This document shows, piece by piece, positions 1 to 40,972 of a stretch of 40,972 nt of DNA. This DNA is from an uncultured Granulosicoccaceae bacterium (GTDB taxonomy: Bacteria; Pseudomonadota; Gammaproteobacteria; CALCKW01): positions 1 to 40,972 of the forward strand of contig CALAMQ010000005.1 in the NCBI GenBank assembly GCA_937925815.1, written 5' to 3'. The notes beneath the pieces are model-generated. The model was not told the origin of the DNA and did no database searches. It was given only the letters and a program-made list of their open reading frames with translations. Every line of letters begins with the position of its first letter. Within the stretch, counting starts at the first letter, position 1. The translations under genes and the position numbers were made by a program.

Positions 1-731
1 GCAGGATGGATTCACAACCGCTAGGGCGGTTGTTCACCCTGCGGGCAACCCTCTGGGTTGTCCTAAACGGCTCTGCCGTTTGGTCGAACGAAGGTTCTCA
101 TCCTGTTCGGGTGCCGCAACCAAAAAAGGCCGTCAGGTGGGTCGCCGCGTTGAGATCGAGTACCCGGCAGGATTGACTCGTGACGGCCTAAGGGCCGTCA
201 CTCGCCCTTCGGGCAACCCTGCGGGTTGTCCTAAACGGCGTTGCCGTTTAGTCGAACGAAGGTTCTCATTCTGTTCGGGTGCCGCAACCAAAAAAGGCTG
301 TCAGGTGGATGGCGTTGTAGTGGAGTGGGCGGCAAGAGCTACTCGTGACAGCCTAAGGGCTGTCTCTCGCCCGGCAGGATGGATTCACAACCGCTAGGGC
401 GGTTGTTCACCCTGCGGGCAACCCTCTGGGTTGTCCTAAACGGCTTTGCCGTTTAGTCGAACTAAGGTTCTCATCCTGTTCGGGTGTCGCAACCAAAAAA
501 GGCTGTCAGGTGGATGGCGTTGTAGTGGAGTGGGCGGCAAGAGCTACTCGTGACAGCCTAAGGGCTGCCTCTCGCCCGGCAGGATGGATTCACAACCGCT
601 AGGGCGGTTGTTCACCCTGCGGGCAACCCTCTGGGTTGTCCTAAACGGCTCTGCCGTTTGGTCGAACGAAGGTTCTAATCCTGTTCGGGTGCCGCAACCA
701 AAAAAGGCCTCCCGCAGGGAGACCTTGTTTG
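1..731 (-). repeat. Tandem structured repeats downstream of tRNA-Arg
   Basis: Four copies of a repeat follow the tRNA-Arg gene in its direction of transcription and run off the left edge. The shared block GCAACCAAAAAAGGC (GCAACC, six A, GGC) recurs with starts at 116, 284, 489 and 694 (third copy preceded by GTC instead of GCC), giving spacings of 168, 205 and 205. The 168-base unit lacks a roughly 40-base hairpin segment (GATTCACAACCGCTAGGGCG region) seen at 1, 374 and 579. Each unit holds several small hairpins and ends, on the minus strand, with a stem followed by six T. Both ends resemble the tRNA 3' end: GCCCGGCAGGAT on one side and ATCCTGTTCGGGTGC on the other, which makes the unit a large imperfect palindrome. 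The arrangement recalls the repeats behind E. coli tyrT. Function is unknown; short ORFs inside look accidental. Confidence 0.9.
700..724 (-). terminator. Rho-independent terminator of tRNA-Arg
   Basis: On the minus strand an eight-pair stem (GGTCTCCC with GGGAGGCC, loop TGC) is followed by six T. It starts about ten bases after the encoded CCA of tRNA-Arg, so it should end the tRNA transcript. The following repeat units each carry their own hairpin plus six T, like serial back-up terminators. Confidence 0.85.
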
Positions 732-733
732 GT

Positions 734-810
734 TGGCGCACCCGGCAGGATTCGAACCTGCGACCCCTGCCTTCGGAGGGCAGTACTCTATCCAGCTGAG
801 CTACGGGTGC
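734..810 (-). tRNA. tRNA-Arg (anticodon CCG)
   Basis: The minus strand folds into a full cloverleaf. The acceptor stem GCACCCG pairs with CGGGTGC. The anticodon stem CTGCC/GGCAG encloses the loop CTCCGAA with anticodon CCG, which reads CGG codons. The T-arm contains GGTTCGAATCC. The discriminator is G and the 3' CCA is encoded. Total length is 77 bases. Confidence 0.97.
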
Positions 811-822
811 TTTCAGGTGCGG

Positions 823-852
823 CGTGTAGCCTTGCCTGAGCAGATCAGTCTA
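823..852 (-). promoter_or_regulatory. Candidate promoter of tRNA-Arg
   Basis: On the minus strand TAGACT (852-847) and TACACG (828-823) are 18 bases apart and end 12 bases before the tRNA 5' end, a suitable position for -35 and -10 boxes. Both hexamers match the sigma-70 consensus only partly, so this is a position-based guess. Confidence 0.4.
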
Positions 853-1002
853 GCGGGTCGGGGTGCTGTCGTCCACGCGCTTTGTGCTGCTGGGTTTGTC
901 GCACTGATGCACGGTTGCTACACTTCTTGCTTTGACAATGCCCGGGGCAGGCCCCATGGACGGCGTGTCGCATCCCCTTATTTACTCTGTGAGGAAATCC
1001 GC

Positions 1003-1491
1003 GTGAGTACGCATGATACTGAAGGTCAGTCAGACGTCGAATTTTTCAAAATGTTTGGCGTTGTGCTCGGTGCTTTGACACTGTTCACTGCCATCATCAT
1101 GGTGGCCGCGAATGTGCTCGATGCGGACAAAGTGCCTGGTTCAATGGAACTTGAGCGCCTCGAAGCGCGGCTCGCGCCGGTCGGCCAAGTGCGTTTGAGC
1201 GCCGATGACCCAGCGCCTATGGCGGCTGCTCCTGCCGCGGCGTCTGCGGACGAAGCCAAAGCGCCTGAAGATCTTGTGGCGATGGCCTGCGCCGCCTGCC
1301 ACACCGCGGGCGTTGCGGGAGCACCCAAGACTGGCGATACAGCCGCTTGGCAGGCGCGCCTGGGTGAGCGCGGCTTGGAAGGCTTGGTGGCCAGCGTGAT
1401 CAACGGCCGTGGCGGTATGCCGGCGCGTGGTGGATCGGCGCTGTCTGATGAGGAAATCGCGGCGGCGGTTCAGTGGTTTGTCGACAACTGA
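1003..1491 (+). CDS. Membrane-anchored c-type cytochrome (cytochrome c5 family)
   Basis: A 162-residue monohaem cytochrome c, expected to carry electrons on the periplasmic side of the inner membrane. Residues about 17-38 form one hydrophobic segment that acts as anchor or uncleaved signal. A low-complexity Ala/Pro linker (about 70-90) leads to the haem domain with CAACH at 96-100. The likely sixth ligand is Met139 in GGMPARGG, followed by the final helix ending AVQWFVDN, typical of the c5 group. The GTG start at 1003 is chosen because GAGGAAA lies just upstream. The open frame extends further upstream through the tRNA gene, which cannot be coding. A strong terminator follows. The electron partner cannot be told from the neighbours. 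Confidence 0.88.
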
Positions 1492-1513
1492 CAGCGGCAC
1501 GACTCACACGCTC

Positions 1514-1540
1514 AAAAGCCCGCTCAATGCGGGCTTTTTT
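1514..1540 (+). terminator. Rho-independent terminator, probably bidirectional
   Basis: The stem AAAAGCCCGC / GCGGGCTTTTTT with loop TCAAT lies between the converging cytochrome and antiporter genes. The T run on one side and A run on the other allow it to stop both transcripts. Confidence 0.9.
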
Positions 1541-1563
1541 GTGCGCGGCCTCTCAGCGTGTCG

Positions 1564-2730
1564 TCAGTCGCGCCGCAGCGCTGGGTCGACGGCGATGGGT
1601 GTCGGGTAGCGCGCCACAATCCAGTAACTCGAGATCAAGAAGCTCAGCACGGTTGCCGCTTGCACCAAGCTCGCCGCGCGGTCACTGAGAAAACCTGTTG
1701 CGGTGCCAACTAGTGCAATCAGCAAGGTGAATTCGCTGATCTGTCCCATGCGAACGCCAATCTCACGGGCCAGAGCCGCGTTTTCGTGCTCGCGTTTGAG
1801 TAGCACGCTGAACAACCACGGTTTGAGCACCAGCATGCCGCCTGCGAGCACCAGGGCTGCGAACCAGATGTCAGCGAACACTGCGGTATTGAAACCGGCA
1901 CCGAGCGCGAAGAAAAACATGATCAGGAAGAAGTCGCGCAGCGGTTTGAGGCTCTCGGCGATGTAACGCGCGATTGGGTTGGTTGCGAGCGTGACACCGG
2001 CGACAAAGGCGCCAATCTCATGCGACAGGCCGATGGCGGTGGCGAGTTCGGCGATGCCAAGACACCAGCCGATGGCGAGCAGGAAAATATACTCCTGAAT
2101 TTGGTCAAATTTTGCGATCAAGCGGTGCAGCACGTAGCGCGAGAGCAGCCACGCGGAACCCGCCAGTGCGGGCAACAAGACGGCGAGTTTGGCGACTGCG
2201 AAGCCTGGGTCACCGGGCTGGCTCAGGCCTTGGAGCAGCAGCAAAATCGCAATGGCGATCAAATCCTGCAACAACAAGATGCTGACGATGATCTCGCCCA
2301 TGCGCTGGTGGTGCAGCGCGCTGGTGGGCATGAGCTTCAGGCCAATGATTGTGCTTGAGAACATGCACGCCGCCGCGATCAACACGCTGTCGACCAACCC
2401 AAACCCAAAGGCGGTGCCAACGGCAAAACCGAAGGCGGCAAATCCGAGGCAGGAGAGCACAGTTACCACCACGGCCTCGCGGAACAGCTTGCCAAGGTCT
2501 GCCGGCTCGAGGTTCAAACCGAGCAGAAACAACAAGAAGATGATGCCAACGTTGGCAATGTCGGCGACTAGGCTCGGGTCTGGCACGAGGTTGACGCCAG
2601 CAGGGCCGAGCATTAATCCCAGCGCGATGTAGGCGATGATCAGGGCTTGACGGGCGTAGAGCGCGGCGGTCGCAAACAGGGCTGCGCCCGCGAAAATCAG
2701 GAAAAACAGGAAGAGGATGGAGTCGTGCAT
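1564..2730 (-). CDS. CPA2-family cation:proton antiporter (KefB/RosB-like membrane domain)
   Basis: A 388-residue, strongly hydrophobic protein with about twelve membrane spans, matching the Na+/H+ exchanger-type domain of monovalent cation:proton antiporters-2. Recognisable stretches are YIALGLMLGPAG and NVGIIFLLFLLGLNLEP near the N-terminus and GLSHEIGAFVAGVTLA in the middle. It would exchange K+ or Na+ for H+ across the inner membrane. It lacks the cytoplasmic TrkA-N/RCK domain of full KefB/KefC, so it is a transport-domain-only member. The start at 2730 (MHDSILFLFF) is preceded by AAAGGAC on the coding strand; an upstream in-frame ATG would add 23 basic, non-conserved residues. The substrate ion is not determined by sequence. 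Confidence 0.88.
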   Translation of the reverse strand: MHDSILFLFFLIFAGAALFATAALYARQALIIAYIALGLMLGPAGVNLVPDPSLVADIANVGIIFLLFLLGLNLEPADLGKLFREAVVVTVLSCLGFAAFGFAVGTAFGFGLVDSVLIAAACMFSSTIIGLKLMPTSALHHQRMGEIIVSILLLQDLIAIAILLLLQGLSQPGDPGFAVAKLAVLLPALAGSAWLLSRYVLHRLIAKFDQIQEYIFLLAIGWCLGIAELATAIGLSHEIGAFVAGVTLATNPIARYIAESLKPLRDFFLIMFFFALGAGFNTAVFADIWFAALVLAGGMLVLKPWLFSVLLKREHENAALAREIGVRMGQISEFTLLIALVGTATGFLSDRAASLVQAATVLSFLISSYWIVARYPTPIAVDPALRRD

Positions 2731-2961
2731 GTCCTTTGCGCTCTGTGCTGCAAATTGGAGCACGCGCGCAGCAACCCAGCAAAACCGCTGTCGTCGCATG
2801 GTCTGGCAAGTGTAGGGCTCAGCCGGCGTGCTTATTCAGAGTGTAGGTCCCCGGGCTCGTTGCGGCAGCCGTAAGCCAGTCAGTTCGACGGGAATTGGCG
2901 TGGTAAACTGCGCGATCTTGGGCAAGTCCCTCGGTTTCCCCTTTTTTCAGATTGCGCCGCC

Positions 2962-3387
2962 ATGGACCAGTACATCGAATTTGTCACCAACCACCCCTAC
3001 ATGTTCATGGCGCTGGCCGCGACCATCGGCATGATTGTTTACGTTGAATATGAGCGGATGACCAGTGGTGCCAGCGCGCTCAGCCCGATAGCGCTAACAC
3101 GGCTGCAGAACGACGGTGCGTTGGTTATCGACGTGCGCGACGAGGCGAGCTTTAAAGACGGCCATTTAATCGATTCGGTCAACGTGCCTCAAGCGCAGCT
3201 TGAAAAGCGACTCGGCGAAATTGATAAGCGCAAAGACGACCCCGTGGTCGTTGTGTGCGAGAACGGTCTGCGCTCGCAGCGCGCCTGCAAAACGCTGAAA
3301 AAAGCCGAATTCTCCAAGCTACACCACCTCGCTGGCGGTATGGCTGCGTGGCAAAAAGCAAATTTGCCAACGGCAAACCGCAGTTGA
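2962..3387 (+). CDS. yibN: Membrane-anchored rhodanese-like protein (YibN type)
   Basis: A 141-residue single-domain rhodanese with an N-terminal membrane anchor (residues about 13-28) and the catalytic domain from about 40 onward. The active-site loop CENGLRS starts at Cys99. The domain contains the usual ALVIDVRD and DGHLIDSVNVP motifs. Rhodaneses move sulfane sulfur; the true substrate of YibN is uncertain. The gene lies directly before secB and gpsA, the order found in E. coli (yibN-grxC-secB-gpsA), except that grxC is missing. No clear Shine-Dalgarno precedes the ATG, although the start matches the anchor length expected for this family. Confidence 0.88.
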   Translation: MDQYIEFVTNHPYMFMALAATIGMIVYVEYERMTSGASALSPIALTRLQNDGALVIDVRDEASFKDGHLIDSVNVPQAQLEKRLGEIDKRKDDPVVVVCENGLRSQRACKTLKKAEFSKLHHLAGGMAAWQKANLPTANRS

Positions 3388-3440
3388 ATTTCCCCGGCGT
3401 CCTGTGGGCGCTGTCCACCCCCTGAATTGAGTACTGCCTG

Positions 3441-3914
3441 ATGGCTGAAGAGACACCCGCACCAAATTTCCGCATCCACAAGCTCTACGTGAAAGACATG
3501 AGCTTTGAGTCGCCGCGCTCACCTGAGTTGTTCGTCGCGAACGCCGGCTGGCAGCCCAAAGTGCAGATCCAGCTCAACTCCGAGTCAAAGCCGGTCAAGG
3601 ACGCGCTGTACGAGAGCACCTTGACCTTGACTGTCACGGTCGAGCAGGCCGACGAGACGGCGTACTTGATCGAAGTGAAATACGCGGGATTGTTCGAACT
3701 CTCCGGTTTCGAAGACGCTCAGCTTGGTCACATGCTCGGCGCTTACTGCCCGAACGTGATGTTCCCTTTTGCACGCCAAGTCATTTGTGAAACCGCGGTG
3801 GCCGGCGGGTTTCCACAATTGCTGCTTGAGCCCGTCAATTTTGACGGCCTGTACCAGCAAAAGCTCAAAGCCAAGCAGGCTGAAGCGGCAGGCGGCGACG
3901 CCACGCTTCAGTAG
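3441..3914 (+). CDS. secB: Protein-export chaperone SecB
   Basis: A 157-residue protein of the normal SecB length. SecB is a cytosolic homotetramer that keeps precursors unfolded and hands them to SecA. Family hallmarks are RIHKLYVKDMSFESP near the N-terminus, the central FELSGFED segment, the ANVMFPFAR-like sequence (CPNVMFPFARQVI) and LLEPVNFDGLYQQ near the end. It sits between the rhodanese and gpsA, the classical proteobacterial arrangement, and its stop codon is two bases from the gpsA start, so translation is probably coupled. Confidence 0.97.
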   Translation: MAEETPAPNFRIHKLYVKDMSFESPRSPELFVANAGWQPKVQIQLNSESKPVKDALYESTLTLTVTVEQADETAYLIEVKYAGLFELSGFEDAQLGHMLGAYCPNVMFPFARQVICETAVAGGFPQLLLEPVNFDGLYQQKLKAKQAEAAGGDATLQ

Positions 3915-3916
3915 GT

Positions 3917-4921
3917 TTGACCTTGCGCCACATCGCCGTATTGGGAGCCGGGTCCTACGGCACGGCACTCGCCCTGCAGGTGCTGCGTGCCGGGCACCGC
4001 GTGACGCTCTGGGGGCGGGCTCTCGAGCACATCGCGTTGATGTCGGAGCAGCGTGAGAATTCGCGGTATTTGCCCGGTATTGTGTTCCCTGAGTCGCTTG
4101 CGCTCGACGCAGACATCGACCGCGTGATTGCGTCGGCTGATGGCGTAGTGATCGCAACGCCCAGCCACGCCTTTGCCTCCGTGCTCGGCGCGGTGGCACG
4201 CGCTGCATCGCCGCCGCCAGTGCTCTGGGCGACCAAGGGATTTGATACGGGCAGTGGCCAGCTCTTGCACACCGTGGTTGAACAGCAGCTCGGTCCGGCG
4301 CACCCCGCGGCTTTAGCGACCGGGCCATCGTTCGCGCGTGAAGTTGCGGTGGGCCTGCCGACGGCGTTGACTGTGGCGAGCCGAGATCTCACAACGGCTC
4401 ACGACTTTGCAACCTGGCTGCACGCTGGTGCGTTTCGCACTTACACCTCGGATGACATTGTCGGTGCGCAGGTTGGCGGTGCGCTCAAGAACGTGCTCGC
4501 CATTGCGGCGGGTATCAGCGACGGCTTGCAATACGGCGCCAATGCGCGCGCGGCGTTGATCACGCGGGGGCTCGCGGAATTGACGCGGATTGGCCGCGCG
4601 CTCGGTGGCCGCGCCGACACTTTGGCAGGACTCACGGGTCTGGGTGATTTGCTGCTCACTGCCACCGACGACCAATCGCGCAACAGGCGCTTTGGCCTCG
4701 CGCTTGCGGCCGGGGAGAGCGCGGAGCAGGCGCAAGCGAAAATTGGACAAGTGGTTGAAGGCCACAGCACCGCGCGCGAGGCGCGACACCTCGCCATTCA
4801 GTTGGTGGTGGATGCGCCCATTGTGGAGCAGGTGTACGCCGTGTTGTATGAGGGACGTGAGCCCGCTGACGCGGTGCAACGCCTGTTGGCGCGGGAGGTC
4901 AGAGCGGAAGGTGAGCTCTGA
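3917..4921 (+). CDS. gpsA: Glycerol-3-phosphate dehydrogenase [NAD(P)+]
   Basis: A 334-residue protein that reduces dihydroxyacetone phosphate to sn-glycerol 3-phosphate, the backbone for phospholipid synthesis. The N-terminal Rossmann motif is LGAGSYGTALA (about residues 9-19). The ATKGF segment, GPSFAREVA and the lysine-bearing GGALKNVLAIAAG stretch (the catalytic-lysine region) are all conserved, as is GLTGLGDLLLT. The start is uncertain: TTG at 3917 gives MTLRHIAVLG, and TTG at 3923 would remove two residues. Either places the Rossmann fold at the normal distance from the N-terminus. It lies immediately after secB, as in many proteobacteria. Confidence 0.95.
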   Translation: MTLRHIAVLGAGSYGTALALQVLRAGHRVTLWGRALEHIALMSEQRENSRYLPGIVFPESLALDADIDRVIASADGVVIATPSHAFASVLGAVARAASPPPVLWATKGFDTGSGQLLHTVVEQQLGPAHPAALATGPSFAREVAVGLPTALTVASRDLTTAHDFATWLHAGAFRTYTSDDIVGAQVGGALKNVLAIAAGISDGLQYGANARAALITRGLAELTRIGRALGGRADTLAGLTGLGDLLLTATDDQSRNRRFGLALAAGESAEQAQAKIGQVVEGHSTAREARHLAIQLVVDAPIVEQVYAVLYEGREPADAVQRLLAREVRAEGEL

Positions 4922-4963
4922 GGCAAGTCCGGTTGGGTCTCGGTCACCCCGGCCAGCTGCTGC

Positions 4964-5503
4964 CTAACGTGCGTCGTCACCGGTCGATTTGTCCAGGCCC
5001 GTTGACACTTTGCCGATCACTTGCGGCACCAAGCGTTCGCTGAAACCGGCGACAAAAGCCCAGAAAATCAGTTTGGCGACGCCGTGGTTGCTGGTTGGGT
5101 AGTTGTCTTCTATCCAGCTGTAAAAACTCGCGGTGTCGGTGATCGCGTGGTAGCCGTAGGTTGGAAACAGCGCGCCTTCGAGTATGCCGCCCATGAAGGC
5201 AAACATCATAACCATCGCGAACACGCCACCGTTGATGGGGATCAGGGTAATTGACAGCCACGAGCTCGCGAGCGCACGCAAACTTGGTAAGTCAAAAGCG
5301 GGCAGCCTCTGTTGGATACTGACAAATCCACCGAGCAGGCCGCAGAGAAAGACAATCAGCACCAAAATCGGGGGCTTTTCACCGCCACTTAGGGCCATCA
5401 GTGAGTAGATGGCCAACGCGACGATGAGCAATATGCCGCCAGTGAAAAACACCAGCTTGCGCGTGACTTGCTGCAACAGCTGCTGGTGTGTGTTGTCAGT
5501 CAT
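4964..5503 (-). CDS. Uncharacterised inner-membrane protein
   Basis: A 179-residue protein I do not recognise by function. It has about four hydrophobic segments: residues about 17-37, 45-62, 84-112 (rich in Met and Gly) and a short one near 145-157. The C-terminal sequence AGFSERLVPQVIG stands out. The phrase GFSERxVP occurs in my memory of other small membrane proteins of unknown role, but I cannot name a family. It converges on gpsA and shares the strand of trmL, from which it is separated by about 80 bases without clear signals. The ATG at 5503 fits the start of the hydrophilic N-terminal tail; there is no strong ribosome site. Confidence 0.7.
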   Translation of the reverse strand: MTDNTHQQLLQQVTRKLVFFTGGILLIVALAIYSLMALSGGEKPPILVLIVFLCGLLGGFVSIQQRLPAFDLPSLRALASSWLSITLIPINGGVFAMVMMFAFMGGILEGALFPTYGYHAITDTASFYSWIEDNYPTSNHGVAKLIFWAFVAGFSERLVPQVIGKVSTGLDKSTGDDAR

Positions 5504-5583
5504 GGTGGGGTCCCCGGAGTTGGTTGCATTGCCCTGACACGGGTATAGAGCAATCGGCAGGCCGTGGCTCGGTCAAGGTTTGA

Positions 5584-6048
5584 TCAGACAGCGTTGCAAA
5601 ATCCCAGCTGACGCCAGCTCTCGTAGGTTGCAATGGCGGCGGCATTGGCGAGGTTGAGACTGCGCCCGCCTGTGCGCATGGGCAGCGTCAGGTGCTGATC
5701 TGCTGGAATGCTTGAGAGTACATCTGAGGGCAAGCCGCGCGATTCCGGCCCGAACAACAGCGCGTCATTGTCGGCATAACTGACGTCGGTGTAGCGCTTT
5801 GAAACCTTGCTGCTGAACGCCCAAATCCGCGTGTTGGGGTTGGCTTGGGTGTAATGCGCGTAGTTCTCAAATGAGTGAACACGCGCGAATTCAGCGTAGT
5901 CCAGGCCGGCTCGACGCAATCGCTTCTCATCGAGGTGAAACCCGAGCGGCTCGATCAGGCAAAGACGGTAGCCTGTGTTGGCGGCCAATCGAATCAAATT
6001 GCCGGAGTTTTGTGGGATTTCTGGCTCGTAGAGAACGATGTCGGGCAC
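5584..6048 (-). CDS. trmL: tRNA (cytidine(34)-2'-O)-methyltransferase TrmL
   Basis: A 154-residue SPOUT methyltransferase that 2'-O-methylates the wobble base of certain leucine tRNAs with S-adenosylmethionine. The family signature is complete: YEPEIPQNSGNLIRLAANT at the N-terminus, LIEPLGFHLDEKRLRRAGLD, and the trefoil-knot motifs LLFGPESRGLP and LPMRTGGRSLNLANA near the C-terminus. The start is set at GTG (6048), giving MPDIVLYEPE. The open frame runs on for more than 230 codons upstream, but that extension is Arg/Pro-rich and antisense to the pilus ATPase gene, so it is not taken as protein. The gene diverges from the pilus operon. Confidence 0.95.
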   Translation of the reverse strand: MPDIVLYEPEIPQNSGNLIRLAANTGYRLCLIEPLGFHLDEKRLRRAGLDYAEFARVHSFENYAHYTQANPNTRIWAFSSKVSKRYTDVSYADNDALLFGPESRGLPSDVLSSIPADQHLTLPMRTGGRSLNLANAAAIATYESWRQLGFCNAV

Positions 6049-6182
6049 GGTGTGCAGTCTCAGGTATGCGGTTGGGCGGCAAATTGTTGCCGGGGCGGTC
6101 GGGATTCTCCGTTTCCGGCCCGATTTTGGCAATGCAAAGGGCACCCCAGTGATTCCGTCAATGATACGGCGGCCGGTGACCC

Positions 6183-7913
6183 ATGAACGCATCAGCAGAC
6201 ACACACACGCCATTTGCCCCGACATTAGAGCCGGTGGTGTTCTTCGAAGGTGCCGGCCGACGAGTGATACTCGATGAATTGTTCGACGCTGTCGACAGCG
6301 GGGCGCCAATTTGCCTGCTGACAGGGTCCAATGGCAGCGGCAAGAGTGCGTTGGTGTCGCAACTGACAGGGCGGTTTGAGCACGTTGCTGATGTGTTGTT
6401 CTTACCCCAGCCGAAGTTGCCGGTCGCTGAACTGATCCACGCACTCTTGGAGCAGATCGGCCTTGAGGACTTGGCGCAGACCACCGACGGCGCTGAGCGG
6501 CAGTTGGTAGATAACCTAAAACGGCGTCGTGCTGCTGGGCGGCGCACGGTGGTTGTGGTCGAGGAAGCTCAGTCTGCGGCATCTGCGACGCTTCGCTCGC
6601 TTCATCGTATGTGCCAGAGCGGTGGAACTGATCCTTGGTTACAGCTCTTGGTTTTCGCCGACGCCGATGCTGTAGGCACCGACGCGTTGCCCCGCCTGTT
6701 GACGCCTGTTGCGAGAATGCTCGAGATGCCGTCGCTAGATGTGGCATCAGTCAAGGCGTACTGCAACCAACAGCTCGCGCTCGCGGGGTGGGAAGAATCC
6801 AAATGGATAGATGATAGTCTGGCGACAGAGTTGCATTCCTTGTGCAACGGATCATTTCGTCGGCTCAATTTGCTCGCCGCCGCAACCGTTGAGCACAACG
6901 CGACAGCCGGCAACAACTTGCTCGACAGCGATGGATTGAAATCGGTTGTCAAGGAATTCGGCTTGAGCGCGCCGCGGCGACAGACTGTTCAATTCACAGC
7001 GCTGTCTGGGATTGTGGATCGTTTCACGCGTGCTTTGCTTCGTTCTCCTTTCTCGTTGCGAAAGGCGTTGCCTGCCGTCGCTTGCGCCGCCGTTGCGGTC
7101 AGCGCATTGATCTTGTGGTCGGCACTGCGTGATGCCCCTGAGATGTCAAACGTGGTGCTCGCTGAGAAGCCTGCACTCCCAGTGGTCGTTGCAGAGCCTA
7201 GGATGATTGCGGCGCAGCCCAATGGGCCCGTTGAGCCGGTTGCACCAACAGAAAACCCGGCTGTGGCAGCTGTGACACAGTCTGCCGCAGCCACAGATTC
7301 GCAGCCTGTGATCGCCTCTGATGATTCAGTCGCTGCGGAGACAGTTGATGAGGCTCGACTTGGGGACCCGCGTGTGGCGTTGTTTGGCAGCGCCATAGCC
7401 GAGCTTGCAAATCGGGTATCCAGTGCGGGTGATGGCGCCTTTGCGCTTCGCACTTCCGATGCAACGCCCAGCGTATTGCAATTGGTCAAGCGGGTTGATC
7501 CGCTCAATTTCGCTCTGGGCCAGCGTGTTTCACCGACCTCCGCAATCGCGGTGCCGCGTGTCAATATTCTCGGAAACCCGGCTGACTCGATTGACGACTG
7601 GTTCTTGCAGTCCGCCAGCTGGCTCGACGCAGAAGCTGCTGATCGTTACAGCATTCAACTGCTGTTGGTCTCTCGCAGCACTGACAAATTGCGCGACTTC
7701 CTCGAGCAACTGCCAGCGAATGTCGATAAAGCCTCGCTGTATGCTTTCCCCACAGAGCGTGACGATCGCGAACTGATGCTAGTGGTGTTTGGCAACTATC
7801 CAGACGCGGGAACAGCACGCGCGGCAATTGAAGATTTGCCTCGCAGCTTGCGTCGCTTGCAGCCTTTCGTGCGTAGCCTCAGCAGCTTGCGCGACGTGAT
7901 TGAAGCGATTTAA
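6183..7913 (+). CDS. AAA ATPase with membrane span and C-terminal SPOR domain (MshM/ExeA/DamX-like)
   Basis: A 576-residue protein in three parts. Residues about 1-275 form an ExeA/MshM-type AAA domain with Walker A GSNGSGKS (48-55) and a Walker B-like VVVVEEAQSA. One membrane span lies at about 295-314. An Ala/Pro/Val-rich periplasmic linker leads to a SPOR-like domain at about 486-566 (YSIQLLLVSRS, then LMLVVFGNYPDAGTARAAIEDL), which in other proteins binds septal or denuded peptidoglycan. ExeA-type ATPases remodel peptidoglycan so that the secretin can be assembled, and this protein is first in the pilus operon just before the secretin. The layout also matches DamX, so a cell-division role is the main alternative. 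Confidence 0.85.
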   Translation: MNASADTHTPFAPTLEPVVFFEGAGRRVILDELFDAVDSGAPICLLTGSNGSGKSALVSQLTGRFEHVADVLFLPQPKLPVAELIHALLEQIGLEDLAQTTDGAERQLVDNLKRRRAAGRRTVVVVEEAQSAASATLRSLHRMCQSGGTDPWLQLLVFADADAVGTDALPRLLTPVARMLEMPSLDVASVKAYCNQQLALAGWEESKWIDDSLATELHSLCNGSFRRLNLLAAATVEHNATAGNNLLDSDGLKSVVKEFGLSAPRRQTVQFTALSGIVDRFTRALLRSPFSLRKALPAVACAAVAVSALILWSALRDAPEMSNVVLAEKPALPVVVAEPRMIAAQPNGPVEPVAPTENPAVAAVTQSAAATDSQPVIASDDSVAAETVDEARLGDPRVALFGSAIAELANRVSSAGDGAFALRTSDATPSVLQLVKRVDPLNFALGQRVSPTSAIAVPRVNILGNPADSIDDWFLQSASWLDAEAADRYSIQLLLVSRSTDKLRDFLEQLPANVDKASLYAFPTERDDRELMLVVFGNYPDAGTARAAIEDLPRSLRRLQPFVRSLSSLRDVIEAI

Positions 7914-8055
7914 AACCCTGACTGCCGGTGTGTCTTGCATCACACGGAGCACATTGTCGTTCCTCGGTTAGCGTTGCAGGTCTGACACACCGTCTAGCAA
8001 GATAAGCCTGATTTGCCGTCGAGGCTGCTGGCACTTGTTCTTGGATTCGCGTTGA

Positions 8056-8083
8056 CTGGCCCTTCCACTGGACGAAGGGTCAG
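8056..8083 (+). promoter_or_regulatory. Hairpin covering the secretin ribosome-binding site
   Basis: CTGGCCCTTC (8056-8065) pairs over ten positions, one of them G-U, with GAAGGGTCAG (8074-8083) around an eight-base loop. The Shine-Dalgarno-like GAAGGG (8074-8079) sits in the 3' arm, nine bases before the secretin ATG at 8089. Folding would mask it. The preceding gap of 175 bases is the only long one inside the pilus operon. Confidence 0.55.
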
Positions 8084-8088
8084 ACACG

Positions 8089-9654
8089 ATGAGCCGGTTC
8101 GTAACCACTCACCACCAACAGCGCTGTCTGATCGCGCTCTGTGCGTTGGTCTTGTGTGTGGCTTGTGCGCCGCTTCGCGCACCGCAAACTCCGGCATCAA
8201 TAGAATGGCCACGGCCTATCCTGCCGGCGCTGAACCACTCGGATTCCACTCCCCCAATCTACACCACGGCGCCAGATCCCGACCCTGATCGCCTGATGCA
8301 AGAGCTTGTCGGTGTGGATGTCACGCGAGATCGTTTTGATGTTCTCGCTGAAGGTGTGGCGGCCGGTGACGTCTTCGCCGGGCTTGCAGAACACGCATCG
8401 TTATCGCTTGCAGTCCATTTGCCGCTCACCAATCCTGTTTGGTTGCACCTCAAAGACAGACCCCTGCGTGAATTGCTTGACGCGGTGGCCGGGCAGTGTG
8501 GCTGCCGTTACCGCCTGCTGGCTGACCGGCTCGACATCCTGCCAGATGAACCCTATCTAGACAGTTACTCAGTTGATTACTTGAATATCCGACGAGAGTT
8601 CCACACGGACCTGCGTGTGGATACGCGCGTTGGCAACCTCGCAACGTCGTCTGCAGCTGTTCAAGGCGACGCGTCGAGCACTGCTCTCGCCGCGCAGTCG
8701 ATAGCAGATCCCTGGCAAACGGTGCTGCAGGGGCTTGCATTGATCCTCGGTATCTCGCTCGAACAGTTGCCCGATGTAGTCGGTGCCAATCGAGAGGCTG
8801 GTTTGGTGACCGTGCGTGCGACTCAGTCAAAGCATACCGAAGTGGAGCGCTATCTCACCCGCGTTGTCGCGCGCTTGCATCGACAAGTGTTGATCGAGGC
8901 CAGTGTCATTGAAGTGGCGCTTGATGAGCGTCATGTGACTGGAATTGATTGGCAGCAGATCGCGACAGCTGGCGGCATTGGGTGGGTGCAGCAGCTGGGC
9001 GGCGGTTTGGTTGATCCGCCATCTGGCAGTGGTGCGGTGTTGCAATTTGCAGACAATACATCGACCCACACAACAGCTGCCACTGTGAAATTGTTGCAGC
9101 AATTTGGCGATGTGAGGGTGGTGTCGTCACCCCGAATTGTGGCGCTCAACAACCAGCCGAGCGTTCTGAAAGTGGTTGATAACGCTGTGTACTTCTCACT
9201 CAATGTCGACAGCGTTGTCAACGGTGATCTCGGAGTGGATCGGCAGTCTGTTGAAACCGCAATCCATACCGTACCGATTGGGCTGGTGTTGCATGTCACG
9301 CCGCAGATCTCTGAACACGGCGATGTGCTGATGAACATCCGACCAAGTGTTACCCGAGTGGTGCGCTATGCGCGCGACCCCAATCCGAGCCTGGCACTTG
9401 CAGGGGTTCAAAATGATATTCCCGAAGTGCAGACGCGGGAGATTGAAACCACATTGCGAGTCAAAAGTGGCTACACCGTGGCGCTTGGTGGGTTGCGCCA
9501 GCTCAGTGACGGCAATCTTCGCGACGAGGTGCCGGGTTTGGCAAAATTGCCGTTTATTGGTTCTGCCTTTCGATCCCGAGACGTTGAGCGCAGGCAAGTC
9601 GAGTTATTGATCTTGCTCACACCGCGGGTCCTGTCTGCGAGTGGATCAGCGTGA
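8089..9654 (+). CDS. mshL: MSHA-type pilus secretin (MshL/PilQ family)
   Basis: A 521-residue outer-membrane secretin that would form the pore through which the pilus leaves the cell. It has an N-terminal signal with a lipoprotein-like box ending at Cys26 (LCVAC; position -3 is Cys instead of the usual Leu). A STN-like domain follows at about 100-160, then secretin N0/N1 repeats (LVTVRATQSKHTEVERYL) and the C-terminal secretin domain from about 270 (VLIEASVIEVALDERHVTGIDW, VVSSPRIVALNNQPSVLKV, VALGGLRQ, LPFIGSAFRSR, LLILLTPRVL). Position among MshE/G/I/J homologues supports the MSHA assignment. Its stop overlaps or abuts the next gene. Confidence 0.92.
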   Translation: MSRFVTTHHQQRCLIALCALVLCVACAPLRAPQTPASIEWPRPILPALNHSDSTPPIYTTAPDPDPDRLMQELVGVDVTRDRFDVLAEGVAAGDVFAGLAEHASLSLAVHLPLTNPVWLHLKDRPLRELLDAVAGQCGCRYRLLADRLDILPDEPYLDSYSVDYLNIRREFHTDLRVDTRVGNLATSSAAVQGDASSTALAAQSIADPWQTVLQGLALILGISLEQLPDVVGANREAGLVTVRATQSKHTEVERYLTRVVARLHRQVLIEASVIEVALDERHVTGIDWQQIATAGGIGWVQQLGGGLVDPPSGSGAVLQFADNTSTHTTAATVKLLQQFGDVRVVSSPRIVALNNQPSVLKVVDNAVYFSLNVDSVVNGDLGVDRQSVETAIHTVPIGLVLHVTPQISEHGDVLMNIRPSVTRVVRYARDPNPSLALAGVQNDIPEVQTREIETTLRVKSGYTVALGGLRQLSDGNLRDEVPGLAKLPFIGSAFRSRDVERRQVELLILLTPRVLSASGSA

Positions 9655-9668
9655 GGGAGGTGAAGTGG

Positions 9669-10181
9669 GTGCGCATCCGGCGACCATTTCCCTTGGCCTT
9701 GTTAGGGATCACATGCAGTGTGTTCCTGCTCTGTGGTGCGGCGATCGCGGTGTCGCGGGACGTGGTTGGCACGTCCAATTCTGAGGGGTTGTTGGCCCTG
9801 CGTGCTGAAATAGAGCAGCTGCTGATTGAACGTGATGCCGCGGTGGCTGAATTGGCTTCTCTCGGCCCGCTGCAGTGGCAGGTCTTGCCTGAACCGCCTG
9901 ATGTGGACCCTCCAGTTATGGCGTACGTTGCGGCAAAACCGCTGCCGCCGCCAGAGCTGTTCATTGTGCGTACCCGTGTCTCTGCGCGAGACGCGTGGCG
10001 GGATGCGGCCCGCACGACTTGGGCTGCTGGGTTGCCCGAGCGCGCCAAGCGAGTTGCCGCTGCGTTTGAAACGACTCTGCAGGAGAACCAAAACCCCAAT
10101 CCTGTCTACCGCGCAAATAAGTCGTGTCCCGGTGGCACCGGCACGCACGGAACCCCTACCTGTCTGGGAGCGAGACCGTGA
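9669..10181 (+). CDS. Small single-pass membrane protein of the pilus operon
   Basis: A protein of about 170 residues that I cannot assign to a family. Residues about 8-28 form a membrane span or signal. A predicted coiled-coil-like stretch (LLALRAEIEQLLIERDAAVAE, split here for reference) follows, then a Pro-rich middle (DPPVMAYVAAKPLPPPELF) and an Arg/Ala-rich helical part. It lies between the secretin and the MshE-like ATPase, where MSHA loci carry MshN, but no TPR repeats are evident. The GTG at 9669 is preferred because AGGGAGG precedes it; GTGs at 9651 and 9660 are alternatives, the first overlapping the secretin stop. Its last bases overlap the next gene (GTGA). Confidence 0.7.
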   Translation: MRIRRPFPLALLGITCSVFLLCGAAIAVSRDVVGTSNSEGLLALRAEIEQLLIERDAAVAELASLGPLQWQVLPEPPDVDPPVMAYVAAKPLPPPELFIVRTRVSARDAWRDAARTTWAAGLPERAKRVAAAFETTLQENQNPNPVYRANKSCPGGTGTHGTPTCLGARP

Positions 10182-11779
10182 CTGACGGGGGAGCGAGATT
10201 GCTGAGTGCGCTCGAGAAGGCGGAGTTAGTGAGCTCGCACGAGCACTACGCCTTACGGCATCTGGTGTCAGCGAGTGTCACTGAAGAGCAAGCTGTGCGA
10301 CTGCTCGACACGGTATCGGACGGTGACCTGACCACTGCGGTTGCGAACCTTGGGAACTTTCCCTTTGTCGATCTCGATCAGCTCGGTTGTGCATGGCGCA
10401 TTGATGCTGCGGCCGACGGCGTCATGTGCCGCAAGCATGGTTTTCTGCCATTGGTTCAACCCGGCCTGGGTTCAGCGTTGACCATCGCGACAGCAACGCC
10501 GGAGGATCTTGCTACCCGAGACACCATTCAGCACCTGCTGGGCCGCACAGATGTGGAGTGGGTTCGTGTTGACACGGCGGCGCTGGCGCGGGCCATTTGC
10601 CGAGCGTTCCCGAGCAATTCCAAACTTCACACATTGGTGGAGATTGCGCAGCAAGACGCCATAGCGGTTTGCCAGCAGATGTTGGAAGACGCGGTGGTCC
10701 AGCAAGCATCAGATCTGCATGTGCAACCTGAGTCTGGGTTTGCGCGCTTGCGCATTCGTATTGACGGCGTGCTAGAGACCGCAGCGTATTTGAATTGGTC
10801 TTTGTATCTCGCACTGTGCGTGCGCATCAAGGTGCTCGCTGAACTCGATGTAGCAGATACGCGATCCGTTCAGGATGGGCGATTCAGTGCGAGGGTAGCG
10901 GCGGCTGATCACCGTTTTAGGGTGTCGGTGATGCCAACAGAGGCTGGTGAGTCTATCGTGCTGCGGGTTCTGCTCTCTCACCGCCGAGCCCCTTCGCTCG
11001 ATGAGTTGGGCCTAGATGACAACGCGAAGCGGGATTTCAGTGCTGTCCTGCAACGGCGTGACGGCCTGCTGCTGATGGCGGGGCCGACTGGGTCGGGTAA
11101 GACGACGACTCTCCACGCAGTGCTTGAGCGTATGCGTTGCAGTTCGCAGACCATCCTCACATTGGAAGATCCCGTTGAATACACCGCGCCTTGGCTCAGA
11201 CAAACCACCATTAATGCCGAAGCAGGCTTGCAATATCATGATTGTGTTCGGGCTGCATTGCGACAAGACCCCGATGTGTTGTTGATTGGTGAAATGCGCG
11301 ACCCGGACTCAGCGCGGATGGCCTTCCGTGCGTCAATGACGGGGCACCGAGTGTTGAGCACGGTGCACGCCAACAGTGCGATCTCTGCAGTATCGCGTTT
11401 GCGAGAGTTGGGCTTGAGCGAATCGCTGCTGGCGAGCGAGTTGGCCGCGGTTGTCGCCCAGCGTTTAATGCGGCGGCTGTGCCCAGAGTGCTCGCCAAAT
11501 TCGGCTGCCATGGTGCCTGAGGGTGTGGGGTGCTCGGTGTGCGCTGGTCGGGGCTACAAAGGGCGTTTTGCCGTGGTTGAAGTTCTGAACGTGTCAGATG
11601 GAATTTCAGCGGTTATCGAGTGCAGCGGCTCATCGTCCGAGTTGCAACGCGCCGCCACCGCCAGTGGATACAGGCCGCTGGCAGACACAGCGTGGCAGGC
11701 AGTCTGTGCCAGGCAGACCTCAGTTGAGGAATACAAGCGCGTCATAGGCCAGCCACCGGGCATGGTGTCGACATGTTGA
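10178..11779 (+). CDS. mshE: Pilus extension ATPase, GspE/PilB family (MshE-like)
   Basis: A 533-residue cytoplasmic ATPase that powers pilus polymerisation. The N-terminal 150 residues correspond to the GspE/MshE N-domain, but I cannot confirm its c-di-GMP-binding motifs. The catalytic core shows Walker A GPTGSGKTT (about 302-310), the Asp box TLEDPVEY, Walker B LLIGEMRDPDSA and the His box TGHRVLSTVHA. Two Cys pairs (CPEC and CSVC) form the zinc-binding knuckle common in these ATPases, followed by GRGYKGRFAVVEVL. GTG at 10178 overlaps the previous stop, and an upstream in-frame ATG would add only non-conserved residues. The 3' end overlaps the MshG-like gene. Confidence 0.93.
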   Translation: MTDGGARLLSALEKAELVSSHEHYALRHLVSASVTEEQAVRLLDTVSDGDLTTAVANLGNFPFVDLDQLGCAWRIDAAADGVMCRKHGFLPLVQPGLGSALTIATATPEDLATRDTIQHLLGRTDVEWVRVDTAALARAICRAFPSNSKLHTLVEIAQQDAIAVCQQMLEDAVVQQASDLHVQPESGFARLRIRIDGVLETAAYLNWSLYLALCVRIKVLAELDVADTRSVQDGRFSARVAAADHRFRVSVMPTEAGESIVLRVLLSHRRAPSLDELGLDDNAKRDFSAVLQRRDGLLLMAGPTGSGKTTTLHAVLERMRCSSQTILTLEDPVEYTAPWLRQTTINAEAGLQYHDCVRAALRQDPDVLLIGEMRDPDSARMAFRASMTGHRVLSTVHANSAISAVSRLRELGLSESLLASELAAVVAQRLMRRLCPECSPNSAAMVPEGVGCSVCAGRGYKGRFAVVEVLNVSDGISAVIECSGSSSELQRAATASGYRPLADTAWQAVCARQTSVEEYKRVIGQPPGMVSTC

Positions 11780-12963
11780 TCTTTCAGTACCGTTCGGTGT
11801 CGGCATCGGGCCAGATACACGCTGGAGAGCACCGCGCACGAGACGTTCAAGCATTGGCAACCTGGTTGGCAGGCAGAGGCGAAACCTTGCTTGATGCGAA
11901 ACGTGACAGACGCTCTCGTACGGTGTTGCGGTCATCAGAGCGGGTGTTTTGGTTGCAAGAATTGGTGGTGTTGCTCAGTGCGGGATTGCCACTGCATGAT
12001 GCGCTGACACACCTCGCGCGCGCATCAGGCGCGAGCGCCCGTTGTAGCCGCGTACTGGCTGATGCGGTTGCCGGTGGTGAGCCTTTCTCACAAGCACTGC
12101 AAAACTTACAAGGTCAGTTCTCTGCCACTGCCGTGGCATTCGTGCGTGCAGGAGAGGCGAGCGGGGATCTCGCGGCTGCACTTCACAATCTCGCTGAGAC
12201 CGATGCGTGGTGGTGCGCATTACGCCAACGGTTGGTCAAAGCGCTGACCTATCCCGTACTGACGTTGGCTGTGCTGGCGGTCATTGTGCCGGTGCTTTTT
12301 GTTGTTCTGGTGCCGCAATTGATGTCTCTCTTGGATGTCCTCGGTGTGACAATGCCGTGGTACACCCTCGCCTTGCTTTCGGTCTCGCGGTTTGTTGCTG
12401 ATTGGGGTGGAATGTTGATCGGCATTATTGTTTTATGTGCCGTCATTATTGTCTTGCTCTGCGGCCCCGGTCGCCCATTTGAGACCTGGTGGAGCCACAG
12501 GTTACTGTGTCTGCCAGTTCTCGGTCGCCTGTTGTGTAACACCCAGCTGGCGTTGTCTTGTCGTCAGATTGCCGCGCTATACAAAGCCGGTGTGTCACTC
12601 GATGAAAGCTTCTTGTTAGCCAGACAAGGCGCTTCAAATCCGGTTTTTAAACTGGCGTTTGCCAAGACGGCTGAGCGAATTCGCTCCGGTCAGTCAGTCA
12701 GTGAGTCGGTGTCATGCAGCCCGGTATTTCCGAGTGTCATGCGTCAACTTGTGCAAACAGGAGAGCATTCTGGTCGCCTCGATATCACACTGCTGCAAGC
12801 GAGTGACGTGTTTGCTCGCGCAGCTGACCGCCAAGCGGATCGGCTGATTTCCTCAGCCGGCCCCTTGTTATTGGCAGTGGTGGCCGGCGTGATGGGGTGG
12901 TTGGTTGCGGCATTGTTGTTGCCGCTGTACAGCAGCTTGTTGTCCTTCGGTGCTGCGTTGTGA
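11773..12963 (+). CDS. mshG: Inner-membrane platform protein, GspF/PilC family (MshG-like)
   Basis: A 396-residue polytopic protein that links the ATPase to the growing pilus. Two homologous T2SSF domains (about 60-180 and 265-385) are separated by membrane spans. The first carries FWLQELVVLLSAGLPLHDAL and the second SCRQIAALYKAGVSLDESF, the usual repeated pattern. Hydrophobic segments lie near 155-180, 200-235 and 365-390. The ATG at 11773 overlaps the end of the MshE-like gene by seven bases, and the stop overlaps the next start, so all three should be translated together. Confidence 0.93.
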   Translation: MLIFQYRSVSASGQIHAGEHRARDVQALATWLAGRGETLLDAKRDRRSRTVLRSSERVFWLQELVVLLSAGLPLHDALTHLARASGASARCSRVLADAVAGGEPFSQALQNLQGQFSATAVAFVRAGEASGDLAAALHNLAETDAWWCALRQRLVKALTYPVLTLAVLAVIVPVLFVVLVPQLMSLLDVLGVTMPWYTLALLSVSRFVADWGGMLIGIIVLCAVIIVLLCGPGRPFETWWSHRLLCLPVLGRLLCNTQLALSCRQIAALYKAGVSLDESFLLARQGASNPVFKLAFAKTAERIRSGQSVSESVSCSPVFPSVMRQLVQTGEHSGRLDITLLQASDVFARAADRQADRLISSAGPLLLAVVAGVMGWLVAALLLPLYSSLLSFGAAL

Positions 12964-14264
12964 GCCGGTTGTGGGTGCTTGACAGTGGGGCGTTGTCATT
13001 GTGGCGACGCGACCAATGTCTTCGCAGCTGGGCACTGTCGGATATTGGGGCACAGTGGCGCCCGGGCGTCCGTCCAGGCGATGGAGCCACGCTCTTGATA
13101 TGCAGTGGATCGCTCCAGGCGGCGGCCATCGATTTGCCACCCTTGTCGCAGCGTGATCGCACGCGATACCTCGCGCAGCAGGTAGCTCATATGGCCGACG
13201 GAAGCTGCGGTGCGGTGGCATTCGTGGACTCGGATCCTGTGGTTCAGTGTGTCAAAGATGCGCCAGCTTTGGTGGAACTGCTGTGTTGGTTTTCCACCCA
13301 CGGCGTGCGTTTCCGCCGGATCAGGCACATCGCTCAGCTTGCTGACGTAACCATACGCTGCCTTCGAGAGCCGCCGGCACAAGCTGTTATGGGGTGGTCA
13401 GTTGGCGGACTGAGCCACCTCTGTGCGGTGCGTCAGGGTGTGACACTTTGGCACCGGGTTCTTGTGCCGGGTACGGACCTTGGTAACGCCTTCACCGAAA
13501 CGATTGAGCATGTGGGCCATCAATCGCTTTTTGACCCAGGTCGCCCAGTGTCGCGGTTGTGGTTTGGTGAGATGGCAGAGCCCAGTGTTCCGGTTGATTA
13601 CCATCTTGAAGAACGATCTCTGATGCACGCGTTGAGACGTCCTGTGTCTCGGGAAGGCCTACTGACAGCGCCGGTGTTGTTGGCCAGTGTGCTGAGCGCA
13701 TCGCACAGTGATTTACGGCCTGCGGTGCTTTCGCAGCAGTGGCAGCGTGCGGTGTGGGTGCGTGGTGTCACGTGCGGGATCGCCTTGATCTGTGCATTGC
13801 TCACGATGCCGTTGTGGCAGTTCGAGCGTGCACGACAGCATCAACTTGCTGTGATTGAGAGATCCGTGTTCACACTGGATGCTGTCAGCTCAGATCAATC
13901 AAATGAATTTGCTACGCGTCAGTGGCTGGCCGAGCGTCACGCTGAGGTGCGCGGGCAGCCTATAACGGCGTTGAGCGAAGGCCTAGTCGACATCGCCTCG
14001 TCATTGTCAGCACTGCCGGTGCTCGGGCTTGAAGCTGTCGTGTGGCGGGACACGGAGATTAAGGAGTTGGCGGCGCTGCAAGTGGCTGTATCGACGCGTG
14101 CACCAAATGGCTGGCCACGCGCGGTTTCAAGCTTTGCAGAGAACATGGCAGCCCGAGGTTGGACTATATCCAGCGATTTGTTGAAAGTGCTGGCCACAGA
14201 ACCGGCAGATCTGCCCGACCAACTGACGCTGGATTTCGTGGAGGTTGCACGTGCACAAGACTGA
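12960..14264 (+). CDS. MshI-like pilus assembly protein (PilM/PilN- or GspL-like)
   Basis: A 434-residue bitopic protein. The cytoplasmic part (1-265) has the spacing of a degenerate actin-like PilM/GspL domain, beginning MSRLWVLDSG. One membrane span lies at about 268-288 (GIALICALLTMPLWQFERA), followed by a coiled stretch and a small alpha/beta periplasmic domain like PilN. This single-chain PilM-PilN layout is what MshI proteins have and also resembles GspL. It would recruit the MshE-like ATPase to the membrane. GTG at 12960 overlaps the MshG-like stop. Sequence identity to named families is low by eye, so the call rests on layout and on lying between MshG- and MshJ-like genes. Confidence 0.75.
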   Translation: MSRLWVLDSGALSLWRRDQCLRSWALSDIGAQWRPGVRPGDGATLLICSGSLQAAAIDLPPLSQRDRTRYLAQQVAHMADGSCGAVAFVDSDPVVQCVKDAPALVELLCWFSTHGVRFRRIRHIAQLADVTIRCLREPPAQAVMGWSVGGLSHLCAVRQGVTLWHRVLVPGTDLGNAFTETIEHVGHQSLFDPGRPVSRLWFGEMAEPSVPVDYHLEERSLMHALRRPVSREGLLTAPVLLASVLSASHSDLRPAVLSQQWQRAVWVRGVTCGIALICALLTMPLWQFERARQHQLAVIERSVFTLDAVSSDQSNEFATRQWLAERHAEVRGQPITALSEGLVDIASSLSALPVLGLEAVVWRDTEIKELAALQVAVSTRAPNGWPRAVSSFAENMAARGWTISSDLLKVLATEPADLPDQLTLDFVEVARAQD

Positions 14265-14784
14265 TCGTACCTTGGTGTTCATCAGTTGTGTTTTGTTGGT
14301 GACGGCATCAGCGAGCGTATTGTTAGCTCAACGCCGCGCAGGGGAGATTGATGCACGGCAGGCTCGGCAGAGAGCTGGCTTGATGCATACGCGAGATGCT
14401 ATCTCGGTGATGCTGGAACAAACTCGTCGTGTGCTTGCAAGTGAGTCAGCACATAGCGAAGTTGCGTCATGGAACCCGAAGAGATGGCTCGCGCGGGTGC
14501 AACATCACATCACGCGTGCAGCTGGACCATCATTTGATTATGCCTTTGAACTTGTGACATCCGACGTCAGTGGTGCGCCGGGCGATACGCCTTTGGCCTG
14601 GCACACGGTGGTCTGGACTTTCGATGCCAAAGTCCGACACGGCCCTGAGGCAGTCGAATTGCTCAACGCCTTGGATGTGGCGCTCGGGGGTATGACAGTC
14701 GAAAGCTGTAGGCTGGAGAAGATACCTGCTCGCCTATTGCTGTCCTGTACCGGTTACAAGCAGGCATTGGAGCAATTGCAGTGA
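14251..14784 (+). CDS. MshJ/PilO-like inner-membrane alignment protein
   Basis: A 177-residue protein with one N-terminal membrane span (about 7-26), a charged helical coiled-coil-like region (about 27-70) and a small periplasmic domain. This is the layout of PilO, GspM and MshJ, which pair with the PilN/GspL/MshI protein to form the alignment subcomplex. GTG at 14251 is favoured because GTGGAGG lies upstream; a TTG at 14245 would add two residues. The start lies inside the MshI-like gene and the stop overlaps the next GTG. Assignment is by layout and position. Confidence 0.72.
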   Translation: MHKTDRTLVFISCVLLVTASASVLLAQRRAGEIDARQARQRAGLMHTRDAISVMLEQTRRVLASESAHSEVASWNPKRWLARVQHHITRAAGPSFDYAFELVTSDVSGAPGDTPLAWHTVVWTFDAKVRHGPEAVELLNALDVALGGMTVESCRLEKIPARLLLSCTGYKQALEQLQ

Positions 14785-15038
14785 GATGGCTGGTGTTGTC
14801 GATGCTGATCACTGCATCCGCGAGTGCGGACACGCTGGACAGCTTGCGATTGTTTTATTCGCCATCTGAACGCGCTCATGCAGAACGAGAGGTGAGTGAT
14901 CCGCCGCCGATGCCTGTTGCAGAGTTTCAACCTTCCAAACGCGGTTGGATTGACAGTGGGTCGTGGCGGATCGAAATACCTCGTAAGTCTCACGGGCGGT
15001 TGTCAGATCGACGGCTGATCATTGGTCGGTCGCCGTGA
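14781..15038 (+). CDS. Small secreted protein of the pilus operon (MshK-like position)
   Basis: An 85-residue protein with a clear cleavable signal peptide (LVLSMLITASASA, cleavage probably after residue 16, before DTLDSLRLFY). The mature part is short, charged and ends with WRIEIP and RLIIGRSP. In MSHA loci a small periplasmic protein, MshK, follows MshJ and may help the secretin. Position and size fit, but I see no diagnostic motif. Both ends overlap neighbouring genes by four bases (GTGA), which argues strongly that it is a real gene. Confidence 0.65.
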   Translation: MRWLVLSMLITASASADTLDSLRLFYSPSERAHAEREVSDPPPMPVAEFQPSKRGWIDSGSWRIEIPRKSHGRLSDRRLIIGRSP

Positions 15039-16210
15039 CAGAGCGCGGCGGCGTGGTGTTGCTTATGTTGTTGGTGATGCTGATGGCCAGTTCGCTTTCG
15101 ACAATGAAATGGTCTGATCGCGATGCGGAGGCCGCCGATGCCCAACGGCTGTCAGATCAGCTGATGCAAGCCCGGCGTAGTCTGATTGAGTACGCGGTGA
15201 CCTATCCTCAGAATTACGCGCTGAACAGTTCTGGACCCGGTCGTTTTCCGTGTCCTGACAGCAATGGAAACGGTGACCCTGGCCCTCTGTGTCCGCGTGT
15301 GTCCGTCGGCTTGCTGCCGCGGGGATTTGCAACGTCAAGCGGCATTGAGCAGCGCCTGCTGCCGGGAGACTCAATAGTCAGTGAGCCGTTAGTCTGGGTG
15401 GTCGCTGGGCCCTTTCGAAATAGACCGGCACCCAGTGGATCACCCACGCACGCGATGGTGCTCAATAGCAGCACTCTAAGCGCGTTGAGACTCGACGGCC
15501 GAGACGACATCATCGGGCTCGTCATAGCACCGGGTCCGCCATTGGCCGGACAGATACGAGGTGAAGCCTTTGATGTTGTTGATTACCTTGAAGGTGAGAA
15601 CGCTGATGGCGACAGCGACTTCAGCCGCTCGGCAGGCAACGACCAAGTGCTGCCAATATTGTGGAAAGACGTGCTTCCTCTTGTTGAACGGCAGGTGTTG
15701 GCTGCCGCGCGTTCGGCGATGCGCAATTATGCATTTGACCATGGCCAGTTTCCGGGAATCGGGCCTGTGGGGTCGCTCACGCCTGCCGGTGATGTCCCTT
15801 GTGATCAAGAGACTGTCTCAGGTTGGCTCGCAGTAGAACGCTACAGAGCGGGTTTGGCGGTGCCGACGTCGGTGGCCTGTATCGACGCGCAAGGGGTTGG
15901 CGTCGATCAACCGGCCTTGGACCTTCCCGGTTGGTTAGTTCGCAATTTTTGGCACACCCGTCTCTGGGTGCACAAGCCATCCAACGGGGACTCCAATATG
16001 CCCTCACTTGATGGTCGGAATGTCAGTGTGGTTTTGGCAAGTGCGGGTCCGGTGTTGTTGCAAGCGCCCTCAGGCGCGGTGCAAGCAACTGATGCCCAAT
16101 CAGTCGCAGACTTACTTGATCATGAGGTCAATACAAACGGCGACGCGCACTATCGACGATTGCCTGGAGGCAATGACCAGTGGCTGGTACTTGACGGTTT
16201 GGAACCATGA
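15035..16210 (+). CDS. Large pilin-like protein of the pilus operon
   Basis: A 391-residue protein with a short basic/acidic leader (MTERG), a long hydrophobic segment (GVVLLMLLVMLMASSLS), then LSDQLMQARRSLIEYAVTYP and a soluble domain. This is the layout of a type IV pilin-like protein, but the Glu at mature position 5 is missing, as in GspK- and some PilX-type minor pilins. A Cys-containing GRFPCPDSNGNGDPG motif follows the helix, and a similar RFPC occurs in the next protein, so the two are related in domain plan. It may cap the pilus tip; this is inference. GTG at 15035 and the stop both overlap neighbours. Confidence 0.68.
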   Translation: MTERGGVVLLMLLVMLMASSLSTMKWSDRDAEAADAQRLSDQLMQARRSLIEYAVTYPQNYALNSSGPGRFPCPDSNGNGDPGPLCPRVSVGLLPRGFATSSGIEQRLLPGDSIVSEPLVWVVAGPFRNRPAPSGSPTHAMVLNSSTLSALRLDGRDDIIGLVIAPGPPLAGQIRGEAFDVVDYLEGENADGDSDFSRSAGNDQVLPILWKDVLPLVERQVLAAARSAMRNYAFDHGQFPGIGPVGSLTPAGDVPCDQETVSGWLAVERYRAGLAVPTSVACIDAQGVGVDQPALDLPGWLVRNFWHTRLWVHKPSNGDSNMPSLDGRNVSVVLASAGPVLLQAPSGAVQATDAQSVADLLDHEVNTNGDAHYRRLPGGNDQWLVLDGLEP

Positions 16211-16914
16211 AACACGTGGTGGGGTTCACACTGATTGAATTGGCGCTGGCGCTGGCTGTGATGTCGCTGTTACTGGGCGGATTGATTACGCCCTTGGTTG
16301 GTGCACGCGAATACATGAATCGGACTGTGACCCAACAGCAACTGCAGCGAATCGAGACCGCATTGATTGGTCACTTATTGACACTGAATCGGTTTCCTTG
16401 TGCGGCGTCAAAAGAAAGTGCAGGGCGTGAACAAGTCGCAAGCCACGGCTGCCTGCTATACGCTGGTTTTTTGCCATCATCCACGCTTGGCATAATGGGT
16501 CCAACCAATGAAGATGGACTACTCATTGATCAATGGGGGCGGCCATTTCTCTACCGTATTAGTGCGTCTGATAGCAATTTAGACGGCAGTGCTGACTATG
16601 CTGTCACCAGCGGCGTGACATTGCAGGTGCCGCTGGAAGTGCGTGCAGACAACGTGATCGCGTTGGCTGTGGACGGTGCCTGTGGAGAGCGGGTTGCGCG
16701 TGCCGAAGCCGTTGTTGTGGTGGTTGCATCTCAGGGCAAGCAGTCCGCTCGCAGTCCTGCAGAGGGAGAGAACACCGACGGTGATGCGACCTTTGTTAGT
16801 CGGCCAACGAGTGATGTTGCAGGGTGCGCCTTTGATGATCAGCTTCTGTGGTTGACCGAAAATCAGGTGTTGACGCTGTTATTGCAAGCGGGTGCGCTCC
16901 CACGGCCTGAGTAG
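16207..16914 (+). CDS. Type IV prepilin-like protein (minor pilin)
   Basis: A 235-residue protein with a classical class III prepilin leader: MKHVVG then FTLIELALALAVMSLLLGG. The prepilin peptidase should cut after Gly6 and methylate Phe1; Glu5 of the mature protein is present. The body has RFPCAASKES, an IDQWGRPFLYRIS stretch like that of GspG/GspH-type pseudopilins, and several Cys that could form disulfides. At 235 residues it is longer than usual major pilins. The ATG overlaps the preceding stop (ATGA). It is the last gene of the operon; no peptidase or major pilin follows. Confidence 0.85.
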   Translation: MKHVVGFTLIELALALAVMSLLLGGLITPLVGAREYMNRTVTQQQLQRIETALIGHLLTLNRFPCAASKESAGREQVASHGCLLYAGFLPSSTLGIMGPTNEDGLLIDQWGRPFLYRISASDSNLDGSADYAVTSGVTLQVPLEVRADNVIALAVDGACGERVARAEAVVVVVASQGKQSARSPAEGENTDGDATFVSRPTSDVAGCAFDDQLLWLTENQVLTLLLQAGALPRPE

Positions 16915-17085
16915 AGAGTGTGGCGACCGCTTGTGAGGGGGTGCTGCTAATGCGCGATTGTCTCGCCCTAAATGCAGATTACTCAAGTTGCGACACCGAC
17001 CACCGATGGTGTGTTGATATAACCATATGGCGTTCAATGGTAAGCCAGGCACGGAGTCGGTGTGTGGCGCTGAGCCATATCCTGT

Positions 17086-17106
17086 TGGGATGGATCCCAC
17101 CTTTTT
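17086..17106 (+). terminator. Possible weak terminator after the pilus operon
   Basis: TGGGA (17086-17090) pairs with TCCCA (17095-17099) around TGGA and is followed by CC and five T. The stem is short, so termination may be partial. The rest of 16915-17131 holds no gene that I can support; it must contain the promoter of the following binding-protein gene. Confidence 0.4.
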
Positions 17107-17131
17107 ATCAGTCCATGGATGGAGTGATTGC

Positions 17132-18406
17132 ATGCACCGCGTACACTGCAAGCCAGACTTTCTTAAAAGGCTCAGCCGCACTTTGGCGTGCGCTTTTGCT
17201 CTTGTATCCTCTGTGTTGGCGAATGCCGAGACGATCGAGTTAAACGTGTATCTCGATGCGGATCGGCAAGGGCATTTGGCGTCTGCTCTAGCAATTGAGC
17301 TTGGCGTTCGCACGGCGCTTTCAGAAGTTGACTACGAAATTGCCGGTTACCGTTTGAACGTGGTGCCGTTTGATCACCGCGGAAATGTCAAACGTTCAAA
17401 ACTCACCATGCGCAAGTACTTGGCTGATGACAGCGCGCTGGCGATTGTCGGTGGGATGCATTCACCTCCCTACTTGAGGTACCAACACTTCATCAATTGG
17501 CAACGTGTGCTGCTGTTGTTGCCGTGGTCGGCCGCAGGGCCTCTGACCCGTGTTGAGTTCGGTGAGAACTGGGTATTTCGTCTTTCAGTGGATGACACCA
17601 AGGCTGCGGAGCGGTTGGTGGAGTTTGCACAGCGCGCCGGTAGTTGTGATCAACCTGCGTTGGTGCTCTGGGAGTCGGGATGGGGAAGGACCAATGAGAA
17701 GACCCTGTCTCAATCCTTAACTGCTGCTGGATTTTCCGCAGTGCCCACATTTTATTTTCAAGGCAGCCTTCGTCAATCCGATGCCTTCCATCTTGCTGAC
17801 AAATTGGCCGAGGCACAGGTCGATTGTGTGTTCCTCGTCTCGCAAACGACAGAAGGCGCTCAGATAGTGACAGAGTTGGCGCGCTTGCCAAACTCACCCA
17901 TGGTCATCAGCCACTGGGGTATCACAGGTGCTGACTTCCAGGATGTGGTGCCTGCTGAGAAGCGAGATGCGGTTGATCTGCATTTCCTGCAAACCTGCTA
18001 TCCCTTCGATCGCGCAGACACGCCAGAAAATGTTGTTCGTGCATGGAATGGTGCGCGCAACATCGATCCAAGCCTAGACCCCGATATCACCGAGTTGAGG
18101 GCGCCGGCCGGCTTCTTTCACGCATATGATCTAACAAAAATTCTGCTTAAAAGCCTGGCAAAACACCCGGGTATTGTAGACATCAGAGCACTGCGCATTC
18201 TCGTACACGATTCGCTTGAAGCCTTGGATGAGCCAGTTGATGGCTTGATGTCACGTTACGAGAAGCCCTTCAATGTTTTTGATCCAAGCCGAGCTGAAAG
18301 CGTTGATGCCCACGAAGCGCTTGGACTCGATGCGCTGTGTATGGCGCGATGGGATTCCGATGGGTACATTCAAATGATCCCCAACACCGCGGCAGCTCTG
18401 CGCTAG
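17132..18406 (+). CDS. Periplasmic binding protein (type 1 fold, LivK-like)
   Basis: A 424-residue protein with a signal peptide (KRLSRTLACAFALVSSVLANAETI, cleavage likely near residue 32; quoted in part, FALVSSVLANAE being the end). The mature part follows the branched-chain amino-acid/amide binding plan: VYLDADRQG, DSALAIVGGMHSPPYL (the ligand-sensing first-lobe loop), NWVFRLSVDDTKAAERL and VVISHWGITG-like (MVISHWGITG) sequences. No permease or ATPase genes are near; a sensor kinase follows 39 bases later. A sensory role for the bound ligand, as with TorT or LuxP, is therefore more likely than transport. ATG 17132 has GGAGTG upstream and gives a normal signal peptide. The ligand is unknown. 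Confidence 0.82.
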   Translation: MHRVHCKPDFLKRLSRTLACAFALVSSVLANAETIELNVYLDADRQGHLASALAIELGVRTALSEVDYEIAGYRLNVVPFDHRGNVKRSKLTMRKYLADDSALAIVGGMHSPPYLRYQHFINWQRVLLLLPWSAAGPLTRVEFGENWVFRLSVDDTKAAERLVEFAQRAGSCDQPALVLWESGWGRTNEKTLSQSLTAAGFSAVPTFYFQGSLRQSDAFHLADKLAEAQVDCVFLVSQTTEGAQIVTELARLPNSPMVISHWGITGADFQDVVPAEKRDAVDLHFLQTCYPFDRADTPENVVRAWNGARNIDPSLDPDITELRAPAGFFHAYDLTKILLKSLAKHPGIVDIRALRILVHDSLEALDEPVDGLMSRYEKPFNVFDPSRAESVDAHEALGLDALCMARWDSDGYIQMIPNTAAALR

Positions 18407-18445
18407 CGCGAATGACAGCAAATTTGTACATTCGAGGTGGGTAAA

Positions 18446-20563
18446 TTGACTAGATCGACGGACATCACGCGACAACCGGTTACCAAATTCTGGCTTTTTA
18501 TTGTGCTGGGCTTGGTCACGACCTTGGCATTTGGTGTCACGGCGATTTGGCGTTCATCGCAGCAGCCGCTTGACAATGTCAAAGCGGATTTCATCTATAT
18601 GCAAAATCGACTGATTGAGAATTCGATCGGATCGCATTTCAGTCAAATCACTGAGGGATTGAGTTACTTCGCTCAGAGACCGGTAGTGATTTCGGCAATC
18701 CTCGGAGAGTCACGCGACAACATTGGGGTGCGTACGGCACTGGAAGAATTTGATCTGTTGCGCAGTCTCACCCACATTGAAGTCATTGATGTGTTGGGCG
18801 ACCGAATTGGTATGTTCACGCCAGATCCACGGTGGCACGGGGTGTTTTCTGGGTCGGAAATCCTGTCGCTCGCGGATGATCAGCTCGATAGCATCGAGCC
18901 TCTGGTCAACAGCCGGTACCGCTTCGATCAGAACTTTCTTCTGGTGTCGGTGCCCGTTATCCACCGTGGTCTTGTCGAGGGCGCATTGGTTGCGAATTTC
19001 CATATAGATCTCATTGATCGGGAATTTTCCGAGATCGGCCTGCGATCTGCGATTTTGTCAGATGCGTCAGGTGACACTGAGTCGATACTGCCGATGGAAA
19101 ATGTTGTGTCGCGGCGGCTCGATGAAATAGGTCTGACGCTCAATACCAGCTGGGACTACACCAAATTAAACAATGACAGGGCAGCTCTGGTGTGGTCACT
19201 GTCCGGCAGTTTGTTCGTTGCGGTAGCAGTCGCTTTTCTTGCCCTTGGATTTGTCGGCCAAAGTCTCATTGTGCGGCCACAGAAAATGTTGGTTCAGTCT
19301 CAACAAGAACTCCTAAAGAGTGAACAACGGGCCAGTGAGCTCGCAGAGGTTGCTGAATCGGCTAACGACGGTGTGGTGATTACCGATAATACAGGCAAGG
19401 TGCTATGGGTTAATCGGAGTATGGTGGAGCTGACAGGTTACTCAGCGGATGAACTGATCGGTTGCAAGCCTGGCGACATATTGCAAGGACCAGAAAGTTG
19501 TCCTGAGACGCGCAAATCCTTGCATGACGCGGTTGAATCGGCGAGCCCAATTCGCACCGAAATTTTAAATTACACCAAAGATCAAAAACCCTATTGGGTC
19601 GAGATTGCGTTGACACCGGTATTTGACGGTGATTACAAAGTTGTACGGTTTATCGCCATAGAGCGAGATGTTACAGCCCATATTGAGCGCCTTGAGCTTG
19701 AGAAAGAGTTGCAGTCTGCGCGCAAGCTCGAGGCAGTGGGACAACTGGCTGCTGGCATTGCCCACGAGATCAACACGCCTTGCCAATTTGTTGGAGACAA
19801 CCTCAATTTCTTCCATGAAGCACTGGAAGAAATACTGCCTTTTGTGGAGTGGATGCGAAAAGCATGCGATGAATCTGGCGCATCTGAATTGGCTGACAGG
19901 GATCTCGACGTCTTGCGTGCGTCATGGGAAAGTGCGGATATCGGGTTTTTTGTGGAGGAGCTGCCCGCGTCGTTGAGCCAGGCGAAGGACGGCATGGTAC
20001 GGATCTCAGAAATCGTTCGAGCAATGAAAGATCTGTCGCACCCGGGCACTGATAAGCTATCAACGGATCTCAACAGAGTCATTGAAAGCTGTTTAACAGT
20101 GACACGCAGTGAGTGGAAGTACGTCGCGAATCTGGAAATGAGTCTGTTTGATGAATTGCCTGCGGTGTTTGTAAGCCCCGGCGAGATAAACCAAGTTTGT
20201 GTCAATATCCTTGTCAACGCCGCCCACGCCATTTCAGAGCGCTATGAGGGTGAGACATCCCTGCGTGGTTGCATTGAAGTGACGACAAAAGCCACACCAT
20301 CGGCCGTGACAATTGAAATATCTGACAACGGGTGTGGGATGCCGGATCATGTGAAAGCCCGCATATTCGATCCCTTCTTTACCACCAAGGAAGTGGGCAA
20401 GGGAACAGGTCAGGGGCTTGCTATTGCGTACGACATCATCACCAAGCGCCACAATGGCAGCTTGAAAGTGGACAGTGAAGACGGCGTGGGAACTGTTTTT
20501 AAAATTGAACTACCGATTGAGCAAGTAGACGAGTTTGAACAGCCTGAGCAGCGGGCGGCATAA
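18446..20563 (+). CDS. Sensor histidine kinase with PAS domain
   Basis: About 705 residues. A first membrane span near residues 12-33 and a second near 250-275 enclose a periplasmic sensor region of about 215 residues (double-CACHE-like in size). A PAS domain follows (about 305-420; VVITDNTGKVLWVNRSMVEL). The kinase core has the H-box GIAHEINTP with its phosphorylatable His, the N-box NILVNAAHAI, DNGCGM, FDPFFTTK and GTGQGLAIAY. The TTG at 18446 has GAGGTGGG just upstream; a GTG at 18437 is an alternative that adds three residues. No response regulator is adjacent and no receiver domain is attached. Pairing with the preceding binding protein suggests ligand sensing through that protein. Confidence 0.9.
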   Translation: MTRSTDITRQPVTKFWLFIVLGLVTTLAFGVTAIWRSSQQPLDNVKADFIYMQNRLIENSIGSHFSQITEGLSYFAQRPVVISAILGESRDNIGVRTALEEFDLLRSLTHIEVIDVLGDRIGMFTPDPRWHGVFSGSEILSLADDQLDSIEPLVNSRYRFDQNFLLVSVPVIHRGLVEGALVANFHIDLIDREFSEIGLRSAILSDASGDTESILPMENVVSRRLDEIGLTLNTSWDYTKLNNDRAALVWSLSGSLFVAVAVAFLALGFVGQSLIVRPQKMLVQSQQELLKSEQRASELAEVAESANDGVVITDNTGKVLWVNRSMVELTGYSADELIGCKPGDILQGPESCPETRKSLHDAVESASPIRTEILNYTKDQKPYWVEIALTPVFDGDYKVVRFIAIERDVTAHIERLELEKELQSARKLEAVGQLAAGIAHEINTPCQFVGDNLNFFHEALEEILPFVEWMRKACDESGASELADRDLDVLRASWESADIGFFVEELPASLSQAKDGMVRISEIVRAMKDLSHPGTDKLSTDLNRVIESCLTVTRSEWKYVANLEMSLFDELPAVFVSPGEINQVCVNILVNAAHAISERYEGETSLRGCIEVTTKATPSAVTIEISDNGCGMPDHVKARIFDPFFTTKEVGKGTGQGLAIAYDIITKRHNGSLKVDSEDGVGTVFKIELPIEQVDEFEQPEQRAA

Positions 20564-20582
20564 CACCCGCTGCTCTATTTTT
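20546..20582 (+). terminator. Rho-independent terminator overlapping the kinase stop codon
   Basis: GAGCAGCGGG (20546-20555) pairs perfectly with CCCGCTGCTC (20566-20575) and is followed by TATTTTTA. The ten-base loop contains the TAA stop of the kinase, so the 5' arm is coding sequence. It separates the kinase from the converging aldehyde dehydrogenase. Confidence 0.9.
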
Positions 20583-20594
20583 ACGAGCGGTCAG

Positions 20595-22025
20595 TTAAAT
20601 ACCTGTGACAGCTTTGACTTCCAGAAAGTCCTCAAGTCCCCAGACTCCACCTTCACGGCCATTGCCCGACTGTTTGTATCCGCCAAATGGCGAGCGCGCA
20701 CCGAGTGAAACACCATTGACCTCGACCATGCCAGAACGAAGTTGACGCGCAACGCGTCCAGCACGTGTTTGGTCGCTGGTCTGGAGGTAGTTAGTCAAAC
20801 CGTAAGCGGTATCGTTGGCGATGGCGACGGCTTCTTCTTCGCTATCAAACGGAATGATGGAAAGCACTGGGCCAAAAATCTCTTCGCGTGCAATGTTCAT
20901 GTCATTGTTCACGTCGGCAAAGACGGTTGGCTGTACGTAGTAACCTTTTTCCATGCCTTCTGGGCGTCCGACACCGCCAGCAACCAAGCGAGCGCCCTCG
21001 TCAATGCCCTTTTGGATCATCGTTTGTATTTTGTTGTATTGCAGCTCTGATACGACTGGCCCGATGTGTTGGCCTTCACTGGCCGCATTCTCGACAGCCG
21101 TTTTGTTGGCTGTCTCTGATGCAATTTGCACAGCTTGATCGTAAATGCTGCGCTCAACCAACATGCGTGTGGGTGCGTTGCAAGATTGACCACTGTTGTT
21201 AAAGCAACGGCGTGCTCCGCGAACGATTGCTTTCTCGTCGGCGTCTGCAAAAATCAGATTGGCACCTTTGCCACCGAGTTCGAGGCTTACGCGTTTGACG
21301 CTGTCGGCTGCGTTGCGTGTGATTGCCGTTCCAGCTCGTGTCGAGCCAGTAAAGGAAATCATATCGACTTCTGGATGACCTGACAGTTGCGAGCCAACCC
21401 CAGTGCCGTCACCGTTAACTAAGTTGAATACGCCCGCTGGGAATCCTGCCTCGTGCATGTACTCTGCGAACAGCAACGATGAAAGGGGCGCTATTTCTGA
21501 TGGTTTTAGCACCATGGTGCAACCCGCCCCGATAGCCGGTGCGACTTTCAATGTCACTTGGTTCATGGGCCAGTTCCAGGGTGTAATCAAGCCACACACG
21601 CCAATCGGTTCCATGATGATGCGATTGTCTGGAGCGTGGTCACCAAGCGGACGCTCAAATTCGAAGTCTTCGAGAACCTTAATGAAGTTGCGAATGTGGA
21701 ATGTGCCGGTGCCAGCTTGTGATTGGCGCGCCATGCTGATTGGCGCACCCATCTCCATTGAAATGGCCTGCGCCATTTCCTCACTGCGTGAATCGTAGAT
21801 GTCGGCGAGTTTGGTCAGCATCGCAATACGCTGCGATTTGGGTGTTGCTGCCCAGCTTGGGAAAGCATCTCGCGCGGCCTTGACAGCCGCGTCTGTGTCG
21901 GCTTGATCGCCCAATGAGATCACGGCACAAACTGATTCATCGGACGGATTGATGACATCGAGATCGCGTGCGATGGCGGGCGAGACCCATTCGCCGTTGA
22001 TGTAGAACTGACGTTTTTCGATCAT
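20595..22025 (-). CDS. NAD(P)+-dependent aldehyde dehydrogenase
   Basis: A complete 476-residue member of the ALDH superfamily that oxidises an aldehyde to a carboxylic acid. Conserved points are Asn151 in ITPWNWP, Lys174 in LKPSE, the FTGST loop (225-229), the general base Glu249 in LELGGK and the nucleophile Cys282 in NSGQSC. The C-terminal EEIFGPVL and SPFGGYKQSGNGREGG are standard. The natural substrate cannot be read from sequence. It lies downstream of the Gfo/Idh gene on the same strand, separated by 378 bases, so it may belong to the sugar block or stand alone. Sulfoacetaldehyde or sulfolactaldehyde are only speculative substrates given the nearby sulfonate genes. Confidence 0.93.
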   Translation of the reverse strand: MIEKRQFYINGEWVSPAIARDLDVINPSDESVCAVISLGDQADTDAAVKAARDAFPSWAATPKSQRIAMLTKLADIYDSRSEEMAQAISMEMGAPISMARQSQAGTGTFHIRNFIKVLEDFEFERPLGDHAPDNRIIMEPIGVCGLITPWNWPMNQVTLKVAPAIGAGCTMVLKPSEIAPLSSLLFAEYMHEAGFPAGVFNLVNGDGTGVGSQLSGHPEVDMISFTGSTRAGTAITRNAADSVKRVSLELGGKGANLIFADADEKAIVRGARRCFNNSGQSCNAPTRMLVERSIYDQAVQIASETANKTAVENAASEGQHIGPVVSELQYNKIQTMIQKGIDEGARLVAGGVGRPEGMEKGYYVQPTVFADVNNDMNIAREEIFGPVLSIIPFDSEEEAVAIANDTAYGLTNYLQTSDQTRAGRVARQLRSGMVEVNGVSLGARSPFGGYKQSGNGREGGVWGLEDFLEVKAVTGI

Positions 22026-22403
22026 GGAATTCTCTTCGTCTTGGTGTTGTGAGAGTGTTCGGGGAATGGGTTCGGGGCCGGGCAGCCTTTGCGCCTGCCG
22101 GTGCGGCGATTATCGCGCTCGGGGAAGGCGACTTGCAATGCGTATTGGCATTAAGTGGCGCGACTCTGATGATCAGCGCCGTAGGCTATTGCTCCGAGTG
22201 TGCCAATAAGAGTCGCTGAGGCGGCGCTGCCCTTTGGCCCGGCGGCCAGCTTGAAACCTAACGCCTGTAAACGGAGAGGTTTGGATTGTTGCCATCAGTG
22301 CTGGTGGTCAAACACAAGCCTAGGCCCTCGCATGGCCCGAGGTCTACTGAAGATTGATGCAGCCGTTAGCGGCGTGCGCTGACAGGATGGAGTCGCGTTT
22401 GCG
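22026..22403. other. Intergenic stretch without recognised gene
   Basis: These 378 bases separate the aldehyde dehydrogenase from the Gfo/Idh gene on the same strand. The short open frames here are not protein-like to my eye. I see no clear terminator or promoter; the region should contain the leader of the dehydrogenase gene. Confidence 0.5.
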
Positions 22404-23546
22404 CTACTTCACAGCCAGCAATTCCATGGCCTCTGCCGCAGTGAGCGCTTTGGGTCGTTCGCATTTCGAACTGAGCGAGACTGCCGAGCCGGTAGAGCCT
22501 GATTCAATGATTGACACCATGATGTCGATTGCATGCAACGCCATTTCGCCAGAACAGCGGTGCGGTCGGTTGGTTTTTATAGCGCAGGCCATGTCTGCCA
22601 GTCCAATGGTGCGGTAGTTGGCCACGGGGTTGCCATCGTCGTCGAGTTCGTTGAGCGTCGACAGTGGGTGGTCGTAGGGTGGCAATGTACTCAAAGGGCT
22701 TTCACCGTTGGATACCGATACCTCACCGCCAAAAAAATTCGGGTCTGGCACGTAGAGTGTGCCTGTGTCGCCATAGAGCTGCATGTGGCTGTGGGTGTGG
22801 TGTTGAACATCCCAGCTTGTGCCCAGTGTCACGATGGCGCCAGAAGTGAATTCAAGTAGGGCGTGCAGGGTGGTTGGTGTTTCGACAGGAATCTGCTCGC
22901 CGGCGCGCGGCTCGGACGTAATGGTACGGTGCGGCTTTGCGCTGTTACTCATTGCCATGACCCGCTCTACGGACCCCAAGAGTTGGATCATATTGGTCAC
23001 ATAGTACGGGCCGATATCCAACATTGGCCCCGCGCCGTCACGAAAGAAGAAGTCGGGGTTGGGGTGCCAGTGCTCCATTCCTTGACCCATCACGTGCGCA
23101 GTTCCACTTGTGATACGCCCGACTGTGTTGGTATCGACTAAGTGACGTGCGTGCTGATGCGCGCCGCCTAAAAAAGTGTCTGGCGCTGATCCAATTCGCA
23201 GCCCACGTTCTCTTGCCAGTGTTAGCAGTGTGCGGCCTTCGCTGAGAGATAGCACGAACGGCTTCTCTGAATACACGTGTTTGCCGGCATTCAGTACGGA
23301 CATAGAGACGCTAAAATGTGCCTCGGGGATGGTGAGGTTGACGACGATATCGATGTCTTTCGATGCGAGCATCTCGTCAACACCCATTGCACGCACGCCA
23401 AATTCTTGTGACCTTGCCGCGGCAGCGTCAGCATTGAGGTCCGCACAGGCGATCACTTCGATGTCGCGAAATTGTGCAGACAGGCGCAAATAGGCTTTAG
23501 AAATGTTGCCGCAACCAATGACACCAACGTTTAATACTTTGCTCAT
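22404..23546 (-). CDS. Gfo/Idh/MocA-family NAD(P)-dependent oxidoreductase
   Basis: A 380-residue sugar or cyclitol dehydrogenase-type protein. The N-terminal Rossmann fold has GVIGCGNISKAY (about 8-19), the second nucleotide-binding part CADLNADAAAA, and the family EKP motif as YSEKPF (about 93-98), whose Lys is usual in catalysis. The C-terminal domain contains MLDIGPYYVTNMIQLLG, the active-site region in which the common final His of the DxxxH motif is Tyr here. It starts four bases after the isomerase-like gene ends, in an operon with a sugar-type ABC importer, so it probably oxidises or epimerises the imported compound. The exact substrate is unknown. Confidence 0.88.
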   Translation of the reverse strand: MSKVLNVGVIGCGNISKAYLRLSAQFRDIEVIACADLNADAAAARSQEFGVRAMGVDEMLASKDIDIVVNLTIPEAHFSVSMSVLNAGKHVYSEKPFVLSLSEGRTLLTLARERGLRIGSAPDTFLGGAHQHARHLVDTNTVGRITSGTAHVMGQGMEHWHPNPDFFFRDGAGPMLDIGPYYVTNMIQLLGSVERVMAMSNSAKPHRTITSEPRAGEQIPVETPTTLHALLEFTSGAIVTLGTSWDVQHHTHSHMQLYGDTGTLYVPDPNFFGGEVSVSNGESPLSTLPPYDHPLSTLNELDDDGNPVANYRTIGLADMACAIKTNRPHRCSGEMALHAIDIMVSIIESGSTGSAVSLSSKCERPKALTAAEAMELLAVK

Positions 23547-23549
23547 GGC

Positions 23550-24305
23550 TTAACCCTCAAGGCATTGCCGTGCGGCGTGAAAGGATTGGGTGGCAAAACG
23601 CACATGGTCTGTGGGGTTGTCGTGTTCCATGATGAAATGTTGAACCTTCGCTGCCCGTGCAGCGGCGAACAACGATGGCCAATCCATTACCCCAGTGCCA
23701 ACATCCGCCCATCCATCCTCGTCGGCGCATTCGCCAGCGGGTGCAATGTCCTTGACGTGAATGGCAGGGATGCGTCCAGCGTATTGATTCAGCCACGTCT
23801 TGGGATCGACGTCAGCACGTTGAATCCACGCGAGATCAGCCTCCCAGGCGATTTCGGGCGCAGCATCTAGCAATTCTGTCATGGGCATAGAGCCATCGTC
23901 ACAGGCGATAAATTCGAAGTCGTGATTGTGCCAGCCAATGACAATGCCTCTTGGTTTGTAGTCTGCATGAAGTGACGCTAACCGTTGGCCGAGTTGCCGC
24001 CAACCTGATCGGTTGTTTGGGCGGTCGTTGGGATCAAGGTATGGGGCGAACAAATGCGTAATACCAAGCTGCTTTGCAAGCTCAATGGTGCCGGCAGCAT
24101 CGGCCTCAAGCGTGCTGAGTGCGATGTGTGCAGTCGGCATGCGCAGGTTGTTCTTGGTCAGTGCAGTGGCCAAGGCATCTGGGTCGCTTAATGCGAGGTC
24201 GTTTCCCTCAACCTCGGTGTAACCCAGTGACGCCAGCATGTCCACCGTGTCGCCGATGGGTGGGAAGTTTCGAGAAGAGTAGAGTTGATAGGACAGTGCT
24301 TGCAT
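23550..24305 (-). CDS. Sugar isomerase/epimerase-like protein (xylose isomerase-type TIM barrel)
   Basis: A 251-residue single-domain TIM-barrel protein of the AP endonuclease 2/xylose-isomerase-like family. Metal-site motifs are visible: GWHNHDFEF (about 131-139), a Glu in IAWEADLAW, AIHVKDIAP, and IMEHDNP near the C-terminus. Members include inosose dehydratases, tagatose epimerases and 3-keto-sugar processing enzymes. The companion Gfo/Idh oxidoreductase suggests an oxidation-isomerisation pathway for a sugar or cyclitol. The ATG at 24305 is well placed and the gene ends three bases before the Gfo/Idh start. Specific reaction unknown. Confidence 0.85.
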   Translation of the reverse strand: MQALSYQLYSSRNFPPIGDTVDMLASLGYTEVEGNDLALSDPDALATALTKNNLRMPTAHIALSTLEADAAGTIELAKQLGITHLFAPYLDPNDRPNNRSGWRQLGQRLASLHADYKPRGIVIGWHNHDFEFIACDDGSMPMTELLDAAPEIAWEADLAWIQRADVDPKTWLNQYAGRIPAIHVKDIAPAGECADEDGWADVGTGVMDWPSLFAAARAAKVQHFIMEHDNPTDHVRFATQSFHAARQCLEG

Positions 24306-24331
24306 TTTTATGAAATTTCGATTTGGTTCGT

Positions 24332-25420
24332 TCAGAGGCGCAGGTTGGTGTCGTTGGCAAAGAGCGATGTATTGGCTGGGTCAAAATAGACTGACAACGC
24401 GTCGCCGGGCTGCACGTCAGACTGCCCGTTGAGCCGAACGCGAAGTGTGTTGCCAAACACTGTAGCCCAGATCAATGTGTCAGACCCCATGGGTTCGACC
24501 AGATCAACAAAAATCCTGCAGTTGAACACACCGGGAACACGGCTTTCACCGACGTGTATATGCTCGGGTCTCACACCGAGTGTCACGGAAGTGGTGCGGA
24601 CCTTGTGACTGAAGACATAGCGTGACAGGTCAACGGTGATGCCTCTAGTCTGAAAAGTGAGCTGGTTTGCTTGGTTGTCGATTACACCCCCGATCATATT
24701 GATGCTGGGCGAGCCGATGAACTCTGCGACGTACCGGTTTACAGGAACGTTGTACACCGTTATAGGGCTGTCGAGTTGTTGGATAATGCCGTCCCGCATA
24801 ACCGCTATTCGGTCTGCTAGGGTCATGGCTTCAATTTGGTCGTGCGTGACGTAGACCATTGTGGTTTTCTCTAAACGCTTGTGCAAGCGATTGAGTTCCA
24901 CCCGCAATTCAGCCCGAAGTTTTGCGTCGAGATTTGACAAGGGTTCATCCAGCAGGAACACGTTGACATCGCGTACTAATGCGCGGCCAATGGCGACGCG
25001 CTGGCGCTGTCCACCCGACAGTTGAGAGGGCTTTCGCAGCAATAATTTTTCAATTCGCAGAATCTTTGATGCGCGGCGTACACGAGCGTTAATGTCAGAC
25101 TTTGACAGGCGTGCATTGCGCAAACTGAAAGAGAGATTTTTTTCTACCGTCATGCTTGGGTAGAGCGCAAAGCTCTGGAAGACCATGCCGACGCCTCGGT
25201 CTTTGGGTTCTGACCAAGTGACGTTTTGCTCGTTGATGAAAATTTGTCCGTCTTCGAAGTCAACCAGCCCGGCAATACAATTTAGCAGTGTTGACTTACC
25301 ACAGCCAGACGCGCCTAGGAGCACAAGAAATTCACCGGCTTTGATGTCGAGATTCAAGCTTTCGAGAATACTCTCTGCACCGAATCTGACGGTGAGATCG
25401 CGGACTGAGACGCTCGCCAT
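24332..25420 (-). CDS. Sugar ABC transporter ATP-binding protein (MalK/UgpC family)
   Basis: A 362-residue ATPase of a CUT1-type importer. Walker A is GASGCGKST (about 36-44), the Q-loop sits in VFQSFALYP, the signature motif is LSGGQRQRVA, Walker B is VFLLDEPLSNLD and the H-loop is VTHDQIEA. The C-terminal regulatory domain, about residues 240-362, contains GVRPEHI and an OB-fold TOBE part. It energises import together with the two permeases upstream. The stop of the preceding permease is two bases away. ATPases of this type can be shared among several importers. Confidence 0.95.
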   Translation of the reverse strand: MASVSVRDLTVRFGAESILESLNLDIKAGEFLVLLGASGCGKSTLLNCIAGLVDFEDGQIFINEQNVTWSEPKDRGVGMVFQSFALYPSMTVEKNLSFSLRNARLSKSDINARVRRASKILRIEKLLLRKPSQLSGGQRQRVAIGRALVRDVNVFLLDEPLSNLDAKLRAELRVELNRLHKRLEKTTMVYVTHDQIEAMTLADRIAVMRDGIIQQLDSPITVYNVPVNRYVAEFIGSPSINMIGGVIDNQANQLTFQTRGITVDLSRYVFSHKVRTTSVTLGVRPEHIHVGESRVPGVFNCRIFVDLVEPMGSDTLIWATVFGNTLRVRLNGQSDVQPGDALSVYFDPANTSLFANDTNLRL

Positions 25421-25422
25421 AA

Positions 25423-26325
25423 CTAGCCTTTGATCGAAGCTGAGGTCAGGCCGCGCACAAAGAGCTTACCTGACAGGAAATAGACGGTCAGTGGCAATAG
25501 GCCTGAAATCAGGGTGGCGGCCATGTTGACGTTGTACTCCTTTACACCTTGAACAGCATTGACAATGTTGTTCAGCTGCACCGTCATTGGATAGTCAGCG
25601 GGTTCGGTATAGACCACTCCAAATAAGAAATCATTCCATATGCCTGTGACTTGCAAGATGGTGGCGACCACGAAAACTGGAACAGCCATTGGCAGCATGA
25701 TGTGAAAATAGATTCCCCAAAACCCAGCACCGTCGACCCGTGCAGCGTTGTGCAGTTCTTGGGGAATAGATGCGAAGAAATTTCGAAATATTAAAGTCAA
25801 TATGGGCATGCCAAAGACCGTGTGGACCAGCACCAATCCCCAGAGTGAGCCCATCAGGCCAATTTCTCTCAAGATGATAACGACTGGGTAGAGCATTGTT
25901 TGGTACGGGATGAAGGCACCGATGATGAGCACTGTGAAAATCAGCTCCGAACCTTTAAAACGCCACTTTGACAAGGCGTATCCGTTAACACTTGCTATAA
26001 AAATCGACAGGATGGTTGACGGTATGAGTATCCTTACCGAATTCCCAAAGCCGCGCGACAAGCCATCACAGTTTAGGCCAGTGCACACTTGTGACCACGC
26101 CTTTACCCAGGGCTGAAAGGTGATTTCAAGTGGCGGTGCTAATAGATGGCCCCATCGAATTTCTGGCATGCCTTTAAGCGAAGTGACAATCATCACGTAG
26201 AGTGGCAACAGGTAGTAGATTGAGACGATTGTCAGCGTGCCATAAACCAGGATATTCCGTCTGGTGAGTGCTCTGTGGGGTTTTGTCCCGCGTGGGCCGT
26301 CGTCAAGGGAATTTGATTTATCCAC
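25423..26325 (-). CDS. Sugar ABC transporter permease (MalG family)
   Basis: A 300-residue inner-membrane protein with six predicted spans. The EAA loop that contacts the ATPase reads ELHNAARVDGAGFWGIYF. The C-terminal tail KLFVRGLTSASIKG has the conserved GLTxGAVKG-like ending of MalG proteins. The N-terminal 20 residues are hydrophilic, before NILVYGTLTIVSIYYLLPLY. Its start overlaps the end of the upstream permease frame by eight bases. This copy is intact, unlike its partner. Confidence 0.93.
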   Translation of the reverse strand: MDKSNSLDDGPRGTKPHRALTRRNILVYGTLTIVSIYYLLPLYVMIVTSLKGMPEIRWGHLLAPPLEITFQPWVKAWSQVCTGLNCDGLSRGFGNSVRILIPSTILSIFIASVNGYALSKWRFKGSELIFTVLIIGAFIPYQTMLYPVVIILREIGLMGSLWGLVLVHTVFGMPILTLIFRNFFASIPQELHNAARVDGAGFWGIYFHIMLPMAVPVFVVATILQVTGIWNDFLFGVVYTEPADYPMTVQLNNIVNAVQGVKEYNVNMAATLISGLLPLTVYFLSGKLFVRGLTSASIKG

Positions 26326-27211
26326 GGCTCTTGCTCCGGCCGTATTCGAGGTAAATCCAGGGCACGAAAATGATCACAACTGAAGCGAGCATCATTGTGG
26401 ATGCTGCGAAGCCTTGGCCCAGGTTCTGGGCTTTGAAGAGGTAGTCAATCACATAGGTGGAGGGGACTTGAGACGCGATTCCCGGTCCGCCATTGGTTTG
26501 TGCGACGACCAAGTCGTAGAGTTTGATGAATGTTGAAGCGATAATCACCAGCGACGTCACGATGAACGGGCGAATCGTCGGCAGTATCACCAGCAGATAG
26601 GTTTTGGTTGTGCCTATGCCGTCGACTCGTGCCGCTTTCCAAATATCGCCGTCAACGCTTCGCATTCCAACCAACAAGATGCACATGATCAATCATGTGC
26701 CCTGCCACAAGCCCGCAATCAACAATCCGAAAATGGCTGTGTCTGGATCCACCAAGGGGTTGAACCTAAAGCTCTCCCAACCAAGGTCTCGGATCACTGT
26801 CTGAAGGCCGAGATCAGGATTCAAAATCCATTGCCATGCCAGGCCGGAGACAATTGATGACAGAGCTAGGGGGTAGAGGAAAATGGTCCGGAATGCGTTT
26901 TCAAATCGGATTTTTCGATCCAATAGCGCGGCGAGCGTGAAGCCCATAACCAGTGTAAACACTGTGCTGCACACACCGAAAAGCACAATGTTCTCCATTG
27001 ACTCTAACCAACGTCGGCTGTTCCACAGACGCTCATATTGCTCCAGTCCGACGAAGTTCGCGCGAGGCAGAAGGCGCGAGCTTGTAAAAGAGTGAAAGAT
27101 CGTCCAGCCAGTTCCACCGGCGAATACCACGAAAGCCGTCAAGATCATCGGCATAGACGCGATCTTGGCCCAAGCGTTCCGCCAGTACGGGTGTCGACGT
27201 GGTCTTGGCAT
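26318..27211 (-). pseudogene. Sugar ABC transporter permease (MalF family) with in-frame TGA
   Basis: The reading frame from ATG 27211 to the stop at 26318 is continuous over 298 codons except for one TGA at 26693-26695. The first part (172 residues) ends GLWQGT, and the same frame resumes LIMCILLVGMRSVDGD and then the EAA loop AARVDGIGTTKTYLL. Family members have Gly or another residue at the stop position (WQGTG-like), so GGA to TGA is a plausible single change. Translation as written would give a permease lacking the last three spans and the ATPase contact. All neighbours are intact, so the lesion is recent, a base-calling error or a real population variant. An internal restart at ATG 26686 would not restore the first half. 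Confidence 0.85.
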
Positions 27212-27243
27212 GGTGCGCGATAGACCGGGTCAGTGAGACAGGG

Positions 27244-27263
27244 CAGCGCAGTGACGTGCGCTG
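27244..27263 (-). promoter_or_regulatory. Hairpin between binding-protein and permease genes
   Basis: CAGCGCA (27244-27250) pairs perfectly with TGCGCTG (27257-27263) around six bases. It lies in the 139-base gap between the binding-protein stop and the first permease. No T run follows on the minus strand, so it resembles an mRNA-stabilising or partial-attenuation hairpin of the kind that raises binding-protein over permease levels. Role inferred. Confidence 0.45.
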
Positions 27264-27350
27264 GACACGCTGATGCTTACCCCTGAACATATGCAGCGGT
27301 TTCTGATCAGCGTTGGCTTGGTGGAATTTCTTAGCGTGTTGATAAGCTGA

Positions 27351-28574
27351 TTACTCGCTGCTTTCTATGATCTGTGCAAAGTAGGTTTGTGCATCGCTTG
27401 CGGTCATATCGGTAGACCAAAATTCAGCCATCAGGTCTTCGAGTTGAACGACAGTGTCGGCGGCGAGTGTTTGGTCACCGGACTTCATCACACCGCCCTC
27501 GGCGAGAATCGACAGGCCTTTTTGCATGCAACTGTTCGCCCCGCCAAGTTCAATGTCACCTCGTATCGGCAGTGACCCTTTTTTCAAATTGAAAGCGACT
27601 TGGGCGTCCTTAGAGACCACCACTGATGCCAATCTGATCTGTGCAGCCCGTGTCTTCTCATCTTTAGCTTTTGGGAAGTAAAGCGCGTCACCACCGGTGT
27701 CGAGCAGATTGTTGACGCCAAGTCCGGGCAGGCAGCTGTAATCTTCGCCTGCGACCAGGCCAGCTTGTTGGAACTCGCCCTGCGCCCAGTCGCCCATTAT
27801 CTGACCACCTGCCATGCCGGTGATGACCATGTTGGTCGCTTGATTCCAATCTTGAACATTGGAGCCGGCTTTAAGGCCGCGGGCGATGACAGCGGCTTCG
27901 AAGGCGGCAGCAAATTGCGGACTGCGAGCGGCGTTGGTATCGCCAGCGTTGACCGCATTGCGTACCTCAACACCTGCGATCGCCGCAGTGATGACGTCGA
28001 ATGCGCCAGCTTTTTGCCAACCTTGATCACCCATTGCCAATGGCACAATGCCCACGTCACGCAATTTGGGTGCAGCAGAAACAAACTCTGCCCAGGTCGT
28101 TGGGACGGGTACGCCTGCTTTCTTGTAAGCCGCGTGGCTCAACCACAACCAATGCCAAGAATGAATGTTGATTGGGGCGCAGTAGACATGACCATTGTAG
28201 GTGCAGGAGTCGAGCAGTGACGGTGGATAAATGATGTCTCGCCATCTCTCTTGCTCAGCGACTTCCGTGAGATCGCTCAACAGGCCTGCTTCAATCAATT
28301 CTTCGGCTTGCCGACCGTGATTGAGTTGGGTTGCGCCCATCGGGTTGCCGCCGAGAATTCGGCTGATGATAATGGGGCGGGCGTTGGCACTTGATCCTGC
28401 AATTGCGCCGTCGATCCACTTTCCTCCAACGGCGTTATACGCTTTGGCGAACTCTTTTACAGCTGCGGCCTCTCCACCGGAAGTCCACCAGTGTGTGACC
28501 TCGATTTCTGCCGCTGCGTTGTTCGCAACGCTGAGCAGAATGCTGGCTGCTGCAAGTGTCCTGAGCCTATTCAT
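27351..28574 (-). CDS. Sugar ABC transporter substrate-binding protein (CUT1)
   Basis: A 407-residue periplasmic binding protein. The signal peptide is MNRLRTLAAASILLSVANNA with probable cleavage after AAA near residue 22, giving EIEVTHWWTSGGEAAAVKEF. The mature sequence resembles glucose/mannose-type binders: SRILGGNPMGATQLNHG, the PINIHSWHWLW segment with ligand-stacking Trp residues, and GDWAQGEFQ. It is first in the operon, ahead of the two permeases and the ATPase. The coding strand has AGGGG before the ATG. The most likely ligand class is a mono- or oligosaccharide or a cyclitol; the specific one is not known. Confidence 0.93.
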   Translation of the reverse strand: MNRLRTLAAASILLSVANNAAAEIEVTHWWTSGGEAAAVKEFAKAYNAVGGKWIDGAIAGSSANARPIIISRILGGNPMGATQLNHGRQAEELIEAGLLSDLTEVAEQERWRDIIYPPSLLDSCTYNGHVYCAPINIHSWHWLWLSHAAYKKAGVPVPTTWAEFVSAAPKLRDVGIVPLAMGDQGWQKAGAFDVITAAIAGVEVRNAVNAGDTNAARSPQFAAAFEAAVIARGLKAGSNVQDWNQATNMVITGMAGGQIMGDWAQGEFQQAGLVAGEDYSCLPGLGVNNLLDTGGDALYFPKAKDEKTRAAQIRLASVVVSKDAQVAFNLKKGSLPIRGDIELGGANSCMQKGLSILAEGGVMKSGDQTLAADTVVQLEDLMAEFWSTDMTASDAQTYFAQIIESSE

Positions 28575-28709
28575 GTGTACCCCTGGGAAGCTGCTGTTCT
28601 GCTTCGGCGTCCCCTGCCCACGTCACGTTCAATCAGAGTGTTTACAAGTCGTGTGTTAATCCACGCGCTCAGTGCCCAAACGAACGCCGGATTGGATATT
28701 AGTACACAC

Positions 28710-28737
28710 TCGATAGATATTTTGAGTGATGCGTCAA
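28710..28737 (-). promoter_or_regulatory. Candidate promoter of the sugar ABC operon
   Basis: On the minus strand TTGACG (28737-28732) and TATCGA (28715-28710) are 16 bases apart, about 135 bases before the binding-protein ATG. The 315-base gap 28575-28889 holds no supported gene. No copy of the AAGCGCTT palindrome seen near 33290 was noticed here. Confidence 0.4.
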
Positions 28738-28889
28738 GCCGTGTCCAAGACTTAAGGTGCACTTTGTACCGCAGAAAGTCGTATCTGGGCTTACTGTGCG
28801 CCGGTTAGTCCGGATTTGAGCTCTTGATGAGGCTCGGGTTCTGTCGCTTAGCCTCGCCACTGCGCGCGCGCGTTTTGGATTTATACCGG

Positions 28890-30080
28890 TCAAGACTGCT
28901 TTTCAGTTCTGACCGGGTGCAACCTGCTTGGCAAGCCCTGCGGCGTCTCGCAACGCAGTTGCATAATTGTTTGAAACAGCTCTTCCCACAAGAGTCGCAA
29001 GCTGTGGTCTGCACCTACCTGTCCGAGTGCGGCGGAACCGTGTGCTATCGCGCGGCCGCAAAATACTGACTCGGCACCGAGTGAGAGATAACGCGCGATA
29101 TCGGTCCCGCTTTGAACGCCGCCATCTACCATCACCGTGCATTGACGCCCAACTGCGTCGACAATTGCAGGCAGCGCGTCAGCGCTGGCGGGGGACGCGT
29201 CGTTTTGCCTGCCGCCGTGGTTAGAGACAATGACACCGTCTGCACCACACGCGACAGCTGCTTTAGCGTCTTCGGGATGCAATATGCCTTTGACTACCAG
29301 CGGGCCCTGCCAGCGACCTCTCAAGTCTTGTATGACACTGTCATCCACGGGCGTGCGCAGGGCGAATCGGATCTCGCTCGCGGTGCGCTTGAGATTGCCT
29401 TGATTGAGGTAGGGGTCGAGGTTGGCAAATACGGGCAAGCCCTGCCGGGCTTGTGATAACGCCCACCACGGGTGTGACACGCTTTGCCATATGGATTTTA
29501 AATCAATGCGAGGTGGTACGGCCAGGCCGCTTCTGATGTCTGCCGGTCGTCTGCCCGGTGTGGGCACATCCACTGTGACCACCAACACATCGACCCCAGC
29601 TTCGCGAGCGCGCGCGAGCAAATCATCACGGATGTGGGTGTCGGCCGGTGGGTAGAGTTGGAACCAAAAAGGACTCTTGATGGTGTCTGCGATGTCTTCG
29701 ATTGCACTCGTCGACATCGTGCTCAAAATAAACGGCAGACCAAGTGATGTGGCCGCTTGCGCGTGGTGCACCGATGCTGAGGGGCAAATCAATCCACTCA
29801 AACCAAGCGGTGCGACACCAAACGGGGCACTGTATGCAGTGCCAAACAGCGAGGTGTCCAGCGTCGTCTCGCCGCAAGGTTGCAAGTACCGTGGGCAGAG
29901 CTGAACCGCATCGAGCGCCTGGCGGTTTGCCTCAACATTGACCTCGCCCGCGCACCCGCGCACGAGGTAGTCCCACACAAAGCGCGGCAACTTTCGCTGC
30001 GCTATCTCCGCCAAGTGTGGGATCGACGCTGCCCGTTTGAGCAGCGCCGTTGAGGCGGCTGGGCGACCGCTGTCAGGCAT
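28890..30080 (-). CDS. FMN-dependent alpha-hydroxy-acid dehydrogenase, candidate sulfolactate dehydrogenase
   Basis: A 396-residue member of the lactate/glycolate/mandelate FMN family, a TIM barrel that oxidises 2-hydroxy acids to 2-oxo acids. The FMN-binding Lys264 (LVVKGIL) and the active-site SNHGGRQND motif with catalytic His288 and Arg291 are present. The family usually has RQLDGAPA where this protein has RQNDASPA, which hints at a different substrate pocket. It overlaps comE by eight bases and is the last gene of the operon. Its place between a DHPS-to-sulfolactate enzyme and a sulfopyruvate decarboxylase suggests that it makes sulfopyruvate from sulfolactate. This is inference from context; plain lactate is the alternative. 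Confidence 0.88.
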   Translation of the reverse strand: MPDSGRPAASTALLKRAASIPHLAEIAQRKLPRFVWDYLVRGCAGEVNVEANRQALDAVQLCPRYLQPCGETTLDTSLFGTAYSAPFGVAPLGLSGLICPSASVHHAQAATSLGLPFILSTMSTSAIEDIADTIKSPFWFQLYPPADTHIRDDLLARAREAGVDVLVVTVDVPTPGRRPADIRSGLAVPPRIDLKSIWQSVSHPWWALSQARQGLPVFANLDPYLNQGNLKRTASEIRFALRTPVDDSVIQDLRGRWQGPLVVKGILHPEDAKAAVACGADGVIVSNHGGRQNDASPASADALPAIVDAVGRQCTVMVDGGVQSGTDIARYLSLGAESVFCGRAIAHGSAALGQVGADHSLRLLWEELFQTIMQLRCETPQGLPSRLHPVRTEKQS

Positions 30081-30636
30081 TGGCCGCGGCCAGTGCAGCC
30101 ATGAAACGGTGGCGGATAACCACCGGGTCTGTGTCGATCACTGGTAGTTTGATGTTGCCTGACTCACACTTGCAGACAATGACTGTTTTCTGCTTTGAGT
30201 CGATCGCAGCTTGCAGCGCTGCTCGGCCTTCAGTGTCTTGGCACTCGACCACATTTTCACAGCCACAAGCGCGGGCAACGTCAGCGAGCGACGTGTTGCC
30301 ACCGGCGTAAGTCGGTTGGTCACCTGTGGACCCGTAGCTGCCGTTGTCGACGATAAACAGCACGTAATTATCTGCTGTGTTATTGCCGATGGTTGCGAGC
30401 GTGCCGAGATTGGTTAAGACCGAACCGTCACCGTCGATGGCGACGATGGTCTGTGGTTGACTCAACGCTAGGCCAAAGCCGATGGAGGAGGACAACCCCA
30501 TAGTGCCAAGCATGTAAAAAAAGTTCTCTCGATCACCAAGCTGGTGGAGTTCCTGACTTGGCAGGCCAATGTTGCACACAACGAAGTGCTTTTCGAGAAT
30601 GGGGTAGAGCGTTTTCAGAAGTTCGGAACGGATCAT
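30073..30636 (-). CDS. comE: Sulfopyruvate decarboxylase, beta subunit
   Basis: A 187-residue thiamine-diphosphate-binding subunit. The cofactor motif starts GDGSVLTN (about 69-76) and ends with the NNTADNYVLFIVDN stretch, where Mg2+ and pyrophosphate bind. MLGTMGLSSSIGFGLAL before it is typical of ComE and of phosphonopyruvate decarboxylase. Together with the alpha subunit it would turn sulfopyruvate into sulfoacetaldehyde and CO2. The split into two small genes is as in ComDE; phosphonopyruvate decarboxylase is normally one chain. It begins two bases after comD ends. Confidence 0.87.
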   Translation of the reverse strand: MIRSELLKTLYPILEKHFVVCNIGLPSQELHQLGDRENFFYMLGTMGLSSSIGFGLALSQPQTIVAIDGDGSVLTNLGTLATIGNNTADNYVLFIVDNGSYGSTGDQPTYAGGNTSLADVARACGCENVVECQDTEGRAALQAAIDSKQKTVIVCKCESGNIKLPVIDTDPVVIRHRFMAALAAANA

Positions 30637-30637
30637 C

Positions 30638-31135
30638 TCAGTAGCCTCCCCAGAAGTTGGCGTCGGTCAGGATCGCGACCGGTTTCTTGCTCATGAAGCA
30701 GTACTTCAAGATGGTGTCAAATTCTGCGGCGTCTGATTCTTGGTGAAAGTGGTAGGTTGGAATCAGCAATTGGTCGAGCAGTGCTTTGGTGTGCACCGCC
30801 ATCTCAACTTGGCATGACACGGGCTCGCGCAGTTCGCCTCGGTAGCTGATCAGCATCGGCAGAGGCATTCTGTAGAATTGCGTGAGCGTTACCAAGGTGT
30901 TGACGGTGACACCAATGGCTGTGTTTTGCATGATGATCGCGGGGCGCTTACCGCCCATCCATGCGCCGGCGCAAAGCCCGATGCCTTCGTCTTCCTTGTT
31001 GCACGGGACGTGTTGGATGGCGTCGTGTTTGTCGACGCCCTCAATCACACCGCCCAGCTGCTTGCAGGGCACAGTGGTGACAAATTCAATTTGGTTTGCA
31101 ACCAAATCGTTCACCAGTTTGTCACTGATGGACAT
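30638..31135 (-). CDS. comD: Sulfopyruvate decarboxylase, alpha subunit
   Basis: A 165-residue subunit that supplies the pyrimidine-binding half of the thiamine-diphosphate enzyme. The sequence follows the ComD pattern: VTTVPCKQLGGVIEGV, then HVPCNKEDEGIGLCAGAWMGG with the Glu that activates the cofactor, and ITMQNTAIGVT-like IIMQNTAIGVTVN. The start at 31135 has AGGAGA upstream; an ATG 33 bases earlier has no such site. It lies 29 bases after the SDR gene and directly before comE. Phosphonopyruvate decarboxylase is a related alternative, but the operon partners favour a sulfonate role. Confidence 0.87.
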   Translation of the reverse strand: MSISDKLVNDLVANQIEFVTTVPCKQLGGVIEGVDKHDAIQHVPCNKEDEGIGLCAGAWMGGKRPAIIMQNTAIGVTVNTLVTLTQFYRMPLPMLISYRGELREPVSCQVEMAVHTKALLDQLLIPTYHFHQESDAAEFDTILKYCFMSKKPVAILTDANFWGGY

Positions 31136-31164
31136 AGGGTGTTCTCCTGGGAGGGTCGGACTGT

Positions 31165-31917
31165 TCATTTTGCGGTGAAGCCGCCATCAACCGGCAGTAT
31201 TTGGCCGGTCACGTAAGCTGAAGCGTCACTGCACAGAAAAATCAGGGGGCCAATAAGGTCTTCGGGTTCGCCGTTGCGGCCAATGCAAGTCTGTGCGGCG
31301 AGCTTGGCCGACAGTTCAGCGTCCTCGAATACCGGTGCTGTCAGTGGCGTTCTAAAAAAACCTGGTGCGACAGCATTTGCGTTGATGCCGTGTGCAGACC
31401 ATGCTTCGGCCATGGCGCGGGTGAGTTGCGCGAGCCCGCCCTTAGCGGCGCCGTAGGCAATGCCGGCATGAAAGGCGCGAAAGCTCTGCAAAGACGCAAA
31501 ATTGACGATGCGCCCCCATTGCTTTTGTTGCATTGCTGGCACCAGCGCTTTGGCAAGATAGAACGGGGCGCTGAGGTTCAGGTCTAAACTCAACTTCCAC
31601 ATGGCGGGGTCGACGTCATCTGCGGGTTGGCGGGTGTTGATGCCGGCGGCATTGATCAGGATGTCCGGTGCGCCAAAAGGTTGTGCGATGGCGTCGGCGA
31701 CGCTGTCAATGGTGTCCAGCGCGCTGAGATCGGCCATCACCGACGCGGCGCGCTCGCCGTGGGCGCTTTGCCACTGGGTGAGTTCATTTTCGCGGCGGGC
31801 CACACCGACGACCTGTGCACCGGCTGCGACCAGCGCATCCGCCGCAGCCCGGCCCAGTCCAGAGCTCGCGCCTGTGACGCAGGCAACGCGGTTGCTGAGG
31901 TCGAACAAGGTGCTCAC
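31165..31917 (-). CDS. Short-chain dehydrogenase/reductase of the sulfonate operon
   Basis: A 250-residue classical SDR. It has the cofactor loop TGASSGLG (15-22), NAAG (89-92), the catalytic Ser142 and the YxxxK pair Tyr155/Lys159, and ends with VTGQILPVDGGFTAK. Arg41-Arg42 after the second strand could favour NADP(H), by family rules. In DHPS pathways SDR-type enzymes invert the stereochemistry of DHPS by oxidation and re-reduction, or act on the 3-keto form. Either is possible here. The GTG start overlaps the hpsN-like stop (GTGA), so the two are translated together. Confidence 0.88.
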   Translation of the reverse strand: MSTLFDLSNRVACVTGASSGLGRAAADALVAAGAQVVGVARRENELTQWQSAHGERAASVMADLSALDTIDSVADAIAQPFGAPDILINAAGINTRQPADDVDPAMWKLSLDLNLSAPFYLAKALVPAMQQKQWGRIVNFASLQSFRAFHAGIAYGAAKGGLAQLTRAMAEAWSAHGINANAVAPGFFRTPLTAPVFEDAELSAKLAAQTCIGRNGEPEDLIGPLIFLCSDASAYVTGQILPVDGGFTAK

Positions 31918-33215
31918 GGGGCGAGCTCGAAGTCTTTGTCTGGGAAGTATTTGTGCAAGCGCACGTCGGCGGCACGCGCGTGGCCTTCCATGCCTTCGAG
32001 CCTGGAGATGCGTGCGGTGGCCTCGGCCACGGGCATGGAGCCCTCGCGCGTTGCGCGCTGCCAGGTGACCACTTTCATGAATTTGTGCACCGACAATCCA
32101 CCGGTGTAGCGCGCAGCGCCGGAGGTTGGCAGGACATGGTTGGTGCCAGCGGCTTTGTCACCGTAGGAGACCGTGGTTTCCTCGCCCAAAAACAACGAGC
32201 CGTAACATTTGAGGCGCCCGAGCCACCAGTCGAGATCTTTGGCCTGCACGGTCAAGTGCTCTGGGGCGTAGTCGTCTGAGACGGACGCCATTTCTTCACG
32301 GTCGCTACAAAGTATGACTTCGGCGTAGTCGCGCCACGCTGCGGCGGCGTTGTCGCCGTTCAGTGTTGGCAGGTCTGCGATCAGCTCCGGCACGCGCGCC
32401 ATGACAGTTTCTGCGAGCGCTTTGTCATCAGTGACCAGCCAGACAGGAGAGTTGTATCCGTGTTCAGCCTGGCTCACGAGATCAACGGCCACGATTTCGG
32501 CGTCGGCGTCGCCGTCTGCAAGGATCAGGCTGTCGGTTGGCCCGGCAAACATGTCGATGCCGACCTGACCGAACAAGATACGCTTGGCCTCGGCGACGTA
32601 TTGATTGCCAGGACCGACAAGAATGTCAGCTTTGGGCAGGCCGAACAGGCCGTAAGTCATGCTCGCCACACCTTGGACGCCACCGAGCGCAAGCAGTGTA
32701 TGTGCGCCGGCGATGTGCGCGGCGTAAATGATGGCTGGCGCGATGCCTTCGTTTGGTCTCGGCGGCGAACAAGCGACGATGTGATCGACGCCCGCGACCT
32801 GTGCGGTGGTGACGGTCATGATGGCCGAGGCGATGTGGCTATAACGCCCGCCTGGCACGTAGCAGCCCGCCGCGCGGCACGGTATGCACCGCTGGCCAGC
32901 GATCACGCCGGGTGCCACTTCCGTTTCAAATTCCTGCAACGACGCTCGCTGCGCTTCGGCGAAGCGGGCAACGTTGGCGTGCGCGTATTGGATGTCACGT
33001 TGCAGCTGTGCTGGCACTTTTTCAGTTGCCGCCCGGATCGCTGCGGCGTCCAGAATCACTTCACCCTCGTATTTATCGAGCTCTCTTGCGTACTTGAGGG
33101 CAGCTTCGTCGCCGCCGCTTTCAATGTTGTCGAGCATGGCGCGCACCTGCTCGTTGACACTGCTCTGGTCGCCGGCGGCGGTGTGGGTGGCTTTTTTGAG
33201 GTAGGTGATGGTCAC
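31914..33215 (-). CDS. hpsN: Sulfopropanediol 3-dehydrogenase (HpsN-like, histidinol-dehydrogenase fold)
   Basis: A 433-residue protein of the HisD superfamily. It keeps the zinc and catalytic residues of histidinol dehydrogenase: QAEHG, the catalytic Glu-His in APEHL, the Asp in GDKAAGTNHVLPT, and a His in LEGMEGHARAAD. It differs from HisD in segments such as YLKKA at the N-terminus and CYGSLFLGEETTVSYGD, which I associate with HpsN, the NAD+ enzyme that oxidises (R)-2,3-dihydroxypropane-1-sulfonate to sulfolactate. Neighbouring comDE supports this and there are no other his genes here. The GTG at 33215 has AAGGA seven bases upstream; an ATG at 33263 would add 16 non-conserved residues. First gene of the operon. 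Confidence 0.88.
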   Translation of the reverse strand: MTITYLKKATHTAAGDQSSVNEQVRAMLDNIESGGDEAALKYARELDKYEGEVILDAAAIRAATEKVPAQLQRDIQYAHANVARFAEAQRASLQEFETEVAPGVIAGQRCIPCRAAGCYVPGGRYSHIASAIMTVTTAQVAGVDHIVACSPPRPNEGIAPAIIYAAHIAGAHTLLALGGVQGVASMTYGLFGLPKADILVGPGNQYVAEAKRILFGQVGIDMFAGPTDSLILADGDADAEIVAVDLVSQAEHGYNSPVWLVTDDKALAETVMARVPELIADLPTLNGDNAAAAWRDYAEVILCSDREEMASVSDDYAPEHLTVQAKDLDWWLGRLKCYGSLFLGEETTVSYGDKAAGTNHVLPTSGAARYTGGLSVHKFMKVVTWQRATREGSMPVAEATARISRLEGMEGHARAADVRLHKYFPDKDFELAP

Positions 33216-33275
33216 GGTGTGGTCCTTGTCGGCAACACGGATGTGTTGGGTGCAGCGTGGCAAATTCTGACTGCG

Positions 33276-33304
33276 AGTGTAAGCGCTTGCATTCTGCGAT
33301 GCAA
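33276..33304 (-). promoter_or_regulatory. Predicted promoter of the sulfonate operon
   Basis: On the minus strand TTGCAT (33304-33299) and TACACT (33281-33276) are exactly 17 bases apart, placing a start near 33269 and a leader of about 55 bases before hpsN. Both boxes lie inside or at the edge of the LacI-type palindrome. Confidence 0.55.
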
Positions 33305-33313
33305 GCGCTTACA
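33278..33313. promoter_or_regulatory. LacI-family operator: perfect inverted repeat
   Basis: TGTAAGCGCTTGCAT (33278-33292) and its exact complement ATGCAAGCGCTTACA (33299-33313) are separated by six bases. Each arm is itself near-palindromic around AAGCGCTT, the usual core of LacI/GalR-family operators, so two dimers could bind. It lies between the divergent hpsN and lacI-type genes and covers both predicted promoters. Confidence 0.85.
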
Positions 33314-33315
33314 AA
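33287..33315 (+). promoter_or_regulatory. Predicted promoter of the LacI-family regulator
   Basis: On the plus strand TTGCAT (33287-33292) and TACAAA (33310-33315) are 17 bases apart, with the start expected near 33322. It is the mirror image of the divergent promoter, so the regulator would also control its own gene. Confidence 0.5.
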
Positions 33316-33350
33316 GGACGCCAACGCAAACTTCAATAAGTACCTTTTCC

Positions 33351-34370
33351 ATGGCCGATTCCTCACTGCCCACTCTCGAAGACGTGGCCCGGTTGGCTGG
33401 TGTCTCAACCGCGACAGTGTCGCGTTGTCTCAACGCGCCGGAGCGGGTCGCAACTGAAACCCGAAAGCGTGTGGAAACGGCTGTGGACACGCTGGGCTAC
33501 ACACCCAATTTCGGCGCGCGCGCACTTGTGCTGCGTCGCACCGGCATCGTTGGCGCTGTCATACCAACGCTTGCGAGTGCAATCTTCGCGCGCGCCATTC
33601 AGGCCTTTCAAAACGAGCTCGACGTGGCAGGTTGGACGCTGGTACTCGCCAGTTCAGACAGCAAGCGCGAGACTGAAGCGCGTCAAATCCGCGCGTTGAC
33701 TGCACGCGGGGTTGATGGTTTGTTGTTAGTGGGTGCTGAGCGAGATGAGGAGACTTACCGCTTCCTCGAGAAACGCCAGATGCCTTACGTGATTGGTTGG
33801 ACGGTGGACGTGCCTGAGGGACAGGCTTGTGTTGGTTTCGACAATGCCGGTGCGATGGCTGCAATGACTGGCAAGGCGCTGGCGTTGGGGCACCGGCATT
33901 TTGCGGTGATCACAGCGTCCTTGGCGCAGAACGACCGTGCGCGCAATCGCGTGGCGGGCGTGCGCGCGGCGTTGGCGAAAGCAAGCCTCGATCCCAGTGC
34001 CCTGCAGGTTGAGGAGGTGCCCTATCAACTTGATGCCGCGGGTGATGCCTTTGACAGGCTGATGGCTGCGACACCGTCGCCAACCATTGTCATGTGCGGA
34101 AATGACGTTCAGGCGGCTGGGGCCATTCGTCGTGCACAACAGCGCGGCCTGCGCGTGCCTGCTGACGTGTCTGTGACTGGCTTTGACAATCTCGAGCACG
34201 CGCAGTTGGTTGATCCTGGTGTCACCACGGTCAATGTGCCGCACGTCGACATGGGTAGCAGAGCGGCCCAAGAACTGGTGAAGCTGATTCACGGCAGCGT
34301 CGTGGGTCCGCCAGTCACCTTGCCAGTGTCCGTGGTAGAACGCGGCTCGCTTGGGCCCGCGCCAGGCTGA
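33351..34370 (+). CDS. LacI/GalR-family transcriptional regulator
   Basis: A 339-residue regulator. The helix-turn-helix and hinge lie at residues about 7-60 (TLEDVARLAGVSTATVSR, then GYTPNFGARAL). The periplasmic-binding-like effector domain fills the rest (IVGAVIPTLASAIFARAIQ, GVDGLLLVGAERDEE, VSVTGFDNLEHAQL). It is divergent from the sulfonate operon, with a fitting operator in the 135-base gap between the two start codons. The likely effector is DHPS, sulfolactate or a related metabolite; this is inference. ATG 33351 is chosen because the HTH begins directly after it; the ribosome site is weak. The much longer open frame upstream is antisense to hpsN. Confidence 0.92.
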   Translation: MADSSLPTLEDVARLAGVSTATVSRCLNAPERVATETRKRVETAVDTLGYTPNFGARALVLRRTGIVGAVIPTLASAIFARAIQAFQNELDVAGWTLVLASSDSKRETEARQIRALTARGVDGLLLVGAERDEETYRFLEKRQMPYVIGWTVDVPEGQACVGFDNAGAMAAMTGKALALGHRHFAVITASLAQNDRARNRVAGVRAALAKASLDPSALQVEEVPYQLDAAGDAFDRLMAATPSPTIVMCGNDVQAAGAIRRAQQRGLRVPADVSVTGFDNLEHAQLVDPGVTTVNVPHVDMGSRAAQELVKLIHGSVVGPPVTLPVSVVERGSLGPAPG

Positions 34371-34433
34371 GGGGTGGGGAGCGTGCGATGATCACACCGC
34401 TGACGCAGTGGAAGCAGCCAATCGGAGACTGAT

Positions 34434-35411
34434 GTGCGCAACGATCCCTTTTTTCAGCCTGTCTCGGCAATGGAGTTGGCGCGCTTTGCCGGCGTGCCGA
34501 CTTTCATGCGGTTGCCAGCTTTGACCCCAGATCATCCGCGCTATTGCGATGTCGACATTGGACTGGTTGGGGTCCCGTGGGACGGGGGTACGACCAACCG
34601 CGCGGGTGCACGCCACGGGCCGAGACAGCTGCGTGATTGCTCAACGATGATCCGCGCAATGAATTCGGCCACAGGCGTTGCGCCTTTCGCTGCGGTCAAC
34701 TGCGCAGACCTTGGCGACGTGCCGCCAAACCCTGTGGACATTCTGGACAGCCTTGAGCGTGTCTCGGCCTTTTACCGCGGGTTGGTTGACCAGTGCATTG
34801 TGCCGCTTACGGCCGGCGGCGATCACTTGGTGACGCTTCCAGTGTTGCGTGCTTTGGCTGCCGACAAGCCAGTTGGCTTGATTCAATTTGACAGCCATAC
34901 CGATCTTTTTGACAGCTACTTCAACGGCAGTCGATACACCCACGGCACACCTTTCAGGCGGGCTATAGAAGAGGGCCTGGTTGATCCAGCCCGGTTTGTG
35001 CAGATTGGCATTCGCGGCACCGCGTACAACAACGATGACATCGAGTGGGGTTTGGCCCAAGGGGTGCGCATCATCCGGGTGGAAGAGCTGTTTGCACGGG
35101 GCATAGCTGATGTGATGGCAGAAGCGCGTGACATCCTCGGAACCGCGCCGTGTTATTGCACCTATGACATCGATTTTGTTGACCCAACCTTTGCACCGGG
35201 TACCGGGACGCCAGAAGTTGGCGGTCCCAACAGCTTCCAGGCTTTACAGGTGGTCCGCGAATTGGGCGGGCTTAATTTGATCGGTGCTGATCTTGTTGAA
35301 GTGTCGCCACCCTTTGACGCCGCGGGGGGGACGGCATGGCTCGGTGCGTCGTTGATGTTCGAGTTGTTGTGTGTCCTGGCGACGCGCGAGCACGTGACGC
35401 CTGAATTCTGA
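34434..35411 (+). CDS. Ureohydrolase (agmatinase/guanidinobutyrase family)
   Basis: A 325-residue member of the arginase superfamily that hydrolyses a guanidino compound to urea and an amine. Metal-binding motifs are GGDHLVTLP (about 124-132), FDSHTDLFD in place of the usual DAHxDxxD, and YDIDFVDPTFAPGTGTPEVGG (21 residues; core DIDFVDP), with the conserved Glu in LVEVSPPFD. All manganese ligands can be accounted for, with Ser replacing Ala in the DAH motif. The substrate (agmatine, guanidinobutyrate, guanidinopropionate or another) cannot be chosen by eye. GTG 34434 has GGAG upstream. It follows the LacI gene by 63 bases on the same strand, so it may share that regulator. Confidence 0.88.
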   Translation: MRNDPFFQPVSAMELARFAGVPTFMRLPALTPDHPRYCDVDIGLVGVPWDGGTTNRAGARHGPRQLRDCSTMIRAMNSATGVAPFAAVNCADLGDVPPNPVDILDSLERVSAFYRGLVDQCIVPLTAGGDHLVTLPVLRALAADKPVGLIQFDSHTDLFDSYFNGSRYTHGTPFRRAIEEGLVDPARFVQIGIRGTAYNNDDIEWGLAQGVRIIRVEELFARGIADVMAEARDILGTAPCYCTYDIDFVDPTFAPGTGTPEVGGPNSFQALQVVRELGGLNLIGADLVEVSPPFDAAGGTAWLGASLMFELLCVLATREHVTPEF

Positions 35412-35745
35412 CGTCGTGGCGGGCGCCACCTCGTAACCCCTTTGCGCGAATGGGCTCTCGGTGCGTGAAATCGTCACTGCCAAATTGGGATGAATTCAGC
35501 ATTTTTATGCTTATCTACGGGTGTTGACGGTACTGAATCTGTGGTGCCGGTTCCATGCTGTCACATTGCGTTAATACATCAAGTGCGGCTGCCGATAGCC
35601 CCAGCCACGGTGGCGTTACTCTTGCGAGTTCACGTTCAAAAAGAACCGTTAATTCGCGCCGACACTGCATAGTTTCTCTCTAAAATAAACAGTGCGTCGA
35701 GTCGGCGCAACGCACCTTATCCACTTCAGATTTCCCGGAGCCCGC
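35412..35745. other. Intergenic region before the ATP sulfurylase fusion
   Basis: These 334 bases hold no gene I can support. TAAAAT at 35681-35686 could serve as a -10 box for the following gene, but no good -35 box stands at the right distance. No clear terminator for the ureohydrolase gene is seen. Confidence 0.4.
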
Positions 35746-37458
35746 GTGAGCAATCCCATTGACCTTGGACCGATTCCAGAGCTGTATGTCTCTGCAGACA
35801 GCGCACAAAAACTCAAAGTCGACGCGGCGGATTTGCCGAGTTGGGACCTGACACCGCGACAGATTTGCGATCTGGATATGCTGATGAACGGGGGCTTCAA
35901 CCCGCTCAAAGGCTTCTTGAGTGAAGCGGATTACAACGGTGTCATTGACTCCATGCGCCTGGCTGATGGCGCGTTGTGGCCGATGCCAATCACACTCGAT
36001 GTCTCGCAAGCGTTTGCTGATGGCCTCGAGCTTGGACAAGACATTGCACTGCGAGATCAAGAGGGCGTGATTCTCGCGATTCTGTCCGTGTCCGACCGCT
36101 GGACTCCGGACAAGTCCCGCGAAGCTGAGAAAGTGTTTGGTGCAGATGACTCCGCTCACCCGGCTGTCAACTACCTGCACAACACAGCAGGTCCGGTGTA
36201 CCTCGGCGGACCGATCACTGGCATTCAGTCGCCGGTTCACTACGACTTTCGCGCTCTGCGCAATACCCCCAATGAAATGCGCGCCTTTTTCCGCAAGCTT
36301 GGGTGGCGGCGCATTGTGGCCTTCCAAACCCGCAACCCATTGCACCGGGCGCACCAAGAATTGACCTTCCGCGCTGCGCGTGACGTGCAAGCGAACCTGT
36401 TGATTCACCCTGTGGTTGGTTTGACCAAGCCTGGGGACATTGACCACTTTACGCGTGTTCGGTGTTACGAGGCTGTGCTCGAGCACTACCCAACCAGCAC
36501 CACATCACTGAGTTTATTGAACCTCGCGATGCGAATGGCTGGTCCCCGCGAAGCGGTGTGGCACGGTTTGATCCGTCGTAACTTCGGCTGCACCCACTTT
36601 ATTGTTGGGCGCGACCACGCGGGCCCCGGTGCTAACAGCAATGGCGACGATTTCTACGGACCATACGATGCTCAGGATCTATTTCGTACTCACCAGGACG
36701 AGATGGGCATCGAGATGGTTGACTTCAAGCACATGGTGTATGTGCAAGAGCGTGTGCAGTACGAGCCCGCCGATGAAGTGGAAGAGGGCGCAACCGTCCT
36801 GAACATCTCGGGGACGGAGTTGCGTCGCCGGCTTGCCGAAGGGCTTGACATTCCTGAGTGGTTTTCGTTTCCAGAGGTGGTTACAGAGCTGCGCAAGACC
36901 AAGCCGCCACGCGCTAAGCAGGGTTTTACTGTGTTTTTCACCGGGCTCTCTGGGTCTGGTAAGTCCACAGTGGCGAATGCCCTGATGGTCAAGCTCATGG
37001 AACTCGGTGGACGGCCGGTGACGCTGCTAGACGGCGACGTTGTGCGCAAGCACCTGTCTTCAGAGCTCGGTTTTTCCAAAGAACACCGCGACCTCAACAT
37101 CCGTCGTATTGGGTATGTGGCCTCAGAAATTACCAAGAACGGTGGCATCGCGATTTGTGCACCGATTGCGCCTTACACGGCCACCCGCCGGGCAGTGCGC
37201 GAGTCTATCGAGGCTTACGGTGCCTTTGTTGAGGTGCACGTGGCGACATCACTTGAGGAGTGCGAGCGGCGTGACCGCAAAGGACTCTACAAGCTTGCGC
37301 GCGAAGGCAAAATCAAGGAGTTCACGGGTATCTCTGATCCTTATGAAGCACCTGAAAGCGCAGAACTCGTGCTCGACACCGAGGGACAGAATGTCGATTT
37401 CGTTGCGCATCAAGTGATCCTGAAGCTCGAATCACTTGGGCTTATTGGCGGAAACTGA
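35746..37458 (+). CDS. Bifunctional sulfate adenylyltransferase / APS kinase
   Basis: A 570-residue fusion. The N-terminal ATP sulfurylase (about 1-390) makes adenosine 5'-phosphosulfate (APS) from sulfate and ATP. It has FQTRNPLHRAHQE near 193 and GRDHAGPG near 288. The C-terminal APS kinase (about 393-570) phosphorylates APS to PAPS, with Walker A GLSGSGKST near 399 and the lid-type IKEFTGISDPYEAPE. This fusion usually serves sulfate activation for assimilation or sulfation. The GTG at 35746 has GGAG five bases upstream; an ATG 54 bases earlier lacks one and adds non-conserved residues. It lies near sulfonate-degradation genes, but a link to their released sulfite is not shown. Confidence 0.94.
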   Translation: MSNPIDLGPIPELYVSADSAQKLKVDAADLPSWDLTPRQICDLDMLMNGGFNPLKGFLSEADYNGVIDSMRLADGALWPMPITLDVSQAFADGLELGQDIALRDQEGVILAILSVSDRWTPDKSREAEKVFGADDSAHPAVNYLHNTAGPVYLGGPITGIQSPVHYDFRALRNTPNEMRAFFRKLGWRRIVAFQTRNPLHRAHQELTFRAARDVQANLLIHPVVGLTKPGDIDHFTRVRCYEAVLEHYPTSTTSLSLLNLAMRMAGPREAVWHGLIRRNFGCTHFIVGRDHAGPGANSNGDDFYGPYDAQDLFRTHQDEMGIEMVDFKHMVYVQERVQYEPADEVEEGATVLNISGTELRRRLAEGLDIPEWFSFPEVVTELRKTKPPRAKQGFTVFFTGLSGSGKSTVANALMVKLMELGGRPVTLLDGDVVRKHLSSELGFSKEHRDLNIRRIGYVASEITKNGGIAICAPIAPYTATRRAVRESIEAYGAFVEVHVATSLEECERRDRKGLYKLAREGKIKEFTGISDPYEAPESAELVLDTEGQNVDFVAHQVILKLESLGLIGGN

Positions 37459-37475
37459 GTTCAGTGAACTGAAAT

Positions 37476-37502
37476 CATCAGGCCGGTACGCCCGGTCTGA
37501 TG
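37476..37502 (+). terminator. Stem-loop after the ATP sulfurylase fusion
   Basis: CATCAGGCCGG pairs over eleven positions (one G-U) with CCGGTCTGATG around TACGC, 17 bases after the stop codon. No T run follows, so it may protect the mRNA end or act with Rho. The rest of 37503-37751 shows no gene; TAACAT (37713-37718) with a GC-rich stretch after it could be the -10 box of tRNA-Val. Confidence 0.45.
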
Positions 37503-37751
37503 AGATCACTGCCAAGTTTGACGCGCCAGTGAGCTTGGCACTTGGCTACTGAAAGCAACTGCGTTGTGCCCAAGTTCTCAAGCAGTTCGCTCTGTGGTTG
37601 TCTGCGTGCAGCGGCGTCATGTATCCCCAGAGCGGGTGAGCAGGTGAGCAAAGTCTCATTGCTAGCACCACTCGAAGGTGAGCTGACTGTGGTAGCGGGC
37701 AAATGCTTCTGCTAACATTGCGCTCCCGCGTTCGACGCGGAGTTGTTCAGG

Positions 37752-37826
37752 GGGCGATTAGCTCAGCGGGAGAGCACTGCCTTCACACGGCAGGGGTCAC
37801 TGGTTCAATCCCAGTATCGCCCACCA
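37752..37826 (+). tRNA. tRNA-Val (anticodon CAC)
   Basis: Full cloverleaf of 75 bases. The acceptor stem GGGCGAT pairs with ATCGCCC. The anticodon stem CTGCC/GGCAG encloses TTCACAC with anticodon CAC, reading GUG. The T-arm contains GGTTCAATCCC, the discriminator is A and the CCA is encoded. No repeat of the 3' end was found further along that would mark an integrated element. Confidence 0.96.
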
Positions 37827-38105
37827 CCCTTACACCCCACTAGCTTATTTTTCAATGACTTAGCGCATCATGCGCTTTGAATACTCTGGGCGCCCTGAAA
37901 CGCCACGGTGTGATTGCAGCGAGACACGTTTGAGTCACGCTGCGGAGCGCGAGCAACAGACCGGCGTATGCACTCTCGTCAATTCGTTAGGCTGGCGCGG
38001 GTAACCGACGTTAGGATCGTCTGGTGGTTACACGGCCGCGGTAGGTTTCACAATCAGTTAAGTCTGTTACTTGAGTGCATGCACTTCTCGATCGTGCCTT
38101 TACAC

Positions 38106-38633
38106 CTACGGCTCGCCGTCTCGCTCCGCTTGGATACGATCTGGCCCGATGTGATCCAGTTCACACAAATTCTCGCCGCTCAATTCATACGCTCGCCCAA
38201 AGCCTTCGATATAACGACCGCTGATTAGGGTGAGTCTGTATAAACTGAAATCTTGCAGCTCTCGCATTACCGACACTGTCTCACCAAACTTGGCTGTTAA
38301 TTCATCGAGAACGGTGTTGTACATTTCAGAATTTCTAGTTTCTTCCTCTGCCTTGCATTGCAAGCTCTGGCGTTGCCGTGCAAACGCATTTGTATTTTCA
38401 TCCTCTGGCGCAATGATCAAGATGCCGACTGATCCCGTGCATTGGATATTGCGTGTGTGCGCTGTGAGGCTGCTTATAAATAGCCAAAATGAGCTATCAA
38501 AGTGCAAGCAAGGCGCATGGCTTGATTCACAGCTGCCGTCTGCGTTGTGCGTTGCAAGGTACAAAGTGTTGCATTTTTGGCGCTGTGTCAGCATTCGGTT
38601 TCGCACGTGATGCAAAGACTGATCAATTTTCAT
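38106..38633 (-). CDS. HugZ-family haem-utilisation/PNPOx-like protein
   Basis: A 175-residue protein with the pyridoxamine-phosphate-oxidase-like split barrel of HugZ. Matching parts are SSLTAHTRNI, IIAPEDENTNAFARQRQSLQC, FGETVSVMRELQDFSLYRL and SGRYIEGFGRAYEL near the end. HugZ proteins bind haem and help to release its iron; related proteins have unclear roles. The C-terminal DUF2470-type domain found in longer relatives is absent. No haem receptor or TonB genes are beside it. The gene is alone on its strand between tRNA-Val and the PIN/RHH pair. 37827-38105 upstream of its 3' end shows nothing definite. Confidence 0.82.
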   Translation of the reverse strand: MKIDQSLHHVRNRMLTQRQKCNTLYLATHNADGSCESSHAPCLHFDSSFWLFISSLTAHTRNIQCTGSVGILIIAPEDENTNAFARQRQSLQCKAEEETRNSEMYNTVLDELTAKFGETVSVMRELQDFSLYRLTLISGRYIEGFGRAYELSGENLCELDHIGPDRIQAERDGEP

Positions 38634-38652
38634 TACTTGGCGTTTTTCTGTG

Positions 38653-38680
38653 TTGACGGTTGTTGTCCATTTGTGGCTAT
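38653..38680 (+). promoter_or_regulatory. Candidate promoter of the PIN/RHH pair
   Basis: TTGACG (38653-38658) is followed after 16 bases by GGCTAT (38675-38680). The -35 match is good and the -10 match weak. It lies just before the palindrome at 38689 and 50 bases before the PIN start. Confidence 0.4.
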
Positions 38681-38688
38681 CTGTAATA

Positions 38689-38703
38689 CCACGTCGGACG
38701 TGG
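38689..38703. promoter_or_regulatory. Palindrome, probable operator of the PIN/RHH pair
   Basis: CCACGTCGGACGTGG is a perfect inverted repeat of two seven-base arms around one G. It stands between the candidate promoter and the ribosome site of the PIN gene, where ribbon-helix-helix antitoxins usually bind to repress their own operon. Confidence 0.6.
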
Positions 38704-38730
38704 CATTTTAATTCAAAGGAAAGATATCAA

Positions 38731-39159
38731 ATGGAAAGGTACGTTCTCGATGCGACAGTCGTCCGAACTGCGTTATGCAACCCGGATGGCCCATCAGCTT
38801 ATTTGATTTCAGAAGCGCTGTCAGACAACGTCGTGTTGCTCACCAGTTGTCCGCTTTTTACAGAGTATGAATCACATTGTATGGCACCTGCGATATGGCA
38901 GCCGAGCGGGCTGGTAGCATGGCAAGCCGGAGAGTTTTTGGACGGCTTGGCAGCGTTGATGCGCACCGTGACATTTCCAGCTGGATGGCTGCCCAAGCTG
39001 AAAGATGTGGTTTGCGAATTGTCTCTGTTGACCGCAGTGCACGGTGACGCCGATGCAGTGGTGTCGCTGGCGCAGCCGCAGTACGGTGAAGCCTGCAACA
39101 GATTCGATGTTGCCCTGCTGTCACCGCAGCAAGCGGTGGGGAGGCTCAACCATGGCTGA
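38731..39159 (+). CDS. PIN-domain toxin-like protein (COG1569 type), degenerate
   Basis: A 142-residue protein with the overall plan of PIN ribonucleases of toxin-antitoxin pairs: YVLDATVVRTALCNPDGPS at the start, LLTSCPLFTEYES (Glu45/Glu47), and a C-terminal LLSPQQAVGRL. The first acid (Asp7) and the Glu are present, but the usual LDTN is LDAT. The expected DPDD reads KDVVCE, and the TGD that carries the last acid is replaced (ADAVVSLAQ). The catalytic centre therefore looks incomplete, and nuclease activity is doubtful. The ATG has AAAGGAAAG upstream. It overlaps the RHH gene by eight bases. Confidence 0.72.
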   Translation: MERYVLDATVVRTALCNPDGPSAYLISEALSDNVVLLTSCPLFTEYESHCMAPAIWQPSGLVAWQAGEFLDGLAALMRTVTFPAGWLPKLKDVVCELSLLTAVHGDADAVVSLAQPQYGEACNRFDVALLSPQQAVGRLNHG

Positions 39160-39394
39160 TTACGTCACATGCAGAGTACGCCTGCCCCGCGGCATGCAAT
39201 CTCAAGTCAGCGCTTTGACGCGCCAAGAAGGCGGCACAGTCAATCAGTTCATCGCGATCGCTGTTGCCGAGAAGCTCACTACAGCAGAATCGCTTGAAGC
39301 CCTGGCGCATCGGGCGAAACGGGCTGACATCAAGTCGTTTCGGCAGATTTTGGGGCGGCGCAAGAAGTGCGCGCCAGAGTCGGGTGACACCTAA
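39152..39394 (+). CDS. Ribbon-helix-helix antitoxin-like protein (HicB/CopG type)
   Basis: An 80-residue protein. The N-terminal part CRVRLPRGMQSQVSALTRQ, then GGTVNQFIAIAVAEKL, is the strand-helix-helix pattern of Arc/CopG DNA-binding antitoxins. The rest is a basic, probably toxin-binding tail (SFRQILGRRKK). It overlaps the PIN-like gene and has GGGGAGG before its ATG. It should bind the PIN partner and repress the pair through the palindrome at 38689. A shorter or longer start is unlikely, since the ribosome site is clear. Confidence 0.8.
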   Translation: MADYVTCRVRLPRGMQSQVSALTRQEGGTVNQFIAIAVAEKLTTAESLEALAHRAKRADIKSFRQILGRRKKCAPESGDT

Positions 39395-39425
39395 GGGCGA
39401 GAACAGCAAGTGTTACCAGAACGTA

Positions 39426-39450
39426 GAGGGCCCGCAATCAGCGGGCTCTC
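39426..39450 (+). terminator. Stem-loop after the PIN/RHH pair
   Basis: GAGGGCCCGC and GCGGGCTCTC pair around AATCA, with one mismatch-like bulge in the lower stem. Only a few pyrimidines follow, so it is a modest terminator. It lies 32 bases after the RHH stop. Confidence 0.6.
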
Positions 39451-39742
39451 CTGATTGAGCCAGAAAGCCATAGCGCTGATGCTTATGTAACAGTCCAGCC
39501 TGTGGCGCTTGGAGTTGCGTTGCACCAATGATGTGGCACGAATTCAGCAACCGTCCCAGACGTGGACTGACGGGTGATTGCTGCATTCCGTGTCAGATGT
39601 ACTGTCCGCGTTGGATTGTCACATCATAGAGTTGCGTGCATGCCGCGTTGACGTGCAAGCATTTTCCCGCCAGTACGCCATACTTTTTTTCCAACGAGCG
39701 ATTTTTCAGCTCGTGTATTCCTATGGTGCGACAAGCGACGTG
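39451..39742. other. Leader region before wecB
   Basis: This stretch of 292 bases contains the promoter region of wecB. An open frame runs into wecB from 39578, but its residues do not resemble the family. I see no recognisable riboswitch or operator. Confidence 0.4.
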
Positions 39743-40861
39743 ATGAAAGTCCTATTGGTGTTCGGAACCCGGCCTGAAGCGATAAAAATGGCGCCACTGG
39801 TGCGCACGCTGGCAGACGCTGATGGCATTGATGCGCGTGTCTGTGTCACCGGGCAGCACCGCGAAATGCTCGATCAAGTGATGTCGTTGTTTGAACTGAC
39901 CGCGGACTACGATCTCGCCATCATGAAGCCCGGCCAGGATCTCAGTGACGTGACAAGCGCCGTCATACTTGGGCTGCGCGAAGTCATTGCGGACTTCAAG
40001 CCAGACAGGTTGCTGGTGCACGGCGATACCACCACCACGCTTGCGACGAGCTTAGCCGCCTACTATGCACAAGTGCCAGTAGGCCACGTTGAGGCTGGCC
40101 TACGCACTGGCAACATCTACTCCCCTTGGCCTGAAGAAGCGAACAGGAAGCTCACTGGCGCGATAGCGGACCGGCATTACGCGCCCACAGAAGAATCTCG
40201 GCAGAACTTGCTTAAGGAAGGCGTTCCAGACAGCAACATCATTGTGACGGGAAACACGGTGATCGATGCGCTTCAGTGGGTGGTTGGCAAACTCGACAGA
40301 GACGAGGCGTTAAGAGCCGACATCGAAGCCAATTTCCCTTTTCTCTCGCCAGACCGGCGGCTCATCCTTGTGACGGGTCACCGCCGTGAAAGCTTTGGCG
40401 ATGGATTTGAGCGAATTTGCCAAGCATTGAAACAGCTAGGCGAACGAGGCGATGTGGACGTCGTCTATCCCGTGCATCTGAACCCTAATGTCCGAGAGCC
40501 TGTGAATCGCATACTGTCAGATGCTACCAATGTCCATTTGATCGAACCGCAAGGCTACTTGCCGTTTGTGTACTTGATGAACCGCAGCCACTTGATCATC
40601 ACCGACTCAGGTGGCGTGCAAGAAGAAGCGCCTTCGCTTGGTAAACCGGTTTTGGTGATGCGTGACACTACCGAACGGCCTGAAGCCGTCGAGGCGGGGA
40701 CCGTGAAACTGGTGGGCACCGATGCCGAGAAAATCAGCCTTGCCGCTGGTCAGCTGCTCGATGACGAATCGGTGTATCAAGCGATGAGCGTGGCGCACAA
40801 TCCCTATGGCGATGGACGGGCTTGTCAGCGCATTGTGGAGAGCTTGCAGGGCGCAGGCTGA
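39743..40861 (+). CDS. wecB: UDP-N-acetylglucosamine 2-epimerase (non-hydrolysing)
   Basis: A 372-residue enzyme, the usual length, that interconverts UDP-GlcNAc and UDP-ManNAc for surface polysaccharide synthesis. The N-terminus [19 protein letters not shown] and the motifs [40 protein letters not shown] and [12 protein letters not shown] are all diagnostic. ATG 39743 gives the family N-terminus; there is no good ribosome site. The genes that would use UDP-ManNAc lie outside the window or elsewhere. The final 111 bases of the window are AT-rich at the end and hold no gene that I can support. Confidence 0.96.
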
Positions 40862-40972
40862 ATACCATCAGGACTGCTTACAGCTGCTGCTGTGCTATTC
40901 GTCGTGCGCTGTTTAAGCCAAAGCCGTGATGCCAGTGTAACATAAACCAACAAAATATGTATTAATAGGAAT

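Follow-up and report, generated by a model that had tools for sequence, protein, structure and literature searches.

Repeats linked to tRNA genes (TLR; Rfam family RtT) were first described in 1978 and are still without an established function (PMC8144298). For E. coli K-12, Stenum et al. (2021) listed 22 such repeats in ten loci, the last 18-19 bp of each being identical to the end of the tRNA or rRNA upstream of it (PMC8144298). The three repeats linked to rRNA were reported to bind CsrA as well as Hfq; for an early phenotype in amino-acid starvation, a nearby reading frame later proved responsible (PMC8144298). Furthermore, Northern blots of Actinobacillus pleuropneumoniae showed RtT RNAs near tRNA-Asn and tRNA-Lys (PMC4986893), and rtT-like elements were reported in enterobacterial BIMEs (PMC2965389).

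The window, i.e., the whole stretch of 40,972 nucleotides analyzed here, represents the start of contig C5 (base 1 = contig base 1) of a 3.56 Mb draft genome. Behind its tRNA-Arg(CCG) gene, at least four repeat units were recovered on the minus strand by a direct-repeat search, with unit starts spaced 168, 205 and 205 nt apart; tRNA call and repeat search agree with the arrangement given in the preliminary description of this locus. Since the contig begins inside the array, the array is cut off and four units represent a lower bound. Contigs of draft genomes (G000: C5, C174 and C53; G001: C21, C34 and C101) end at or near such arrays, and assemblies probably undercount them, since contigs break at or near these places. 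The following features were assigned:

734-810, minus: tRNA-Arg(CCG), the gene preceding the array (ARAGORN, Rfam)
695-732, minus: terminator-like hairpin with core 704-726, directly behind the tRNA; the flanks pair too (CCAAAC..UUUGG) (pattern scan and fold)
667-691, minus: left arm of unit 1 (GCACCCGAACAGGAT, antisense to the 3' end of the tRNA), with a small GAAC..GTTC hairpin (sequence, fold)
587-666, minus: core of unit 1, comprising H1, GGAC, H2, CCCGNAGGG and H3 (models R1 and R2)
567-586, minus: tail of unit 1, a decayed copy of the tRNA 3' end with an exact run of 11 nt and 13 of 19 positions (sequence; counted by eye)
495-566, minus: additional segment resembling H3 and tail, with a terminator-like stem of long loop (551-558 paired with 501-508), then a U-run (sequence, fold)
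382-461, minus: core of unit 2 (models R1 and R2; closed fold z-score -6.4)
290-361, minus: second extra segment and terminator-like stem (346-353 with 296-303) (sequence, fold)
175-256, minus: core of unit 3 (models R1 and R2)
122-188, minus: tail of unit 3, agreeing with the tRNA 3' end at 16 of 19 positions, together with a terminator-like stem formed by 181-188 and 128-135 (sequence, fold; counted by eye)
9-88, minus: core of unit 4, with the contig end just past the core (models R1 and R2; contig end)

Read 5' to 3', the first half of a unit consists of the tRNA-antisense arm, the small hairpin, H1 (AAACGGC..GCCGTTT), GGAC and H2, followed in the second half by CCCGNAGGG, TGAG or TGAA, H3, GAATC and a tail similar to the 3' end of the tRNA (ATCCTGCCGGG). 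In the predicted fold of unit 1, positions 678-689 of the left arm pair with 575-585. Pairing of left arm and tail allows a unit to adopt the shape of an acceptor/T-arm helix in which the core takes the position of the T-loop; for two window units, the fold z-scores are -4.5 and -6.4. In the 205-nt units, one more segment resembling H3 plus tail precedes the next U-run. Reading frames within the array are short or overlapping ones only.

The preliminary description had proposed that each unit ends in a terminator. This applies to the tRNA-proximal unit, which has a different terminator from the others; located at 704-726, it is the sole compact intrinsic terminator scored on the minus strand, its hairpin folds with z-scores of -2.7 to -3.7, and the underlying scan is weak (two sites found versus a shuffled mean of 1.3). 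For the inter-unit terminator-like stems the proposal holds less well, as these comprise 8-9 bp with long loops and a U-run and reach z-scores of -0.9 to -1.9. The matched letter changes quoted for the stems are present: GGCCGTCA (128-135) faces TGACGGCC (181-188) in one unit, and GGCTGTCA faces TGACAGCC at 296-303/346-353 and 501-508/551-558 in two other units, with the hairpin beside the latter stems changing in parallel (one copy with G-U). Selection on pairing had been deduced from these changes. Taken alone, they represent weak covariation because one C/T difference repeats at linked sites in two unit types; the idea of selection on pairing is retained for the core, whose pairing is conserved across relatives.

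Since a BLAST query including the tRNA was swamped by tRNA matches, a model of the core alone was built. Model R1 is based on twelve cores from the window's genus and other families of its class and contains neither E. coli sequences nor tRNA positions past the T-loop-like ends. It nevertheless found all four RtT repeats of tyrT/tyrV (E-values of 1.4e-7 to 3.2e-6) and the spacer between terminators T1 and T2 of rrnB (E-value 2.2e-7). Model R2 comprises 34 other sequences, among them the RtT repeats of E. coli and its rrnB T1-T2 spacer, the window's genus being left out. Over the 41 kb of the window, it matched the four array cores and nothing else, with E-values of 9e-17 to 7e-16, where the R2 alignment was fitted to the R1 structure, itself drawn partly from the window, while its sequences exclude the window's genus. 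The rrnB T1-T2 spacer, being part of the R2 alignment, scores 61.5 bits with this model. Accordingly, the resemblance to the E. coli tyrT repeats noted in the preliminary description is real, and its statement that the sequence is unrelated to them was wrong, as a model without E. coli finds RtT and a model without the window's genus finds the array.

Judged by sequence, the array is a divergent relative of the E. coli tRNA-linked repeats. Like RtT (RF00391), it stands in tandem behind a tRNA and contains, in the same order, an antisense T-arm, the small hairpin, H1, H2, CCCGNAGGG, H3 and a tRNA 3' end. In contrast to RtT, the tRNA is Arg and not Tyr, the stem sequences are others, the tail is decayed, and the window gives no match to the Rfam RtT model: at gathering thresholds, Rfam reported tRNAs only and no repeat family over the window, and RtT in particular had no window match at gathering, none at an E-value of 0.1 in locus L050, and none in the window's own genome. 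The same Rfam model independently matches several R1 loci in other genomes. Regarding position, the core of unit 1 starts 68 nt behind tRNA-Arg(CCG) in the same orientation, i.e., directly downstream of a tRNA as TLRs do. The two window tails agree with the tRNA at 13 and 16 of 19 positions (exact runs of 11 and 13 nt) and fall short of the 18-19 bp identity of TLR ends, so that the array is a divergent TLR relative and no strict member of the group.

The E. coli rRNA-linked repeats rrA, rrB and rrF (PMC8144298) share the core fold, sit between two terminators and end in a copy of the 5S rRNA 3' end; they differ in being located behind 5S rRNA instead of a tRNA and in having GGA loops reported to bind CsrA, which are absent from the window units. 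Within L141, positions 535-612 correspond to the rrnB T1-T2 spacer and match the core model, and the spacer end repeats the 3' end of 5S rRNA (AACTGCCAGGCATCAAAT). The RtT RNAs of A. pleuropneumoniae, compared here by their published description, are Rfam RtT members near tRNA genes and were detected on Northern blots (PMC4986893). Moreover, positions 163-257 on the minus strand of the window (same coordinates in L050) gave a sub-threshold match to Rfam RF02902, AaHKsRNA22 (36.5 bits; gathering threshold 39.8). This Aggregatibacter sRNA 22 may represent an unrecognised member of the same structural family.

A search of other genomes with a covariance model, as suggested in the preliminary description and carried out with a model including cores of other families, detected relatives in 26 of 56 related genomes, representing 23 of 53 genera, and in 54 of 199 genomes sampled across the phylum (both with R1). 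Substitutions in relatives that break the pairing had been named as an observation against selection on structure. Instead, among 138 distinct cores, 92.3% of the alignment cells are paired and double changes occur in 18 of the 20 pairs. The covariation score was reached by none of 500 shuffles and the signal was lost when partners were slid, in an alignment that was fitted to the model, which favours the signal, and with shuffles made without correction for relatedness. The core fold is thus strongly supported, and the pairing may be selected on RNA or on single-stranded DNA.

For 66 of the 142 unique cores in the fetched loci, a same-strand tRNA lies 31-646 nt upstream; these 66 cores come from 17 genomes, the loci having been picked by model score and being ended in places by contig ends. 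The linked tRNAs are of the isotypes Ser, Arg, Gln, Glu, Val and Pro. Copy numbers are minimal values, as most of the related genomes are drafts whose contigs are broken by the arrays. A tRNA-free pattern scan returned 11 named stretches (from Aliidiomarina, Microbulbifer, Serratia, Mariprofundus and others), nine of which have a same-strand tRNA 68-91 nt upstream; in five cases, this is tRNA-Arg(CCG). In 39 of the 66 linked units, the tail matches the adjacent tRNA's 3' end exactly over a run of 12 nt or more; in 31 of these 39, the run holds 18-19 tRNA nucleotides and mostly begins at the core end. Hence, the end identity known from TLRs occurs in relatives (31 of 66 linked units), in contrast to the window tails. 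Swapping left arms and tails between units had a modest effect: own pairs reached -16.9 versus -14.1 kcal/mol, and 23% of the units surpassed 95% of the swaps.

The tails follow the adjacent tRNA, and the cores follow the genome. Core likeness amounted to 0.674 within a genome across different tRNAs as compared to 0.539 across genomes at the same tRNA and a background of 0.525, and clustering by genome and not by tRNA was reached in none of 2000 permutations. In G018, for example, the cores behind tRNA-Gln and tRNA-Val are 94% identical, and tails and left arms differ, each being its own. Since cores cluster by genome while tails follow the tRNA, the data suggest that cores were copied between tRNA loci of one genome, the ends of each unit corresponding to the tRNA at hand; alternatively, the likeness of cores within genomes could stem from gene conversion between loci. 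An ordinary local tandem duplication of the tRNA 3' region, with no core movement between loci, would account for units that are tandem and alike within one locus. This explanation, already disfavoured by the clustering of cores by genome across tRNA loci, also has to contend with one fold common to many families and with cores dispersed in many places, and it is considered very improbable. A search of limited depth found no movement enzyme.

The preliminary description had asked whether copies in relatives always follow tRNA genes. They do not, as many cores are dispersed and far from any tRNA; linkage to tRNA is a strong preference and no rule. Near-identical dispersed cores were observed in three genomes outside the window's class, namely G064 (L153-L159), G102 (L160-L163) and G122 (L164-L166), nearly all of them without a nearby tRNA and with flanks conserved within each genome. 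In Serratia sp. Ag1 (G252), 53 core matches were counted, many of which are paired about 113 nt apart. The dispersed cores of these genomes share the core model with the array and occur in many copies per genome; they differ from it in that most are not behind a tRNA and have other flanks. By description, the rtT-like elements in enterobacterial BIMEs (PMC2965389) can be set beside them. In L062 (positions 1501-1580; G029), the core seems, as judged by eye, to overlap the end of a recombinase-like gene.

The core is inverted behind some genes for tRNA-Phe, -Met, -Leu and -Pro, and for Phe, Met and Leu it is again placed between T-arm halves. Reverse cores at these four tRNAs were seen in L104, L128, L060, L100, L124, L138, L130 and L137, in most cases with a copy of the respective tRNA's 3' end after the core. 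Furthermore, in L037 (G002) and L105 (G011) the core is located inside the T-loop of a tRNA copy without a normal 3' end. L037 represents the orthologous locus, beside the same cytochrome c gene. Within L037 (contig C317 of G002), positions 150-320 and a neighbouring copy are tRNA-Arg(CCG)-like, tandem, with the core in the T-loop and with extra D-arm bases; ARAGORN finds no tRNA there. In the corresponding syntenic position, G037 carries a unit; in G001 and G003, the tRNA is present but is not immediately followed by one.

Tails that begin at the core end and hold 18-19 tRNA nucleotides in many units would also fit a cis-acting trailer, with units tuning tRNA termination or 3' maturation and the copied 3' end kept as a cut signal for processing enzymes; recognition of the repeated 3' end by RNase E has been proposed (PMC8144298). 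Such a role is regarded as improbable, given that no unit immediately follows the orthologous tRNA in G001 and G003, that many cores are remote from tRNA genes and that the tails of the window are decayed.

A functional small RNA, released from the tRNA transcript and acting in trans, e.g., by binding CsrA via GGA loops, would agree with the strongly conserved fold, with the expression of rRNA-linked repeats and their binding of CsrA and Hfq (PMC8144298) and with the RtT bands on A. pleuropneumoniae Northern blots (PMC4986893). Most H1 and H3 loops outside the window's genus also hold GGA, the CsrA motif: it was found in 89 of 111 H1 loops and 85 of 111 H3 loops, a few loci being counted twice. 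In the window's genus, however, GGA occurs in one of 35 H1 loops and in none of 35 H3 loops despite csrA-like genes, the 19 tRNA-linked E. coli repeats were predicted not to bind CsrA and the phenotypes reported are modest (PMC8144298), and presence of the unit varies at one syntenic locus. A trans-acting RNA is therefore judged unlikely as the main explanation, though it is the rival to be taken most seriously. In the window's genome, GGA is present in none of 14 rows in either H1 or H3 loops; an unpaired AGGAC linker remains, so that CsrA might still bind. Genomes G000-G003 encode two to four csrA-like genes each, and their core loops are almost without GGA, in contrast to most of the other genomes sampled. 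A CsrA sponge was considered for the array in view of ANGGA loops elsewhere and is unlikely here, because the loops of the genus lack GGA though csrA is present.

Based on these results, it is proposed as the probable explanation that the TLR-related array mainly represents a self-spreading structured element for which the 3' ends of stable-RNA genes are a tolerated site; any regulation would be secondary, and a strong function is presumably lacking. Sequence and covariation show a structured core that is flanked by a copy of the tRNA 3' end, decayed in the window, and by an arm antisense to this end. With the arms closed, the unit can take the shape of an acceptor/T-arm helix whose T-loop is replaced by the core. 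The core would spread at the DNA level between the tRNA genes of one genome, the ends of each unit coming to match the local tRNA, as is suggested by cores that cluster by genome and tails that follow the tRNA, and arrays would then lengthen by tandem duplication. By analogy to E. coli, RNA polymerase passing the tRNA terminator would transcribe the units as a folded 3' trailer, which may be removed during tRNA maturation. As a guess, self-primed snap-back copying of the tRNA 3' end at the terminator would account for the antisense arm after the terminator.

A broader reading, put forward tentatively and given somewhat less than an even chance, is that one widespread mobile structured element lies behind TLRs, the rrnB T1-T2 spacer and numerous repeats scattered between the genes of Pseudomonadota, its core being copied between the tRNA genes of a genome, in either orientation, into a duplicated T-loop with a fresh local tRNA 3' end.

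The array represents a divergent form of a repeat type already known, the TLRs, and these are placed in one structural family extending well beyond Enterobacterales; the open-access literature was searched, and earlier such descriptions may exist. The same family takes in the rrnB T1-T2 spacer, which is in wide use on plasmids. Within this family, the core acts like a moving entity and the ends act like local acquisitions, and the separation of a genome-specific core from a tRNA-specific end makes the origin of TLRs testable.
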